Positions 1 through 64,000 of a stretch of 64,000 bases of DNA are shown piece by piece (the stretch's first letter is position 1; every line of letters starts with the position of its first letter). The position numbers and the translations under genes are program-made. The stretch lies in NCBI GenBank assembly GCA_005884765.1, contig VAZV01000133.1, positions 62,001-126,000 on the forward strand, written 5' to 3'. The stretch is from Alphaproteobacteria bacterium. GTDB taxonomy: Bacteria > Pseudomonadota > Alphaproteobacteria > Rhizobiales > Xanthobacteraceae. The notes beneath the pieces were generated by a model, which was not told where the DNA came from, did not search any database, and worked only from the letters and a program-made list of their open reading frames with translations.

Positions 1-1
1 A

Positions 2-1306
2 GATCTTGTGGACCGCGTCAAGCCGAGCGTCGTGGGCGTACGCGCCAAGGTAGGGCAAGACACCGACGAGGCGGAGCGGCCTCTCGGTGGCGGCCCGTCA
101 GCAAATCCTTCCGATCTGCCGAGAGGCTGTCCTGGTGCGCCGCAGCGCCATGGCGCCACCAATCAGGGGGCGGGCTTCTTCATATCGTCGGATGGGTATG
201 CGATGACGACCAATCATCTGATTGAGCACAGCGAGAAGATCGAAGTCACCACCGACGACGGCAAGACCTATGCCGCAAAGCTGGTTGGCGCCGATCCGAA
301 GACAGACCTCGCACTGCTCAAGATCGACGGCGGAACTGATTTTTCGGTTGCGTCGATGGCCGACAAGGCGCCTCGGATCGGCGAGTGGGTTCTTGCCGTC
401 GGCAATCCGTTCGGACTTGGTGGAACGGTGACAGCCGGGATTGTCTCTGCCCGCGCGCGTGATATCTTCGGCCCCTACAATGATTTCATTCAAATTGATG
501 CGCCGGTCAATCAGGGCAATTCCGGTGGACCGACCTTCGATGTCACGGGCAAAGTCATTGGCGTCAACAGTGCAATATTTTCGCCGACAGGCGGCTCGGT
601 CGGCATCGGCTTTGCCATTCCGGCAGCGACCGCGAGGACCATCGCGGACAAACTGAAAGACAAGGGGACCATCTCCCGCGGCTGGATCGGGATCGAGGTC
701 CAGTCCATGAGCCCTGAAATCGCCGAGGGCCTCGGCCTCGACAAGCCGGAACATGGCGTCCTGGTCGCCGAGACCGAGCCCGACAGCCCCGCGGCGAAGG
801 CCGGTATCGCCCCGGGCGACGTCATTACGTCCCTAGCCGGCCAGCCGGCCAGGGACGATCGTGACCTGACAAGGCGTGTCAGCAATATGCCTCCCGGCAA
901 GACCATCGAGCTTGGCCTCATCCATCAAAACCAGGAGAAAACCATCAGCGTAACGCTGGGCGAACTTCCGACGCCTCGCGTTGAGAACCGCTCGAGTGCC
1001 GAAAAGAAAGATCTAGTCGCGTCTCGTGGCGATAAGCCAAACATCGGACTGACGCTGATGCCCGCGGACAAGCTTGGCCTCTCTGCCCAAGGTGTCGTGG
1101 TCACCGATCTTGATCCCGCCGGCGTGGCTGCTGAAAGCGGTCTCTCGGCCGGGGATGTTATTCTCGATGTTGGCGGCAACGGCGTGAAAACCCCCGCCGA
1201 TTTCTACAACGCGCTGAGTGGAGTCCACAGTCTCGGCAAACGCGTTGCGTTGGCGCGGGTTAGGTCGAGCGAAGCAACGCGATTTGTTGCCATTCCTGTT
1301 AGCTGA
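2..1306 (+). CDS. DegP/HtrA-family periplasmic serine endoprotease with two PDZ domains (5' end outside window)
   Basis: Envelope protein-quality-control protease. The reading frame is open to the window edge and begins with DLVDRVKPSVVGVRAK, which normally lies about 50 residues into DegP proteins, so the signal peptide and true start are upstream. Numbering from the GTG at position 8, the catalytic triad is His70 (TNHLIEHS), Asp100 (PKTDLALLKI) and Ser172 (NQGNSGGP). Two PDZ domains follow at about 210-300 and 345-425, each with a GDVI motif (GIAPGDVITSL, GLSAGDVILDV). The trypsin-like plus two-PDZ layout is the DegP/DegQ architecture rather than single-PDZ DegS. A Pro-rich membrane-anchored protein follows on the same strand after about 100 bases. 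Which DegP paralogue this is cannot be decided from the window. Confidence 0.95.
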   Translation, partial: DLVDRVKPSVVGVRAKVGQDTDEAERPLGGGPSANPSDLPRGCPGAPQRHGATNQGAGFFISSDGYAMTTNHLIEHSEKIEVTTDDGKTYAAKLVGADPKTDLALLKIDGGTDFSVASMADKAPRIGEWVLAVGNPFGLGGTVTAGIVSARARDIFGPYNDFIQIDAPVNQGNSGGPTFDVTGKVIGVNSAIFSPTGGSVGIGFAIPAATARTIADKLKDKGTISRGWIGIEVQSMSPEIAEGLGLDKPEHGVLVAETEPDSPAAKAGIAPGDVITSLAGQPARDDRDLTRRVSNMPPGKTIELGLIHQNQEKTISVTLGELPTPRVENRSSAEKKDLVASRGDKPNIGLTLMPADKLGLSAQGVVVTDLDPAGVAAESGLSAGDVILDVGGNGVKTPADFYNALSGVHSLGKRVALARVRSSEATRFVAIPVS

Positions 1307-1311
1307 CCGGC

Positions 1312-1335
1312 GAGAGCATGACCCGGAAAAGTGGG
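1312..1335 (+). repeat. Half of a rhizobial intergenic palindromic motif
   Basis: The stretch GAGAGCATGACCCGGAAAAG followed by TGGG resembles one arm of a dispersed element common in Rhizobiales intergenic regions (GAGCATGATCCGGAAAAG type). The expected inverted second arm is not seen here, so this is probably a decayed half-copy between the protease gene and the next gene. The identification rests on memory of the motif. Confidence 0.35.
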
Positions 1336-1404
1336 TGAAACCGCATTGTGCGGGAAACTCTGCCGCTGGTCGAACGTTCGTCTTGGTGGACAACGGAGGT
1401 CACC

Positions 1405-2175
1405 GTGCCGTTTTCCTTGGGTTCATATCTGTTGGGAGTTGGAACCGTCGTCGGCGCGCTCGCGTTCGGCTTTGGCAGCGGCGCGCTTCTGACCAGTACT
1501 CCCATGAAGGAAACCACCGCAGCGCCGACCAGAACCGAGCGCGTTGCGCGCGCTGAGCCGAAGCCTCCGGCTCAACAGGAGAAGCCTCCGGTTCAACAGG
1601 AGAAGCCTGCGGCGCCGCAGGAGAAACCTCCGGCTCAACAGGATACGAGGGCAAACCCGGCACTGCCCGCCGAGCCGGCCGCGGTCGCCGCTCACCCCGA
1701 TCCAGTCCCGCCGGCGCAAGCAGCAACGCCTCGGCCAGAGGTTCGAAGAGAAACCGAAAGCGCGAAGCAACCCGAAAGCGCGAAGCAATCAAAGCCGGCC
1801 GCAAAGCAACCGGCGCCCGAGAAGCAAGCCTCCTCAGCGAAGCCAGGTGAACCGGCAAATCGTGAACCGGCAAGTCGTGAGCCGGCAAATCAAACGGAAC
1901 AAAAGGAAGCCGTGCAAAAGAAGGCGGCAGAGCGCAAGGGCGATCGGCAGAAGCGTTATACGGATTATACAGAGCGACAAGACACGGAGCGAAATGCCAG
2001 ATCATCCTTCGCGGGCTCCAGAACGAGGCAGCCTCCGTCGGAGCAACCAGACCAGCCTGAACGAACAGGGTTTCCGGTCGGTCGGGAAGAACCGCATTTC
2101 GATCTTTTCCAGATGCTGAGCCCGCGATCGTTCGTTCCTCCGTACGATTGGGCGCCCGACGATCGCGACGATTGA
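1405..2175 (+). CDS. Membrane-anchored Pro/Ala/Lys/Gln-rich low-complexity protein
   Basis: Function unknown. The GTG at 1405 is preferred because GGAGG lies five bases upstream; an earlier in-frame GTG at 1348 lacks such a site. The 256-residue product starts with one hydrophobic segment (about residues 4-28, FSLGSYLLGVGTVVGALAF), consistent with an inner-membrane anchor or uncleaved signal. The remainder is disordered: PPAQQEKP-type repeats (about 55-80), SAKQPESAKQ and NREPASREPANQ repeats, a charged Lys/Arg/Glu stretch, and a tail ending PPYDWAPDDRDD. The repeats suggest a periplasm-spanning or cell-wall-proximal linker. Its position behind a DegP-type gene hints at an envelope role, but no domain is recognised. 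Confidence 0.7.
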   Translation: MPFSLGSYLLGVGTVVGALAFGFGSGALLTSTPMKETTAAPTRTERVARAEPKPPAQQEKPPVQQEKPAAPQEKPPAQQDTRANPALPAEPAAVAAHPDPVPPAQAATPRPEVRRETESAKQPESAKQSKPAAKQPAPEKQASSAKPGEPANREPASREPANQTEQKEAVQKKAAERKGDRQKRYTDYTERQDTERNARSSFAGSRTRQPPSEQPDQPERTGFPVGREEPHFDLFQMLSPRSFVPPYDWAPDDRDD

Positions 2176-2232
2176 TGCGTCGTCGTTGGCTTATTTCCAC
2201 GGCAACTGTGGCAACTGTGCAGGGGTGATACG

Positions 2233-2478
2233 ATGAGTTTTCCTTGGCCCGTGACCGATGATGAGCTGATCCTCAACGAGGCGCTGGCCATCACCCTGCG
2301 CTATTTTGACCTGCCGTCGAACGAGGATCAGTATGCCGGCGTGGAAACCTTCGCCGGCGAGGCCATCATGAATGAGTGGCGACGGGGCGTCAGGAACAAG
2401 ATCGCCCTCGCCAACAAGGCTATAGCGGAAGTCGAGGCGCATCACCCACTGGGAAGCAAACTAAGCCCGACGCCGTGA
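2233..2478 (+). CDS. Small conserved hypothetical protein (81 aa)
   Basis: No domain recognised. The ATG is preceded by a purine-rich AGGGGTGAT about five bases upstream. The acidic-to-neutral soluble product (MSFPWPVTDDELILNEALAI...) has no signal peptide or membrane segment and appears largely helical; AEVEAHHPLGSK near the C-terminus is probably the end of a helix. Codon usage matches neighbours, which supports a real gene. It stands alone, with a convergent small secreted-protein gene 50 bases downstream. Confidence 0.65.
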   Translation: MSFPWPVTDDELILNEALAITLRYFDLPSNEDQYAGVETFAGEAIMNEWRRGVRNKIALANKAIAEVEAHHPLGSKLSPTP

Positions 2479-2528
2479 GCCGATCCAGTCCAGTGCAACG
2501 CCGCGAGCGGGAACCGTGTCGCGCCGCA

Positions 2529-2756
2529 TTACATTCCGTGCTCTTCAAAAGCCTTCCGGCATGCCCTGCCGAGCCGCTCACGGTGTTGCTGGAGGCACTG
2601 CTGAACGGCGTAGTCGCCTTCCGACATTTGCTTTCGACAGAGCCGCGACGCATCGCGCGAACAGGCCTGGTGCTCCTGAGGAGTGGGGGTCTGCGCTCGT
2701 GCGTCGAAAACTCCGAGAACCCACGCGGAAATCGCTATCAAGACGATCCTGCTCAT
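2529..2756 (-). CDS. Small exported Cys-rich protein (75 aa)
   Basis: The ATG at 2756 is chosen over an upstream TTG at 2768 because GGAGG sits five bases before it. The N-terminus MSRIVLIAISAWVLGVFDARA is a Sec signal peptide with cleavage after ARA. The mature part (about 53 residues) has four cysteines in two pairs: ACSRDASRLCR and VQQCLQQHRERLGRACRKAF. This C-x8-C ... C-x11-C spacing resembles the cysteine-rich repeat family found in small secreted bacterial proteins, where paired helices are disulfide-bonded. Function is unknown. It is convergent with the preceding gene. Confidence 0.7.
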   Translation of the reverse strand: MSRIVLIAISAWVLGVFDARAQTPTPQEHQACSRDASRLCRKQMSEGDYAVQQCLQQHRERLGRACRKAFEEHGM

Positions 2757-3111
2757 TCGTTCCTCCAAGATGCTTGTGGTTGCTTGAAGACATGGTCTGC
2801 GATCAGCGTGCCTGGGCGCGATAGGCGTTTGCCGGATCGGCGTTCGTCACGACAGAGCGACGTTTTCGCCTGCCCGCTCGCCTGCGTTGCGGATTGTGTT
2901 GAGCTCAGCGGAGCGCGCTCCAAACTTGCCCGACGGAAAGCCTGTCTGCTGCCAAGCCATGCCGTGGCTGCTAACGCGCGGTAGCGGAGTTGAGTTCCGC
3001 CCCGCGCGAAGCGATCCGCGGAACCAACGGCTGACCTGCGATTTTGAGCCATGGGAGATTTCGTGAGATGTCCCATGTTACGAGAAAATCCCACATAATC
3101 GGTCCCGCGAA
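2757..3111. other. Intergenic region with overlapping inverted repeats before the host-attachment gene
   Basis: About 355 bases without a convincing gene; a 113-codon minus-strand frame here has atypical composition and no ribosome-binding site. Near its right end, CATGGGA (3050-3056) is complementary to TCCCATG (3071-3077), while TGGGAGATTTCGTGA (3052-3066) can instead pair imperfectly with a sequence at 3078-3095. The two foldings exclude each other and end about 17 bases before the next start codon. Confidence 0.45.
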
Positions 3112-3567
3112 ATGATCAAAGAATCCAGACCGCGCGTTCCCCACGATAGTCTCGTTCTCGTCGGCGATGGTCAGAAAGCTCTATTCTTGCGCAACAAAGG
3201 CAGCGCACTGCGCGTCCATCTCGTTGTCGAGCGGATCCTCGAGCGGCATAATCCGCCGACACGCGAGCAGGGCAGTGATCGTCCGGGACGAGCCACCGCC
3301 AGCCTTGGCGTCGCCCGAAGCGCCATGGAAGAAGTCGATTGGCATCACCTTGCAAAGGAACGGTTCGCTCACGAACTCGCCGAGGCGCTCTATAGTCACG
3401 CGCACGCCAATCGTTTCGAGAAGCTCGTCATCGTCGCGCCACCGAAAATACTGGGCGATCTCCGCAGGGCCTTTCACGCGGAGGTCATTGATCGCATCGC
3501 TGCGGAGATTCCGAAGGAATTGACCTCGCATCCGGTGGCCGAGATCGAGAGGCTCATTGCCGCCTAG
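3112..3567 (+). CDS. Host attachment family protein
   Basis: Matches the 'protein required for attachment to host cells' family (Host_attach) found widely in Rhizobiales. The 151-residue length is typical, and the order of conserved blocks fits: an N-terminal strand with VLVGDGQKALFLRN, a middle block ending DWHHLAKERFAHELAEAL, then the conserved LVIVAPPKILGDLRRAF and a C-terminal helical block EIPKELTSHPVAEIERLIAA. The fold is probably cytoplasmic and related to eRF1-like or baeRF folds; despite the family name a direct attachment role is not established. No clear Shine-Dalgarno precedes the ATG; the alternative hairpins just upstream could affect initiation. Confidence 0.85.
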   Translation: MIKESRPRVPHDSLVLVGDGQKALFLRNKGSALRVHLVVERILERHNPPTREQGSDRPGRATASLGVARSAMEEVDWHHLAKERFAHELAEALYSHAHANRFEKLVIVAPPKILGDLRRAFHAEVIDRIAAEIPKELTSHPVAEIERLIAA

Positions 3568-3942
3568 TGGCATGCACCGTTGTTCGGTGAGCTCGTTGTC
3601 GGAGACGAAAGCGTCATCGCGGTCCCCGCGATCTGACGGAAACCGAATGTCACGATTGCGCCACGATCAATTCGAGGCAGCATAAATATTCGGCAACGTT
3701 CATCTGCAAGGAGGGCCGTGTCCTGGAAATTTACCACGAGTAGCGGGAACATTTCCGGTGCGGATTAATTCGACAGAGAGGTAGTTGAGAGGCAAAGGCT
3801 AGTCGGCAGAGATTTGACGGCATCTATTCGTCATCGCTGAATGAAATTGCCGAACGAAATCGATTTGCTTCCTGTCCGGCGGAATTGCTCGTCGGCAGCA
3901 AAGAAGCACACGCGGACAGGCTGAAGTCAAAAGGAGTAGGCC
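3568..3942. other. Intergenic region, no gene seen
   Basis: About 375 bases, more AT-rich than the surroundings. The short minus-strand frame in it has no ribosome-binding site and looks non-coding. It presumably carries the promoter of the small gene at 3943; no operator or structured RNA could be recognised. Confidence 0.5.
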
Positions 3943-4236
3943 ATGAAACTAAACGCGACACAGGTGAAGCAAACCCTGAGCCAATTCGATGCTCAGGTTC
4001 TTCCCGATGATCATCCGGCGGTCAGCCAACTGAACGATTTGTTCGGGGAACATACCTTCTTCCTCGATAGCAGCGGTCTCAAGGTTGTGGAACCGGCCGA
4101 AGCGCCGGAAATGGAAGCGCCTCCAACCGGCGAGGTTGTAAATCTGGCCGACTGGAGCGATGCGACTTTCACCAGTCTGAGACCGCATGAACCGGAACTG
4201 ACGGGCGTGGTCGTCGTCCTCGAGTCCAAGCACTGA
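3943..4236 (+). CDS. Small conserved hypothetical protein (97 aa)
   Basis: Function not recognised. AAAAGGAGTAGGCC gives a strong ribosome-binding site seven bases before the ATG. The 97-residue acidic soluble protein has an N-terminal helix (LNATQVKQTLSQFDAQVLPD), a segment FGEHTFFLDSSGLKVVEP suggestive of a small beta unit, and a C-terminal strand GVVVVLESKH. No signal peptide or membrane segment. Composition fits the host genome. It is monocistronic, with a GC-rich hairpin about 105 bases downstream. Confidence 0.7.
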   Translation: MKLNATQVKQTLSQFDAQVLPDDHPAVSQLNDLFGEHTFFLDSSGLKVVEPAEAPEMEAPPTGEVVNLADWSDATFTSLRPHEPELTGVVVVLESKH

Positions 4237-4341
4237 TCCGCTCCATGACGGCCGCTGTGAAGCGGTCCTTTGGTGCGGTGCGCATCCACCACCGCTGAGG
4301 GTGGATTCTGGATCTATCGCTGCTTCTCTTCTAAATCGCGG

Positions 4342-4377
4342 AACGGGCGCCTCGATCTATCGCAACGAGCGCCCGTT
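4342..4377 (+). terminator. Stem-loop between the 97-aa gene and marR
   Basis: AACGGGCGC (4342-4350) and GCGCCCGTT (4369-4377) form a perfect nine-base-pair stem with an 18-base loop. A TTTTTT run begins only about 14 bases later, so intrinsic termination is possible but not typical. Confidence 0.35.
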
Positions 4378-4458
4378 GCGCGATACCTCTGTTTTTTGAC
4401 CGCATCATTTCGCTCGCCGCGAATTTATCGCGTGACAATCAGGCTCGGCTCATATAGA

Positions 4459-4476
4459 TAGTTCGCATGCGAACTA
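4459..4476. promoter_or_regulatory. Perfect 18-bp palindrome, probable MarR-family operator
   Basis: TAGTTCGCATGCGAACTA is a perfect palindrome ending 15 bases before the GTG start of the MarR gene. Size, symmetry and the TTCGCATGCGAA core fit operators of MarR proteins that sense aromatic or acyl-CoA ligands in this lineage. Autorepression of the regulator and its coupled downstream gene is inferred. Confidence 0.75.
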
Positions 4477-4491
4477 AATGCCTGTAGCACC

Positions 4492-4932
4492 GTGAACCCG
4501 ATCGTGGACCGGCGTCTGATCTTCCTGCTCAATGTGGCGCAGCGCCGTTTGCAGCGGTGGCTGGCGGCGCAAGCGCCAAAGGGCGGCGTGACGGCCGCGC
4601 AGACCGGCCTCTTGTTCGTGCTGGGGCGCCGCGATGGTGTCGTGATGGGTGAAGCCGGTGCGGCGCTTGATCTCGGAATGCCCGGCATCAGCGGGTTGGT
4701 GGACCGGATGGTTGAGGCGGAGCTGATCGAGAAGCGTGCCGATCCAAACGATGGGCGTGCCTGGCGGCTGTGGCTGACGCCTGCGGGGAAGAAGGCGCTC
4801 GCGCGATCCAAAGCCGGCGTGGCCGAGCTGAACGCCCGCCTCACCGAGGGCTTCACCGATGCCGAAATCGAAATCGTCGCGCGCTGGCTGACCAGCCTGC
4901 AGGCAAAATTTCCCAAAGGAGAAGACCAATGA
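4492..4932 (+). CDS. MarR-family transcriptional regulator
   Basis: A 146-residue winged-helix repressor of typical length. The HTH region is about 34-78 (GGVTAAQTGLLFVLGRRDG ... ALDLGMPGISGLVDRMVEAELI), followed by the wing with KRADPNDGRAWRLWLTPAGKK, a hallmark MarR motif (D-x-R-D/A-x-R-x-x-x-L-T-x-x-G). Start is GTG; the gene sits directly behind a perfect 18-bp palindrome. Its stop overlaps the start of the enoyl-CoA isomerase-like gene by four bases (ATGA), indicating translational coupling and a shared regulon. The ligand is probably an acyl-CoA or aromatic acid handled by the downstream enzyme (inference). Confidence 0.92.
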   Translation: MNPIVDRRLIFLLNVAQRRLQRWLAAQAPKGGVTAAQTGLLFVLGRRDGVVMGEAGAALDLGMPGISGLVDRMVEAELIEKRADPNDGRAWRLWLTPAGKKALARSKAGVAELNARLTEGFTDAEIEIVARWLTSLQAKFPKGEDQ

Positions 4933-5702
4933 CCGAGCACATCAAGATCGAGAATGCGCAAGACACCCTGACGCTGACATTCGCGCGGCCCGACAAGAAG
5001 AACGCGTTGACCAATGTCATGTACGGCGCGCTCGCGGACGCAATCGTAACCGCGGAGACCGATCGTGCCGCAAGGGCGATCGTGATCCGGGGCGAAGGCG
5101 ACATGTTCACGGCCGGCAACGATGTCGGCGAGTTCGCAGCCGTCGCGACAGATGCCTTCCAGGGCGAACGGCACGTTGCGCGCTTCGTGCAGGCGCTCGC
5201 GCGCTCGACCCGGCCATTGGTCGCCGCAGTCCAGGGGCGTGCCGTCGGCATCGGCACCACCATGCTGTTGCACTGCGATTTCGTTCTGCTGGCGGAAAAC
5301 GCGCAGCTGTCAACCCCTTTCGTCAACCTGGCGCTGGTGCCGGAGGCTGCCTCGACCCTGTTGATGCCGATGCGCGTCGGTTATGCCCGTGCCTACGAGA
5401 TGTTCGCGTTCGGCGAAACGGTCGATGCGAAGACCGCGCTTGAGCTCGGGATTGCGAACCGGGTGGTGCCGCTCGAGCGCCTGCATGCGGAGGCCGCCGC
5501 CGTGGCCCGGCGCCTGGCAAAGCTGCCGGCAGGTTCGCTCGCCGCGACCAAGCGGTTGATGCGCAATCCGGAGGTACTGGCGGCGCAGATCGGCGCGGAA
5601 AATGCGAGCTTCGCCGAGCGGCTGAAGACGGAAGAGGCGCGCGAGGCCTTTACCGCCTTTGCCGAACGGCGGCCGCCGGACTTTATGAAATTTGCGAGAT
5701 AG
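4929..5702 (+). CDS. Enoyl-CoA hydratase/isomerase family protein, isomerase-like
   Basis: Crotonase-fold enzyme of 257 residues, acting on CoA thioesters. The ATG overlaps the marR stop and is preceded by AAAGGAGAAG. The oxyanion-hole motifs are TAGNDVGEF and AAVQGRAVGIG. The active-site segment LALVPEAAS places a glutamate where delta3,delta2-enoyl-CoA isomerases of the ECI2/PECI type have their single catalytic acid, whereas hydratases carry two glutamates. The C-terminal helices end RRPPDFMKFAR. Best read as an enoyl-CoA isomerase or broad-specificity crotonase in fatty- or aromatic-acid oxidation, under control of the coupled MarR. The substrate cannot be fixed from sequence. Confidence 0.88.
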   Translation: MTEHIKIENAQDTLTLTFARPDKKNALTNVMYGALADAIVTAETDRAARAIVIRGEGDMFTAGNDVGEFAAVATDAFQGERHVARFVQALARSTRPLVAAVQGRAVGIGTTMLLHCDFVLLAENAQLSTPFVNLALVPEAASTLLMPMRVGYARAYEMFAFGETVDAKTALELGIANRVVPLERLHAEAAAVARRLAKLPAGSLAATKRLMRNPEVLAAQIGAENASFAERLKTEEAREAFTAFAERRPPDFMKFAR

Positions 5703-5753
5703 ATGCACGCGCATGGCGAGCGGTCTTGGCAAACCGCTCGGCTTGCGGGAAAA

Positions 5754-5945
5754 TTACTTCTCTTCGAGTACGTTTTTCAATACGAGATCGGACAGCTGGA
5801 CCACCAGCGACCTCAATCGGGCATTTTCTTCGAGCAGCGACACTAAATCATTGTCCACATCGGTATCGAAGCCATCATCTTCGCGCTGAAGCGGCGACGA
5901 TTCACGGTATTGATTGCCGGTTGACGACGGATACGCGTTAACCAT
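5754..5945 (-). CDS. Small coiled-coil protein (63 aa)
   Basis: Unknown function. The ATG at 5945 is chosen because AGGGGG lies about nine bases upstream. The N-terminal half is polar and probably disordered (VNAYPSSTGNQYRESSPLQ), the C-terminal half is a heptad-like helix (LVSLLEENARLRSLVVQLSDL) with regularly spaced leucines, suggesting dimerisation. No signal peptide. It is convergent with the enoyl-CoA isomerase gene. Confidence 0.6.
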   Translation of the reverse strand: MVNAYPSSTGNQYRESSPLQREDDGFDTDVDNDLVSLLEENARLRSLVVQLSDLVLKNVLEEK

Positions 5946-6064
5946 GACTAAATACCCCCTGGCGACCGAACTCACCCCCAGCCGCCGATGGCGAATCCTC
6001 GCCTGAGTCGGCGTCGAAATTTCGACGGATCGAAGAAGAAATTAGAGCAGCGATACAGCGAAGT

Positions 6065-6477
6065 GTGGGCGTGCGCGCCGATGTGACATTCACATCACGC
6101 TCCCCACGTCCTTATTCGCGAATCGCGTCGATTTCTCTGCACGCGATCCGCGATCCCGGCATCAAGCGCAACCGGCGCGCTTGGTTGACCGAGCTATTCA
6201 CCGGCGATATCGCGATGGCGGCAACGGATCGCCGCTCCGTCACCTTCATGTACAGCTATCCCGCTCAACGCCGCGCCGCCGTGCGACGGATCGCCGACGC
6301 GGTGGCGCCGCTGGCGTTCGATCGGGTTTATGGCGCCTGGTGGGATCGCAACATCGCCGCCGGCGCCAAAGCGTCGTCCGATGCTTCGGGTCCGGCGCTA
6401 TCTCGGCGCGATTTCGTAAAGGGCTCGCCGCGCCGCGTTACCTGAAAAACGCGACGATTTCCTCGATCATCAAATAG
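6065..6477 (+). pseudogene. Remnant of the C-terminus of an MBL-fold metallo-hydrolase
   Basis: The frame around 6200-6370 reads LFTGDIAMAATDRRSVTFMYSYP ... and then RRIADAVAPLAFDRVYGAWWDRNIAAGAKA, a block I associate with the C-terminal part of rhizobial MBL-fold hydrolases (GDI at the metal-site strand, then a YGAWWDR helix). After that the frame breaks: a third reading frame gives RYLGAIS followed by a stop at about 6417, the expected family C-terminus, so at least one frameshift separates the parts. The N-terminal metal-binding HxHxDH region is absent. The intact 126-codon frame is therefore probably not a functional gene. The family call is from motif memory. Confidence 0.45.
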
Positions 6478-6569
6478 CCCGTCAGGTAGGCGATCGTCCC
6501 CACGGCCAACGCACCCAACGCCAGCAGCACCCATAGAGGTGCCGCTTCTCGCGGCTGCTGTTGCTTCAT
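6438..6569 (-). CDS. Single-pass membrane microprotein (43 aa)
   Basis: [20 protein letters not shown] begins a 43-residue peptide with one strong transmembrane segment (about residues 12-36) and a short tail EEIVAFFR. The ATG at 6569 follows GGGGG about seven bases upstream; the longer frame to 6653 has unconvincing composition. Divergent to htpG and close to its promoter. Function unknown. Confidence 0.55.
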
Positions 6570-6645
6570 GACGAACCCCCAATCCGGCGATACTATCCAA
6601 GCGCCGACCGTCGGCCGAAAGCAATATGGCGGCCTGCCGCAGAGG

Positions 6646-6673
6646 CTTGTCACTTCGGATGGTGTTGTTATAT
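6646..6673 (+). promoter_or_regulatory. Possible RpoH-type promoter of htpG
   Basis: CTTGTC (6646-6651) and GTTATAT (6667-6673), separated by 15 bases, resemble the alphaproteobacterial heat-shock sigma consensus CTTGA-N-CYTATNT, about 45 bases before the htpG start. The match is imperfect at both hexamers. Confidence 0.4.
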
Positions 6674-6716
6674 CGACGTTTTCCCATCGATCCCTCGTTT
6701 ATCCTCGGGCACGCCA

Positions 6717-8585
6717 ATGACGATTACCGATACCCGCGCCGTCTCCCAGCCGTTCCAGGCCGAGGTTTCCGAACTGCTGCATCTGATGGTGCATTCGGTC
6801 TATTCGGAGACCGACATTTTCTTGCGCGAACTGATCTCCAACGCGTCTGATGCCTGCGACAGATTGCGTTATGAGGCGATCGCCAATCCGTCGCTGATCG
6901 GCGACGGCGAGCCGCCGAAGATCCGGATTGAGCCCAACAAGCAAGCCAACACGCTGGTTGTTGCCGACAGCGGCATCGGCATGGAGCGGCAGGAGCTGAT
7001 CGACAATCTGGGCACCATTGCCCGCTCCGGCACCAAGGCGTTCGTGGCGCGGCTCACGGAAGCCAAGGACGGCGCCGGCCTAATCGGGCAGTTCGGTGTC
7101 GGCTTTTATTCCGCTTTCATGGTGGCGGAGAAGATCGTCGTGATCAGCCGCCGCGCAGGTAGCGGCGAAGTCTGGACCTGGTCGTCCTCCGGCGGCGGCG
7201 GCTTCGAAATCGCACCCGCTAGCGAGGGCGAGGCCGGGCGCGTCGCGCGCGGCACCGAGATCGTGCTGCATTTAAAGCCCAATGCCGCAAAATATCTCGA
7301 GACATACGAGATCGAGCGCATCGTCGGCGCCTACTCGGACAATATCCAGTTCCCGATCCTGCTGATGCCCGAACAGGGCGAGTCGCGGCAGATCAATTCG
7401 GCGAGCGCGCTGTGGCAGCGCCCGAAGTCGGAATTGAAGGGCGAAGATTACACGCAAGCCTACAAGTCGATCACCGGTGCCTTCGACGAGCCCGCGATGA
7501 CTTTGCATTACCGCGCCGAGGGCCGCTATTCCTACGCCGTGCTGTTGTTCGCACCGTCGACAAAACCCTTCGACCTGTTCGAGCCGGCACGCAAGGGCAA
7601 GGTGAAGCTCTATGTGCGACGAGTGTTCATCACCGACGACGCCGATCTGCTGCCGGCCTATCTGCGCTTCGTGCGCGGGGTAATCGACAGCGAAGACCTG
7701 CCGCTCAATATCTCCCGCGAGATGCTTCAGAACAATCCGCAACTCGCGCAGATCAGGAAGGCGGTGACGAGCCGAGTGGTGAGCGAACTGGAAACGCTCG
7801 GCGACAAAGAGCCCGAGAGTTTTGGCAAGATCTGGGATGCCTTTGGTCCAGTGATCAAAGAAGGCATCTATGAAGATTTCGAGCGGCGCGACAAACTCTT
7901 GGCGCTGTCGCGGTTTTCCACGACCTTGGGCGAAAAGCGCTCGCTCAAGCAATATGTCGCGGATCTAAAACCGAACCAGACCGAGATCTATTTCCTGGTC
8001 GGCGACAGCATCGAGCGGCTGAAGTCAAATCCGCGGCTGGAAGCCGCAAGCGCGCGCGGCATCGAGGTGCTGCTGTTGACCGATGCGGTCGATGCGTTCT
8101 GGACTTCGGCGCGACTCGAATTCGAGGGCAAGCCGCTGAAGTCGCTGAGCCAGGGCGACCTCAACCTCGATCTCATTCCGCTGATCGACGAGAAGGCCAA
8201 GGACAAGTCCGAGCCTGCGGATGAGGCGAAAACGATCGCGGTCATCAAGGCAAGCCTGGGTGATCGTGTCACCGATGTGCGGGCGTCGACGCGGCTGACC
8301 ACCAGCGCATCGTGTCTCGTTGCCGGCAGTCACGGCCCCGACCGCGAGCTGGAGCGGTTGTTGTCGCAGCAAAATCGAGGGTCCCGGACCAAACCGATCC
8401 TTGAGATCAACCTGCGCCATCCGCTGGTGGCCGCGATCGCCAAGGCCGGCGCCGAGGCAAAAACGGCCGACGATCTGTCGCTATTGCTGCTCGAACAGGC
8501 GCAAATCCTTGACGGTGAATTGCCGGAGGATCCCGCAGCGTTCGCCGCACGACTCAATCGGCTGGTGCTGCAGGGGATGGCGTAG
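6717..8585 (+). CDS. htpG: Molecular chaperone HtpG (bacterial Hsp90)
   Basis: ATP-dependent cytoplasmic chaperone. The product is 622 residues, close to E. coli HtpG (624). The GHKL ATPase domain occupies about 1-230: [17 protein letters not shown] contains catalytic Glu38 and Asn42, ADSGIGM (83-89) and [12 protein letters not shown] (124-135) form the nucleotide lid. The middle domain (about 240-510) holds [11 protein letters not shown] with the catalytic-loop arginine, and the dimerisation domain runs to LVLQGMA. ATG 6717 is used because the conserved N-terminus begins right after it; upstream in-frame sequence is not Hsp90-like. Possible heat-shock promoter upstream. Confidence 0.98.
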
Positions 8586-8704
8586 GGCTTCGTTGCCGGG
8601 CTGATCGGCATTTGCGCAAATCCGCAGCCAATAGTGATCCGTCTCACAACGCCGGCAGGGCCTATGCGCTAGTGTTACGGCAAACGGCACCAGCCGACAG
8701 GACA

Positions 8705-9214
8705 ATGGTCGTGGCATCGAAGCCTATTGCGTTTGCCCTTTCGATGTTGGTCATGGTTTCGGCCGCTATATCCACGCGGGCGGCCGAACCAGACACAACG
8801 TCGAAAGATGTCGCCAGCATGCCGCAGCCGGTGGAGCGGGCATCGGCCGATGATTGCGCGATCATCATTGAAGTCGGAAAGAACAAAATGAATTGGGGCG
8901 CGGCACCGCCCAACTATGCCTACTACCGCGAATTCGATCGCGATGGTGGGGGAACATACCTGGAAGATTGTTCGTGGCGACAATTTGGTGTGGCCGAACC
9001 TCTCACCCGAGCGCAGCAACCGGTAAAAGCATTTTCCATCACCCGCCCGCGCTACACCGGCGCGTCCGCAACCGTCGATCTGCAGATTTTCATTTCAGGA
9101 CAAATCGTCGACGGGAAGACAACTCCGCCGTTTATCAGCGTCGAGATCTGCGATTTGCAGAAGCACGGCGATCGTTGGCAATTCTGGAAATGCCAGTTGA
9201 GGCTCATCACGTGA
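8705..9214 (+). CDS. Exported hypothetical protein (169 aa)
   Basis: Starts at ATG 8705 after a weak AGGA; MVVASKPIAFALSMLVMVSA is a signal peptide with probable cleavage after STRAA. The mature domain contains four cysteines (ADDCAI, LEDCSW, EICDLQ, WKCQLR) and tryptophan- and tyrosine-rich segments (NWGAAPPNYAYYREFDRDGG), suggesting a small disulfide-stabilised beta domain in the periplasm. No family recognised. Convergent with the RND pump gene. Confidence 0.7.
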   Translation: MVVASKPIAFALSMLVMVSAAISTRAAEPDTTSKDVASMPQPVERASADDCAIIIEVGKNKMNWGAAPPNYAYYREFDRDGGGTYLEDCSWRQFGVAEPLTRAQQPVKAFSITRPRYTGASATVDLQIFISGQIVDGKTTPPFISVEICDLQKHGDRWQFWKCQLRLIT

Positions 9215-9286
9215 GGGGCGCGCCAGCACCGGATGACCGGACATCGCCGCCGTGGCAAAGTTCGAAGGCCCGGGCGACATCGCTAT

Positions 9287-12200
9287 TTATTCTGCGGCGT
9301 GTTTGATCTCGTCGGCGGGCAGTTCGGAACCGCCGGTTTTCTTGCCTTGGGTCCAGCGCGACAGCGCGTTCGAAAGATTGTCGAGATAGAGATATACCAC
9401 CGGCGTCGTGAACAGCGTCAGCGCCTGGCTGACGATCAGGCCGCCGACCATCGCATAACCGAGCGGCTGGCGGATCTCCGATCCGGTGCCGGTGCCGAGC
9501 ATCAGCGGCAGGCCGCCGAGCAGTGCTGCCATGGTCGTCATCATGATGGGGCGAAAACGCAACAGCGCCGCCTTCCGGATCGATTGTTTCGGCGACAGGT
9601 GTTCCTCGCGTTCGGCGGCGATCGCAAAGTCGACCATCATGATGCCGTTCTTCTTGACGATGCCGATCAGGAGGATGATGCCGATCAGGGCGATCAGGCT
9701 GAAATCAAATCCAAACGCCATCAGGATCGCCAGCGCGCCGACGCCCGCCGACGGCAGCGTCGAGAGGATGGTCAGCGGATGGATGTAGCTTTCGTAGAGA
9801 ACGCCCAGGATCAGATACACCACAACCAGCGCCGCCAGGATCAGAAGCGGAACGGTGCCGAGCGATTGCTGGAATGCTTGCGCAGTGCCCTGGAAGCTTG
9901 AACTCAAGGTAGCGGGCGCGCCGAGGTCGTAGACGGCCTTCTGGACCGCATTGGTCGCCTGGCCCAGCGCCACGCCCTGGGCGAGGTTGAAGCTGATGGT
10001 AATCGCCGGAAACTGGCCCTGGTGCGCAATCGACAGCGGGCGCACCGGGACCGTCGTCCACTTGCAGAACACCGATAGCGGCACCTGATCGCCCGTGATC
10101 GGTGACTTGATATAGAGCTTGTCGAGCGTGTCGAGCTTGCCTTGTAGTTCGGGCAGGATTTCCAGAATCACGTGATAGCTGTTGAGCTGGGTGAAATATT
10201 GCGTGACCTGGCGCTGGCCGAACGCGTCGTACAGCGTATCGTCGATCAGTTGCGGCTGGATGCCGTAGCGCGACGCGGTATCGCGGTCGATCGTCAGCGT
10301 CAGCGTCGTCCCCGTCGTCTGTTGATCGGTGGCGACGTCGCGCAGCTCGGGCAGCGTCTGCATTTTCGCCAGGATCTTCGGCGCCCATTCGTTCAGTTCG
10401 GCCAGGTTGGCATCCTGCAGCGTGAACTCGAACTGCGTGCGCGTAGCGCGGCCGCCGAGACGCACATCCTGGGAAGCCTGCATGTAGAGCCGGGCGCCCT
10501 CGACCTTTTCAAGTCTCGGCCGCAGCCGTGCGATGATCTGCTGCGCGTTGGCGTTGCGCTGGTCGTGCGGTTTCAGCGTGATGTACATGCGGCCTGAGTT
10601 GAGCGCGGTGCCGCCGCCACCGATGAACATGGCGATGCTGTCGACGGCCGGATCGGCCTGCACGATCGCGCTCAGTTCCTCCTGATGCCGTTTCATGTCG
10701 GCAAAGGAGATATCCTGGCCCGTCTCCGATACCGCGGTCAGGAAGCCGTTGTCTTGCTGCGGGAAGAAACCCTTCGGAATGATCACGAACAGATAGACCG
10801 ACAACGCCACGGTGGCAAAGAAGATGCACAGCGTGGTCAGGCTCCAGCGCAGCGCCAGGTCGAGGACCCGCTCATAGGCATGCAGCATTCGCTCGAACGC
10901 GCGCTCGCTCCATTGATAGAATTTGCCATGCCGGGTCTCGCTGCGCGCGCGCAGGAAGCGCGACGCCATCATTGGCGTCAGCGATAGCGACACCGCCAGC
11001 GAGACGACGATCGCCATTGCCAGCGTCACCGCGAATTCGCGGAACAGCCGGCCGATGACGCCGCCCATCAGAAGCAGCGGAATCAGCACCGCGACCAGTG
11101 AAATGCTGATCGATAAGATGGTGAAACCGATTTCGCTGGCGCCCCTGAAGGCGGCGGCGCGGGGCTTCTCGCCTTGCTCGACGTAGCGCGTGATGTTCTC
11201 CAGCATCACGATGGCATCGTCGACTACGAAACCGACCGCGATCGTCAGCGCCATCAACGACAGGTTGTCCAGCGTGTAGCCGAATACCCACATCAGCGCG
11301 CAGGCGCCAAGCAGAGCCAGCGGAACCGTAACTGCCGGGATCACGGTCGCCCAGAAGCTGCGCAGGAAGATGAAAATCACCAGGACGACCAGAATGATGG
11401 TGATCGCTAGCGTGAGCTGGACGTCTGCGACCGCGGCGCGGATGGTCAGCGTCTGATCGCTGATGATCTTGATCTTGATCGCTGGCGGAATCGTCGCAAT
11501 CAGTCGCGGCAACTGCGCCTTGATGCGGTCGACGGTCTCGATGACATTGGCGCCGGGTTGCTTGAAGATGACCAGGAATACGCCGCGTTTGCCGTCGGCC
11601 CAGGCGGCCTGCTTCATGTCTTCGGGTCCCGCGACGGCCCGGCCGATGTCGCGAATCCGCAGCGGGCCGCCATTGCGATAGGCAATGATGACGTCGTTCC
11701 AGTCCTTGGCATCCAATAGCTGGTCGTTGGCATAGATCGTATACGCCCGCTTTTCGCCGTCGATGTTACCCTTCGGGCTGTCGACGGTGGTGATCGCGAT
11801 CTGGTTGCGGACGTCTTCGAGCGACAGCCCCTTGGCCACAAGCTTCGCCGGATCGACCTGAACCCGGATCGCCGGCTTCTGTTGGCCGCCGATGAAGACT
11901 TGCGCCACGCCCGAAATCTGGCTGATCTGTTGTCCGAGCTGGGCGTCGACCGCGTCGCTCACGTTGATCAGGGGTAAGGTGTCTGAAGTCGCCGACAACA
12001 ACAGGATCGGCGAATCCGCCGGATTGACTTTGCGATAGGTCGGCGGCGAGGGAAGGTTCTTGGGCAACTGACCGCTGGCCGCGTTGATCGCGCCCTGCAC
12101 GTCGTTGGCCGCTCCGTCGATGCTGCGGTTGAGATCGAACTGAATTGTCACGGCGGTAGAGCCCAGCGAACTGGTCGAGGTCATCTGGGCGATGCCGGGT

Positions 12201-12427
12201 ATCTGTGCAAGCTGCCGCTCCAGCGGCTGCGCCACCGACGACGCCATAGTTTCGGGGCTGCCGCCCGGCAAACTTGCCGAGACCTGGATGGTCGGGAAGT
12301 CGACCTGCGGCAGCGGGGCTACGGGAAGCAGCGGATAGGCGACCACGCCGACGAACAGGATGCCGGCCATCAACAGCGACGTTCCGATCGGGTATCGGAT
12401 GAAAGGTGAAGAGATGCTCTCGTTCAT
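9287..12427 (-). CDS. RND-family multidrug efflux permease (MdtB/MdtC/MuxB-like)
   Basis: Inner-membrane proton-driven pump of 1046 residues, a normal length for an AcrB-superfamily transporter. The N-terminus SPFIRYPIGTSLLMAGILF is TM1, followed by the porter domain with FPTIQVSASLPGGSPETMA. The TM4 proton-relay pair is seen in VGFVVDDAIVMLENI; the second half repeats the architecture. Residue pattern is nearest to the MdtC/MuxB branch (LPQVDFPTI, SGRMYITLKP). These pumps work with a periplasmic adaptor and an outer-membrane channel, but neither gene adjoins: an SDR remnant lies upstream and a convergent gene downstream. It probably uses components encoded elsewhere or has lost its operon partners. 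Confidence 0.95.
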   Translation of the reverse strand: MNESISSPFIRYPIGTSLLMAGILFVGVVAYPLLPVAPLPQVDFPTIQVSASLPGGSPETMASSVAQPLERQLAQIPGIAQMTSTSSLGSTAVTIQFDLNRSIDGAANDVQGAINAASGQLPKNLPSPPTYRKVNPADSPILLLSATSDTLPLINVSDAVDAQLGQQISQISGVAQVFIGGQQKPAIRVQVDPAKLVAKGLSLEDVRNQIAITTVDSPKGNIDGEKRAYTIYANDQLLDAKDWNDVIIAYRNGGPLRIRDIGRAVAGPEDMKQAAWADGKRGVFLVIFKQPGANVIETVDRIKAQLPRLIATIPPAIKIKIISDQTLTIRAAVADVQLTLAITIILVVLVIFIFLRSFWATVIPAVTVPLALLGACALMWVFGYTLDNLSLMALTIAVGFVVDDAIVMLENITRYVEQGEKPRAAAFRGASEIGFTILSISISLVAVLIPLLLMGGVIGRLFREFAVTLAMAIVVSLAVSLSLTPMMASRFLRARSETRHGKFYQWSERAFERMLHAYERVLDLALRWSLTTLCIFFATVALSVYLFVIIPKGFFPQQDNGFLTAVSETGQDISFADMKRHQEELSAIVQADPAVDSIAMFIGGGGTALNSGRMYITLKPHDQRNANAQQIIARLRPRLEKVEGARLYMQASQDVRLGGRATRTQFEFTLQDANLAELNEWAPKILAKMQTLPELRDVATDQQTTGTTLTLTIDRDTASRYGIQPQLIDDTLYDAFGQRQVTQYFTQLNSYHVILEILPELQGKLDTLDKLYIKSPITGDQVPLSVFCKWTTVPVRPLSIAHQGQFPAITISFNLAQGVALGQATNAVQKAVYDLGAPATLSSSFQGTAQAFQQSLGTVPLLILAALVVVYLILGVLYESYIHPLTILSTLPSAGVGALAILMAFGFDFSLIALIGIILLIGIVKKNGIMMVDFAIAAEREEHLSPKQSIRKAALLRFRPIMMTTMAALLGGLPLMLGTGTGSEIRQPLGYAMVGGLIVSQALTLFTTPVVYLYLDNLSNALSRWTQGKKTGGSELPADEIKHAAE

Positions 12428-12554
12428 GCGTCAGATCCGTCGGATGGCTGGCGCATCTTTTCCCGAACGCCGGGAGTCGTCCTCGGCCTAAACCCGAGCA
12501 CGAATGTGCGTGTTCCTCGCCGCAGATCAGGCGGTTCTCAGGATCAAGGAATCC

Positions 12555-12776
12555 AGGACCATCTGTTGGCTGGCAGCATAATCGCTCCCGGTCATGGCGC
12601 GAACCGAAACCTTCAGGCGCCTATTCGACCTTCGTCCTATCGGCGATCGCCTCCAGCCCGCTGTGCCGATTGCCGAGGCGGACGACGTCGCCCGCATGGT
12701 CGAATATCTGCTCGGCGACGGCGGCCAAAACATCTCCCGCAGCGTGCTCACGGTCGATGCCGGCAGGACCGCGTGA
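12555..12776 (+). pseudogene. C-terminal remnant of a short-chain dehydrogenase/reductase
   Basis: One frame contains IIAPGHG near 12574-12595, the SDR motif following the active-site helix (NAIAPG type). A second frame from 12594 reads RPIGDRLQPAVPIAEADDVA then RMVEYLLGDGGQNISRSVLT and ends VDAGRTA, the standard SDR C-terminal blocks. The two lie in different frames and the Rossmann glycine motif and Ser-Tyr-Lys catalytic residues are missing, so this is a frameshifted fragment. Confidence 0.6.
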
Positions 12777-12869
12777 GCGGGCGTTGGACGCGGCCGGTTT
12801 CCCATCCGTTGAGTTCGACCGCAATTTGTGAAATGCAGGCTGCGCGCTCCGGCTTGTCGAGGTGTTTCG

Positions 12870-13586
12870 ATGCGGTTCCTGCAGACCTTTCAGCTCTACG
12901 ATTTCTTCGACACCCTGGTCAGCCTGCTCACTGCCTTCGTGTTCGGCACGCTGATCGGTGCTGAGCGCCAGTACCGGCAACGCAGCGCCGGTTTGCGGAC
13001 CAACGTGCTGGTGTCGGTCGGGGCAGCGGCCTTTGTCGATCTTGCCAATCACCTGTCGGGCGCCGACGGCAGCGTTCGCGTGATCGCCTATGTTGTATCC
13101 GGCATCGGATTTCTCGGCGCCGGCGCGATCATGAAGGAAGGCATGAATGTGCGCGGCCTCAATACCGCCGCGACCTTGTGGGCCTCGGCGGCGGTGGGTG
13201 CCTGCGCCGGCGCGGACATGGTTGCGCAATCGGCGGCGCTGACGGTGTTCGTGCTGGCCGGCAACACGCTGCTGCGCCCGCTGGTGAACGCCATCGACCG
13301 CATACCGCTCGACGAGCGCTCGTCGGAAGCCAAGTATGAGGTTGTTGTGACGACCGAGGCCGCGCGCGCCGCGGAGGTGAGGGACTTCCTCGGCGAGCGG
13401 CTGGAGGCGGCAAATTACCCGATCAGGGAAACCAAGGTGGTGTATCGCCCCAACGACAATGTCGAGATCGCCGCCGCGTTGGTCAGTCTTGCCGTGGATG
13501 CGGCGGACCTCGACGCCATCGTGGTCGGGCTTGCAAAGCTGCCCGGGGTCAGTCACGCCACCTGGAACGTCAGCACGCTGGAATGA
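12870..13586 (+). CDS. MgtC/SapB family membrane protein
   Basis: A 238-residue inner-membrane protein. ATG 12870 follows GAGGTG by five bases; the longer frame to 12828 would prepend a non-conserved leader. The N-terminal 150 residues carry MgtC hallmarks: LIGAERQYRQRSAGLRTNVL, VVSGIGFLGAGAIMKEG and VRGLNTAATLWASAAVG, spread over four to five helices. The C-terminal 80 residues form a soluble ACT-like domain (KYEVVVTTEAARAAEVRDFL ... LPGVSHATWNV). MgtC proteins help survival at low magnesium and inhibit F-type ATP synthase in some pathogens. No Mg riboswitch or PhoP box was recognised. Confidence 0.92.
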   Translation: MRFLQTFQLYDFFDTLVSLLTAFVFGTLIGAERQYRQRSAGLRTNVLVSVGAAAFVDLANHLSGADGSVRVIAYVVSGIGFLGAGAIMKEGMNVRGLNTAATLWASAAVGACAGADMVAQSAALTVFVLAGNTLLRPLVNAIDRIPLDERSSEAKYEVVVTTEAARAAEVRDFLGERLEAANYPIRETKVVYRPNDNVEIAAALVSLAVDAADLDAIVVGLAKLPGVSHATWNVSTLE

Positions 13587-13593
13587 CGCTGCG

Positions 13594-14397
13594 TCAATGC
13601 CCCTGGCGGGCGTAGATTTCGTAAAACGTGATCACGATCTCAAACGCGATCAGGAACACCACGATGATCTCGAGCCGCAGCGAGCGTTTGGTGTCGACGA
13701 TGTCGGCCAGCGTGGTAGCGGTGTCGGCGATAACAGCCAATTTCCGGTTCAATGTCTCGACGCGCTCAGAGAGCTCATATTCGTCTTCCAGCCGTGCATA
13801 GAGCCGCTCTAGGTCGGGCCGGTCCCACAGCACGTCCGGCTTCTCCGCGACCGCGACGCGGCCCGACAGGCGATGCTGAACCAGCAAGGCGTTGCCCATC
13901 AGCTTGAGCAGATCGGTCCTGTTTCTTGATGTCTTGCCTAATCTTGCGAGCTCGCGGGCGAAAGGGTCGATGGTGTCGAACACATTTGCGACCTCCTTTT
14001 CGTCACGCCCGAGCACGACGCTTTTCGCAAGCGCGTCCGATACCACCAGGATCCTGTCGAGGGAGAAGTCCATGACCGGAATCGGCCCGCCAACCGGGAT
14101 CGGTTCTCCGGATTCTCTCGCGATCTGTATTTTCGCCCATTCTTCTTCGGAAGGCGTGATCTTGCCGAAGGTGCGGGTCTGCAATCGCTCGACAAATTCC
14201 GCTTCCTCATCGGCCGTGAGTCCAATGAACACCACGACGCCATAGCGAAACACCACCGCCGTGCCGTTCGCTCCGACGCGCAACGCGAGCGGCGTGTTCG
14301 ACAGCACCTGCCCCTCGAACCCGGCCGTATTGATGCGGTCGCCGATCAGAAGGGCGTGCGCGGTTAATTGTTGGGTGATTGGATTTGAGTTAGCCAT
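13594..14397 (-). CDS. DUF155 (RMD1/YagE-like) family protein
   Basis: A 267-residue protein matching the RMD1/Sif2 DUF155 family. N-terminal domain with VVFRYGVVVFIGLTADEEAEF, middle segment MDFSLDRILVVSDALAKSVV, then the conserved helical stretch YELSERVETLNRKLAVIADT, DIVDTKRSLRLEIIVVFLI and a C-terminal membrane helix to YEIYARQGH. Eukaryotic relatives associate with mitochondrial translation or microtubules; the bacterial role is unknown. Convergent with the MgtC-like gene, seven bases apart. Confidence 0.85.
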   Translation of the reverse strand: MANSNPITQQLTAHALLIGDRINTAGFEGQVLSNTPLALRVGANGTAVVFRYGVVVFIGLTADEEAEFVERLQTRTFGKITPSEEEWAKIQIARESGEPIPVGGPIPVMDFSLDRILVVSDALAKSVVLGRDEKEVANVFDTIDPFARELARLGKTSRNRTDLLKLMGNALLVQHRLSGRVAVAEKPDVLWDRPDLERLYARLEDEYELSERVETLNRKLAVIADTATTLADIVDTKRSLRLEIIVVFLIAFEIVITFYEIYARQGH

Positions 14398-14526
14398 CTT
14401 CTACAAGTATCAAGCCAAAAGCGATTTTTCGACTCTGGAAAGCAGTCCGGTTGCTCTCGGATTTCCGGTTCCCATCAGAACAGTCGTAATCCGTGGAATC
14501 TTCCTTCTGCAGCGCGAGGCCTTCAA

Positions 14527-15438
14527 ATGCCAGGCAAGCCACTGCGCATCGTGGACGCCCACGTTCACGTTTACGACGCCGATGTGAACAGGCACCTCTT
14601 TCTGGAGGAAAAGGACGACGTCTTCGAGGCGCTGGTCGGGGACTATTCGGCGCTGCCGAAAAAATATCCGCTTCAATCCTACCTGAATGACGGCAAGTCC
14701 TACCAGATCGAGGGCATCATCTGGCACGAATACCTCTCCAATGATGCCATCAAGGAGGCGCAATGGGCCCAGCGCCTGGCTGAAACATCGATGGTGCCTG
14801 TAGCTATCGTCGCTCTTGTCGATTTCCTCGATCCGCGTTTGGAGGAGCGCCTTGATATCTATCGCTCGTTGCCCAACGTGACAGCGGTTCGCGAGCACCT
14901 CGCCTGGGATGTGGTCAATCCGCGGAAGCGCTTTGCGAAACGGGCTGATCTGCTGTCGGACCCGGCCTGGCGAAACGGAGTTGCTCGTCTGCGCGGCCAC
15001 GATTTCAAGTGTGGGCTAGAAGTGTTTGCGCCGCAGCTTCCCGATCTTCTGAAGGTGGTCCGTCTTTATCCGGATGTCGGGTTTACGCTGGCCGTGCTGG
15101 GGTGGCCGATCGATCTGTCCCCCGCAGGCTTCATGCGGTGGAGGAAAGATGTCGCAGAGCTGAGCCGGTGCGAAAACGTGTGTGCCAGTATCTCGGCGGT
15201 CGAATGCATTTTCGGAATGCAGTGGACGCTTGAGCAGGTCTCGCCCTGGATCAGGTCGCTGATTGAAATGTTTGGCCCGAACCGCTGCATGTTCGGAAGC
15301 CACATGCCGATCGCCGCGCTGTCGGTTGGCTTCGAAAGAACCTACACCGCTTATCAAGAGCTGGTCGCAGACTTTTCAGAAAGCGAAAGGGACCGAATGT
15401 TCCGCGGTGTGGCCCACGACTGGTTCAGGGTTCGGTGA
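14527..15438 (+). CDS. Amidohydrolase family 2 protein
   Basis: TIM-barrel metal-dependent hydrolase of 303 residues, related to 2-pyrone-4,6-dicarboxylate lactonase and L-fucono-lactonase-like proteins. The metal site begins with VDAHVHVYD (His12, His14) at the first strand. Further conserved blocks are VTAVREHLAWD, CGLEVFAPQLPDLL, and FGPNRCMFGSHMPIA near the last strand, where the usual aspartate of the family (GSDxP) appears as GSHMP, a possible substitution of a catalytic residue. It stands alone; the substrate is probably a lactone or carboxylated aromatic. Confidence 0.8.
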   Translation: MPGKPLRIVDAHVHVYDADVNRHLFLEEKDDVFEALVGDYSALPKKYPLQSYLNDGKSYQIEGIIWHEYLSNDAIKEAQWAQRLAETSMVPVAIVALVDFLDPRLEERLDIYRSLPNVTAVREHLAWDVVNPRKRFAKRADLLSDPAWRNGVARLRGHDFKCGLEVFAPQLPDLLKVVRLYPDVGFTLAVLGWPIDLSPAGFMRWRKDVAELSRCENVCASISAVECIFGMQWTLEQVSPWIRSLIEMFGPNRCMFGSHMPIAALSVGFERTYTAYQELVADFSESERDRMFRGVAHDWFRVR

Positions 15439-15544
15439 ATGCCGCGGCGGTAAATTGCGCGGCGCGAACCGAATATCAAAACCGACGTATCTATCGTAAG
15501 GACCGCCGATTGACGATTCCAGAAATCCGGATCATCCGCATCCC

Positions 15545-16696
15545 ATGACCACACCTGGCAGCGATCCCTTCTACAGCGGCATCCCGGTCTTTCGCGGCTT
15601 TTCCAGGCTGATGGACCCGGCGCTGTACTCCTCGCTGCCGGACGAGTGGAGGATCGGCCTCGCCGATATCGTGGAATCGACCAGGGCGATCGCGCAGGCC
15701 CGCTACAAGGCCGTCAACATGGCGGGCGCCGCCGTTATCGCTGCCGTCACCAATGCGTTAGACGGCCGCGAGTTTCCGTTCGTGTTCGGCGGTGACGGCG
15801 CAAGTTTTGCGGTCTCGCCCGACGATCTCGATCGCGCCCGTGAGGCGCTGGCGGCGACCGCAAGCTGGGTCAGGGACGACCTCGACCTCGTCATGCGGAT
15901 CGCGCTGGTGCCCGTCAGCGCGATTCGCGCGCAGGGCCTCGATGTGCGGGTGGCGCGGTTCGCCCCGTCGGCGAATTTGTCCTATGCGATGTTCTCTGGC
16001 GGCGGCCTCGGCTGGGCGGAGGCGGCGATGAAGCGCGGCGAGTTCGAAGTTGAGGTGGCGCCATCGGGCACGCAGCCGGACCTTTCGGGGCTGTCGTGCC
16101 GCTTCGAGGAAATGCCGGCGACGCGTGGTCTCATTCTTTCCGTGCTGGTGGTACCGGCGGCCAACGCCGAACCGACCGCCTTTCGCAAACTGATCGAAGA
16201 TGTCATCGACCTCGTCGAGCGTAGCCCCGATGCGGGACGGCCGGTGCCGCCGGGCGGTCCGCCGCTGCGCTGGCCGCCGGCCGGCATGGACTATGAGGCG
16301 CGCGCGGCGCGCGGCGGCTCGCTGGCGCGGCGGCGCATCTTGGTGCTCGGCCGCACCCTGTTCGTCCATGTCATCATGCGCTTCGGTATTAGGGTCGGCG
16401 GCTTCGTGCCGAAGACCTACACCCGGCAGGTGGTGGAGAATTCCGACTTCCGCAAATACGACGACGGGCTGCGCATGGTCCTCGATTGCACGCTGGAGCT
16501 TGAGCGCGCGCTGACCCAGCGCCTTGAAGCTGCGGCCTCGCAGCGCATCATCCGTTATGGGCTGCACCGGCAGGATGCGGCGATGATGACCTGCTTCACG
16601 CCGTCGGCGATGCGCAGCGACCACGTGCATTTCATCGACGGTGCGCGCGGCGGCTATGCTTCCGCCGCGACCGCATTGAAAGCAATGGTGGCGTGA
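15545..16696 (+). CDS. DUF3095 family protein
   Basis: 383 residues covering a full-length DUF3095 protein. N-terminal PFYSGIPVFRGFSRLMDPAL, then LADIVESTRAIAQARYKAVN and FPFVFGGDGASFAV, which resemble the nucleotidyl-cyclase fold (DIxxST and FGGDG motifs), although catalysis has not been shown for this family. The C-terminal half contains GFVPKTYTRQVVENSDFRKY and YGLHRQDAAMMTCFTPSAM, both family signatures. No signal peptide; cytoplasmic. Divergence from class III cyclases is large, so the cyclase relationship is an inference. Confidence 0.85.
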   Translation: MTTPGSDPFYSGIPVFRGFSRLMDPALYSSLPDEWRIGLADIVESTRAIAQARYKAVNMAGAAVIAAVTNALDGREFPFVFGGDGASFAVSPDDLDRAREALAATASWVRDDLDLVMRIALVPVSAIRAQGLDVRVARFAPSANLSYAMFSGGGLGWAEAAMKRGEFEVEVAPSGTQPDLSGLSCRFEEMPATRGLILSVLVVPAANAEPTAFRKLIEDVIDLVERSPDAGRPVPPGGPPLRWPPAGMDYEARAARGGSLARRRILVLGRTLFVHVIMRFGIRVGGFVPKTYTRQVVENSDFRKYDDGLRMVLDCTLELERALTQRLEAAASQRIIRYGLHRQDAAMMTCFTPSAMRSDHVHFIDGARGGYASAATALKAMVA

Positions 16697-16704
16697 TGCG
16701 CTCC

Positions 16705-16747
16705 CATCCTTCGAGACGCGCGCAAAAGCGCGCTCCGCAGGATGAGG
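16705..16747. repeat. REP-like palindrome (family 4)
   Basis: CATCCTTCGAGACGCGCGC ... GCGCGCTCCGCAGGATGAGG folds into a hairpin. This motif is dispersed in Bradyrhizobium intergenic regions. Lies between the convergent DUF3095 and GNAT genes. Confidence 0.6.
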
Positions 16748-16778
16748 GCGGAGATCGGTTCGCCGCCGCGCGAGTGGT

Positions 16779-17306
16779 CTACCAGGGCAGGCCGCACAGA
16801 TCGATCGTGCCCCGGCGCGGCGCGCGCTTGAGGTCGTACACATAGGGCGCGATCGCGGTGAAGCGCGCGCGCTCCTCCGCCTGCTCGGCATAGATCTCTC
16901 CGTCGAACGGCTTCCAGCCACGCCCCTCATAAAACGGCGCGTTGTGCGGATCGCAAAACAGCAGCGCAAAATCGATCGAGCCCTCATCACGCAGCGTTTG
17001 CACGGCAGCCTCGAGCGCGATGCTGGCGTAGCCGCGGCGCCTGAAGGCTTCACGGGTCGCGACCCCGCCGATGCCGCCGGCGCGCATCTTGCGTCCATTC
17101 CATATTATGGCGCGGCGAAAGACGCCGACATGGCAGGCGAGGTCACCGGTCTCGGCGCGAAGGAGCACCCGCAGGTCCGCATGCGCAAACACGACCTCGC
17201 CCCAGGGAAGCGTTTTCAGCAGGTGCGGCGGCCAGACCTCGTCGAGCAATGCTTCTACGGCTGCCCACGACGCATCCCCGTTCACGACGTCGATTTCGAT
17301 GCTCAT
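16779..17306 (-). CDS. GNAT N-acetyltransferase, AAC(2')-like
   Basis: A 175-residue acetyltransferase. The acetyl-CoA pyrophosphate loop is VATREAFRRRGYASIALEAA (Q/R-x-x-G-x-G/A variant RRRGYAS). The segment LACHVGVFRRAIIWNGRKMR before it and the ending GTIDLCGLPW parallel aminoglycoside 2'-N-acetyltransferases and NodA-like folds, whose last residues pack in the acceptor site. ATG 17306 is chosen; a TTG at 17327 would add seven residues, and neither has a strong ribosome-binding site. Divergent to the superoxide dismutase gene, sharing about 105 bases. Substrate unknown; resistance should not be assumed. Confidence 0.82.
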   Translation of the reverse strand: MSIEIDVVNGDASWAAVEALLDEVWPPHLLKTLPWGEVVFAHADLRVLLRAETGDLACHVGVFRRAIIWNGRKMRAGGIGGVATREAFRRRGYASIALEAAVQTLRDEGSIDFALLFCDPHNAPFYEGRGWKPFDGEIYAEQAEERARFTAIAPYVYDLKRAPRRGTIDLCGLPW

Positions 17307-17412
17307 TGAGTCTACCGGTTTTGCCAAATTGCGGGGTGTCTTACGAGGTTGGAACCTTCTATAAGGGGTTTCCGTTAAATCTCGTCTTCCCCTCAGTTGC
17401 GGACATCATCCC

Positions 17413-18012
17413 ATGACCTTTTCGCTTCCCAACCTACCTTACGCCTACGACGCCCTTGCGCCCCATATGTCCAAGGAAACGCTGGAATACCACCACGACA
17501 AGCATCACCAGGCCTATGTGACCAACGGTAACAATGCGATGAAGGGGACCGAGTTCGAGGGCAAATCCCTTGAGGACGTCGTCAAGGGATCGTTCGGCAA
17601 GAACGCCGCGGTCTTCAACAACGCCGGCCAGCACTTCAATCACATCCACTTCTGGAGTTGGATGAAACCCAATGGCGGTGGCAGCAAGTTGCCGGGCCGC
17701 CTGGAAAAGAAAATCAACGAAGACCTCGGCGGCTTCGAAAAATTCAAGACCGATTTCGCCGCCGCCGGCGTCGGCCAGTTCGGCTCAGGCTGGTGCTGGC
17801 TGCAGGTCAAGAATGGCAAGCTCGAAATCTCCAAGACGCCCAACGGCGAAAACCCGCTGGTGCATGGCGCGATCCCGATCCTCGGCTGCGACGTCTGGGA
17901 GCACTCCTATTACATCGACTACCGCAACCGCCGTCCGGATTACCTGAAGGCGTTTGTCGATCATCTGATCAACTGGGAGTATGTCGACGAGTTGTTCGCG
18001 AAAGCGATCTGA
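17413..18012 (+). CDS. sodB: Superoxide dismutase, Fe type
   Basis: Converts superoxide to hydrogen peroxide and oxygen in the cytoplasm. At 199 residues it matches FeSOD length, with the conserved N-terminus FSLPNLPYAYDALAPHMS. Metal ligands are His27 (EYHHDKHH), His77 (HFNHIHFW), Asp160 and His164 (GCDVWEHSYY). Gln73 in NNAGQH, the position that supplies the outer-sphere glutamine in iron enzymes, supports Fe rather than Mn, although cambialistic behaviour is possible. Single gene with a GC-rich hairpin downstream. Confidence 0.96.
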   Translation: MTFSLPNLPYAYDALAPHMSKETLEYHHDKHHQAYVTNGNNAMKGTEFEGKSLEDVVKGSFGKNAAVFNNAGQHFNHIHFWSWMKPNGGGSKLPGRLEKKINEDLGGFEKFKTDFAAAGVGQFGSGWCWLQVKNGKLEISKTPNGENPLVHGAIPILGCDVWEHSYYIDYRNRRPDYLKAFVDHLINWEYVDELFAKAI

Positions 18013-18042
18013 CGACACGTCGGGCTTTTTGGTGTGAATGTC

Positions 18043-18069
18043 GGGGCGGCAGCACAAAGTTGCCGCCCC
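18043..18069 (+). terminator. GC-rich hairpin after sodB
   Basis: GGGGCGGCA and TGCCGCCCC (nine-base-pair perfect stem, nine-base loop) lie 31 bases after the sodB stop. No T-run follows, so termination is uncertain. Confidence 0.4.
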
Positions 18070-18217
18070 GTCGTCTACTGGCGGCGCTAACTGAGCGGGG
18101 CGGCATTGCCGCATGGGCCCCCATGAACCGCGCATGGGTATTGCCGTTCTTCTGTTTGCATCGCTGTTCGGGCGAGACTAAGCAGATTTAGCCTGTTCAT
18201 TCGCCAGACCGATTCTC

Positions 18218-18820
18218 TTGTCAGACCTTCCATCGAAAGACCCGGCGCCTGCCGATGACGCCGCGGAAGGCGAGCCGCGGCCGCCTCGCGCCCGCAAGCC
18301 GATCGGCTGGTCGATGATCACGATCGGCGTACTCGTCGCGGTCAGCGCCACGCTGGTCTACCGCCGCGACGGCGTCGACGGCGTGCTCGACATCCTAGCT
18401 CACGATCTGACGCTGTTTGGCGGCATCCTGCCGCGCGTGCTGGCGGGCTGCCTGCTCGGCGCGTTCATCGCGGAGATCTTGCCGCACGAGAAAGTCTCGC
18501 GATCGCTCGGGCCGAATTCGGGCCTGAAGGGACTGCTGATCGGCGCCGCCTTCGGCGCGATCCTGCCGGGCGGGCCGTTCACCGCCTATCCGGTCGCAAG
18601 CGCGCTGCTTGCCGTCGGCGCCGATTTCGGCGCCACCATTGCGATGGTCGTGAGCTGGACGCTGATCGGCTATGGCCGGGCGGTGGCCTGGGAATTGCCG
18701 ATCATGGGCACGGATTTCACGCTGTGGCGCATCGTGATCTCGCTGCCGCTGCCCCTGCTCGCCGGTGCGCTCGGCCGCTTCGTCTATGTGCGGATGTACC
18801 CGAAGGACGAACTCGAATGA
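18218..18820 (+). CDS. Half-size permease of the YraQ/ArsP_1-like (DUF318) type, first half
   Basis: 200 residues with a charged Pro/Glu-rich N-terminus and four to five membrane helices. Start is TTG 18218. The core GGILPRVLAGCLLGAFIAEI, LPHEKVSRSLGPNSGLKG and AILPGGPFTAYPVAS aligns with the next gene's product (PHEKVSRSLGPNSG versus PQEIITGWLGPNSG; ILPGGPF versus ATPGGPV). Full-length YraQ-like permeases of about 300 residues contain two such repeats, so this appears to be one half encoded separately. Stop and next start overlap by four bases. Substrate unknown; proximity to the Zur operon suggests a metal, but this pair lies upstream of the Zur box. Confidence 0.75.
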   Translation: MSDLPSKDPAPADDAAEGEPRPPRARKPIGWSMITIGVLVAVSATLVYRRDGVDGVLDILAHDLTLFGGILPRVLAGCLLGAFIAEILPHEKVSRSLGPNSGLKGLLIGAAFGAILPGGPFTAYPVASALLAVGADFGATIAMVVSWTLIGYGRAVAWELPIMGTDFTLWRIVISLPLPLLAGALGRFVYVRMYPKDELE

Positions 18821-19317
18821 GCGCGGCGCTGCTCATCGACATCATCCTGTGGGGCTCGGTCGCCGCCGTCGGCTTTATCGCTTATCAGCGCGGCCCCAGG
18901 GTGCTCACGACATCGCTGCGCGAAGGCTCGATGGATTTTATCAACATCGTGCCGCGCATCGCGCTTGGCGTGATCGGGTCGGGCTATATCGCCGCCGTCA
19001 TCCCGCAGGAAATCATCACCGGCTGGCTTGGGCCGAACTCGGGCTGGTTCGGCGTCGCTACCGCCGTGATTGCCGGCGCGGCGACGCCGGGAGGCCCGGT
19101 GGTGGGCTTTTCCATCGGCGCGGTGGCGCTGAAGGCGGGCGGCGGTCCGCCGCAGGTCATCGCCTATGTGATCGCCTGGGCGCTGTTTGCCTTCCAGCGG
19201 CTCTTGCTGTGGGAAATCCCGTTCATGCCGGCCCGTTTCGTCTGGTTTCGAGCCGCCGTATCAGTACCGTTTCCGTTTGTGGCGGCCGCGATTGCGATGG
19301 CGATCGGGAAGCCGTGA
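18817..19317 (+). CDS. Half-size permease of the YraQ/ArsP_1-like (DUF318) type, second half
   Basis: 166 residues, ATG overlapping the previous stop (ATGA), so the two polypeptides are translated together and probably assemble. Helices include SAALLIDIILWGSVAAVGFI and VPRIALGVIGSGYIAAVIP; the conserved loop is WLGPNSGWFGVATAV with ATPGGPVVGFSIGAVALKAG in the following re-entrant segment. The last helix ends VAAAIAMAIGKP. It lacks the charged N-terminal extension of its partner. The gene ends 24 bases before the Zur box of the zinc operon. Confidence 0.75.
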   Translation: MSAALLIDIILWGSVAAVGFIAYQRGPRVLTTSLREGSMDFINIVPRIALGVIGSGYIAAVIPQEIITGWLGPNSGWFGVATAVIAGAATPGGPVVGFSIGAVALKAGGGPPQVIAYVIAWALFAFQRLLLWEIPFMPARFVWFRAAVSVPFPFVAAAIAMAIGKP

Positions 19318-19341
19318 GCCACCTCTTGGTGGACACCCGTT

Positions 19342-19358
19342 ATGTTATAATATAACAT
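19342..19358. promoter_or_regulatory. Zur box
   Basis: ATGTTATAATATAACAT is a perfect palindrome around a central A and matches the proteobacterial Zur consensus (GAAATGTTATANTATAACATTTC core). It contains a TATAAT -10 hexamer (19346-19351), so zinc-loaded Zur would occlude the promoter. With transcription starting about seven bases after the -10 element, the leader before the ATG at 19365 would be only about six bases long. Confidence 0.88.
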
Positions 19359-19364
19359 TCCCAG

Positions 19365-19547
19365 ATGGTTCCAACGGGTCACCACGACCATCACCACGGC
19401 CACGTGCATGCCCACGGTCCGGCTTCGCCGCATCCCGCGCAGGCCGCGGCGTGGTCGATCCTGCGCATGCCGGTCGTCTCGCGGCTTGGCGCTGCACTCG
19501 CGGTCAGCGCTGGCCTGTGGACCGTGGTGTGGTTGGCGATGAGATGA
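19365..19547 (+). CDS. His-rich single-pass membrane microprotein heading the zinc operon (60 aa)
   Basis: Function not recognised. The N-terminus HHDHHHGHVHAHG has eight histidines within residues 6-17, with a ninth at 23, followed by one transmembrane helix (about 41-59, LGAALAVSAGLWTVVWLAM). Read from the Zur-controlled promoter with almost no leader, and no Shine-Dalgarno is visible. Its stop overlaps the ABC ATPase start (ATGA), so it is translated in coupling with the transporter. The composition suggests a zinc-binding or donating accessory for the ABC importer; orientation would place the His tail on one membrane face, not determinable here. Conserved spacing argues against a chance frame. 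Confidence 0.72.
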   Translation: MVPTGHHDHHHGHVHAHGPASPHPAQAAAWSILRMPVVSRLGAALAVSAGLWTVVWLAMR

Positions 19548-20308
19548 GCATGGCCGCGCAAATCCAATTCCGCGACGTCACGCTGGGCTACGATCGCCAC
19601 CCGGCGGTGCATCATCTCAACGGCGAAGTTCCCTCCGGCGCGCTGCTCGCCATCGTCGGCCCAAACGGCGCCGGCAAGTCGACGCTGTTTCGCGGATTGG
19701 TCGGCATCTTGAAGCCGCTTGCGGGGTCGATCGCAACGGATGGTCTCGATGTCAGGGATATCGCTTATCTGCCGCAGACCGCCGATATCGACCGCAGCTT
19801 CCCGATCTCGGTGTTTGATTTGGTCGGCACCGGGCTATGGCGCGCCACCGGATTTTTCGGCGGCATCGGCAAGGCCTCGCGTGAGAAGATCGGTCAGGCG
19901 CTGGCTGCCGTCGGCCTCACCGGCTTCGAGAACCGCGCCATCGGCACGCTGTCGGGCGGGCAGCTGCAGCGCATGCTGTTTGCGCGGGTGCTGTTGCAGG
20001 ATGCGCGGCTGATCGTGCTCGACGAGCCTTTCAACGCCATCGATGCCAAGACTTCCGCCGATCTGCTCGCGCTGATCAAGCGCTGGCACGCGGAGGGCCG
20101 CACCGTGCTGGCGGCGTTGCACGACATGGACCTGGTGCGCGGCAATTTCCCGCAAACCCTGCTGTTGGCGCGCGAGCCGGTGGCCTGGGCTGCGACCTCA
20201 GAAGTGCTCACGGCCGAAAACCTGCTCGCCGCGCGGCGGATGTGCGAGGCGTTCGACGACAGCGCCGCACCCTGCGTTGCCGACGACCTGCCGTCGCAAG
20301 CGGCCTGA
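19544..20308 (+). CDS. aztA: Zinc ABC transporter ATP-binding protein (AztA/ZnuC type)
   Basis: Cytoplasmic ATPase subunit of a zinc importer, 254 residues. Walker A is GPNGAGKST (39-47), Q-loop AYLPQTADID, signature LSGGQLQRM, Walker B LIVLDEPFNAID, H-loop AALHDMDLV. The C-terminal tail EAFDDSAAPCVADDLPS is short. Start ATG 19544 overlaps the microprotein stop; a second ATG two codons later is possible. Gene order ATPase-permease-binding protein behind a Zur box matches the AztABC arrangement more than the divergent znuA/znuCB layout, hence the symbol; ZnuC is the alternative name. Confidence 0.9.
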   Translation: MSMAAQIQFRDVTLGYDRHPAVHHLNGEVPSGALLAIVGPNGAGKSTLFRGLVGILKPLAGSIATDGLDVRDIAYLPQTADIDRSFPISVFDLVGTGLWRATGFFGGIGKASREKIGQALAAVGLTGFENRAIGTLSGGQLQRMLFARVLLQDARLIVLDEPFNAIDAKTSADLLALIKRWHAEGRTVLAALHDMDLVRGNFPQTLLLAREPVAWAATSEVLTAENLLAARRMCEAFDDSAAPCVADDLPSQAA

Positions 20309-20315
20309 TCACAAC

Positions 20316-21185
20316 ATGCTCACCGAAGTGTTGATCGCGCCCTTCACCGAATTCGAATTCATGCGCCGCGCGCTGGCGGCCGTGATCGCGCTGTCGCTTG
20401 GCGGCGCGCCGATCGGCGTGTTCCTGATGTTGCGGCGGATGAGCCTCGTCGGCGACGCCATGGCGCACGCGATCCTGCCGGGGGCCGCGATCGGCTTTCT
20501 ATTGTCCGGGCTCAATCTATTCGCGATGACGACGGGCGGATTGATCGCGGGCTTTGCGGTGGCAATCCTTGCCGGTGTCGTATCCCGCACCACCGGCCTG
20601 AAAGAGGACGCCTCGCTCGCGACCTTTTATCTGGCCTCGCTCGCCCTCGGCGTCACGATCGTCTCCATCAAGGGCACCAATATCGATCTGTTGCACGTGC
20701 TGTTCGGCAATATTCTCGCCATGGATGACCAGACGCTCTTGGTGGTCGCATTCAACGCCACCATCACGCTGCTGGTGCTGGCCGTGATCTATCGGCCGCT
20801 AGTGATCGAAAGCGTCGATCCGCTGTTCCTGCGCACGGTGAGCCGCGCGGGCGCGCCGGCGCATCTGGCTTTCCTGGCGCTGGTCGTCATCAATCTCGTC
20901 AACGGTTTTCAAGCGCTCGGCACCTTGCTTGCGGTCGGATTGATGATCCTGCCCGCCGGCATCGCGCGATTCTGGTCGCGCGATATCACCGGCATGATCT
21001 GCATCGCGGTCATCGCCGCCGTCATTTCGGGCTATGCGGGACTGGTGCTGTCGTTCCAGACCAAAGTGCCGTCGGGGCCTGCGATCATCCTGGTGGCGAC
21101 GGTGCTCTACGCCGGTTCGGTGCTGTTCGGCAGCATCGGCGGTCTGATCCGCCAGATGTTTCCCGCGCCCCATCTCGAAGCGTAG
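20316..21185 (+). CDS. aztB: Zinc ABC transporter permease (AztB/ZnuB type)
   Basis: Integral membrane subunit, 289 residues with eight to nine helices. Family hallmarks: ALSLGGAPIGVFLMLRRMSL and GDAMAHAILPGAAIGFLLSG near the N-terminus, the coupling region KGTNIDLLHVLFGNIL, and NGFQALGTLLAVGLMILPAG in the C-terminal half. ATG 20316 lies seven bases after the ATPase stop; an upstream in-frame extension would overlap aztA and is not needed. Works with the neighbouring ATPase and binding protein in zinc uptake. Confidence 0.92.
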   Translation: MLTEVLIAPFTEFEFMRRALAAVIALSLGGAPIGVFLMLRRMSLVGDAMAHAILPGAAIGFLLSGLNLFAMTTGGLIAGFAVAILAGVVSRTTGLKEDASLATFYLASLALGVTIVSIKGTNIDLLHVLFGNILAMDDQTLLVVAFNATITLLVLAVIYRPLVIESVDPLFLRTVSRAGAPAHLAFLALVVINLVNGFQALGTLLAVGLMILPAGIARFWSRDITGMICIAVIAAVISGYAGLVLSFQTKVPSGPAIILVATVLYAGSVLFGSIGGLIRQMFPAPHLEA

Positions 21186-21193
21186 CTGCCGAT

Positions 21194-22072
21194 ATGATGC
21201 GCGCCCTCCAATTCTGGATCAGCTTTTTGGCGCTGCTGGCCTTTGCATCGCCGCTGCCCGCGCAGGATCGGCTGAATGTCGTCGCCAGTTTTTCCATTAT
21301 CGGCGATTTCGTGCGCAACGCCGGCGGCGAGCGCGTCAATGTCACGACGCTGGTCGGGCCCAACGGCGACGTGCATGTCTATACGCCGGCACCGGCCGAC
21401 GCCAGGAAGGTCGCGGATGCCAAGCTCGTCGTCATCAACGGCCTCGGTCTCGAAGGCTGGCTGCCGCGCCTGTTGCAATCCTCCGGCAGCAAAGCTCCGA
21501 TCATCGTCGCGACCAAGGGAATCACGCCGCTCAGGCTTGGCTCCGATGCCGATCCGCATGCCTGGCAATCGGTGGCAAACGCGAAGATCTTTGTCGCCAA
21601 CATTCGCGACGCGCTGGTTGCCGCCGACCCCGCCGATGCTGAGCTATTTCGCGCCAACGCCGATGCTTATTCCGCGCAGCTCGACGCTCTCGACCGCGAC
21701 GTGCGGGCGGCGATCGCACAGATTTCGCCCGACCGCCGCAAGGTCATTTCGACCCATGGTGCATTCGGCTATTTCGCAGCCAGCTATGGCGTCGAATTCA
21801 TTGCGCCGGAGGGGGTTTCCACCGAATCCGAGCCCAGCGCGCGCGACATCGCGCGCATCATCGCCCAGATCAAAAGCGCGAGGATTCCTGCCGTATTTCT
21901 TGAGAACATCAGCGATCCGCGGCTGATGCGCCAGATCGCGGCGGAGACGGGGGCCAAGGTCGGCGGAACGCTGTTTTCGGACGCCCTGACCGACGAAAAG
22001 GGCCCTTGTCCCACTTACATTGAGATGGTCAGGCACAATATAAAGGCTCTGACCAGCGCGCTCGGCAATTAG
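21194..22072 (+). CDS. aztC: Zinc ABC transporter periplasmic binding protein (AztC/ZnuA type)
   Basis: Cluster A-I solute-binding protein of 292 residues with signal peptide MMRALQFWISFLALLAFASP (cleavage near LPAQ). Probable metal ligands are His61 (GDVHVY), His122 (DADPHAWQS), His188 (STHGAFGYF) and Asp263 (LFSDAL): three histidines plus a carboxylate, the zinc-type set; manganese proteins have a glutamate in place of the third histidine. The long His-rich loop of E. coli ZnuA is absent, as in AztC-type proteins, so the His-rich microprotein and the CobW His loop may supply that function in trans (inference). Last ABC gene; cobW follows after about 50 bases. Confidence 0.92.
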   Translation: MMRALQFWISFLALLAFASPLPAQDRLNVVASFSIIGDFVRNAGGERVNVTTLVGPNGDVHVYTPAPADARKVADAKLVVINGLGLEGWLPRLLQSSGSKAPIIVATKGITPLRLGSDADPHAWQSVANAKIFVANIRDALVAADPADAELFRANADAYSAQLDALDRDVRAAIAQISPDRRKVISTHGAFGYFAASYGVEFIAPEGVSTESEPSARDIARIIAQIKSARIPAVFLENISDPRLMRQIAAETGAKVGGTLFSDALTDEKGPCPTYIEMVRHNIKALTSALGN

Positions 22073-22125
22073 GGCAGGGGCCACCCTGCCGCGGGCGTGC
22101 CGTAAAGTCTGCTTCCGGAGTGAGC

Positions 22126-23181
22126 ATGCCTTCATCGACGCCGCAAAAAATTCCCGTGACCGTGCTGACCGGCTATCTCGGTGCCGGAAAGACGACGCTG
22201 TTGAACCGCATCCTGTCTGAAAATCACGGCAAGAAATACGCTGTCATCGTCAACGAATTCGGCGAGATCGGCATCGACAACGACCTGATCATCGGCGCGG
22301 ACGAAGAAGTCTTCGAGATGAACAATGGCTGCATCTGCTGCACCGTGCGCGGCGATCTCGTGCGCATCCTCGACGGCTTGATGAAGCGCAAGGGCAAGTT
22401 CGATGCCATCATCGTCGAGACCACAGGTCTCGCCGATCCGGCGCCGGTGGCGCAGACCTTCTTTGTCGATGAGGACGTGCAGAAGAATGCCCGGCTCGAT
22501 GCGGTCGTGACGGTGGCCGACGCCAAATGGCTGTCGGACCGGCTCAAGGATGCGCCGGAGGCCAAGAACCAGATCGCGTTCGCCGATGTCATTGTGCTGA
22601 ACAAGACCGATCTCGTCTCCAAGGCTGAACTCACCGAGGTCGAGGCGCGGATCCGCGGCATCAACCCCTATGCCAAGCTGCATCGCACCGAGCGTTGCAA
22701 GGTCAAGCTGTCGGACGTTCTGGAGCGCGGCGCCTTCGATCTCGATCGCATCCTCGACATCGAGCCGGATTTTCTGGAGGCAGGCCAAGACCATGATCAA
22801 CATGACCACGAACATCATGACCATGGTCACCACCACGGCCATGACGGCCACGGCCATGGCGGGCTGAAGCATTACCACGACGAGGAGATGCAATCGCTGG
22901 CATTGCGCACGGACAAGCCGCTCGATCCGACCAAATTCATGCCGTGGCTGCAAAACCTGGTCGCCAGCGAGGGCCAGAAGATCCTTCGCTCGAAAGGTAT
23001 CCTCGCCTTTAGCGATGACGACGATCGCTATGTCTTCCAGGGCGTCCACATGATGCTGGAAGGCGATCATCAGCGGAAATGGAAGGAAGGCGAGCCGCGC
23101 GAGAGCCGTCTCGTCTTTATCGGACGCGAATTGCCGGAGCAGATCATTCGCGACGGCTTTGAAAGCTGTATCACCTCGTGA
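22126..23181 (+). CDS. CobW/Zng1-type zinc GTPase metallochaperone
   Basis: G3E-family GTPase of 351 residues. ATG 22126 is preferred over GTG 22120 because CGGAG ends five bases before it. Walker A is GYLGAGKT (17-24), the metal-binding CxCC motif is GCICC (Cys69, Cys71, Cys72), switch/Walker B VETTGLADPAP, and NKTD gives guanine specificity. A His/Asp-rich loop (about 222-250, many HDH repeats) separates the GTPase domain from the CobW C-terminal domain (VFQGVHMMLEGDHQRKW). Zur-linked CobW proteins deliver zinc to client enzymes when zinc is scarce. Position directly behind the zinc ABC genes supports this over a cobalamin role. Confidence 0.93.
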   Translation: MPSSTPQKIPVTVLTGYLGAGKTTLLNRILSENHGKKYAVIVNEFGEIGIDNDLIIGADEEVFEMNNGCICCTVRGDLVRILDGLMKRKGKFDAIIVETTGLADPAPVAQTFFVDEDVQKNARLDAVVTVADAKWLSDRLKDAPEAKNQIAFADVIVLNKTDLVSKAELTEVEARIRGINPYAKLHRTERCKVKLSDVLERGAFDLDRILDIEPDFLEAGQDHDQHDHEHHDHGHHHGHDGHGHGGLKHYHDEEMQSLALRTDKPLDPTKFMPWLQNLVASEGQKILRSKGILAFSDDDDRYVFQGVHMMLEGDHQRKWKEGEPRESRLVFIGRELPEQIIRDGFESCITS

Positions 23182-24197
23182 TGAGCGACTTCGAACCGGG
23201 CGATCAAGCCTCCATTGCTTCCGTCACCGATCGCGTGCATCCGGTCGCGATCGGCGCGGCGGTCACGGCGATTCATTTTCTCGGTGACCGCGCCGCTTTT
23301 GTCGGCGCCGAGGAAAGCGTTGCCCTGGTGGACGGCGAGGGCGACATCTCGCGTGTGACCGTCCATGGCGGCGGCATCCTCTGTACGGCGTCCGACGGGG
23401 CGCGCATCGCCATGGGCGGCGATGACGGCAAGCTGGCCGAGCTGAACAGCAAGGGCGAGGTGGCGGTACTCGCCACCGACCCAAAGCGGCGCTGGATCGA
23501 TAACGTCGCGCTTCATCCCGACGGCGCGGTGGCCTGGTCGGCCGGCAAGACCGCCTTTGTCCGCAGCGGCAGGAGCGAAGACAAGACCTTCGATATGCCC
23601 TCGACCGTCGGCGGCCTGGCGTTCGCGCCAAAAGGGCTGCGCGTCGCAGTCGCGCATTATAACGGCGTGACGCTGTGGTTTCCGAATATGGCGGCGCACC
23701 CGGAATTTCTGGAATGGGCGGGCTCGCATCTCGGCGTGGTGTTCAGTCCCGACAACAAGTTTCTGGTCACCACGATGCACGAGCCGGCGCTGCACGGCTG
23801 GCGGCTGGCCGACAACCGCCATATGCGCATGTCGGGCTATCCCGGCCGCGTCAAATCGATGTCGTGGAGCGCGGGCGGAAAATCCCTGGCGACCTCGGGC
23901 GCCGACGCCGTGATCGTGTGGCCGTTCGCGAGCAAGGATGGCCCGATGGGCAAGGAGCCCGCGATGCTGGCGCCGTTGCAGGCGCGCGTCACCGTGGTCG
24001 CCTGTCATCCCAAGCAGGACATCCTCGCCGCTGGCTATAGCGACGGCACCATCCTGATGGTGCGGCTGGAAGACGGTGCTGAAATCCTGGTACGCCGCAA
24101 CGGCACGGCGGAGGTCGCGGCACTGGCCTGGAACGCGAAGGGCACGCTGCTCGCGTTTGCCGCGGAGGATGGCGAGGCCGGCCTGTTGCCGCTCTGA
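23181..24197 (+). CDS. WD40-repeat protein linked to the CobW GTPase
   Basis: A 338-residue beta-propeller without signal peptide, so cytoplasmic. Repeats of about 40 residues are visible, for example RWIDNVALHPDGAVAWSAGK, LGVVFSPDNKFLVTTMHEPA, GRVKSMSWSAGGKSLATSGA and ARVTVVACHPKQDILAAGYS. Its start overlaps the cobW stop (TGATG), indicating co-translation. Rhizobial zinc-linked CobW genes are often followed by such a WD40 gene, suggesting a scaffold for zinc delivery to client proteins; AztD is another propeller in Azt systems but is periplasmic, unlike this one. Client identity is unknown. Confidence 0.85.
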   Translation: MSDFEPGDQASIASVTDRVHPVAIGAAVTAIHFLGDRAAFVGAEESVALVDGEGDISRVTVHGGGILCTASDGARIAMGGDDGKLAELNSKGEVAVLATDPKRRWIDNVALHPDGAVAWSAGKTAFVRSGRSEDKTFDMPSTVGGLAFAPKGLRVAVAHYNGVTLWFPNMAAHPEFLEWAGSHLGVVFSPDNKFLVTTMHEPALHGWRLADNRHMRMSGYPGRVKSMSWSAGGKSLATSGADAVIVWPFASKDGPMGKEPAMLAPLQARVTVVACHPKQDILAAGYSDGTILMVRLEDGAEILVRRNGTAEVAALAWNAKGTLLAFAAEDGEAGLLPL

Positions 24198-24269
24198 GGA
24201 CCCATTCCCCGGGGAACCAACAGCCTGATCCGGCCGTTGAGATCGCGAACAAATCGTGGATCAAACGTC

Positions 24270-24599
24270 ATGTCTCCTGACAACAGCAAACGCGCGTACC
24301 GGAAGCAGTTGCTGCTGGCGTCGCTGCTGGTGACGGCCGGGCTCGTAATGTCGGGATTGTCACTAATCGAGATCAGAGCGCAGAATTTACGGCAGATGGC
24401 GCAGGCGACGCCGCCGACGCAATCTTCGCCCCCTGAGGATCAAAACAAGCCGGCTGAATCAAAACCTGGCGGCGAGCGTCCGACCACACCGCCCCCTGAG
24501 CCCGCTCGTCCCGATACGCAATCGCAAAAGCAAGGCGCCCCGTCGGTGCTGCCGCCGGCGCCGGCCGAAAAGATCGCGCCGCCGATCAAGGAAAAATAG
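24270..24599 (+). CDS. Single-pass membrane protein with Pro-rich tail (109 aa)
   Basis: ATG 24270 begins MSPDNSKRAYRKQLLLASLL, a short basic N-terminus followed by one helix (about 13-35). The remaining 70 residues are a disordered Pro/Gln/Glu/Lys-rich segment (TPPTQSSPPEDQNKPAES, APPIKEK at the end), resembling TonB-like linkers but with no C-terminal domain. No strong ribosome-binding site. Function unknown; probably envelope. It follows the WD40 gene by about 70 bases and might be the last member of that operon, but nothing ties it functionally. Confidence 0.6.
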   Translation: MSPDNSKRAYRKQLLLASLLVTAGLVMSGLSLIEIRAQNLRQMAQATPPTQSSPPEDQNKPAESKPGGERPTTPPPEPARPDTQSQKQGAPSVLPPAPAEKIAPPIKEK

Positions 24600-24745
24600 G
24601 CGCGCCCGCCCTCGTCGCGAAGTCGTGACTGCGCGATGACGCTTGCCCCAATGATTTGACCTGCAATGGTGATTTTACAGCCTCGCTTGTTGTTCCTCGT
24701 CGCCGCATAATGCCTCAAGGCGCGACAGCACATGAGGCCCAGCAA

Positions 24746-25486
24746 ATGAAGATCAATGACGTCAGGAAATCCGCTTATTCGATGCCACTGACCAGCCCGT
24801 CGTTCCCGCCGGGACCTTATCGGTTCTTCAACCGCGAATATTTCGTCATCAGCTATCGCACCGATCCGGAAGCGCTCGCCGCCGTGGTGCCGGAGCCGCT
24901 GGAAGTCACCGAGGCGATCGTCAAATATGAATTCATCCGCATGCCCGACTCTACCGGCTTCGGCGATTACACCGAAACCGGGCAAGTGATCCCGGTCCGC
25001 TTCAACGGCGAGGAGGGTGCCTATACCCATGCCATGTATCTTGATGACGACGCCCCGATCGCGGGCGGCCGCGAGTTATGGGGATTCCCCAAGAAGCGGG
25101 CGACGCCGAAGATCGAGGTCGAGAGCGACGTCTTGGTCGGCACCTTGCATTACGGCTCGGTGCTCTGCGCCTCCGCTACCATGGGCTACAAGCACCGCTA
25201 CGTCGATCACGACGGCGTGCTAAAGGGAATGAAGACGCCGAATTTCATCTTGAAGATCATTCCGCATGTCGACGGATCGCCGCGGATCTGCGAACTGGTG
25301 CGCTTTCATCTGGAAGACATCACCCTGAAAGAAGCCTGGACCGGCCCAGCCGCGCTTGGCCTGTTCCCGCACGCGCTTGCCGACGTCGCGCGGCTGCCAG
25401 TGCGCGAGGTGGTCTCGGCGCTGCATTTCAAGGCGGATTTGACACTGGGGCTTGGGAGCGTGGCGTTCGATTATATGAAGAAGTGA
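24746..25486 (+). CDS. adc: Acetoacetate decarboxylase
   Basis: Decarboxylates acetoacetate to acetone and CO2 through a Schiff base. The 246-residue protein is collinear with the Clostridium acetobutylicum enzyme (244): [67 protein letters not shown] and [18 protein letters not shown]. Lys116-Lys117 corresponds to the Schiff-base lysine and its neighbour (115/116 in Clostridium), and Glu77 and Arg30 correspond to the active-site acid and arginine. ATG 24746 has GAGG eight bases upstream. No CoA-transferase or ketone-body genes adjoin, so its source of acetoacetate is outside the window (possibly polyhydroxybutyrate turnover). Confidence 0.93.
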
Positions 25487-25526
25487 GAGCTGCCATTGCG
25501 GGGCGATGCGCCACAGCTTGTCCATT

Positions 25527-25625
25527 GTCATGCCCCGCGAAGGCGGGGCATCCAGTACGCCGGGACGTTTATGATAGTCGACATGCCGGTGTTTACTGGA
25601 TCGCCCGCCTTCGCGGGCGATGACG
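25527..25625. repeat. REP-like inverted element (family 1, copy A)
   Basis: Outer arms GTCATGCCCCGCGAAGGCGG ... and CCGCCTTCGCGGGCGATGAC are complementary, with inner arms ATCCAGTA / TACTGGAT around a variable centre. A second copy of the same architecture is at 46289-46385. Confidence 0.85.
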
Positions 25626-25635
25626 GCAATCTTCA

Positions 25636-27066
25636 TTACCGCACCAGCACGTTCCGGAATTGCCACGGATCGCTTTCATCGATGTCTTCCGGGAATAGTC
25701 CCGGACGGTCGGTGAGCGGCGTCCAGTCGGTATAGAAGCCCTTCACCGGACCCAGATACGGCATCTGGATTTCAAGGCAGCGGCGGAAATCCAGTTCATC
25801 GGCCTCGACGATCCCGGCGGTGGGATTCTCCAGCGCCCACACCATGCCGGCAAGCACGGCGGACGACACCTGCATGCCGGTGGCGTTCTGGTACGGCGCG
25901 ATCGTGCGCGTCTCCTCGATCGAGAGCTGCGAACCGTACCAGTAGGCATTTTTGGCGTGGCCGTAGATCAGCACGCCGAGCTCGTCGATGCCGTCCTCGA
26001 TCTCGTTCTCGTCCAGAATGTGCCATTTGGGCTGCATCTTGCCGGCGGCGCCAAACATCTCGTGCAGCGACAGCACCGCGTCATTGGCGGGGTGATAGGC
26101 GTAATGGCAGGTGGGGCGATAGATCACCCTCTGGCCGTCGCGCACCGTGAAGTAATCGGCGATCGAGATCGACTCGTTGTGGGTGACGAGGAAGCCATAT
26201 TGCGCGCCCGGCGTCGGACACCAGGAGCGCACGCGGGTGTTGGCGCCGGGCTGTTGCAGATAGATCGCCGCCCCGCAGCCATCGGCGTGGGTGCGGCCAT
26301 TGTCCGGCATCCACTTCTCATGCGTGCCCCAGCCGAGCTCGGCCGGCTGCATGCCCTCCGACACAAAGCCTTCCACCGACCAGGTGTTGACGAACACCTT
26401 CATCGGCCTCGGCCGCTTGGAGCGCTGGGTGTCGCGTTCGGCGATATGGATACCCTTGACGCCGAGCTTGTGCGCCAACTGGCCCCAGCCTTCCCGGCTT
26501 TTCGGCTCGTTGAAGGGCGTATTGGTGTCGCGGGCGATGTCGAGCAGCGCCTGCTTGACGAACCACGACACCATGCCCGGATTGGCGCCGCAGGTGGAGA
26601 CCGCGGTCGGCCCGCCCGGGCTCTTGTGCTTGGCTGCGAGCAGCGTCTCGCGCAGCGCGTAGTTGGAGCGCTTTTCGGAGCCGATATTCTTGTCGAAGTA
26701 AAAGCCGAGCCACGGCTCGACCACGGTGTCGATATAGAGCGCGCCGATCTCCCGGCACAGCGTCATGATATCGACCGAGGAGGTGTCTACCGACAGGTTG
26801 ACGCAAAAACCCTGGCCGCCGCCGGCCGTCAGGAGCGGCACCAAGAGCTCGCGGTAATTGTCGCGGGTCACGCCCTCCTTGATGAAACGCACGCCGTGCT
26901 GTCTGGCGATCTCGCCGTCCTCGTGCGGGTCAATGATGACGAAGCGCGATTTGTCGTAAGCAAAATGCCGCTCGATCAGCGGCAGGGTGCCTTTGCCGAT
27001 CGAGCCAAAGCCGATCATGACAATGGGGCCGGAAATTTTCGCGTGGATTGGCGAGGCGGGGCTCAT
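25636..27066 (-). CDS. hss: Homospermidine synthase
   Basis: NAD-dependent enzyme making sym-homospermidine from putrescine (or putrescine plus spermidine). The 476-residue length is essentially that of the Blastochloris viridis enzyme (477). The N-terminal Rossmann motif is VMIGFGSIGKGTLPL; other conserved segments are VDTVVEPW-like YIDTVVEPWLGFYFDKNIG, STCGANPGMVSWFVKQALL, WSVEGFVSEGMQPAELGWGT and NATGMQVSSAVLAGMVWAL. Homospermidine is a major polyamine of rhizobia. A RidA gene follows upstream-to-downstream order on the same strand, and an ornithine/lysine decarboxylase that would supply putrescine lies 1.6 kb away, also on the minus strand, forming a polyamine region. Confidence 0.96.
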   Translation of the reverse strand: MSPASPIHAKISGPIVMIGFGSIGKGTLPLIERHFAYDKSRFVIIDPHEDGEIARQHGVRFIKEGVTRDNYRELLVPLLTAGGGQGFCVNLSVDTSSVDIMTLCREIGALYIDTVVEPWLGFYFDKNIGSEKRSNYALRETLLAAKHKSPGGPTAVSTCGANPGMVSWFVKQALLDIARDTNTPFNEPKSREGWGQLAHKLGVKGIHIAERDTQRSKRPRPMKVFVNTWSVEGFVSEGMQPAELGWGTHEKWMPDNGRTHADGCGAAIYLQQPGANTRVRSWCPTPGAQYGFLVTHNESISIADYFTVRDGQRVIYRPTCHYAYHPANDAVLSLHEMFGAAGKMQPKWHILDENEIEDGIDELGVLIYGHAKNAYWYGSQLSIEETRTIAPYQNATGMQVSSAVLAGMVWALENPTAGIVEADELDFRRCLEIQMPYLGPVKGFYTDWTPLTDRPGLFPEDIDESDPWQFRNVLVR

Positions 27067-27133
27067 AAGTGGGTCTCCGGAAAAACAGGTATTGGTCGGG
27101 TCAGGCCAAAAGGGGCAGGACGGATCAGCGGGA

Positions 27134-27523
27134 TCAGGGGCTGCGTCGCTTCGCGGTCACTTCGATCTCGACCTTCATCTCGGGCTTGTAGAGGCCAGCT
27201 ACCACGAGCAGCGTTGCCGCCGGGCGGATGTCGCCCAAGACGTCGCCGCAGACCGCGAAATGGGCGTCGGCGTCGTTGGCGTCGGTGATGTAGTAGGTCG
27301 CCCGGATGATATCGGCCATCGCGAATCCAGCTTCTTTCAAGGCGGCTTCGATCGTCTTGAAGCAGTTGCGTGACTGGCTGGTGACGTCTGCCGGCATCGT
27401 CATGGTGGCGTAGTCGTAGCCGGTGGTGCCGGCGACGAACGCGAAATCGCCGTCGACAACGGCGCGGCTGTAGCCGGCGGTCCTTTCAAAAGGCGAGCCG
27501 GTGGAAATGAGACGGCGGGACAT
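27134..27523 (-). CDS. RidA family protein
   Basis: A 129-residue trimeric YjgF/YER057c/UK114-fold protein. Arg100 in DIRPAATLLVVAGL and Glu119 in KVEIEVTA correspond to the catalytic arginine and glutamate of imine/enamine deaminases. The N-terminus differs from classical RidA (GSPFERTAGYSRAVVDGDFA), placing it in a Rid subfamily that often neighbours amino-acid or polyamine genes. Lies between hss and the microprotein/GNAT genes on the same strand; deamination of a reactive imine produced in polyamine metabolism is a plausible role (inference). Confidence 0.9.
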   Translation of the reverse strand: MSRRLISTGSPFERTAGYSRAVVDGDFAFVAGTTGYDYATMTMPADVTSQSRNCFKTIEAALKEAGFAMADIIRATYYITDANDADAHFAVCGDVLGDIRPAATLLVVAGLYKPEMKVEIEVTAKRRSP

Positions 27524-27593
27524 CGTAAGACCTCAGTCAGGTTTCAGGTGCGGGTTTCGGGCTTGATCCCTGTGTGCGCAACCCTTCGCTATA

Positions 27594-27764
27594 TCAGGGC
27601 GTACGCTGTGTCACGTCGGAGGATGCAGGCGCGGCTGAACCCCATCGGCGCACAAAGATGTCCCGCACGATCATGACGCTCAGCATGATCAGAAGGATGG
27701 TGGTGACGATGCTGCGCAGGCGAGAGGGCGCAGCATCGCGCGTGACGGGGAGGTTCTCCGGCAT
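27594..27764 (-). CDS. Single-pass membrane microprotein (56 aa) downstream of the GNAT gene
   Basis: A short gene between the GNAT and RidA genes. It starts MPENLPVTRDAAPSRLRSIV at ATG 27764, with GAGG about 11 bases upstream, immediately after the GNAT stop (27778-27780), and ends with a TGA at 27594-27596. Residues about 17-34 (IVTTILLIMLSVMIVRDIFV) form one transmembrane helix, followed by a basic RRWGSAAPAS tail, giving a positive-inside topology cue after the helix. Coding-like third-position GC and tight spacing behind the GNAT stop support a real gene in the same operon. Function unknown. Confidence 0.65.
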   Translation of the reverse strand: MPENLPVTRDAAPSRLRSIVTTILLIMLSVMIVRDIFVRRWGSAAPASSDVTQRTP

Positions 27765-27777
27765 GATGATGCGCGCC

Positions 27778-28545
27778 TCAGGCCGCTTGCGGCACGGCGT
27801 GCGGCGCCTTCCTGGACCGCGATGCCTTGATTTTCAGCACCGATGCCCCGGTCGGCACGATCATGCCCCAGGCGCCATCGAGCGCACCTTCGGATAGCTC
27901 GAGGCCAAGCAGCCGCTCAGGCTCGAACGGGCCGGGCAACGACAACTCGCCGGTCTTGGCCGCAGAGAAGCCGAAGCGGGCATAGTAGGGCGCATCGCCG
28001 AGCAGGATTACTGCGCGATGGCCACGCGCCTTCGCCGCCGCGAGCGCGTGGTCCATCAGCGCAGCCCCGACGCCGAGCTTGCGGCAGGTGTCACCTACCG
28101 CCAGCGGGCCGAGCATGAGCGCCGGGATGCCCCCAGCGCTGACGTGCCACAACCGCACGGTCCCGACCAGGCGTGTGGCGTTTCGGAAATTCCCCACACC
28201 CTCGCGGCGAGCACCTTCTGGGGAATTTCCGAAAGAATCGCCACACGTAAACCCTGAATCTGCTGTTGTCCGGATCGAATTCGAAGTTCGCTCCCGGTCT
28301 TGCGGCAGGCACTGCGAACTTCGAATTCGGGACAACAGCCCCTCGCGCACCGCGGAAAAGGCAAGGCCTGCGGCGGGCGTACGTCCGTCGCGCAGGCGTT
28401 GGCAGGTACGCGTCTGGCGGTTTGCGCCAAAGGCTAAATCCAGCAGCGCTTCGCGCGCAGCGACGTCCGAGCCGCGCTCGCCGCGGATCGCGAACGGAGC
28501 GGCATTCGGGGTGAGGGCGACGGGGGTCTTCCGCAATTTGGTCAT
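27778..28545 (-). CDS. GNAT N-acetyltransferase carrying a 55-codon in-frame palindromic insertion
   Basis: The acetyltransferase is recognisable on both sides of the insertion: EALLDLAFGANRQTRTCQRL and FSAVREG before, RLVGTVRLWHVSAGG, MLGPLAVGDTCRKLGVGAAL (acetyl-CoA loop) and LLGDAPYYARFGFSA after. These blocks belong to the YhbS-like N-acetyltransferases, in which VREG is normally followed directly by RLVGTVRLW. Here residues 70-124 are encoded by a 165-bp segment made of two long hairpins (28172-28338) without introducing a stop or shifting frame. Without it the protein would be about 200 residues, the usual family length. Whether the enzyme tolerates the extra surface loop is unknown. 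Confidence 0.85.
   Translation of the reverse strand: MTKLRKTPVALTPNAAPFAIRGERGSDVAAREALLDLAFGANRQTRTCQRLRDGRTPAAGLAFSAVREGLLSRIRSSQCLPQDRERTSNSIRTTADSGFTCGDSFGNSPEGARREGVGNFRNATRLVGTVRLWHVSAGGIPALMLGPLAVGDTCRKLGVGAALMDHALAAAKARGHRAVILLGDAPYYARFGFSAAKTGELSLPGPFEPERLLGLELSEGALDGAWGMIVPTGASVLKIKASRSRKAPHAVPQAA
28172..28338. repeat. Two head-to-head 76-bp palindromic elements inserted in the GNAT coding sequence
   Basis: Hairpin A, 28172-28247: 25-base left arm beginning CGTGTGGCGTTTCGGAAATT pairs with a 29-base right arm ending AATCGCCACACG, loop 22 bases. Hairpin B, 28263-28338: 29-base left arm beginning CTGTTGTCCGGATCGAATTC pairs with a 25-base right arm GCGAACTTCGAATTCGGGAC..., loop 22 bases. 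Both are exactly 76 bp, both have one arm longer by four bases, and the long arms face each other, so the elements are inverted relative to one another with 15 bases between. The outer limits coincide with the extra 55 codons of the GNAT gene. Confidence 0.85.
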
Positions 28546-28624
28546 GGCACGTCAGTCCTCGCTTGCCACGGCGGGACGACCGCCGGGCAAGCGTTGTCGA
28601 GAAATTCGCATCTCGTGAGGGGGA

Positions 28625-28644
28625 GGAGCCGGCGGACCGGCTCC
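28625..28644 (-). terminator. Hairpin after the ornithine/lysine decarboxylase gene
   Basis: GGAGCCGG and CCGGCTCC form an eight-base-pair stem with a four-base loop 27 bases beyond the stop codon; a second small hairpin GACCTCAGCGTTGAGGTC overlaps the stop region. No U-tract follows on the minus strand. Confidence 0.4.
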
Positions 28645-28670
28645 CGGTTATTTAGACCTCAGCGTTGAGG

Positions 28671-29813
28671 TCAGATGTGGTAGGTCTTCAGCGGCGGGAT
28701 GCCGTTGAAGGCCACCGACGAGTAGGTCGACGTATAAGCGCCGGTGCCCTCGATCAACAGCTTGTCGCCGATCTCGAGCGTCACCGGAAGCGGATACGGC
28801 AGCTTCTCGTACAAGACGTCGGCGGAATCGCAGGTCGGGCCCGCGAGCACGCACGGTGTCATTTCCGCCCCGTCATGCGGGGTGCGGATGGCGTAGCGGA
28901 TCGACTCGTCCATGGTCTCGGCGAGACCGCCGAACTTGCCGATGTCCAGATACACCCAGCGCACCTCGTCCTCGTCGCTCTTCCTGGAGATCAGGACGAC
29001 TTCGGTCTCGATCACGCCGGCATTTCCGACCATGCCGCGGCCCGGCTCGATGATGGTTTCCGGGATCTGGTTGCCGAAATGCTTGCGCAGCGCGCGGAAG
29101 ATCGACCGGCCGTACTGCACGACCGGAGGAACGTCCTTCAGGTACTTGGTCGGGAATCCGCCGCCCATGTTGACCATGGAGAGGTTGATCCCGCGCTCGG
29201 CGCAGTCACGGAACACGGTGGAAGCCATCGCCAGCGCGCGGTCCCACGCCTTCACCTTGCGCTGCTGCGAGCCGACGTGGAACGAGATGCCGCACGGCTC
29301 GAGCCCGAGACGCTTGGCGAGGTCGAGCACCTCGACCGCCATCTCCGGGTCGCAGCCGAACTTCCGCGACAGCGGCCATTCGGCGCCGGCGCAATCGTAG
29401 AGGATGCGGCAGAACACCTTGGCGCCGGGGGCGGCGCGGGCGATCTTCTCGACCTCGGCTGCGCAATCGACCGCGAACAGGCGAATGCCGAGCGCGAAGG
29501 CGCGCGCGATATCACGCTCCTTCTTGATCGTATTGCCATAGGAGATGCGGTCCGCTGTCGCACCCGCGGCCAGCGCCATCTCGATCTCGGCCACCGTCGC
29601 GGTGTCGAAGCACGAGCCCATCTGGGCCAATAACGACAGCACCTCCGGCGCCGGGTTTGCCTTCACCGCGTAGAACACGCGGCTGTCCGGCAAGGCCTTG
29701 GCGAAGGTCTGGTAGTTGTCGCGCACGACTTCGAGGTCGACGACGAGGCACGGCTCGGTGTCGAGGCCCTCGCTGCGTCGGTTGCGCAGGAATTCCTGGA
29801 TACGTTCGGTCAT
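28671..29813 (-). CDS. Ornithine/lysine decarboxylase (type III PLP fold)
   Basis: Makes putrescine (and possibly cadaverine) from ornithine (lysine). The 380-residue protein belongs to the eukaryotic-like ODC/DAPDC family (COG0019) typical of alphaproteobacteria. Lys51 in FYAVKAN binds PLP; GGGFPTKY and EPGRGMVGNAG hold the PLP phosphate; Cys328-Asp329 in GPTCDSADVLYE are the substrate-side residues contributed across the dimer. CDSAD, rather than CDGLD, is the form I associate with alphaproteobacterial dual lysine/ornithine enzymes. ATG 29813 has GGGAG six bases upstream. A long structured leader precedes it, consistent with polyamine-responsive control. Its product feeds homospermidine synthase encoded nearby. 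Confidence 0.94.
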   Translation of the reverse strand: MTERIQEFLRNRRSEGLDTEPCLVVDLEVVRDNYQTFAKALPDSRVFYAVKANPAPEVLSLLAQMGSCFDTATVAEIEMALAAGATADRISYGNTIKKERDIARAFALGIRLFAVDCAAEVEKIARAAPGAKVFCRILYDCAGAEWPLSRKFGCDPEMAVEVLDLAKRLGLEPCGISFHVGSQQRKVKAWDRALAMASTVFRDCAERGINLSMVNMGGGFPTKYLKDVPPVVQYGRSIFRALRKHFGNQIPETIIEPGRGMVGNAGVIETEVVLISRKSDEDEVRWVYLDIGKFGGLAETMDESIRYAIRTPHDGAEMTPCVLAGPTCDSADVLYEKLPYPLPVTLEIGDKLLIEGTGAYTSTYSSVAFNGIPPLKTYHI

Positions 29814-30250
29814 AGCACTCTCCCAAAACGGTCCCAGCGACGGGACCCGCTCCAAGTGGTTCTCGGACGTGAGTGCTTTGGCGTAGTCGCACGATGGAGA
29901 CGCGACGAAGCCTCGAACTCGAGATCCGAACTGTGCTGCCGTGGATTGGTTGGGAAATTTTTCCCGCCCGCTCACCTGGCAATGAAGGACAAGCCTTTTC
30001 AGTAGCCCGCGCCGGCGGTGGAATGCCGGTAGAGACCAAAAAAGCCCGATCCGTCGTTGCTTTAAGTCGCGTCCCCCGTTGAGAGCGGGGTGCGCCGGTT
30101 CGCCTCCGGCTGCCAGTCACGGTTGCAAGGAGTGGAGAGACCTTCAGCGGCATCTCTTGAGAGAGATGCTGGCCTCCCAGGTCTTCGACCTAAGCGACCC
30201 TCGGTTCTTCCATCCCTTGGCGGCTGTCCGGCCTCTTGTCCGGATACCTA
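29814..30250 (-). promoter_or_regulatory. Structured leader of the decarboxylase gene, candidate speF-type RNA element
   Basis: About 430 bases without a gene on the minus strand, containing compact hairpins: GCATCTCT/AGAGATGC (30150-30169), AGGTC-TTC-GACCT (30179-30191), and a GCCGGAGGCGAACCGGC stem near 30090-30112, then a T-run GGGCTTTTTTGG (30038-30050). Corbino and colleagues described the speF motif upstream of COG0019 decarboxylase genes in alphaproteobacteria, exactly this context. I cannot align to the Rfam model here, so the family is inferred from position and structure. Confidence 0.55.
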
Positions 30251-30442
30251 CCGACTGACACACGACCACAGGCACGTGCGAAATTGGGCAAGAACGGAAA
30301 TAAGACTTTTGAGTCTGCTTCGCAACAATTTTTTTAGGCTGGTGGCAAATTTGCCTAACAGCTGCTTGCGAGCGGCGCGCTGAACATGAACAAGCGTTAA
30401 GATTTTGCGAAGGCGCGAGCGTGTTTGAGCCAAGCGGCGCAA

Positions 30443-30530
30443 GGCTTTCTCGAACAAAGCTTTCTCGCGTGAAGGAGACTTTCTTGCGCGAAGGAGGCTT
30501 TCTCGCCTGAGCGGAGGCTTGCTCGTCTAG
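30443..30530. repeat. Degenerate tandem repeat, about 19-bp period
   Basis: Five imperfect units of the form GGCTTTCTCGCGTGAAGGA begin near 30443, 30458, 30477, 30496 and 30516. The last unit abuts the stop codon of the small membrane-protein gene on the minus strand. Decay increases toward 30443. Confidence 0.6.
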
Positions 30531-30787
30531 ACGCGCTTCGTGAACGGCTCGACGCGCTGCGCGGCGCGGATGAACGCCACCATCACGAAGACGCCGACCG
30601 CAAACAGTGCGGCCTGCAGGATGTGGGCGCCGGTGTCTTCGAGCCCGAGCAGGATCGCGAGCGCCCAGCCGCCGGCAAACGCGGCGCCGAACACTTCGGC
30701 GCCGATCAGGATGGCGGCGCTGATGACGGTGACGACGCTTGGCCAGTTGATTTCGCGGGAAGCGGTCGGGGAGGGCTGCACGTTCAT
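30527..30787 (-). CDS. Small two-helix membrane protein (86 aa)
   Basis: MNVQPSPTASREINWPSVVT starts a protein with two transmembrane helices (about 18-42, VVTVISAAILIGAEVFGAAF; and 55-76, HILQAALFAVGVFVMVAFI) joined by a short loop, and a basic tail RAAQRVEPFTKRV. Of a type common in Bradyrhizobium next to metabolic genes; function unknown. Divergent to the M3 peptidase gene with about 130 bases between, and followed by a tandem repeat. Confidence 0.75.
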   Translation of the reverse strand: MNVQPSPTASREINWPSVVTVISAAILIGAEVFGAAFAGGWALAILLGLEDTGAHILQAALFAVGVFVMVAFIRAAQRVEPFTKRV

Positions 30788-30918
30788 GGATTAAAGTCCT
30801 GTTTTGCGGGCGCAATCTCTCTGAAAAGGCCCATGCTATCAAGCGCAAAAGGCCCAAAAAAGCCCGATGCCGTGATATAACCGGCGCCAATTGAATTGGA
30901 ACGAAATTGGGATTTGTG

Positions 30919-33009
30919 ATGTCAGAAACCTTGCCGAATGCTGCCGCCGCGCCGGCGCCGGTCAACCCGCTGCTGGTGGCCTGGCAGACGCCGTTCGAGA
31001 CGCCGCCTTTCTCGGAAATCGCGCCGGAGCATTTTATCCCGGCCTTCGAACAGGCCTTCGTCGACCACGCCGCCGAAATCACCGCGATCGAGCACGATCC
31101 CTCGGCGCCCGACTTCGCCAACACCATCACCGCGCTGGAGCGCTCGGGTAAGCTGCTCGCCAAGGTGTCCGCGGTGTTCTACGACCTGGTCTCCGCGCAC
31201 TCCAACCCGGCGCTCCTGGAGATCGACAAGGAGGTCTCCTTGCGGATGGCGCGGCACTGGTCTCCGATCATGATGAACGCGGTGCTGTTCGGCCGCATCG
31301 TGATGCTGCACGACAACCGCGCCACGCTTGGCCTGACACCCGAGCAGATGCGGCTGCTGGAGCGCACCTACACCCGCTTCCATCGCGCCGGCGCCGGCCT
31401 CGACGACGCGGGAAAGGCGCGGATGGCGGAGATCAACGAGCGGCTGGCGCATTTGGGCACCGCTTTCAGCCATCATCTGCTCGGCGACGAGCAGGACTGG
31501 TTCCTGGAACTCGGCGAGGCCGACCGCGACGGCCTTTCGGACAGTTTTGTCGCGGCCGCCAAGGCTGCCGCCGAAGAGCGCGGCATGGCCGGCAAGGCGA
31601 TCGTGACGCTGTCGCGCTCCTCGGTCGAGCCGTTCCTGAAGAGCTCGACCAGGCGCGACCTGCGCGAGAAGGTCTACAAGGCCTTCACCGCGCGCGGCGA
31701 CAATGGCAATGCCAACGACAATAACGCCATCATTGTCGAGATCCTCCAGTTGCGCGAGGAGAGCGCCAGGCTGCTGGGCTTCGACACCTTCGCCGCCTTC
31801 CGGCTGGAGGATTCGATGGCGAAGACGCCACAAGCCGTGCGCGGCCTGTTGGAGCGGGTCTGGAAGCCGGCCCGGGCCCGCGCGCTGGCCGATCGCGATG
31901 CCTTGCAGGCGCTGAACGCGGAAGAGGGCGGCAATTTTGCCCTCGCCGCGTGGGACTGGCGCTACTACGCCGAGAAGCTGCGGCAGCGCCGCGCCAATTT
32001 CGACGACGCCGCCATAAAACCCTATCTCTCGCTCGACCACATGATCGAGGCCGCCTTCGACTGCGCCAGGCGCCTGTTCGGCATCACTTTTGCCGAGCGC
32101 AAGGATATCCCGGTCTGGCATCCGGACGTCCGGGTCTGGGAGGTCAAGGATGCCGAGGGCCGCCACAAGGCGCTGTTCTATGGCGACTACTTTGCCCGGC
32201 CCTCGAAGCGCTCCGGCGCCTGGATGACCTCGCTGCGCGACCAACAGAAGCTCGACGGCGACATCGCGCCGCTGATCATCAATGTCTGCAATTTCGCCAA
32301 GGGCGCCGAGGGCCAGCCGTCGCTGTTGTCTCCGGACGATGCGCGGACGCTGTTCCACGAATTCGGCCACGGCCTGCACGGCATGCTGTCGGACGTGACC
32401 TATCCCTCGCTGTCGGGCACATCCGTGTTCACCGATTTCGTCGAGCTGCCCTCGCAACTCTACGAGCACTGGCAGGAGCAGCCGCAGGTGCTGCAACAGT
32501 TCGCCCGGCACTACCAGTCCGGCGAGCCGTTGCCGGAAGACCTGCTGCAGCGCTTCCTCGCGGCGCGAAAATTCAACCAGGGCTTTGCCACGGTGGAGTT
32601 CGTCTCCTCGGCGCTGATCGATCTCGAATTCCACACCCAGCCGGCTTCCGCCAGCCAGGACGTGCGGGCGTTCGAGCGCCAGGAGCTCGAAAAAATCGGC
32701 ATGCCCGCCGAGATTTCGCTGCGGCACCGGCCGCAGCAATTCGGCCATATCTTTTCCGGCGATCACTATGCCGCGGGCTATTACAGCTACATGTGGTCGG
32801 AGGTGATGGACGCCGACGCGTTCGGCGCCTTCGAGGAGGCCGGCAACATCTTCGATCCGGCAACCGCCAAGCGCCTGCATGACGACATCTATTCCGCCGG
32901 CGGATCGGTCGATCCGGAAGATGCCTATGTCGCTTTCCGCGGCCGCGAGCCGGAGCCCGACGCGCTGTTGCGCCGCCGCGGCCTGCTCGAAACGTCGGAG
33001 GCGGCCTGA
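30919..33009 (+). CDS. M3-family metallopeptidase (oligopeptidase A / peptidyl-dipeptidase Dcp type)
   Basis: Cytoplasmic zinc oligopeptidase, 696 residues. The zinc site is HEFGHGLHGML (His480, Glu481, His484), with the third ligand glutamate in the downstream helix of FATVEFVSSALIDLEFHTQP. The N-terminal two thirds are the helical channel domain (NPLLVAWQTPFETPPFSEIA, FIPAFEQAF). The C-terminal YAAGYYSYMWSEVMDADAF is strongly conserved in Dcp/PrlC. ATG 30919 was chosen over the TTG at 30907 because homologues start near MSET. The DUF1007 gene begins two bases after the stop codon, so it may be co-transcribed with the zinc-transport-like pair. Confidence 0.95.
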   Translation: MSETLPNAAAAPAPVNPLLVAWQTPFETPPFSEIAPEHFIPAFEQAFVDHAAEITAIEHDPSAPDFANTITALERSGKLLAKVSAVFYDLVSAHSNPALLEIDKEVSLRMARHWSPIMMNAVLFGRIVMLHDNRATLGLTPEQMRLLERTYTRFHRAGAGLDDAGKARMAEINERLAHLGTAFSHHLLGDEQDWFLELGEADRDGLSDSFVAAAKAAAEERGMAGKAIVTLSRSSVEPFLKSSTRRDLREKVYKAFTARGDNGNANDNNAIIVEILQLREESARLLGFDTFAAFRLEDSMAKTPQAVRGLLERVWKPARARALADRDALQALNAEEGGNFALAAWDWRYYAEKLRQRRANFDDAAIKPYLSLDHMIEAAFDCARRLFGITFAERKDIPVWHPDVRVWEVKDAEGRHKALFYGDYFARPSKRSGAWMTSLRDQQKLDGDIAPLIINVCNFAKGAEGQPSLLSPDDARTLFHEFGHGLHGMLSDVTYPSLSGTSVFTDFVELPSQLYEHWQEQPQVLQQFARHYQSGEPLPEDLLQRFLAARKFNQGFATVEFVSSALIDLEFHTQPASASQDVRAFERQELEKIGMPAEISLRHRPQQFGHIFSGDHYAAGYYSYMWSEVMDADAFGAFEEAGNIFDPATAKRLHDDIYSAGGSVDPEDAYVAFRGREPEPDALLRRRGLLETSEAA

Positions 33010-33011
33010 AG

Positions 33012-33653
33012 GTGAACATCCTGTTGCGGCACTTGCTCGCTCTCCTGCTGCTTGGCGGCGCGCTCGGCGCGAATGAGGCGCAGGCCCATCCGCACGTCTG
33101 GATCACCGCGAGCAGCGAGCTGCTCTACGCTGCCGACGGCACGATCACCGGCGTGCGCCACGCCTGGACCTTCGATGACATGTTCTCGACGTATGCCTTG
33201 CAGGGTATCGAGACCAAGAACAAGGGCGTCTATAGCCGCGAAGAGCTCAGCTCGCTGGCGCAGACCAATGTCGAATCCTTGAAGGAATACGGCTTCTTCA
33301 CTTTCGCGAGAGCCGACGGCAAGAAAGAGAAGTTTCAGGAGCCGGTCGACTACTATCTCGAATTCAAGGATGCGGCGCTGACGCTGCATTTCACGTTGCC
33401 GCTAAAGACGCCGGTGAAACCGAAGGAGCTTGTGCTCGAAGTGTTCGACCCCTCCTTCTTCATCGACTTCACGCTCGCGGAGAAGAATCCGATCAAGCTG
33501 GTAGGGGCGCCCGCCGCCTGCCAGATGAAATTCGAGCGGCCGAACGACGGCTCCGCCGGTGCCCAGAAGATCGGCGAGCAGAATTTCCTGAGTGGAGCCA
33601 ATTCGAACTATGGCGCGATGTTCGCCAACAAAGTCACGGTGGACTGCCCATGA
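33012..33653 (+). CDS. DUF1007 periplasmic protein (ZevA-like)
   Basis: 213 residues starting at GTG 33012. MNILLRHLLALLLLGGALGA is a signal peptide cleaved after AQA, leaving HPHVWITASSELLYAADGTI at the mature N-terminus, the HPH motif being a likely metal-binding site exposed on processing, and a DUF1007 hallmark. Further conserved stretches: WTFDDMFSTYAL and DPSFFIDFTLAEKNPI. In Haemophilus the DUF1007 protein ZevA partners the NicO protein ZevB in zinc uptake; the same gene order occurs here with an ATGA overlap. Zinc is the best guess, nickel or cobalt cannot be excluded. Confidence 0.88.
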   Translation: MNILLRHLLALLLLGGALGANEAQAHPHVWITASSELLYAADGTITGVRHAWTFDDMFSTYALQGIETKNKGVYSREELSSLAQTNVESLKEYGFFTFARADGKKEKFQEPVDYYLEFKDAALTLHFTLPLKTPVKPKELVLEVFDPSFFIDFTLAEKNPIKLVGAPAACQMKFERPNDGSAGAQKIGEQNFLSGANSNYGAMFANKVTVDCP

Positions 33654-34720
33654 AGTTCAAATCGGGTTTTGCGTACACCGCGGCGCTTTGCATCGTCGCG
33701 GTGGTGGTGATGCTCGCTGTCGACGGCGTCGCGCATGCGCTGATGGCCCAAAACCCGTTCGGCGGTCCGCGCCCCGGTGCCGCTGCCGAGCCGCAGATCG
33801 GCGGCATCGTCGGCTGGATTCTTGCGAAGCAATCGGAATTCTATCGCGAGATCTCCGCCACCATCCGCGCCGCGAAATCGGACGGATCGGCGGTCTGGAC
33901 CTTGCTTACGATATCCTTTGCCTACGGGATATTTCATGCCGCCGGCCCCGGCCATGGCAAGGCGGTGATCTCGTCCTATCTGGTCGCCAACCAGGAGACC
34001 GCCCGGCGCGGCATCGTGCTGTCGTTTGCTTCCGCACTGATGCAGTCGCTGGTCGCGGTGGTGATCGTCGGGATTTGCGCCTGGCTGCTCAATGCCACCG
34101 CCGGCACCATGTGCAATGCCGAGAAGGTGATCGAGATTGCAAGCTACGCCCTGATCGCGGCGTTTGGCGCGCGGCTAGTTTGGACCAAGGGCGGCGGCTT
34201 CATCGGCGCGCTTCAGGTCGAGCGGCCGCTGCCGGCGATGGCGACAGCTGCGCCTCCCCACCATCATGATCACGGCCACCGCCACCATCACGACCATCAT
34301 CACGGCGACGGCCACGATCATGTCCATGACGAGCATTGCGGCCACTCCCACGGTCCGACGCCGAACGAACTCGCCGGTCCCGGCGGTTGGCGGCGCGGAT
34401 TTGGGGCGATCTTCGCGGTGGGCTTGCGGCCCTGCTCGGGGGCGATCCTGGTCCTGGTGTTTGCGCTGGCGCAGGGCCTGTTCTGGGCCGGCATTGCCGC
34501 GACCTTCGTGATGGGGCTCGGCACGGCGATTACCGTCGCGATCATCGCCGTCATTGCGGTATCCGCGAAAGACCTGGCGCGGCGGCTGAGCGCCGGCCGC
34601 GAAGGCGGCGGCGCGCTCGTGATGCGCGGCGTGGAATTCGCTGCCGCGGGGCTGGTGCTGCTGTTCGGTCTGGGCCTGTTGCTCGGCTACGTCGCCGCCG
34701 AGCGGGTGACGTGCTTCTAG
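33650..34720 (+). CDS. NicO-family divalent metal transporter (ZevB/RcnA-like)
   Basis: 356 residues, translationally coupled to the DUF1007 gene (ATGA). First conserved helix motif HAAGPGHGKAVISSYLV (96-112) is the NicO HxxGPxHGK signature; the second-half counterpart is FAVGLRPCSGAILVLVFALA. Between them a cytosolic or periplasmic loop (about 204-240) is extremely His/Asp-rich (HHHDHGHRHHHDHHHGDGHD). Six to seven membrane helices in total. RcnA relatives export Ni/Co, whereas DUF1007-coupled members import zinc; the pairing favours the latter. Confidence 0.9.
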   Translation: MKFKSGFAYTAALCIVAVVVMLAVDGVAHALMAQNPFGGPRPGAAAEPQIGGIVGWILAKQSEFYREISATIRAAKSDGSAVWTLLTISFAYGIFHAAGPGHGKAVISSYLVANQETARRGIVLSFASALMQSLVAVVIVGICAWLLNATAGTMCNAEKVIEIASYALIAAFGARLVWTKGGGFIGALQVERPLPAMATAAPPHHHDHGHRHHHDHHHGDGHDHVHDEHCGHSHGPTPNELAGPGGWRRGFGAIFAVGLRPCSGAILVLVFALAQGLFWAGIAATFVMGLGTAITVAIIAVIAVSAKDLARRLSAGREGGGALVMRGVEFAAAGLVLLFGLGLLLGYVAAERVTCF

Positions 34721-34956
34721 CCGGTCCGGCCGGTCGGCATCGAGGCCGCGTAGACGCTCTCCTTGTCCGTCAGATCGACCTGAGCCTTCATTGGGCGGGA
34801 GGTCCAGCGGAACGATGGCCGAGCGCGCGACGGACGGCGAGCGAGCGCCTCTGCAAGGAGCTCGGAGACGATGGCCCCAACTGATCGGCCTTCCTTCTCG
34901 CGGATCGCTTTGACCTCTCGCAAAATATGGTCGTCAATATCAAGTGTCGTACGCAT
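34717..34956 (-). CDS. Orphan ribbon-helix-helix antitoxin, VapB-like
   Basis: 79 residues starting at ATG 34956 with GGAT just upstream. MRTTLDIDDHILREVKAIRE is the N-terminal ribbon and first helix of VapB/RHH antitoxins, followed by EGRSVGAIVSELLAEALARR (second helix). The C-terminus (RPMKAQVDLTDKESVYAASM) would be the toxin-binding tail. VapC normally follows directly, but here the gene runs convergently into the NicO gene, overlapping it by four bases, so no toxin is present. A 21-bp inverted repeat lies just upstream. Confidence 0.75.
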   Translation of the reverse strand: MRTTLDIDDHILREVKAIREKEGRSVGAIVSELLAEALARRPSRARPSFRWTSRPMKAQVDLTDKESVYAASMPTGRTG

Positions 34957-34963
34957 GATCCTA

Positions 34964-34984
34964 GATGCTAGACTTGGTAGCATC
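34964..34984. promoter_or_regulatory. Inverted repeat upstream of the VapB-like gene
   Basis: GATGCTA-N7-TAGCATC, perfect seven-base arms, seven bases before the antitoxin ATG. Typical spacing and position for an RHH autorepressor operator (inference). Confidence 0.6.
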
Positions 34985-35123
34985 TGATGTCAAAAGTTGG
35001 AGTAAGGTCACGATGATCCGCGCCCGGCGGAGCACGCGAGTTCCACGGGACGGCGATATTTGGTCCATCTGCTGCGAACTAATGATACCATCTTCATCGA
35101 GGATGACGGTGGAGGCGAGAGGC

Positions 35124-35462
35124 ATGACCGAAGGTGTCAAGGACGCCAGCGCACTTTACGAAGTCGAGCGCCGCGCGCAGTACGGAGCCCGCCCAGGCTT
35201 TCGCATCACCGAGTTGCAGATAAGCCCAAGCCAGAAGGTGCCGTGGCACTATCACAGCAATATCCATGACACGTTCTACGTGGTGGAGGGAGCGCTGCGC
35301 ATTTTTCTCCAGCAGCCGAAAGAAGAGGTGCGGCTGGCACGCGGACAGACCTTTTCCGTGCCACCCAAGCGCCCGCATCTCGTCACCAATGGCGGCGACA
35401 CCTCGGCGGTATTTCTGGTGCTGCAGGGAATCGGTGACTACGATTTCGTGCCGCTGACCTGA
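35124..35462 (+). CDS. Single-domain cupin protein
   Basis: 112 residues starting at ATG 35124, with GGAGGCGAGAGG just upstream; an in-frame ATG at 35103 would add seven residues. Cupin motif 1 is PWHYHSNIHDTFYVVEGALR, with His-x-His and a threonine-phenylalanine replacing the usual glutamate region (H-Y-H-x5-F), and motif 2 is FSVPPKRPHLVTNGG with the second metal-binding His. Overall it resembles small RmlC-like cupins such as those in DMT or quercetinase-like families. Function unknown. It lies between two antitoxin remnants. Confidence 0.82.
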   Translation: MTEGVKDASALYEVERRAQYGARPGFRITELQISPSQKVPWHYHSNIHDTFYVVEGALRIFLQQPKEEVRLARGQTFSVPPKRPHLVTNGGDTSAVFLVLQGIGDYDFVPLT

Positions 35463-35640
35463 GAAGCGCGCCGATCTCTTGTCTTTAGCTTGGTCCACTC
35501 CCTGTGAGAAATGACCACGGCAGCCGGCCGGCCGTGCTTGGTGATCGTCGTGGGGCTCGCCGTTCTCGGCGGCCTCGACGACAGCCGACAGTGTTGCCTT
35601 GCCCTCGCGGAGCTGAAGTTTTTCATGGATCTGCTCTGTG
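35438..35640 (-). pseudogene. Phd/YefM-type antitoxin with two compensating frameshifts
   Basis: The ATG frame (from 35626) encodes 62 residues, but only its second half, TTITKHGRPAAVVISHREW, is Phd-like. The matching N-terminal Phd sequence, KLQLREGKATLSAVVEAAEN followed by GEP, is in another frame: one base is missing just after the ATG (ATG-AAAAACTTCAG where ATG-GAAAAACTT would give MEKLQL), and an extra C occurs in GAGCCCCACGACG. The two changes cancel, so the frame stays open while about 23 N-terminal DNA-binding residues are garbled. No toxin gene follows; the 3' end overlaps the cupin gene by 25 bases. Confidence 0.75.
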
Positions 35641-35661
35641 ACTACAAGAACTATTGTAGTC
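35640..35661. promoter_or_regulatory. Operator-like palindrome of the Phd remnant, with overlapping promoter
   Basis: GACTACAA-N6-TTGTAGTC, perfect eight-base arms, sits 14-35 bases upstream of the antitoxin start. On the minus strand TTGACT (about 16 bases upstream of TACAAT) provides -35/-10-like hexamers overlapping the palindrome, as expected for an autoregulated toxin-antitoxin operon. Confidence 0.65.
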
Positions 35662-35857
35662 GCAGACCTGCGAAGTCAAATTCGAGATGAAGAGACCCCC
35701 TGCTGCGTGGGCCGGCCTTGGGGAGAGGAGCAGATAACGTGATTTGATGAGGCTCGAAGACCTTGAAAGGGAATAGCGGCGCGCGCCCCGTATGACTACC
35801 TCGCCCGATCGCGCTGGGGTATTTTGGCGCTTGGCGCCTGGAACGATGTGTTAGTCG

Positions 35858-37333
35858 ATGGCTTACAAGAGAACCCTCAACGAACGTCGTTTGACCAGGC
35901 GCCAGGTTCAGGAGCTGATTTCATCCGGTGCCCGACCTCGCCCGGATCTCTCGGCGGCTTTCGAGTCGACGTTGCTGCAACCGCTCGTGTACGAACTTGA
36001 GGGTGACCGTTATCTGCTGGTGTTCGGCGAGCAGGTCTCAGGGCTCGCAGGCAAGGGCGACATCTACTCGGCCGACGACATCAGCCGGTTCGCGCGCTGG
36101 ACCGCGAAGGTTGAAGAGGACGCCAGGCATGGGCGTCAGAGCTCCGTCCAGCATTGGGTTTACTATTCGGTGCTCAAAGATCGGTTGATATCCGAGATCG
36201 ACACCCTGGTCGCGCAGCTCCGTTCGACGATTTCGCCGCGAGCAGACGGCATCGACTTCTCCTACAAGAGTCTCGATGTTGTTTCCGAATACGTGGAAGG
36301 CGTCGGCGTCGAGCGAGCGCAGCAAGAGCTCTACGATCACCTCGTGGCCTATGTCGGTGAAGTGCTGCGGTTGCGGATTCAAGGGCGTTGGGAAATCAGG
36401 AGGGACGAACCGCGGCCCTATCCGTATCTTGTGGGCGTGAACCACGATCCCGTGATGCCGATCAACGTGGTGTGGGGAGAGCTGTCGGGCTACGCGCCGT
36501 TGGACCTGAGGGCCGCCGCTGCGAACGAGGTCCGCCGCAAGCGCAAGCCGCCGTGGCTTGTAGCAGATTCGGCGACGAGCGTTGGCGCGGCTGTCCCAAA
36601 GGGCGTGCTGGCGACGCTTCCGGCAGATGCCTACGAGGTCACGAAACGATGGACGGATGGCCGGCCGTGGATCGTCATGTTCAAGGGGGATGTCGAGGTT
36701 GCCAACGTCCCGTGCCGAGGCGAGGCCGCGTTCGGCCGCAAGGGCGACCTCATCTGCGCCACGCTGTCCCGCGAGTGGCTCTTCGGTACGCGGCGGTTCG
36801 TCGCCGGCTCTCACTTCCGGTACTACCGGGGAAGCGAGGACGGGCGCCTCAACGATGTGACGTTGGGCGCGGATCAAGAGATCGATGGCCTGCCTTGCCT
36901 TGGCGGGACGCTGGTGTGGTTCCACCCCAACCAGCGCGTCAGCTCTCTTCACTTGGCAAGCGATCGTGATGTCGATGGCATCCCCTGCGCCGGCGGTAAG
37001 GATTTGCTGTTGGCGTTGAACTTCCATCCGAACGGGTGCCTTGCGGGCGCCACGTTGTCGCGAGAGCACGTCCTCATCGGCCGGATGTTTCCACGCAGGA
37101 CGCACGTCAGCTTCGACGCAAAGGGCCGTCTCGTCCATGCTGCTTTTCCCGAAGACTGGGACATCGACGGCATCCCGGTCAAAGCCGGCGCGCAACCTCT
37201 CGCGTTTCACGATAACGGCCGCCCGCGCGAGCTGATCCTGGCCCGTAGCCACGCGGTCTCGGGCCGGCGATACGACAGCGGGACGCTTCTTCGCTTCGAC
37301 CGTGACGGTCGGCTGATTTATGTCCAGCCATGA
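35858..37333 (+). CDS. Unrecognised two-part protein with about seven degenerate GIPC/FHPNGRL repeats (491 aa)
   Basis: No known family assigned. Residues 1-235 are mixed alpha/beta without signal peptide: YLLVFGEQVSGLAGKGDIYS, ARHGRQSSVQHWVYYSVLKD, YDHLVAYVGEVLRLRIQGRW, PYPYLVGVNHDPVMPINVVW. Residues about 280-491 consist of 28-33-residue repeats of two alternating types: (D-x-x-[IV]-D-G-[IL]-P-C-x-G-G ... FHPNGRL) as in QEIDGLPCLGGTLVWFHPNQ and RDVDGIPCAGGKDLLLALNF, and (G-x-x-F-x-x-G-T-x-x-x-F-x-x-x-G-R-L) as in GRMFPRRTHVSFDAKGRLVH and GRRYDSGTLLRFDRDGRLIY. The repeats recall YwqK/MORN-like beta units. It lies next to antitoxin remnants in an accessory stretch. Alternative identities: a polymorphic-toxin immunity protein or a surface repeat protein without export signal; neither is proven. 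Confidence 0.7.
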   Translation: MAYKRTLNERRLTRRQVQELISSGARPRPDLSAAFESTLLQPLVYELEGDRYLLVFGEQVSGLAGKGDIYSADDISRFARWTAKVEEDARHGRQSSVQHWVYYSVLKDRLISEIDTLVAQLRSTISPRADGIDFSYKSLDVVSEYVEGVGVERAQQELYDHLVAYVGEVLRLRIQGRWEIRRDEPRPYPYLVGVNHDPVMPINVVWGELSGYAPLDLRAAAANEVRRKRKPPWLVADSATSVGAAVPKGVLATLPADAYEVTKRWTDGRPWIVMFKGDVEVANVPCRGEAAFGRKGDLICATLSREWLFGTRRFVAGSHFRYYRGSEDGRLNDVTLGADQEIDGLPCLGGTLVWFHPNQRVSSLHLASDRDVDGIPCAGGKDLLLALNFHPNGCLAGATLSREHVLIGRMFPRRTHVSFDAKGRLVHAAFPEDWDIDGIPVKAGAQPLAFHDNGRPRELILARSHAVSGRRYDSGTLLRFDRDGRLIYVQP

Positions 37334-37421
37334 ATCGTAGTCGACCGGGGCGGGCGGGCACCGCGTGGCGATGCTGGCATAAAGCCCCAATGCCGCTTCA
37401 TAACGCTACGGAGAGGTGATA

Positions 37422-37502
37422 ATGCCCGTCTTCATCAACCGTGGCGCGCCATTCATGATATTGGGTGGACCCTTCGCCCTCGTTCAGACCTGCCATCGAT
37501 GA
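37422..37502 (+). CDS. 26-residue leader-like ORF coupled to the rhodanese gene
   Basis: MPVFINRGAPFMILGGPFAL... starts at ATG 37422, after GGAGAGGTGATA, and its TGA overlaps the rhodanese ATG (ATGA at 37499-37502). The strong ribosome-binding site and exact coupling suggest it is translated, either as a leader peptide or as the remnant of a longer gene. The rhodanese ATG itself has no good ribosome-binding site, so coupling could be needed for its expression. Confidence 0.45.
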   Translation: MPVFINRGAPFMILGGPFALVQTCHR

Positions 37503-38731
37503 TCGCGCCAACCGTCACCCCCTCGCAAGTCCGCTGCGCGCTGCTGCTGCGCGATGAAATCGCACTTCTCGATTTGCGGCATGAGGCCGCCTATGCCACA
37601 GGCCATCCGTTATTTGCCGCCAACATGGCAGCCGACAGGATCACGCTCGAAGCCGAGACGCGATTGCCCCGCAAGAACGTGCCGATCGTTGTTTATGACG
37701 CCGGCGAAGGTGTTGTTCCGCAGGCTGCCGATCGCCTGAGGGCGATGGGATACACAGACGTTCGTCAGCTCGACGGAGGACTGCAGGCATGGCAGATGGC
37801 GGGCTTTGAGCTGTTCAGGGACGTGAATTCCTACGCCAAGGCCTTTGGTGAAATGGTCGAGTCCCGCCGGCACACGCCCTCGCTCTCCGCTGACGAAGTC
37901 GCCGGGCTGATGGCGAGCAAAGCCAATATAGCCGTGCTCGACGTCCGGCGGTTCGATGAATATGCGACCATGAACATCCCCGGCTCCATCAGCGTGCCCG
38001 GCGCAGAATTGGTGCTGCGCGCGGGCCGCGCCGCGCCTGATCCCGAAACGACCATCATCGTGAATTGCGCGGGTCGCACCCGATCGATCATTGGCACCCA
38101 GTCGCTGATCAATGCCGGTGTCGCCAACAAGGTGCTGGCGCTGCGAAACGGCACGATCGGCTGGACTCTCGCTGGGCAGGACCTCGAGCATGGCGCGGAT
38201 CGGCGTGGCGAGATCGGCCTGTTCGAGGGCGCGAAAACCAATGCCCGCGAAGTTGCCTATCGCGCCGGCGTTCGGCATGTCGGCATCGCAGAAGCGATCG
38301 CGCTCGAGGGGCAGACTAGTCGCACGCTCTATCGCTTCGACGTTCGCGCGAGCGAAGATTATGCGGCCGGCCACCTCCGTGGCTTTCGTCACTACCCGGG
38401 AGGACAGCTGGTCCAGGAGATCGACATGGCGGCACCGGTGCGCGGGGCGCGCATCCTTCTGACCGACAATATGGGTATCCGCGCCGATATGACCGGTTCC
38501 TGGCTCGCGCAAATGGGGTGGGAGACCTACGTGCTTGAAGGCGGCTACGAGCGCACGCTCGAAGTGGGGCCGCCGGAAGTATTGCCAAAGCCCGATCCGT
38601 CCCACCGCTACCGGCGTCCCTACGAGGGCACCGACAGAGCTCCGGGCGCGATGCAGGCCTATCTCGATTGGGAATATGGGCTTGTCGAACAACTCCGGCG
38701 CGACGCAACCCATGGGTTCTTCGTGATTTGA
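37499..38731 (+). CDS. Multidomain rhodanese-like sulfurtransferase, shortened form
   Basis: 410 residues with three rhodanese domains: about 8-105 (LLDLRHEAAYATGHPLFAAN, no Cys in YDAGEG), 125-225 (VLDVRRFDEYATMNIPGSIS, catalytic Cys in IVNCAGRTRS) and 255-355 (RFDVRASEDYAAGHLRGFRH, no Cys in LTDNMGIR). The C-terminus YLDWEYGLVEQLRRD is a tail I recall from longer (about 530-residue) four-domain relatives. The fourth rhodanese domain seems to be missing between EVGPPEVLPKPDPSHRYRRP and that tail, so this is an internally shortened version. Only domain 2 can form a persulfide. Role: sulfur transfer, acceptor unknown. Confidence 0.85.
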   Translation: MIAPTVTPSQVRCALLLRDEIALLDLRHEAAYATGHPLFAANMAADRITLEAETRLPRKNVPIVVYDAGEGVVPQAADRLRAMGYTDVRQLDGGLQAWQMAGFELFRDVNSYAKAFGEMVESRRHTPSLSADEVAGLMASKANIAVLDVRRFDEYATMNIPGSISVPGAELVLRAGRAAPDPETTIIVNCAGRTRSIIGTQSLINAGVANKVLALRNGTIGWTLAGQDLEHGADRRGEIGLFEGAKTNAREVAYRAGVRHVGIAEAIALEGQTSRTLYRFDVRASEDYAAGHLRGFRHYPGGQLVQEIDMAAPVRGARILLTDNMGIRADMTGSWLAQMGWETYVLEGGYERTLEVGPPEVLPKPDPSHRYRRPYEGTDRAPGAMQAYLDWEYGLVEQLRRDATHGFFVI

Positions 38732-39089
38732 TGGCGGATCACGCGCAGCGATACAATCGCAGGAACAGCCTACACATATCTGGCTAAGTACTTCGCGGGA
38801 CGGACCACAACATGGAGAGCGTCGTGATGCCCAACGCGACCACGCAGGCCTCGCGCGCCGCTGGACGGATCTGATCGGTTTCGATGCCGGCCGCATCGCC
38901 ACCGGCGAAGCCACGAGGCCGTGAGGTCGCGACGCCGGACTTGCAGCAAAGCGCTAATTTGCTGAACGCGATCAAGCTGATTCTACCTGTCCAGTCCCCC
39001 CATGCAAATTTATTTCGTTTGTGCCGTCGGGCAAATCACCTCCACTAGTTTCAGTCGTCTCGCCCGAAAGAGGGGCGTTGGCCATCGTC
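38732..39089. other. Degenerate intergenic sequence, no gene seen
   Basis: About 360 bases between the rhodanese gene and the interspersed repeat. Short frames on both strands show broken, low-quality coding patterns. No RNA or promoter recognised. Confidence 0.5.
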
Positions 39090-39545
39090 ACGAACGTTGG
39101 GCGAGATGCGGTGGACGCGATAGCGTCGCGCGAGCCAATGGCTGGTTGCAGGGCGGGTCCAATATGGATTTCCGTGAGCGATAAGTCGGCGTGCAGACGA
39201 GCGGCGCTGAAGCGGACGGCAAAACCGTGTGGTCCTGGCATCCGTTGCTGATGTCAAGTTTGCGGAAGCATGTCGGCCCGACCGGGTGCGGACACGCCTT
39301 CAATCCGCAGATGACGGTGACAAGACGAATTCGTCGCCGAGGAGAGCGCGCTATAAGCCGTTAAAACCATCGCGCAGGGAAGGCCGGACTGTTTCGGTGA
39401 ACCTGTGGTGACGACGCTCGTGCGCTTTTTGTTTTGCGTGCGAGGCTGCGGGTGCATCGAGCACCCGGCTTTCCCTGCGCCCTCTATTTTTCCGGGCGGG
39501 AATTTCATGCACGACTCGGGCGCTATCGCGCCGCGAGAATGCGAT
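39090..39545 (+). repeat. Degenerate Bradyrhizobium-type interspersed repeat
   Basis: The stretch contains landmarks of a dispersed element well known from Bradyrhizobium genomes: CGTGTGGTCCTGGCATCC, GAGAGCGCGCTATAAGCCGT, AACCATCGCGCAGGGAAGGC, GGCTGCGGGTGCATCGAGCA, CCCGGCTTTCCCTGCGCCCT and the terminal ATCGCGCCGCGAGAATGCGA. The inner parts are complementary (CGCAGGGAAGGCCGG against CCGGCTTTCCCTGCG), giving a long hairpin. Short open frames inside it are by-products of the repeat. Recognition is from memory of the motif, not from an alignment. Confidence 0.7.
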
Positions 39546-39579
39546 ACTGCATCTGGAATTGCAGTGACGGTTATGGAAG

Positions 39580-39978
39580 CTAAAACGGCAGATGGTTGCG
39601 CAATGCCGGCATGAAGAAGATCGCGAGGTTGATCGCAAAGCCGATGTTCCACAGGATCGAGCGCAGCGTCGGCCGATCGCCGAGATAGGTGAAGACGTAT
39701 GCAATTCGCACGATCAGGAACAGTACCGCTAGTTCATCGATCAGGCGTTGTGGGCCGAGGCGGAATTCCGCCAGCAACACCGCGGTGGCGAACAACGGAA
39801 AGCTCTCGATGCCGTTGATGTGCGCGCCCAGCGCCCGAGCGCGAAGCGGGTCTTCAAAGAATGCGGGATCACGTGGCTTGGAATTGTCGAAGCGGGGAAA
39901 GCCGATCACTTTAAAGGGCGCGATCGTCAGCAGGTAGAGCATCACCGTTCCGAATACACACCATTCGGCGATCGTCAT
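39580..39978 (-). CDS. MAPEG family membrane protein
   Basis: 132 residues, four predicted helices, typical of microsomal-glutathione-transferase/FLAP-like bacterial proteins. N-terminal helix EWCVFGTVMLYLLTIAPFKV, loop with NSKPRDPAFFEDPLRARALG AHINGIESFPLF (the family's conserved R/A-x-x-N-x-x-E-x-[FL]P motif), and final helices FLIVRIAYVFTYLGDRPTLR and IGFAINLAIFF. Function unknown. Divergent from the ferrochelatase gene. Confidence 0.92.
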   Translation of the reverse strand: MTIAEWCVFGTVMLYLLTIAPFKVIGFPRFDNSKPRDPAFFEDPLRARALGAHINGIESFPLFATAVLLAEFRLGPQRLIDELAVLFLIVRIAYVFTYLGDRPTLRSILWNIGFAINLAIFFMPALRNHLPF

Positions 39979-40067
39979 GGCACCCTCCGAGCACGCAAGT
40001 GCCGGACAATATCGAACCGGCCATTATCTTGACAAGGACGATGCAACGCGCGATGGCACGGCCCGTT

Positions 40068-41105
40068 ATGACAGCGATGATCCCGATCGAGAAAGCAATG
40101 GCTGCGGCGGAAGCAAAGCCGGGGTGCGTCGGCGTGCTCCTGGTCAATCTCGGCACGCCCGACACCGCCGATGCCAGGGGCGTGCGGGTTTACCTGAAGG
40201 AATTCCTGTCCGATCCCCGGGTGATCGAAAACCAGGGATTGTTCTGGAAGCTCGTATTGAACGGCGTCATCCTGCGCGTCCGTCCGCGGCGCAAGGCGCG
40301 CGATTACCGAAAGATCTGGAACACCGAGAACAACGAATCGCCGCTAAAAACCATTACGCGCGCGCAGTCGGAGAAGCTCGCTCGCGCTATCGCCGACCAC
40401 GACCACGTTGAGGTCGACTGGGCGATGCGTTACGGCAACCCATCGATCCGCGCCGGGATCGAAGCGTTGACTGCGCTCGGCTGTGATCGCCTGCTGGTGG
40501 TGCCGCTCTATCCGCAATATTCGGCCGCGACATCGGCGACCGTCTGCGACGAGGTGTTCCGCGTGCTGGGTGAGATGCGCGCGCAACCGACGTTGCGAGT
40601 GACGCCGCCCTATTACGACGACCCCGACTACATCGAGGCGCTGGCGGTTTCGATCAACGCGCATCTTGCCACGCTGTCGTTCCAGCCCGAGATGATCGTG
40701 GCGTCGTTCCACGGCATGCCGAAAGCGTATGTCGACAAGGGCGATCCCTATTATGCGCAGTGCGTCGCCACAACGCAAAGCCTTCGCCAGCGCATGGGCC
40801 TGGATGCCTCGAAACTGATCCTGACGTTCCAGTCGCGCTTCGGATTCGATGAGTGGTTGCAGCCTTACACCGACCAGACCATCCTGCGGCTCGCGAAGGA
40901 TGGTGTGCGCCGCATTGCAGTGATCACGCCGGGCTTCTCCGCCGATTGCCTGGAGACGCTGGAAGAAATCGCGCAGGAGAATGCCGAGACCTTCAAGCAC
41001 AATGGCGGCGAGCAATTCGCCGCCATCCCCTGCCTTAACGACAGCGAAGCAGGGATGGATGTGATCCGCCAGCTCGTGTTGCGCGAGCTGCAGGGCTGGA
41101 TTTGA
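40068..41105 (+). CDS. hemH: Ferrochelatase
   Basis: Inserts ferrous iron into protoporphyrin IX, the last step of protoheme synthesis. ATG 40068 gives 345 residues, the length I recall for Bradyrhizobium HemH; the open frame extends to a GTG at 39999 but that extension overlaps the divergent promoter region and is not conserved. Motifs: GVLLVNLGTPDTADARGVRV at the N-terminus, active-site His in VASFHGMPKAYVDKGDPYYA, FQSRFGFDEWLQPYTDQTI, and PGFSADCLETLEEIAQEN carrying the catalytic glutamate. Membrane-associated cytoplasmic enzyme. No Irr box was recognised upstream. Confidence 0.96.
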   Translation: MTAMIPIEKAMAAAEAKPGCVGVLLVNLGTPDTADARGVRVYLKEFLSDPRVIENQGLFWKLVLNGVILRVRPRRKARDYRKIWNTENNESPLKTITRAQSEKLARAIADHDHVEVDWAMRYGNPSIRAGIEALTALGCDRLLVVPLYPQYSAATSATVCDEVFRVLGEMRAQPTLRVTPPYYDDPDYIEALAVSINAHLATLSFQPEMIVASFHGMPKAYVDKGDPYYAQCVATTQSLRQRMGLDASKLILTFQSRFGFDEWLQPYTDQTILRLAKDGVRRIAVITPGFSADCLETLEEIAQENAETFKHNGGEQFAAIPCLNDSEAGMDVIRQLVLRELQGWI

Positions 41106-41299
41106 CATTTGCACGACAAGCCAGCGTTCACATCCAATACTTCCGGTGGCCAGAAAACCGTGCCGTCGCTATATAAGCAGACCTTGAGAACAGCCGGACT
41201 GAACCGGCATCGCGTGTTGCTAGACAAATCACCGGCATCAGTGAGACCGCGGGCCATGGGATTGCGCAAAGGCGCCTTTCGCCCGGCATTGGAGGATTT

Positions 41300-42295
41300 A
41301 TGACTGGTTTCGACATTTTCGCGATCGTGTTTGCGCTGCTCGTCGTCGTGACGCTGTTCTCAGGCGTCAAGACCGTGCCGCAGGGTTACGACTGGACCAT
41401 CGAGCGCTTTGGCAAGTATACGCGCACGCTGGCGCCGGGGCTGAACCTTATCGTTCCCTATTTCGATCGCGTCGGCCGCAAGATGAACATGATGGAGCAG
41501 GTGATCAATATTCCCGAACAGGAAGTGATCACCAAGGACAACGCCACCGTGACGGTGGACGGTGTCGCCTTCTACCAGGTGTTCGATGCGGCGAAGGCGA
41601 GCTACGAGGTCGCCAATCTCAACCAGGCCATCATCGTCTTGACCATGACCAACATCCGCTCGGTGATGGGCTCGATGGACCTCGACCAGGTGCTGTCGCA
41701 TCGCGACGAGATCAACGAGCGGTTGCTGCGCGTGGTCGATGCCGCGGTCTCGCCCTGGGGGCTGAAGGTCAATCGCATCGAGATCAAGGACATCGTGCCG
41801 CCGGCCGATCTTGTGGAGGCGATGGGGCGGCAGATGAAGGCCGAGCGCGTCAAGCGCGCCGACATCCTGCAGGCCGAGGGCCAGCGGCAGTCCGAGATTC
41901 TTCGGGCCGAAGGTGCCAAGCAGGGCCAGATCCTGCAGGCCGAAGGCCGCCGCGAAGCCGCGTTCCGCGATGCCGAGGCGCGCGAGCGCTCCGCGGAAGC
42001 GGAAGCCAAGGCGACGCAGATGGTCAGCCAAGCTATCGCGCAAGGCGACGTCGCCGCGCTGAATTATTTTATCGCCGACAAATACATCAAGGCGTTTGGG
42101 TTATTTGCGGAATCGCCGAACCAGAAGGTCATCATGCTGCCGGTCGAAGCCATGAGCATGCTGGGCTCGCTCGCTGGTATCGGCGAGATTGCGAAGGCGA
42201 CCTTTGGCGAGAGCGCGGCTTCCGCCATTGCCGCCGCGCGCCGTTCGTCGGTGCCGAGTGCCGGGGCGAGCCCGCCGCCGGTCACGCCGCAATAA
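41300..42295 (+). CDS. SPFH/band-7 (stomatin-like, QmcA-type) membrane protein
   Basis: 331 residues with GGAGG seven bases before the ATG. One N-terminal helix ([20 protein letters not shown]), then the SPFH domain: [60 protein letters not shown] and [21 protein letters not shown] long coiled-coil follows ([20 protein letters not shown]... [19 protein letters not shown]). Such proteins form large membrane ring assemblies and pair with NfeD proteins, and indeed an nfeD gene follows 19 bases downstream. Confidence 0.95.
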
Positions 42296-42314
42296 CGAAA
42301 ACGAGGAGGTTGTC

Positions 42315-42761
42315 ATGACCGAGACGTTTGTCACCCTGGGCACTTGGAACTGGCTGATCTTCGGCTTCATCCTGATGGCGCTGGAATTGGCCGCACCCGG
42401 CGTCTTCCTGTTCTGGCTCGGATTGGCGGCGCTGCTGGTTGGCCTCGTGTCGTTCGTGATCCATCCGTCCTGGCAGGCGCAGCTTTTGATGTTCGCCGTA
42501 TTCGCCGCGGCCGCGGTGCCGCTGTGGCGGCGGCTCGCCTGGGGCAATGCCGGCGCGAGCGCGAGCAATCCGTTCCTCAACAAGCGCGCGGACGCGCTGG
42601 TCGGTCGCGTTTTCACGCTGGAAAAGCCGATCATCGACGGATCGGGGACGGTGCGGATCGACGATACGATCTGGCGTGTCGCCGGTCCGGATGCGCCGGC
42701 CGGAAGCCGGGTCAAGATTGTGCGGGCCGACGGCGCCAGTCTCGTGGTGGCTGTGGCGTGA
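42315..42761 (+). CDS. NfeD family protein (short form)
   Basis: 148 residues starting at ATG 42315 behind GAGGAGG. Two to three helices (WNWLIFGFILMALELAAPGV, FLFWLGLAALLVGLVSFVIH, LLMFAVFAAAAVPLWRRL) then an OB-fold domain RADALVGRVFTLEKPIIDGS ... GTVRIDDTIWRVAGPDAPAG, the NfeD signature. Short NfeD proteins lack the ClpP-like protease domain and act with stomatin homologues, here the gene immediately upstream. Exact role in membrane microdomain maintenance is inferred from family. Confidence 0.94.
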   Translation: MTETFVTLGTWNWLIFGFILMALELAAPGVFLFWLGLAALLVGLVSFVIHPSWQAQLLMFAVFAAAAVPLWRRLAWGNAGASASNPFLNKRADALVGRVFTLEKPIIDGSGTVRIDDTIWRVAGPDAPAGSRVKIVRADGASLVVAVA

Positions 42762-42799
42762 GATCAAATCGCTACTGAATTGCAGCACGGGAGTTCGTC

Positions 42800-43339
42800 A
42801 TGTCACGCATCGCGCCGCTTGAGCCGCCTTATGAACAGGAGATTGCCGGGCAGTTCGACCGGATCATGCGCGGCGCGCCGCCGCTGTTGCTGTTCCGCGT
42901 CATGGCGGGCAATCCGCGCGCCTGGGAGAAATTCCGCGCCGGCAGCCTGCTCGACCGCGGTCCGCTCTCCATTAGAGAGCGCGAGATCGTCATCGACCGC
43001 ACCTGCGCCCTAACGAATTGCGAGTACGAATGGGGCGTGCATGTCGCGACCTTCGCGGAAGCGGCGCATCTGACCGAGGAGCAAGTCCGCGCCACGGTGC
43101 TTGACGGCGCCGATGCGCCGTGCTGGTCCGCGGCTGAAAGAGCGCTGATTGCGGCCGTCGATGCGCTGCATCACCGTGCGACCACGAGCGATGCTGAATT
43201 CGGCGCGCTATCGGAGCATTATGACGACGCCAAGATCTTCGAGATCATCCTGCTGTGCGGCTTCTATCGCACCGTGTCCTATCTCGCCAACGGGCTTGAT
43301 CTGGCGCTCGAGCCAAAGGCGGCGCGGTTTCCCAAGTGA
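42800..43339 (+). CDS. Carboxymuconolactone decarboxylase family protein
   Basis: 179-residue AhpD/CMD-fold protein. RDRT-like EREIVIDRTCALTNCEYEWG VHVATFAEAAHLTEEQVRA contains the conserved E-x-C...YEW-x-x-H arrangement of the larger CMD subgroup, lacking the CxxC of AhpD peroxidases. C-terminal half: AERALIAAVDALHHRATTSD and ILLCGFYRTVSYLANGLDLA. Probably a hydrolase or decarboxylase-like enzyme with unknown substrate. Follows nfeD by 38 bases and may be co-transcribed, without obvious functional link. Confidence 0.9.
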   Translation: MSRIAPLEPPYEQEIAGQFDRIMRGAPPLLLFRVMAGNPRAWEKFRAGSLLDRGPLSIREREIVIDRTCALTNCEYEWGVHVATFAEAAHLTEEQVRATVLDGADAPCWSAAERALIAAVDALHHRATTSDAEFGALSEHYDDAKIFEIILLCGFYRTVSYLANGLDLALEPKAARFPK

Positions 43340-43350
43340 CGCCTCAGCCG

Positions 43351-44373
43351 TCACGCCACGCCGGCGCGCAATACGTCATGCACGTGAACGATGCCGACGG
43401 GTTTCCTGCCCTCGGCGACGATCAGCACCATCACCGCAGGCTTCGACGCCGTGACGCTCTCCCGCATGATTTCGCTCGCAAGCATGCCGGGGGCGATCGT
43501 CCTGGGATCCCTGGTCATGACGTCTTCGACACGGGCCGCCATCAGGTCGGGGCCCATGTGACGGCGCAAATCGCCGTCGGTGATGATGCCGGCGATTTCG
43601 CCGCTATCGTCCACGATGCAGACGCAGCCGAATCCCTTCGACGACATTTCCACCAGCGCGTCCGCCATCTTCGTGCCGAGCGGCTTGATCGGGATGGCAT
43701 CCCCGGCATGCATGATGTCGCGGACGAATTTCAGCATCGCGCCGAGTTTGCCGCCGGGATGGAAATTGGCGAATTCCAGCGCGGTAAATCCGCGGCCTTC
43801 GAGCAGCGCGATCGCGAGCGCATCGCCGATTGCAGCCTGCATCAGCGACGAGGTGGTCGGCGCCAGATTGTGCGGGCAGGCCTCGCGGGCCTTGGGCAAT
43901 TCGAGCACGATCTGCGCGGCCTCGCCGAGCGGGGAGGTCGCATTGGACGTCACGGCGATCATCGGGATCGCGAAGCGTTTCGAATAGTGCACGAGATTCT
44001 TCATTTCCGGCTGCTCGCCGGACCACGACAACGCGATGATGACGTCGTCCGCCGTGATCATGCCGAGGTCGCCGTGGCTCGCCTCCGCGGCGTGCACGAA
44101 GAAGGCCGGCGTGCCGGTGGAGGCGAGCGTCGCTGCGATCTTGCGCGCCACATGGCCGGATTTGCCGAGCCCGGTGACGATGACGCGGCCTTTGGCCTGC
44201 CGGATGATCTCGACGGCCTCGGTAAAGGCCGGCCCGAGCGGGCCTTGCAGGGCGGTCGCGATCGCGCTGACGCCGGCAACCCCGGCATCGAGCGTGCGCA
44301 AGGCCGATTGAATGGCGGCATTGGCGTCTTCGGTGGCGGATAATGGTGCCGTCAGCGGTTTCGGATTGGCCAT
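43351..44373 (-). CDS. kdsD: D-arabinose 5-phosphate isomerase KdsD
   Basis: Interconverts ribulose 5-phosphate and arabinose 5-phosphate for KDO and lipopolysaccharide synthesis. 340 residues: SIS domain (about 45-190) with GRVIVTGLGKSGHVARKIAA, FFVHAAEASHGDLGMITADD and ALSWSGEQPE, then a pair of CBS domains (about 215-335; DIMHAGDAIPIKPLGTKMAD, VDDSGEIAGIITDGDLRRHM). Conserved residues of the KdsD/GutQ active site, including the APTTSS motif (LAPTTSSLMQAAIGDALAIA), are present. Transcribed convergently to the CMD gene. Confidence 0.95.
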   Translation of the reverse strand: MANPKPLTAPLSATEDANAAIQSALRTLDAGVAGVSAIATALQGPLGPAFTEAVEIIRQAKGRVIVTGLGKSGHVARKIAATLASTGTPAFFVHAAEASHGDLGMITADDVIIALSWSGEQPEMKNLVHYSKRFAIPMIAVTSNATSPLGEAAQIVLELPKAREACPHNLAPTTSSLMQAAIGDALAIALLEGRGFTALEFANFHPGGKLGAMLKFVRDIMHAGDAIPIKPLGTKMADALVEMSSKGFGCVCIVDDSGEIAGIITDGDLRRHMGPDLMAARVEDVMTRDPRTIAPGMLASEIMRESVTASKPAVMVLIVAEGRKPVGIVHVHDVLRAGVA

Positions 44374-44560
44374 ATCTGGTTCCAGGGAGGATGGGCCTTC
44401 TTAGCACGGCCCTTCTTGCGGCGCGACGCGCGCTGCGGCCTGCAACGGCTCATTAACCATAATTGTTTTAACTCCATTAACGACGTTTTCCGCACGGTCG
44501 GTCTGAAGCGCGGCTGGAACCGTCCGACTAAGTAGATGAATTCGCTGGGGTAGTTCAATC

Positions 44561-46279
44561 GTGACGTCGGGTCCAGGCGAGGGCCGCGAAAAGCGCGCAA
44601 CCATGTTGCGCGCGCTGTTGCCATGCCTTGCGCTGGTCGCGCTCGATGCGGCACCCGCGCAGGCCCAGACCGTCACGGCCGACCTGTTCAACCCGGTCCG
44701 CGGCAGCTTCGTCGCGCCGCAGGATTCGCCGCTCCGCAAGACCGCGGACACCAAGACAGCCGGCGATACCGGCGACGCGGAAGGCGATCCCAGCGACAGC
44801 CAGCGCAACGGGCCTGCGCCATCGCGGATCGGCCGGATGCCAACTTACGGCCTGCCCGCCGCCAGCGGCGCCAAGGATTCCGGCTACGATTCGCTCAACC
44901 GCAAGCGCAAGCAGCCGAAGTTCTATCCGGGTCAGGCCAGGCCAAAGCCGCCGCCCGGTCCCGGCACGCCGCCACCGGTCAACGCCGGCGGACAATTGCG
45001 GCTGTCGATCCCGCCGTCGGAGAGCGCCAACAAAGCGCCGCTGCCGCCGGCGATGGCCGGCACGGTCACAGGCCAGCCGCCGCGCAAGCGGCTCAAGCTC
45101 GACGACGATCCGTTCGGTGCGGTCGGCGATTACGCCGGCGGTTTCCTGATCAAGTCGGCGGTCGAGCTCTCCGGCGGCTACGATACCAATCCCGGCCGTA
45201 CCTTTGAGCCGCGTGGATTGCCGGTCTATGTGGTCGCGCCGGAGTTTCTCGCGGTCTCGGACTGGGAACGCCACGCGCTGGTCGCTGATCTCCGCGGCTC
45301 CTTCACCGGCTATGGCGGGCATTTGCCGATTACGGTCGACGGCGCGCCCAACTCGGCGCCGACCGATGTAGACCGGCCGGATTTCACCGGCCACGTCGAT
45401 GGCCGCCTCGATGTCACGGGGGATACGCATCTCGCGGCGCAGGTGCGTCTGCGCGTCTCAACCGACAATCCCGGCAGCCCGAATGTGCAGGCGGGCCTTG
45501 CGAGATATCCGATCTATACGACGCTCGGCGGCACGCTCGGCTTCGACCAGAGCTTCAACCGCCTGCAGGTATCCGCCGGCGCCACCGTCGACCGCACCGA
45601 TTACACCAACTCCAGGCTCACCGATGGCTCTACGGCCTCGAACGACGACCGCAACTTCAGCCAATATGGCGGCGTCGGCCGCGTCAGCTATGAGCTGACG
45701 CCGGGCGTGAAGTCGTTCGTGGAGGCCGAGGGCGATACCCGCGTGCACGACCAGCAATTCGACCGCAGCGGCTTTCAGCGCGATTCAACCGGCGGTTATG
45801 TCAAGGGTGGCACGTCCTTTGAGTTCACGCGGCTTCTGACCGGCGAAATCGCGATCGGCTATGCTGCGCGCAATTATATCGACCCCAGGCTCAACCGCCT
45901 GGAAGGTCTCTTGACCACGGCTTCGCTGATCTGGACCGCGACGCCGCTCACCACGGCGAAATTCTATTCGGACACGCAGATCGCGGAGACCACGCTGCCG
46001 CTGACCTCGGGCGTGCTGGTGCACACCTATACCTTCGAGGTTGATCACGACTTCCGCCGCTGGCTCGCGGCCGTAGGCAAATTCACCTACGGCACGTACG
46101 ACTACCAGGGCGACAACCGCAAGGACCAGACCTACTCGCTCGAAGGCGATCTAATCTTCAAATTGAACCGCAACGTCTGGATCAAGGGCACGCTGCGCCA
46201 CGACATCCTCGATTCCAACGTGCCGCTGTCGAGCTCGAACGCGACGGTGGCGATGCTGGGGGTGAGGGTGCAGAACTAG
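44561..46279 (+). CDS. Outer-membrane beta-barrel protein (BBP2-like)
   Basis: 572 residues from GTG 44561; ATG 44603 is an alternative that puts the signal peptide MLRALLPCLALVALDAAPAQ at the very N-terminus. After cleavage (AQAQ) comes a Pro/Lys-rich periplasmic region of about 150 residues, then from about 190 a barrel of amphipathic strands: FLIKSAVELSGGYDTNPGRT, HLAAQVRLRVSTDNPGSPNV, FNRLQVSAGATVDRTDYTNS, ... DLIFKLNRNVWIKGTLRHDI. GYDTNP and DRTDYTN patterns are typical of the outer_membrane beta-barrel (BBP2) family. The last residue is Asn rather than Phe. Role unknown, possibly polysaccharide export or structural. Confidence 0.85.
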   Translation: MTSGPGEGREKRATMLRALLPCLALVALDAAPAQAQTVTADLFNPVRGSFVAPQDSPLRKTADTKTAGDTGDAEGDPSDSQRNGPAPSRIGRMPTYGLPAASGAKDSGYDSLNRKRKQPKFYPGQARPKPPPGPGTPPPVNAGGQLRLSIPPSESANKAPLPPAMAGTVTGQPPRKRLKLDDDPFGAVGDYAGGFLIKSAVELSGGYDTNPGRTFEPRGLPVYVVAPEFLAVSDWERHALVADLRGSFTGYGGHLPITVDGAPNSAPTDVDRPDFTGHVDGRLDVTGDTHLAAQVRLRVSTDNPGSPNVQAGLARYPIYTTLGGTLGFDQSFNRLQVSAGATVDRTDYTNSRLTDGSTASNDDRNFSQYGGVGRVSYELTPGVKSFVEAEGDTRVHDQQFDRSGFQRDSTGGYVKGGTSFEFTRLLTGEIAIGYAARNYIDPRLNRLEGLLTTASLIWTATPLTTAKFYSDTQIAETTLPLTSGVLVHTYTFEVDHDFRRWLAAVGKFTYGTYDYQGDNRKDQTYSLEGDLIFKLNRNVWIKGTLRHDILDSNVPLSSSNATVAMLGVRVQN

Positions 46280-46288
46280 GCCGATGTT

Positions 46289-46385
46289 GTCATGCCCGTG
46301 CAGGCGGGGCATCCAGTACGCCGCGGCCTCTCGAACTGATCGGTAACGCCAGTGTTTACTGGATCACCCGCCTTCGCGGGTGACG
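46289..46385. repeat. REP-like inverted element (family 1, copy B)
   Basis: Same architecture as 25527-25625: GTCATGCCCGTGCAGGCGGG ... ATCCAGTACG / TTTACTGGATCACC ... CGCCTTCGCGGGTGACGAC, with a divergent centre. Confidence 0.85.
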
Positions 46386-46393
46386 ACAAGTGC

Positions 46394-47851
46394 CTACCTT
46401 GGCAAATCCGTCTTCCCCATCAAAAACTGATCGATGGCCCGCGCGCAGAGGCGGCCTTCGCGGATCGCCCACACCACGAGGGACTGGCCGCGGCGCATGT
46501 CGCCAGCGGCGAACACGTTCGGCCGCGAGGTCTGATAGTCGGCCATGTTGGCCCGCACGTTGCCGCGCTGGTCGAGATCGACGCCGAGCGTCTTCAACAG
46601 GCCCTCGTGCACCGGATGCACAAAACCCATGGCGAGCAGCACGAGCTGCGCCTCGAGCTCGAATTCGGTGCCGGCGAGCGGTTTGAACTTGTCGTCGACT
46701 TGCACGCAATGCAGTTTTGCGACCTTGCCGTTCTCGCCCGAGAATTTCTGCGTCAGCACCGCATATTCGCGCTTCGCGCCCTCGGCCTGGCTCGAGGACG
46801 TGCGCATCTTCAAGGGCCAGTTCGGCCAGCTCACGCCCTTGTTCTCGCGCTCCGGCGGCGCCGGCATGATCTCGAGCTGGGTCACCGATTTGGCGCCTTG
46901 CCGGAACGAGGTGCCGATGCAATCCGACCCGGTGTCGCCGCCGCCGATCACGACCACATGCTTGCCGGTCGCGAGAATCTCGGAAACGTTGCCAAGCGGC
47001 TCGCTGGAAACGCGGCGATTCTGCTGCGGCAGGAAGTCCATTGCGAAGTGGATGCCGTCGAGATCGCGGCCGGGGATCACGAGGTCGCGCGGCGCTTCGG
47101 CGCCGCCGGTCAAAGCCAGCGCGTCATATTGGTTGAGCATCTCGCGCGGATCGATCGCCTCCGGCGAAGAGCCGCCGACATGGGCGCCATAATGGAAGGT
47201 GACGCCCTCGGCCTCCATCTGCGCCACGCGGCGGTCGATGACGAGCTTTTCCATCTTGAAGTCGGGAATGCCGTAACGGAGCAGCCCGCCGGCCTTGGCG
47301 TATTTCTCGAACAGATGCACGTCATGGCCGGCGCGCGCGAGCTGCTGCGCGCAGGCCATGCCGGCCGGGCCCGAGCCGATCACCGCGACGCTCTTGCCGG
47401 TCTTGACCAGCGCGATCTCCGGCTTGACCCAGCCGTTTTCCCAGGCGCGATCGACGATCGCGCATTCGATGGTTTTGATGGTGACCGGATTGTCGTCGAT
47501 GTTGAGGGTGCAGGACGCTTCGCACGGCGCCGGGCAAATCCGTCCGGTGAATTCCGGGAAATTATTGGTCGAGTGCAGGTTGCGCGAGGCTTCTTCCCAA
47601 TTGCCCTGATAGACCAGGTCGTTGAAATCCGGGATCTGGTTGTTGACCGGGCAGCCCGGCGTGCCCGGCGCCACCGAGCCGGTGCCATGGCAATAAGGAA
47701 TGCCGCAGTTCATGCAGCGAGCGGCCTGGTCGCGCGTTTCCTTCTCCGTCAGCGGAATGACGAATTCGTGGAAGTGCTTTACGCGCTCGGCAACCGGCGC
47801 GTACTTGCGATCGTGCCGCTCGATTTCCAGAAAACCTGTAACCTTGCCCAT
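46394..47851 (-). CDS. gltD: Glutamate synthase (NADPH) small subunit
   Basis: Transfers electrons from NADPH to the large subunit for glutamate synthesis. 485 residues. N-terminal Fe-S cysteines are in [12 protein letters not shown], with further cysteines in [19 protein letters not shown] binds at [24 protein letters not shown] at [21 protein letters not shown]-terminal FAD block [20 protein letters not shown]. Separated from gltB, upstream on the same strand, by 183 bases including a REP element. No alternative function likely. Confidence 0.98.
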
Positions 47852-47904
47852 TAAACCTGAAGCCCCTGCAACTTTGCTTTGCTATGCACTTCCGCCACTC
47901 TCCT

Positions 47905-48017
47905 CGTCATTGCGAGGAGCCAACGGGTCCCGCCGTTGGCGGGCCCGATGATAAACTCCCCGACGAAGCAATCCATTCTGCCGCTAGCTGGATTGCTTCG
48001 CTGCGCTCGCAATGACG
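47905..48017. repeat. REP-like inverted element (family 2, copy A) between gltB and gltD
   Basis: CGTCATTGCGAGGAGCCAAC ... GAAGCAATCCA and TGGATTGCTTCGCTGCGCTC ... GCAATGACG form nested inverted arms. Same family at 56861-56942. In an operon, such a hairpin can affect mRNA stability or ratio of GltB to GltD. Confidence 0.88.
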
Positions 48018-48034
48018 GTTTCGAATATCCCTTG

Positions 48035-52783
<4,749 letters not shown>

Positions 52784-53377
52784 TTTGCGTCCTCTCATCC
52801 CACCAATGCGGTGGATTTGACATTCCGCCCCGCTCGCCTATTCCCGCGAGCCGCGATCGCGAGCGTCAAATCCAAAACCGCACTACGTCCTATATGTTCT
52901 AGTGTCCCTCCGGTTCTACCATTCGCAAAAGAAATCGCGGCGAACGCGAATGTCATGACCCGGACCGTCATCTTTGGCGCACCTTGGGCGTTCCGCGGCA
53001 CCCACCGGGCCACCGCTCGTCCTACAGCGAGCCGCATTTTCATAAATTCAGGCTAGCGTCCCGTAAGACCGCCCCGCCTGCACCTTCTCGGGGCCGAAAG
53101 CGCCCGCTATTCGTTGCAATCCCCGTGCCGGGATCGTCTCGAAAATTGAGACAGTGATACTGTCCTAGCCCCGAACATGCCAAACTTTTCTCTATCACAC
53201 AAGCGCGTGAAAGTCGCCGTTTCGATTGCTGCGCAGCGGCTGCTTGGCGGATTTGAGGCAGCGGCGCCGCGATCCGGCCCAAGGACCGCCGAATTCCGAC
53301 GTGAAGGTCTGCCCGGGACCGCAGGCAAGCGGGAGCGCGAAATGCTCCCGCGATGGGGTCTTACAGGAGCGATGGCG
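52784..53377. other. Divergent intergenic region of gltB and the Pro-rich secreted protein gene
   Basis: About 590 bases holding both promoters. Frames on both strands extend from the neighbours but lack family-like sequence or ribosome-binding sites; no operator or structured RNA was recognised. Confidence 0.5.
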
Positions 53378-54211
53378 ATGAAGCTGTTCACAGGATGGGC
53401 CGTTTCGGCCGGGCTGGTTCTCGCGGCGTCAGCCGCGAATGCTCAAATGCTGGCGCCCAATGATGTCGGGAAGGCGCACTATCAGGCAGCGTCAGATGTC
53501 GAAGGTCCCTATACGACGATGCCGCCGCCCGCGCCCTATGCGGGGCTACCGCCGGAGGCGCCGGTGACGCGCTACGGGCCGGCGTTGTTGCCGCCCCTGG
53601 AGGTCTACACAATCGTTCGCGAGAACGGCTTTTCGCCGCTCGGAATTCCGCACCAGCGCGGTTACGTCTACGTGATCGCGGTCCTCGATCGCTCCGGCGA
53701 AGACGGAAGGCTGATGATCGACGCGCGCGACGGCCGGATCATCCGCTTCACGCCCGCGTTCCGGACGGGCGGCTATTATGACGAGGATTATCCGCCGCGC
53801 TATGGTTCGCCAGGTCGGGGCCCGTATGGTCCGTCAAGCTATGATCGGTCCGGCCCCGCGCCCTATGGCGCGGCGAGCCCAGTGCCTTATAGCGCGGCAG
53901 GTCCGGGGTCTTATGATGCGGTAGGTGCGGGAGCGTTGCCGGCGGCGACCAATGTCAGAGGCGCGCCGCGGCCGCCAGCCTCCATTCCGCGCATCGCAAG
54001 CCGCGCGGTGCCGGTTCCCGCAGCGAAACCGGCGGAGTTGGCGGTCAAGCCGGCGCCACAGCCGATGCAGCAGTCGGCCGCTGTGCAGGCGAAGCCGGCT
54101 GACGCGCCGGCCGCGCCACCGCCCGTCGCTTCGCCCACCGTCGCTCAGGCCAAGCCGGCACCCACCATCCAGCCGACCCAGGAAATGCCGAAGGTGCAGG
54201 GACTGGAGTGA
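53378..54211 (+). CDS. Secreted Pro/Ala-rich protein with a PepSY-like segment (277 aa)
   Basis: ATG 53378 is selected since AGGAG lies eight bases upstream; an ATG two codons earlier is also possible. MKLFTGWAVSAGLVLAASAA is the signal peptide (cleavage ANAQ). Residues about 55-120 hold a small domain, PLEVYTIVRENGFSPLGIPH and GYVYVIAVLDRSGEDGRLMI DARDGRIIR, resembling the PepSY-like domains of Bradyrhizobium secreted proteins. The rest is low-complexity: PYG/PYS repeats then Ala-Pro-Lys-rich tail ending PKVQGLE. Probably periplasmic or surface-exposed; function unknown. A bidirectional terminator lies downstream. Confidence 0.75.
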   Translation: MKLFTGWAVSAGLVLAASAANAQMLAPNDVGKAHYQAASDVEGPYTTMPPPAPYAGLPPEAPVTRYGPALLPPLEVYTIVRENGFSPLGIPHQRGYVYVIAVLDRSGEDGRLMIDARDGRIIRFTPAFRTGGYYDEDYPPRYGSPGRGPYGPSSYDRSGPAPYGAASPVPYSAAGPGSYDAVGAGALPAATNVRGAPRPPASIPRIASRAVPVPAAKPAELAVKPAPQPMQQSAAVQAKPADAPAAPPPVASPTVAQAKPAPTIQPTQEMPKVQGLE

Positions 54212-54246
54212 GGCGGAGGCGCCGCTTGGGATCCACTAAATAAATA

Positions 54247-54296
54247 GCGCCGTCATTCGGGCACGGGCGAAGCAAGCCAGCCCGGAATGACGGCGC
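54247..54296. repeat. REP-like palindrome (family 3, copy A)
   Basis: GCGCCGTCATTCGGGC ... GCCCGGAATGACGGCGC form complementary arms. Related to 62751-62787. Confidence 0.75.
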
Positions 54297-54327
54297 AAAA
54301 AACGCCCCGGTTTGTCCGGGGCGTTTT
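54297..54327. terminator. Bidirectional intrinsic terminator
   Basis: AAAAAACGCCCCGG-TTTGT-CCGGGGCGTTTT: ten-base-pair stem flanked by A-run and T-run, serving the secreted-protein gene (+) and the hsp20 gene (-). Confidence 0.88.
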
Positions 54328-54363
54328 CGCGCTCAGCAATGGTTTGCCGAGGATTGGATCGCG

Positions 54364-54840
54364 TTAGGCCGCAACCTTGCCGGCCGAGCCGTCAACCACT
54401 TGGGCCGCCTTCTCGCCCGAGGCGATTGGAATGCTGCGGGGTTTCTTGGCCTCGGGGATCTCGCGGACGAGATCGACGTGGAGCAGGCCATTCTCAAGCG
54501 AGGCGTTCTTCACCTGCACGAAATCGGCAAGCTGGAAGGCCCGCTCGAAGGTGCGCGCGGCGATGCCGCGGTACAGCACTTCGGACTTGTCCTTGCCGTT
54601 CTCATTGGCGGTCTTCTCGCCCTTGATCGTCAGCGTGTTCTCCTTCGCGACGATCGAAAGCTCGCCCTGAGAGAAGCCCGATACCGCGACGCTGATGCGG
54701 TAGGCGTTCTCGCCGGTCCGCTCGATATTGTAAGGGGGATAGCCGGGGCTGCCGTCGGAAGCCGCCTGGTCGAGCAGGGAAAAGAGCCGGTCGAAGCCGA
54801 CGGTGGAACGATAAAACGGAGTAAGGTCGTAGGTACGCAT
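54364..54840 (-). CDS. Small heat-shock protein, Hsp20/alpha-crystallin family
   Basis: 158-residue holdase chaperone. ATG 54840 has GGAGG six bases upstream and the family N-terminus MRTYDLTPFYRSTVGFDRLF follows. The alpha-crystallin domain (about 35-125) contains YPPYNIERTGENAYRISVAV, GFSQGELSIVAKENTLTIKG and the conserved YRGIAARTFERAFQLADFVQ, with LENGLLHVDLVREIP before the C-terminal PRSIPI, an I-x-I-type oligomerisation motif. The 5' leader is a ROSE-type thermometer and the promoter is RpoH-like, so expression should rise at heat shock both transcriptionally and translationally. Class A-type rhizobial sHsp. Confidence 0.95.
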   Translation of the reverse strand: MRTYDLTPFYRSTVGFDRLFSLLDQAASDGSPGYPPYNIERTGENAYRISVAVSGFSQGELSIVAKENTLTIKGEKTANENGKDKSEVLYRGIAARTFERAFQLADFVQVKNASLENGLLHVDLVREIPEAKKPRSIPIASGEKAAQVVDGSAGKVAA

Positions 54841-54950
54841 AGTAGTCCTCCATTGAGCGACTGTTAAAGGTGACCCGCCCGCCATCGGGCCGGGCTTAGT
54901 CTGTGTGCAGCCTTGTGCTTCGGTTCCGAAACACTGGTGGCGGCCTGCAC
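54841..54950 (-). promoter_or_regulatory. ROSE-type RNA thermometer in the hsp20 5' UTR
   Basis: On the transcript, the 3' hairpin reads AG-UCGCU-CAAU-GGAGGA-CU: the Shine-Dalgarno GGAGGA pairs with UCGCU, fitting the ROSE signature UYGCU opposite the Shine-Dalgarno, including the G-G mismatch. Bradyrhizobium japonicum hspA has AUC-UUGCU-CCUU-GGAGGA-U at the same place. One or two upstream GC-rich hairpins (for example around CCCGGCCCGATGGCGGGCGGG) complete the element. At low temperature the ribosome site is masked. Confidence 0.85.
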
Positions 54951-54957
54951 GAAAGTG

Positions 54958-54986
54958 ATATGGGAAAAGCCCAGATCGCGTTCAAG
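54958..54986 (-). promoter_or_regulatory. RpoH-type (sigma-32) promoter of hsp20
   Basis: On the minus strand CTTGAA, 16-17 bases, then CCCATAT, near-consensus for alphaproteobacterial RpoH promoters. Transcription from it would give a leader of about 110 bases, as found for ROSE-controlled genes. Confidence 0.75.
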
Positions 54987-55069
54987 AGGGCGGAATGATT
55001 GCCTTTTTGACGTTTTGCCCGTTGCCCACCCTTGATTCCCAGCCCGATTTGCCTGGCCCGGTTCCATCC

Positions 55070-56017
55070 ATGACGCTCGTCTCTATTCCCGCCAATCCGG
55101 TTCCGGAAGACGTCGTCACCGGAACCATCAAGACGCCCGACGGCGCGGAGTTACGTTTCGCGCGCTGGGCGCCGCCGGCGGGCCGCAAGGGCACGGTCTG
55201 CGTCTTCACCGGGCGCGCTGAGCAGATCGAGAAATATTTCGAGACGGTACGCGACCTGCGCGACCGCGGCTTTGCGGTGGCGATGATCGACTGGCGCGGC
55301 CAGGGCCACTCGTCGCGGCGCCTGCGCGATCCGCGCAAGGGCTATGTGCGCGACTTCTCTGATTTCGAAGTCGACGTCGAAACCTTCGTGCAGCAGGTGG
55401 TGCTGCCGGATTGCCCGCCGCCGCATTTTGCGCTCGCCCATTCGATGGGCGGCGCCGTGATGCTGCGGCTCGCACATGCGGGAAAACGGTGGTTCGACCG
55501 CATGGTGCTGTCGGCGCCGATGATCGATCTGCCAGGGCGCAGCACGTCGTTTCCGGTGCGCGCGCTGCTGCGGGTGATGCGGCTGTCAGGCCAGGGCAGC
55601 CGCTATGTGCCCGGCGGCAGCGACCAACTGGTCGGCGCACAGTCCTTTATCAACAATCCCCTGACCAGCGATCCCGTGCGCTACGCCCGCAATGCCGCGA
55701 TCCTGGAGGAAGACCCGACGCTGGGGATCGCCTCGCCCACGGTCGCCTGGGCCGATACTGCGTTTCGCGCCATGCACGGCTTTCGTGCCATCGACTACCC
55801 TTCCGAGATCCGCCAGCCGATCCTTATGCTGGCAGCCTCCAACGACGCCATCGTCTCGACCTCGGCGATCGAGGAGTTCGCCTATCACTTGCGCGCCGGA
55901 TCGCATCTCGTGATCGCCGGTTCCAAGCACGAGATCCTCCAGGAGCAGGACCGCTACCGCGCCCAATTCTGGGCGGCGTTCGACGCCTTCGTGCCGGGCA
56001 CGCCGCTGTTTGGCTGA
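55070..56017 (+). CDS. Alpha/beta hydrolase, monoacylglycerol-lipase/lysophospholipase-like
   Basis: 315 residues from ATG 55070; a longer frame to 54995 would run into the hsp20 promoter region. The nucleophile elbow is AHSMGGAVML, with Asp in LMLAASNDAIVSTSAIEEFA and His in VIAGSKHEILQEQDRYRAQF as remaining triad members. VAMIDWRGQGHSSRRLRDPR is the PldB-type oxyanion/strand region. Cytoplasmic or membrane-peripheral lipase of the PldB family; substrate presumably a monoacyl lipid. Confidence 0.92.
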   Translation: MTLVSIPANPVPEDVVTGTIKTPDGAELRFARWAPPAGRKGTVCVFTGRAEQIEKYFETVRDLRDRGFAVAMIDWRGQGHSSRRLRDPRKGYVRDFSDFEVDVETFVQQVVLPDCPPPHFALAHSMGGAVMLRLAHAGKRWFDRMVLSAPMIDLPGRSTSFPVRALLRVMRLSGQGSRYVPGGSDQLVGAQSFINNPLTSDPVRYARNAAILEEDPTLGIASPTVAWADTAFRAMHGFRAIDYPSEIRQPILMLAASNDAIVSTSAIEEFAYHLRAGSHLVIAGSKHEILQEQDRYRAQFWAAFDAFVPGTPLFG

Positions 56018-56024
56018 AGTGGTT

Positions 56025-56780
56025 TCAGGCGTGCGCGAGCTTGTAGATCGCGCTGCCTGAGAGATAGAGCCCGAGGAAAATCATCGCGATCAAGAACCAG
56101 CGGCGAAAGGCTTCGGCCGGCATCCGCGTGCGCACGGCCTGGCCGATGAACATCCCGGTAAAGGAGCAGGCCATCGCCACCGCGCCGGGCAGGGCTGTGG
56201 TCGCCGTCAATAGTCCGGAAGCCGTAAGGTTGATGGTGAGCCCCAGCGTCGCCACCGTGAAGAAGACCCCGAGTGCCTGCACCAATTCATCCTTTTCCAT
56301 GCCGATCGCCTGCATGAATGGCATCGACGGGATCACCTGCACGCCGGTCGCAGCCGAAATCACGCCGGTGATGAGGCCGACGAGGCCGCCGATCCATTTC
56401 TCGTCCCGGCGACCGACGGAGAAGCGGAATTTGCTTAAGCCCATGATCGCATAGACTACCAGCAACAGCCCAAGCGCGACGGCGCTATAGCGCGAATAGG
56501 CACCGGTCAGCGATCCCGCGTTCAGCCAGATGCCGATGGCGGTGCCGACCATCAGCGGCCATAAGCGCCGGAGGATGTCGCGCAGGTAAGGACCCACAAA
56601 AGTCTGCCAGATGTTGGTGACGACGGCCGGCACGATAACGATTGCCAGCGCCTGCGCCGGCGGCATCGTCACCACGAGCAGCCCCATCGACACCGTCGGC
56701 AGGCCGAGCCCGATCACGCCCTTGACGAAACCCGCCAGCAGGAAGGCGCATGCGATCAGAAGCAGAAATGGATCGAACAT
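56025..56780 (-). CDS. TauE/SafE family sulfite/anion exporter-like membrane protein
   Basis: 251 residues with seven to eight helices from ATG 56780; the extension to 56816 is not family-like. FLLAGFVKGVIGLGLPTVSM and GLVGLITGVISAATGVQVIP are the duplicated G-x-G-rich family signatures. Reported functions include sulfite or sulfoacetate export and other anion movement; the substrate here cannot be inferred. Convergent with the hydrolase gene. Confidence 0.92.
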   Translation of the reverse strand: MFDPFLLLIACAFLLAGFVKGVIGLGLPTVSMGLLVVTMPPAQALAIVIVPAVVTNIWQTFVGPYLRDILRRLWPLMVGTAIGIWLNAGSLTGAYSRYSAVALGLLLVVYAIMGLSKFRFSVGRRDEKWIGGLVGLITGVISAATGVQVIPSMPFMQAIGMEKDELVQALGVFFTVATLGLTINLTASGLLTATTALPGAVAMACSFTGMFIGQAVRTRMPAEAFRRWFLIAMIFLGLYLSGSAIYKLAHA

Positions 56781-56860
56781 ACCTGTGAGATTGACTGATC
56801 CGCCCAACCGGCACAATCTGGAGGTTACGGAGGCAGCCTTCGTAGAGAACGAAGGCTACT

Positions 56861-56942
56861 CGTCATTGCGAGGAGCGCAGCAACGAAGCAATCCAGACCT
56901 TCTTATTGCCAGGTGGATTGCTTCGCTTCGCTCGCAATGACG
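56861..56942. repeat. REP-like inverted element (family 2, copy B)
   Basis: CGTCATTGCGAGGAGCGCAG ... GAAGCAATCCA / TGGATTGCTTCGCTTCGCTC ... GCAATGACG. Ends 24 bases before the LysR start, so its right arm is part of the LysR promoter or leader. Confidence 0.88.
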
Positions 56943-56966
56943 GCAATCTTGCTCTGGGAAAGCATC

Positions 56967-57860
56967 ATGCGGTTCGATCTGATTGATCTTCAATTGTTCA
57001 TCGCCGTTTCCGATCAACGCAGCATCACGCGCGGCGCCGACCGCGCGCATCTTGCGCTCGCCTCCGCCAGCGCGCGGATCAAGGGCCTCGAGCAAGCGCT
57101 CGGCGTCGCGCTTCTCAAACGCGGCCGGCGCGGCGTCGAGCTCACCGCGGCCGGCGAAAGCCTGCTCGATCACGCCAGGATCGTCATGCACAATGTGGAG
57201 GCGATGCGCGGCGATCTCGCCGGTTTCGCCAGCGGCGTGCGGGCCAGCGTCCACCTGCTCGCCAATACGTCGGGACTGTCGGAGCATTTGCCGAAAGCGC
57301 TGGCTGCGTTCCTGCGCGAGCACTCCGATATCAACGTCGATGTCGAGGAGCGCGAAAGCGCCGATATTGCCAATGCGATCGCGGCAGGTTCCGCCGATCT
57401 CGGCTTTGCCGCCGAGCATGCCTTGCCCGACAATGTCGAGCGATTTCTGTTCAGCGAGGATCGCTTGACGCTGGTGACGGCAAAGCGCGGGCCGCTCGGT
57501 GGCCGCCGCCAGATCGATTTTGCCGATGTGGCCGCCTTCGACTTCGTCGGATTGACGACCTCGACCGCGCTGCAGATGCATATATCGAAGCACGCGGCCC
57601 GGCTCGGCATGCGCCTGCGTTTCCGTGCCCGGTTGCGGGATTTCGATGCGATCTGCCAGATGGTGGCGGCCGACGTCGGCGTCGCCGTGGTGCCGGAAGC
57701 AGCCGCCAGGCGCTGCGCGCGGTCGCTGCCGATCGTGATGATTCGGATCCGCGATTCCTGGGCCAACCGCAAGCTGGTGATCTGCGCCCGCAGCTTCAAA
57801 GCGCTGCCGCGGCCGGCCAAGCAATTGGTGGAGCATCTGCGAGGTGCCGCGCAGCGCTGA
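56967..57860 (+). CDS. LysR-family transcriptional regulator
   Basis: 297 residues from ATG 56967 (a GGGAAAGC site upstream; the frame upstream is REP-derived). HTH about 5-64: DLIDLQLFIAVSDQRSITRG ADRAHLALASASARIKGLEQ ALGVALLKRGRRGVELT. The effector domain follows with VHLLANTSGLSEHLPKALAA. Convergent with the TctC-like gene, which starts within four bases of its stop; LysR regulators commonly control neighbouring tricarboxylate or aromatic uptake genes, though convergent placement makes this uncertain. Confidence 0.93.
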   Translation: MRFDLIDLQLFIAVSDQRSITRGADRAHLALASASARIKGLEQALGVALLKRGRRGVELTAAGESLLDHARIVMHNVEAMRGDLAGFASGVRASVHLLANTSGLSEHLPKALAAFLREHSDINVDVEERESADIANAIAAGSADLGFAAEHALPDNVERFLFSEDRLTLVTAKRGPLGGRRQIDFADVAAFDFVGLTTSTALQMHISKHAARLGMRLRFRARLRDFDAICQMVAADVGVAVVPEAAARRCARSLPIVMIRIRDSWANRKLVICARSFKALPRPAKQLVEHLRGAAQR

Positions 57861-57864
57861 ACCT

Positions 57865-58833
57865 TCACTTCGTCGTCTCGACGCCGGCGTGCTTGATCAC
57901 ATCGGCCCACTTCCTGGTTTCGGTGGCGATAAAGTGTCGAAAATGCTCCGGCGTGTCGCCGGCCACCGTCAGGCCCTGATCGGCGAGCTTCTGTTGCACG
58001 CTCGCGTCGGCCATCGCCTGGTTCGCCAGCCGGTTCAAGATGGCGACGATCTTCTCGGGCGTTCCCGCCGGCGCGATCATGCCGTACCAGTTTTCGATCA
58101 AAAGGTCCGGCATGCCGACTTCCGCCGTGGTCGGCACATCGGGCGCGGTCGGCGCGCGCGCAGGCGCGCCAAGCGCGATTGGCCGCAGTGTGCCGGCTTT
58201 GATGTGCGGCAAGAGTACCGGCAGATCGAGGAACGTCATCTGCACCTGCTGTCCCAGCAGATCGTTGATGGCCGGTGCCGCGCCGCGATAAGGCACGTGC
58301 ACGATGTCGATCTTCGCAGTCAGCTTGAACAGCTCACCGGCCAGATGCGGCAGGCCGCCGACGCCGGCGGAAGCAAAATTGAGTTCGCCCGGTTGCGCCT
58401 TTGCCAGCGCGACGAGCTCAACCATATTCCTTGCCGGAACATTGCTCGCCACCACCAGCATCTCCGGCACGGTCACGACCAGCGTGATCGGCGCGAAATC
58501 CTTGGCCACGTCGTAGGCGACTTGTTCCATCGTGGGGCTGATGGCGAGCGCGCTCGCGCTCACAATGCCGATGGTGTAGCCGTCAGGATTTGATTTCGCG
58601 ACCGCGTCGGTACCCAACACGCCGGCCTGTCCGCCGCGATTGTCGATCACGATCGGTTGCTTGACGAGCTCCGACATGCGCTGTCCGACCACGCGCGCGA
58701 TGATGTCGTTCGGACCGCCGGGCGGAAATGGCACGATCAGCTTGATCGCTTTGATCGGAAAATCCTGGGCAGGGGCCAGTGCTGGCAGTAGCGCTAGCGA
58801 CAATCCGGCGAGCATCGTCCGCAACTTATTCAA
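57865..58833 (-). CDS. Tripartite tricarboxylate transporter-type solute-binding protein (TctC/Bug family)
   Basis: 322 residues from TTG 58833, which has GGGGAGG four bases upstream; a downstream ATG at 58815 is the alternative. Signal peptide LRTMLAGLSLALLPALAPAQ. Bug-fold signatures: FPIKAIKLIVPFPPGGPNDI IARVVGQRMSE, GGQAGVLGTDAVAKSNPDGY and FASAGVGGLPHLAGELFKLT. Rhizobia and betaproteobacteria carry many such orphan binding proteins without adjoining TctAB membrane genes, as here. Ligand unknown, probably a carboxylate. Confidence 0.93.
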   Translation of the reverse strand: MNKLRTMLAGLSLALLPALAPAQDFPIKAIKLIVPFPPGGPNDIIARVVGQRMSELVKQPIVIDNRGGQAGVLGTDAVAKSNPDGYTIGIVSASALAISPTMEQVAYDVAKDFAPITLVVTVPEMLVVASNVPARNMVELVALAKAQPGELNFASAGVGGLPHLAGELFKLTAKIDIVHVPYRGAAPAINDLLGQQVQMTFLDLPVLLPHIKAGTLRPIALGAPARAPTAPDVPTTAEVGMPDLLIENWYGMIAPAGTPEKIVAILNRLANQAMADASVQQKLADQGLTVAGDTPEHFRHFIATETRKWADVIKHAGVETTK

Positions 58834-59089
58834 GCAAGCCTCCCCAGGTCGCAGACTGCTCTTGCGGCGCGGGCATATCACCCTTTGCCAGGCGCCCTTG
58901 GTCGATGACTCCTAAGAGTATGCCGCTTGACGCTGCACCATGCCAGAGGCTCACGCGCCACCGTGGGAGATGGTCCGAACGATCGACGAATATCCTGACG
59001 AAGTGTCGGGCATCTCACACTTGCGCGATGAATTCGGCGCTATCAGCCTAACGAAAGCCTTTTCTGCCAACGAAAGATCGGAGCGCATC

Positions 59090-60286
59090 ATGTTTGAAGC
59101 GGATCGCCGTATCTTCCTTCAGTCGTTTGCGATTGGTGCCGGCTCGCTTGCGACCTCGCGGGCCTTCGCGGCCGCTCCCGATGGACATGCCGCGGGCTAT
59201 GATGTTTCGCCGGCGTCGGATTACCTAAAAACGATTCCGCGAAAGTCCGGCGACCCCGTCGTCTTCACGGCTTCGCTCGACAAGGGACCTATCAAGGCCA
59301 CGTCCGGTGGCTGGGCGCGGGAAGTCACCACGCGCGGGCTTCCGATTGCCACCCATATTGCCGGCGCGCATCTGTTTCTCAACGCGGGCGGTGCCCGCGA
59401 AATGCATTGGCATGATTCCGCCGAATGGGCGTACATCGTCGAAGGACACTGCCAGGTCGCGGTGGTCGACGCCGAGGGCCAGGCCGAGGTCGTCAATCTC
59501 GGGCCGGGCGATCTGTGGTATTTCCCGAAAGGCCATGGCCACTCGATTCAGACCCTCGGTGCGGCGCCGTGTCACGCCATTCTCGCGTTTGACGACGGGC
59601 TCTATTCGGAACATGGCACATTCGGCATCAGCGACTGGATGAGCCGTTACGACACCCTGGTGCTTTCGCAAGCCTTCGGCGTATCGGCGGAAGCCCTTGC
59701 GCGGATCCCGAAGGCCGAAACCTACATCATGCAGGGCGAAGTGTTGCCGTTGGATGGTCCGCAGGCCCATGCGGCGCGCGAGCTCGACCGCGGGCGAAGT
59801 CATCGCTACCCGCTGATGGCGCAAAAGCCCAAGGTCTCCACGCCCGGAGGCGCGCTCTATGTCGCCTCGGCAAAGGAGTTTCCGGTCTCAACGACACTGA
59901 CGGGGATGGTCTTGAAACTGAAGCGCGGCGCGATGCATGAACCTCATTGGCACACCGATGCCAATGAGTGGCACTATGTGTTGAAGGGGCGAACGAGGGT
60001 CACGCTTTTTGCGGCTGACAAGCGCGTCGCGGTAGCCGAACTTTCACCGGGCGAGTGCGCCTACATTCCGCGCAATTGCGGACACTCGATCCAGAACGTC
60101 GGGCCGGAAGATGCCGAGATCGTCGGCGTGCTGGACAACGCTGCCTACCACGAAAGCAGCCTGTCAGACTGGCTAGCGAAGGCGCCCCGCCATCTGCTCG
60201 CGAATAATTTCGGCATCGCGGAAAAGGACATCGCCAACTTCAGCAGGAAACGGATGGTGATTGCCCCCTCGCTTACCCCGACGTGA
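59090..60286 (+). CDS. Oxalate decarboxylase-family bicupin with Tat signal
   Basis: 398 residues from ATG 59090 (GGAGCG six bases upstream). ADRRIFLQSFAIGAGS is a twin-arginine signal, so the folded protein is exported. Cupin 1 Mn ligands: His106, His108, Glu112, His151, with Arg103 at the substrate site (GAREMHWH). The lid reads Ser173-Glu174-His175-Gly176 where Bacillus OxdC has SENS; the catalytic lid glutamate is kept. Cupin 2 ligands: His286, His288, Glu293, His332, with His283 replacing the usual arginine (AMHEPHWH). Reaction expected: oxalate to formate and CO2. The altered lid and cupin-2 residue leave room for a modified activity. Confidence 0.9.
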   Translation: MFEADRRIFLQSFAIGAGSLATSRAFAAAPDGHAAGYDVSPASDYLKTIPRKSGDPVVFTASLDKGPIKATSGGWAREVTTRGLPIATHIAGAHLFLNAGGAREMHWHDSAEWAYIVEGHCQVAVVDAEGQAEVVNLGPGDLWYFPKGHGHSIQTLGAAPCHAILAFDDGLYSEHGTFGISDWMSRYDTLVLSQAFGVSAEALARIPKAETYIMQGEVLPLDGPQAHAARELDRGRSHRYPLMAQKPKVSTPGGALYVASAKEFPVSTTLTGMVLKLKRGAMHEPHWHTDANEWHYVLKGRTRVTLFAADKRVAVAELSPGECAYIPRNCGHSIQNVGPEDAEIVGVLDNAAYHESSLSDWLAKAPRHLLANNFGIAEKDIANFSRKRMVIAPSLTPT

Positions 60287-60357
60287 CGAGTTGCCTCGAC
60301 AGAGGGTCGATTGAACGGGCTGCTGGAAGCTGGTGCCACAGCATCGGAGGATTTACG

Positions 60358-60681
60358 ATGACCGCAATTCTTCGTTCCTTTGTCATCGGGGCGACGCTGC
60401 TCCTGGCCGCAATCGCCACGGCCCGGGCAGAGGACCAGACGATCGATCTGAGAGTCGGTTTCGGATCGTCATTGGTGCTCGATCAGGCCTTTGAGACCGT
60501 ATTGATCGGCGATTCAAATGTCGTCGACGTTCATACCCACGACAATCGTTCGGTCATTCTCGAGCCGCTGGCCCCGGGAGCCACCAATCTCATTTTCCTG
60601 GACGACCAAAATATCGTCATCGCCAACGTCCCGCTCCTGGTTCGCCAATCGGCCGTCAATCTGGTCGGCAAAATTCCATAG
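60358..60681 (+). CDS. Short exported protein with pilus-assembly (CpaC N-terminal) domain
   Basis: 107 residues from ATG 60358, with GGAGG seven bases upstream. Signal peptide MTAILRSFVIGATLLLAAIA (cleavage ARAE). The mature 84 residues match the N-terminal domain of CpaC/RcpA secretins (T2SS-T3SS_pil_N): IDLRVGFGSSLVLDQAFETV LIGDSNVVDVHTHDNRSVIL EPLAPGATNLIFLD. It lacks the secretin pore domain, as in stand-alone members common in Bradyrhizobium. Function unknown. Confidence 0.85.
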   Translation: MTAILRSFVIGATLLLAAIATARAEDQTIDLRVGFGSSLVLDQAFETVLIGDSNVVDVHTHDNRSVILEPLAPGATNLIFLDDQNIVIANVPLLVRQSAVNLVGKIP

Positions 60682-60702
60682 GCTGGATTTCTGAAGACGC
60701 AG

Positions 60703-61212
60703 CTAACCTGCTGCGCTTGTCGATCCTATCGCCCGCATCGCCGCGAAAACCAAAACAACCAGCCCGATGAAAGACAGTTGAGAACTCACGCCAATCGGCC
60801 AAGTAAGCCTTCGTTTTGTATGAATCCAAAGGTGGAATCGTTGCAAAGTTCGAAGGGGTTCCCGCGGATAAAGCCGATGTGCGAGTTGCAAGGGATCCGG
60901 CAGCATCGCGCCCAACGCCCCAAGGAGGACGGAAAATTCGGCCGCAGGAGTCGCATAGAGCCAAAGCGCAATGGCTAAGCCGATGCACGCGTCAAGCGCA
61001 ATCAATCCGAGATCCCGACATAAGAACCAACTCAGCGTCAGTGCGGCCCTGCTGTTGGGCTTAACTGAGATCGCGCGGAGCGGATAATCCCAATGCGGGA
61101 TGGCATCGATTGCGAAATGGCTTGCCATTCCGCTGGCAAACGCAAGCGCCGGATGATCCGGCATCAGGCTCGCGATCGCAGCGCCAACTATCGCATGCGT
61201 GCTAAGAATCAC
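60703..61212 (-). CDS. YdjM-like predicted membrane-bound metal-dependent hydrolase
   Basis: 169 residues with four helices. MILSTHAIVGAAIASLMPDH PALAFASGMASHFAIDAIPHWDY contains the conserved THAIVGA and SHFAIDAIPHWD blocks with histidine/aspartate residues characteristic of this group. Additional block LGALGAMLPDPLQLAHRLYP and FHLWIHTK. Catalytic activity unverified. Convergent with the preceding gene. Confidence 0.78.
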   Translation of the reverse strand: MILSTHAIVGAAIASLMPDHPALAFASGMASHFAIDAIPHWDYPLRAISVKPNSRAALTLSWFLCRDLGLIALDACIGLAIALWLYATPAAEFSVLLGALGAMLPDPLQLAHRLYPREPLRTLQRFHLWIHTKRRLTWPIGVSSQLSFIGLVVLVFAAMRAIGSTSAAG

Positions 61213-61489
61213 TGCGGTGCCCTCCGGGCGTCAGGGCAGTTTCGTGTTCTCTTAAACAGAAGCTTTCATTTCGTGTAGCGGAAGTTGATAAATGCCTTAA
61301 CAGGTGGTGCAACGCTCGTTAAGCTAAATGCTGGCGCTCCGGGTCGGTTCGAACGGAAAACAAAAAATTACCGCCGGAAGGCGGTCTGTCTGCAGCCCGA
61401 TGCTTTGCGGGCGACCCAAATGGCTGCCATCGCGGTCCCTCTGGCGGCGTGGTGCAACCGCCGCCGCCGCAGCCAATAGTCTCGGTAGT

Positions 61490-62272
61490 CTAGCTATTGA
61501 GCAGTTTCAGCGCGGCTTCGTGCACTCGCGGATCGCCGGCGGCGATGATGCGGCCGCCGCCTTGCGCGGGCTTGCCTTCCCAGGTCGTGACGATGCCGCC
61601 GGCGCCGGTGATAATGGGGATCAGGGCGGCGATGTCGTAGGATTTGAGCTCGGTCTCGACCACGAGATCGAGATGGCCGGCGGCGAGCATGCAGTAGGAA
61701 TAGCAGTCGCCGCCATAGCGGGTCAGCCGCACCGCCGCTTCGACACGGCCGAACGCTGCGCGATCGACGGCGTTCATCAGGAGGGGACTGGTCGTGTAGG
61801 AGGTCGCCTCTTTCAGCGAGCCGCAGCGCCGCACCGTCAACCTGCGCTCGCCGCCATGCCCGTGGTAGTGGGCCGAACCGTTGTCGCCGGAAAAGCGCTC
61901 GCCGATATAGGGCTGGTGCATCATGCCGAATACCGGCGTGCCCTTGTGCAAGAGCGCGATCAAGGTGCCCCAGATCGGAAAGCCCGCGATGAAGGACTTC
62001 GTCCCGTCGATCGGATCCAGCACCCAGACATAATCGGCGTCCTCGCGCTCGTTGCCGAATTCCTCGCCAACAATGCCGTGTTGGGGAAAATTGGCCTTGA
62101 TCAGCCGCCGCATCACCGCCTCCGCGGCGCGGTCGGCTTCGGTGACCGGATCGAAATCATGGCTCGCCGACTTGTCGTCGATCAGGAGCGACGTTCGGAA
62201 AAACGGCAGGATGGTTTCTCCGGAGGCGGTCGCAAGGCGGCCGATAAACGCAGTGAAATCGATAACCGTCAC
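61490..62272 (-). CDS. hisN: Histidinol-phosphatase / inositol-monophosphatase family protein HisN
   Basis: 260 residues from GTG 62272 (AAGGAA six bases upstream). Metal-dependent phosphatase motifs: FDPVTEADRAAEAVMRRLIK, GEEFGNEREDADYVWVLDPI DGTKSF (the DPIDGT metal site) and TRYGGDCYSYCMLAAGHLDL. The TRYGGDCYSY form is the HisN rather than SuhB signature. In Rhizobiales HisN dephosphorylates histidinol phosphate. An sRNA of the suhB/mmgR class lies about 360 bases upstream on the other strand. Confidence 0.92.
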   Translation of the reverse strand: MTVIDFTAFIGRLATASGETILPFFRTSLLIDDKSASHDFDPVTEADRAAEAVMRRLIKANFPQHGIVGEEFGNEREDADYVWVLDPIDGTKSFIAGFPIWGTLIALLHKGTPVFGMMHQPYIGERFSGDNGSAHYHGHGGERRLTVRRCGSLKEATSYTTSPLLMNAVDRAAFGRVEAAVRLTRYGGDCYSYCMLAAGHLDLVVETELKSYDIAALIPIITGAGGIVTTWEGKPAQGGGRIIAAGDPRVHEAALKLLNS

Positions 62273-62593
62273 GGCTATTCCTTGGAAAGCAGAGCGTGCG
62301 CGCGCCCCGAAGATTCCCGCTCTGCCTATCCCAATCCGAGGGGCGGCGCACGGCCATCCGGCAGTAACGCGCTGGTATTTTGAATGCGAATCACCGCCCG
62401 CGTGGCGGTTTACTTTTTGGCAATAGCGCCGATCACGAAATCGAGAGGTTAACGGCAAAACGCTCAAGATCGCGTTAACTCCGCGCGTGCTGCGAGGTAA
62501 CGTATTGAAAATAATCAGTAAAAGTATGACACGTCAAACTGTTGCCAGAACACACGCTGCGTTAATTTTGCGTTGGATATGATTCGAAATCAC

Positions 62594-62622
62594 TTGCACT
62601 TTGTGCAGCGCGGTCTCATATT
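62594..62622 (+). promoter_or_regulatory. Promoter of the suhB/mmgR-like sRNA
   Basis: TTGCAC (62594-62599), 17-base spacer, CATATT (62617-62622); predicted start near 62629. Confidence 0.6.
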
Positions 62623-62628
62623 GTTGCG

Positions 62629-62718
62629 GTGCGGTAGCGCCTTGCGCTATCGCTGCCCTCCTTGGGCGTTTCCTCCCTAGACTTGGGCCGCTTGTTCATT
62701 CAAGCGGCCCTTTTTTCT
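62629..62718 (+). ncRNA. suhB/mmgR-type small regulatory RNA
   Basis: About 90 bases between a sigma-70-like promoter and a strong intrinsic terminator (GGGCCGCTTG-TTCATT-CAAGCGGCCC then TTTTTTCTTTT, 62685-62718). The central single-stranded part reads CCTCCTTGGGCGTTTCCTCC CTAGACTT, containing two CCTCC anti-Shine-Dalgarno blocks. This matches my memory of the alphaproteobacterial suhB motif, later named MmgR in Sinorhizobium (about 77 nt), which influences polyhydroxybutyrate storage there. Location beside an inositol-monophosphatase-family gene fits the family's name. Expected to act by base-pairing with ribosome sites of target mRNAs. Confidence 0.75.
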
Positions 62719-62750
62719 TTTGCTTGAGGGAGGCGGTTTTCCCGCGGCAC

Positions 62751-62787
62751 TGTCATTCCGGGCAAAAGCGCAAAGCCCGGAATGACA
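62751..62787. repeat. REP-like palindrome (family 3, copy B)
   Basis: TGTCATTCCGGGC ... GCCCGGAATGACA, perfect thirteen-base arms, between the sRNA and the N-formylglutamate amidohydrolase gene. Confidence 0.8.
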
Positions 62788-62857
62788 GGATTCCAGGATC
62801 GTGGGTGGTCCTTGCGGACTGGCCTGGAACGAACAACAGACCGTGAATCGCGGGATT

Positions 62858-63745
62858 TTATTCCGCGGCGGCCTGGAACGGTCCAAGATCGCCAAAGGGA
62901 ACGCTGGCAAGCGCATCGGCCAGCGCCGCGAAATCGGCGGCTACTTGCGCAAATCGGGGCCCCCTCTCGCGCCGCCGCTCGTCCATATAGATCGCGCGGT
63001 TGAGCTCGAGCTGGATGGCGTGCAGTCCGGAGGCCGGGTTACCGTAATGCTCGGTGATAAAGCCGCCCGCATAGGGCTTGTTGCGTCCGACCGAATAGCC
63101 GAGCCGGCTCATGGTGATCTCGACCATGTCCGGCAACAGCGGCGCGCAGCTCGTGCCGTAACGGTCGCCGATCACGACGTCAGGCCGGCGCGGCTCGTCG
63201 CGCGACACGCCGATCGAGGGCATCGAGTGGCAGTCCACCACGATCACCGCTCCAAACGTCTGGTGGACCTTGTTGATCAGGCGCCGCAGCGCGCGGTGAT
63301 AGGGCTTGTAGAGCGCCTCGATCCGCCCCAGCGCGTCGTCAACGGACAGGCGCTCGCGATAGATCTCCTGCCCGTCCCCGACCACGCGCGGGATGGTGCC
63401 AAGACCGCCGGCCACCCGCATCGACCTGGTATTGGCGAAGCTCGGCAATCGCCCGGAAAACATGCGCGGGTCGAGCTCATACGGCTCGCGGTTCACGTCG
63501 ACATAGGAGCGGGGGAAGTTGACCCGCACCACCGGGTATCCGCGGCTGCTCAAACCGGAGATCAATTCGTCCATGAACGAATCTTCGGAGCGCCGCAGCG
63601 TGGGCAGATCGATCCGCGACGCAGTGAGGAAGTCGTAGGGATAGACCGAGCCGGAATGTGGCGAGTTGAAGATGATCGGCGCCCGCCACTCGGCCGGCTC
63701 CATGACCTCGAATGGAGGCGACTGTTCGCCATTAAGCTTCGTCAT
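62858..63745 (-). CDS. N-formylglutamate amidohydrolase-family protein
   Basis: 295 residues from ATG 63745; GAGGG lies about ten bases upstream, and the frame to 63850 lacks family sequence. Conserved blocks: IIFNSPHSGSVYPYDFL, VNFPRSYVDVNREPYELDPR MF, VIVVDCHSMPS and FITEHYGNPASGLHAIQLEL NRAIYMDE. Histidines and glutamates in SPHSG, DCHSM and QLELNR form the metal and catalytic site. The family hydrolyses N-formyl-L-glutamate in histidine degradation, but without adjacent hut genes the role may differ. Nothing convincing was found between here and the window end. Confidence 0.93.
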   Translation of the reverse strand: MTKLNGEQSPPFEVMEPAEWRAPIIFNSPHSGSVYPYDFLTASRIDLPTLRRSEDSFMDELISGLSSRGYPVVRVNFPRSYVDVNREPYELDPRMFSGRLPSFANTRSMRVAGGLGTIPRVVGDGQEIYRERLSVDDALGRIEALYKPYHRALRRLINKVHQTFGAVIVVDCHSMPSIGVSRDEPRRPDVVIGDRYGTSCAPLLPDMVEITMSRLGYSVGRNKPYAGGFITEHYGNPASGLHAIQLELNRAIYMDERRRERGPRFAQVAADFAALADALASVPFGDLGPFQAAAE

Positions 63746-64000
63746 CGGGCGCCATCCCTCATGTCCGCGGTTTTCGGAATAGATCGATTCGGCCGGAAAA
63801 ACGCAGCTTTTATGAGTAACCATTGTCGATAATCGCGGCCATCCTGCCAAGCGAAAAAAGTCTTAAAGCGGACTGGAATGTATCTTAAGAAGCGGAAAAT
63901 GCCGGACTTCATTGCCTTGGGCCGCATTCCGGTACAGAAATGGTCGTTAAGATCTGCCGACCCTGCCCGCTCGCTTTTCACCCGAAATTTACCGTCTGTC
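63746..64000. other. Upstream region at window end, no gene seen
   Basis: The remaining 255 bases have open frames on the minus strand without family-like sequence. Presumed promoter of the amidohydrolase gene and part of an intergenic region. Confidence 0.5.

What the first reader, a model, noticed from the sequence alone, without database searches (positions are those of the whole stretch)
35858..37333. Unrecognised 491-residue protein with alternating GIPC and FDxxGRL repeats
The C-terminal 210 residues contain about seven 28-33-residue units of two alternating kinds, a layout reminiscent of YwqK/MORN beta-strand repeats, fused to an N-terminal alpha/beta domain that I cannot place. It stands alone in the window's most accessory stretch, beside two antitoxin remnants and a decayed repeat, which suggests lateral acquisition. 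A contact-dependent toxin immunity factor, effector or scaffold are possibilities.
Basis: partly seen in the sequence, partly recalled or inferred. Interest (0 to 1): 0.62.

Follow-up and report, generated by a model that had tools for sequence, protein, structure and literature searches.

The report
Rare orphan MORN-like repeat protein
A few related bacteria carry a rare gene for a protein with a variable front part and a sheet-like repeat tail; it may shield the cell from rival bacteria's toxins, but that is not shown.

Summary
The ORF is real: 491 aa at 35858-37333, under purifying selection (dN/dS 0.25 and 0.27 against relatives of 75% and 72% identity). Residues 266-491 hold seven units of 27-34 residues plus an 11-residue cap; by eye the two kinds run A-B-A-A-B-A-B, so they alternate only roughly. 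AlphaFold2 models this part as a beta-meander. Its best matches among viral models are mostly MORN-repeat proteins (best E 5e-8), but no Pfam model matches by sequence. The N-terminal part is mostly unmodelled; three of four homologue fragments weakly resemble DUF3806, below Pfam's cut-off, and a whole-genome search did not repeat it. The gene is rare: 4 of 265 genomes of the genus, in three neighbourhoods. In one (G223) it lies about 200 bp from, and divergent to, a gene that looks like a polymorphic toxin; that toxin-like gene is absent from the other three carriers. Best reading: an orphan, laterally mobile, YwqK-like immunity protein (0.35). A general binding scaffold is almost as likely (0.33). 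New variant of a known kind; modest interest.

The parts
35858..37333 (+). The 491-residue protein-coding gene
   Evidence: Open frame with stop; dN/dS 0.25 and 0.27 against the G027 and G223 homologues
35858..36133 (+). Residues 1-92, small alpha/beta N-terminal piece (helices 14-22 and 29-35, strands 43-46, 51-55, 67-71, helix 72-90); fold not identified
   Evidence: AF2 of the N-part: ten-residue blocks from 11 to 90 at pLDDT 59-92; 46-86 in the full-length model
36305..36514 (+). Residues 150-219, tentative DUF3806-like region
   Evidence: Pfam PF12713 E 0.017 here and E 9e-4 in the G027 homologue, both below the gathering score. Against: no match at E<=0.01 in G000 or G027 in a whole-genome search; hhalign against five DUF3806 proteins found nothing
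36653..37330 (+). Residues 266-491, seven units of 27-34 residues plus an 11-residue cap; modelled as a MORN/YwqK-like beta-meander
   Evidence: Self-comparison, AF2, Foldseek against viral models
37145..37330 (+). Residues 430-491, the last units, without counterpart in the open frames of the G027 and G223 homologues
35438..35626 (-). Phd/YefM-type antitoxin remnant beside the gene (context, not part of it)
   Evidence: NCBIfam phd_fam E 4e-7; the relative L004 has a PIN-domain gene in the matching gap

Best explanation
The gene encodes an orphan immunity-type protein of the polymorphic-toxin world, acting in the cytoplasm. The C-terminal MORN/YwqK-like sheet, perhaps with the variable N-terminal part, binds and blocks an incoming bacterial toxin domain. 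The gene moves between strains without any one toxin and is kept as a stand-alone shield. Shown: the gene, its repeats, the modelled kind of fold, the rare distribution in three neighbourhoods, purifying selection between distant copies, and one copy next to a polymorphic-toxin-like gene. Inferred: lateral movement, toxin binding, which part binds, and protection. Cytoplasmic location is judged by eye from the basic N-terminus; no predictor was run.
For: Fold: ten-residue blocks from 271 to 491 have pLDDT 72-92; 57 viral models match at E<=1e-3; of the 50 rows listed 27 are named MORN and one, at rank 2, 'Antitoxin'. YwqK of B. subtilis is described as the likely antitoxin of YwqJ, and a YwqK-family gene lies upstream of a T6SS vgrG gene in an endosymbiont (passages seen: PMC6562991, PMC8321402, PMC8163844). 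That YwqK is a MORN-type protein is recalled. Context: in G223 the gene starts about 200 bp from, and divergent to, a 310-aa protein containing HEVQH, itself followed by a 115-aa gene. That protein matches three Streptomyces plasmid records in parts, one annotated SpvB/TcaC N-terminal domain protein, and G223 holds a relative of it, 57% identical over 199 aa but with no match in the C-part, the recalled mark of polymorphic toxins. Distribution: 4 of 265. Fast change: in the allele pair window/L004 the N-part has 17.5 non-synonymous and 8.5 synonymous differences (dN/dS 0.67), against 0.08-0.22 in four neighbouring genes (Fisher on rounded counts p 0.0017).
Against: The window has no polymorphic-toxin gene beside it among the neighbours scanned. 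The G223 toxin-like protein occurs in 1 of the 4 carriers, and in G223 the 115-aa gene directly after it is the more obvious partner. No T6SS sheath gene (VipB) was found in this 95.7%-complete genome; other delivery systems were not searched. The large survey of immunity families has neither 'MORN' nor 'YwqK' in its held text (first 300,000 of 357,715 characters). MORN-like sheets serve many other roles (recalled). The fast N-part rests on 26 differences in one pair, was noticed after the fact, gives p 0.07 against the transporter gene alone, and L004 may be a paralogue rather than an allele.
Confidence: 0.35

Rival explanations
1. A general binding scaffold or adaptor: the N-terminal part recognises one partner and the repeat sheet another, in an accessory function unrelated to toxins.
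For: Two-part architecture with a repeat sheet; the number of units differs between homologues; no partner gene was seen to be shared by the three neighbourhoods; weak likeness to other extended sheets, e.g. the CPAP TCP10 domain, Z 7.0, rmsd 7.8 over 150 residues.
Against: Z of 7-8 is typical of chance best rows by the tool's own note; a rare gene in changing neighbourhoods fits conflict functions better than core scaffolding (inference).
Confidence: 0.33
2. A secreted or injected effector acting on a plant or protist host.
For: Accessory distribution and repeat architecture.
Against: No secretion signal seen by eye in the basic N-terminus; no tts-box-like motif near the gene (recalled consensus, up to 3 mismatches: 3 matches in the window, 1.23 expected, nearest at 39253, downstream); no VipB. 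Type III and IV secretion genes were not searched.
Confidence: 0.1
3. A passenger of a decaying accessory region, with no present function in this strain.
For: Neighbouring Phd remnant; in G027 the frame ends while DNA similarity goes on for about 34 bases.
Against: The window and L003 copies are full length and open, and between them the C-part has dN/dS 0.14.
Confidence: 0.12

Closest known systems
MORN_2 / YwqK-family repeat proteins (PF07661)
   Same: Modelled beta-meander of tandem units with an aromatic-x-x-[ND]-G-like joint; Foldseek matches to models named MORN and to one named 'Antitoxin'
   Different: Units of 27-34 residues where PF07661 has 22 positions; no sequence-model match; fused to a ~240-residue N-terminal part; no adjacent polymorphic toxin seen in the window
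DUF3806 (PF12713)
   Same: Weak profile match over residues 150-219 (140-216 in the G027 homologue); similar predicted order of helices and strands, by eye
   Different: Below the gathering score, not repeated by the whole-genome search or hhalign; the five DUF3806 proteins fetched are 139-176 aa and show no such repeats by eye
CPAP TCP10 domain, OspA, SET7/9 MORN domain (PDB)
   Same: Extended beta-sheets aligned to residues ~240-491, only about 250-390 for SET7/9
   Different: Z 3.6-7.0 with rmsd about 4-14, a level the tool calls common; no claim of kinship

Membership tests
MORN_2 / YwqK | Match to the Pfam MORN_2 sequence model | tested here: not met
   No Pfam hit at E<=10 for the whole protein or the C-part; no PF07661 match at E<=0.1 in the genome. 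Caveat: the model rings in 5 of 14 control genomes, over the cut-off in 0, so this short model is insensitive
MORN_2 / YwqK | Beta-meander of short tandem units | tested here: met
   AF2 model of residues 246-491 and Foldseek matches to MORN-named models, probability up to 1.00; TM-scores are low (query-side 0.12-0.24), so this is likeness of fold only. PDB gave nothing at E<=1e-3
MORN_2 / YwqK | Gene paired with a toxin gene | tested here: not met
   None recognised beside the window copy. In G223 a toxin-like gene is divergent; in L004 a PIN-domain gene is upstream
DUF3806 | Score above Pfam's gathering cut-off (21 bits) | tested here: not met
   15.3 bits in the window and L003 fragments, 19.4 in L008, no hit in L009; 0 of 60 genus genomes, G000 and G027 among them, at E<=0.01
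DUF3806 | Shared fold | tested here: inconclusive
   N-part model below pLDDT 50 for nearly all of 93-235; no Foldseek match at E<=1e-3; hhalign of thin alignments negative
Polymorphic-toxin immunity proteins | Neutralises a cognate toxin | not testable with these tools
   Needs a bench assay
Polymorphic-toxin immunity proteins | Co-occurs with a cognate toxin across genomes | tested here: inconclusive
   The one toxin-like protein tested is found in 1 of 4 carriers; other toxins were not searched

The most novel reading that the evidence does not exclude
An undescribed class of two-part, mobile orphan immunity protein: a fast-changing N-terminal recognition part on a MORN-like repeat sheet whose number of units differs between lineages (residues 430-491 present or absent), acquired as a stand-alone shield without its toxin.
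Probability: 0.15. Interest if true: 0.5.

Novelty: new variant of a known kind. Interest (0 to 1): 0.3.

Why it matters
The roles of MORN-like repeat proteins in bacteria are little tested (recalled). This family is small, differs in unit number, and in one genome lies next to a polymorphic-toxin-like gene, which gives a concrete pair to test. If it is only a scaffold, it still shows a MORN-like modelled fold that the sequence libraries used here do not recognise.

Tried and rejected
Sequence libraries: for the full protein Pfam and NCBIfam gave no family at E<=10 and E<=1, PADLOC none at E<=0.1, PHROGs one chance-level family, E 0.043. Plasmid and phage collections: no match at E<=0.01. Permissive plasmid searches with the C-part and the G027 homologue gave 7 and 8 records, E 0.8 or worse; one Streptomyces, one Acidisarcina and one Ensifer hit were opened. 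Pfam gave the Streptomyces protein only a weak DUF6278 hit (E 0.038) and the Acidisarcina protein nothing relevant; the Ensifer one was dropped untested, because the script meant to read it stopped early. Viral contigs: no relative of A1, A3 or the toxin-like neighbour. A gyrase-A hit (E 0.031 with the window protein; E 0.0046 with the N-part profile) was rejected as chance because the L008 and L009 N-parts alone do not give it at E<=10. Foldseek in PDB gave no match at E<=1e-3 for either model. hhalign of the N-part with five DUF3806 proteins found nothing; with a local profile of those five, none of the real N-parts was among the 15 best rows shown, all shuffles.

No empty site could be shown. 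The downstream rhodanese gene has a match at E<=1e-80 in 57 of 60 genus genomes, own included (59 of 100 genomes in all), but in none of the 29 non-own loci opened did any of the nine other window genes tested, the target included, match within the about 1.5 kb of flank held (L039 and L045 are shortened by contig ends).

G199 holds two copies at contig ends; tandem paralogues and two strain alleles cannot be told apart.

Full report
The observation. The open frame 35858-37333 (+) encodes 491 residues. The C-terminal part is truly repetitive: the best internal 25-residue match scores 61, against at most 42 in 200 shuffles. Seven units of 27-34 residues and an 11-residue cap start at residues 266, 293, 326, 356, 390, 420, 451 and 481. 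By eye the units fall into two kinds in the order A-B-A-A-B-A-B, so 'alternating' is only roughly right.

It is a selected gene. Between the window copy and the homologues in G027 and G223 (75% and 72% identity) dN/dS is 0.25 and 0.27, and 0.23 between those two. Composition is ordinary for the window.

Distribution. A protein search of the genus finds it in 4 of 265 genomes, own genome included; an earlier search of 100 relatives found 2, own included. Profiles found only the own genome among 385 genomes of the class (N-part), 398 of the phylum (C-part) and 276 of the family (whole). These are samples of larger groups, and only the best few candidates per genome were scored, so rarity rather than absence is shown. 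No plasmid or phage record matches at E<=0.01.

Neighbourhoods (names not backed by a family search are recalled from sequence). The window and G199 share the site: M3-peptidase-like gene, DUF1007-like gene, transporter, cupin, then this gene and a rhodanese; in G199 this is spread over two contigs, each with a copy. G027 has it between a sigma-factor/YCII-like stretch and a transporter. G223 has it on a 4-kb contig, about 200 bp from and divergent to a 310-aa protein with HEVQH, a 115-aa gene after that, and on the other side a gene with weak HSDR_N/VRR-NUC/Shedu likeness. The 310-aa protein matches three Streptomyces plasmid records in parts, one annotated SpvB/TcaC N-terminal domain protein, one unannotated, one hypothetical. 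G223 also holds a relative of it, 57% identical over 199 aa, whose C-part does not match, the recalled mark of polymorphic toxins. Scans of the first protein with Pfam and of both with NCBIfam name no toxin domain. This toxin-like protein occurs in only 1 of the 4 carriers, so it is not a fixed partner.

Structure. With a five-row alignment AlphaFold2 gave mean pLDDT 64. Residues 84-245 are below 50; ten-residue blocks from 271 to 491 lie at 72-92 and form an even succession of short strands. Against viral models Foldseek gave 57 matches at E<=1e-3; of the 50 listed 27 are named MORN, 17 have no name, and one, at rank 2, is named 'Antitoxin' (best E 5e-8). TM-scores are low (0.12-0.24 by the query, up to 0.59 by the target), so this supports the kind of fold rather than kinship. 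Against PDB nothing passed E<=1e-3; a second look ranked CPAP TCP10 (Z 7.0), OspA (Z up to 6.2) and SET7/9 (Z 3.8), a level the tool itself calls common. The N-part alone modelled poorly (mean pLDDT 49) and found no fold.

The N-part. A fragment of residues 101-235 matches Pfam DUF3806 at E 0.017 in the window and in L003 and at E 9e-4 in G027, but not in G223: 3 of 4 fragments, all below the gathering score. Against it: the full-length window protein gives no hit, the DUF3806 model finds nothing at E<=0.01 in 60 genus genomes, G000 and G027 among them, and hhalign with five DUF3806 proteins is negative. DUF3806 is sparse in the phylum, 5 of 398 genomes at E<=1e-4. The held paper library has no paper with the word DUF3806. 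I treat the assignment as tentative.

Recent change. In the pair window/L004 (187 codons) the N-part shows 17.5 non-synonymous and 8.5 synonymous differences, dN/dS 0.67; the M3, DUF1007, transporter and cupin genes of the same pair give 0.08, 0.12, 0.22 and 0.18. Pooled and rounded, the contrast has Fisher p 0.0017; against the transporter alone p is 0.07. This fits fast adaptation or relaxed constraint, and L004 may be a paralogue. Between distant copies the N-part is no faster than the C-part (N-part 0.25 and 0.25, C-part 0.23 and 0.27, window against G027 and G223). The window and L003 are base-identical in every 100-bp bin from 35300 to 36499, then differ by 1-8 per 100 bp to 37299 and by 13-14 around and just behind the gene's end: a mosaic, by recombination or assembly.

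Unit number. The G027 and G223 frames end near residue 435 of the window protein, and DNA similarity stops at window 37192 and 37144. So the last units are a lineage difference; in G027 the frame ends shortly before the similarity does.

Interpretation. The kind of fold, the rarity, the changing neighbourhoods, the fast N-part in one pair and the toxin-like gene next door in one genome together favour an orphan immunity-type protein. None is proof. Against it stand the missing toxin partner in the other carriers, the missing T6SS sheath gene and the lack of 'MORN' or 'YwqK' in the held text of the main immunity survey (PMC3482391, passages only). YwqK itself is described only as a likely or putative antitoxin in the passages seen (PMC6562991; PMC8321402).

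Noticed in passing
window 35438-35626 (-); L004 7041-7784 (-): The Phd-type antitoxin next to the gene is a remnant; the relative L004 carries a PIN-domain gene in the matching gap, so a toxin-type gene was lost in one lineage or gained in the other.
   Followed up: partly
window 35300-36500 against L003: About 1.2 kb is base-identical between the window and a MAG that differs by 1-8 per 100 bp through most of the rest of the gene; the 3' edge lies inside the target gene.
   Followed up: partly
window 37393-37453; L008 7298-7358: A 61-bp stretch just behind the gene is 77% identical to a stretch about 1.7 kb before the gene in G027 (E 2e-6).
   Followed up: no
L009 932-1861 (-), L024 1177-1989 (-): G223 has two toxin-like proteins with a shared N-part and C-parts that do not match; the first contains HEVQH and is followed by a 115-aa possible immunity gene.
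   Followed up: partly
window 37499-38731: The downstream protein with three rhodanese stretches is kept in 57 of 60 genus genomes, but none of nine other window genes was found beside it in 29 non-own loci.
   Followed up: partly
L009 3438-4022 (-): Weak HSDR_N/VRR-NUC/Shedu-like nuclease-type gene beside the G223 copy.
   Followed up: no
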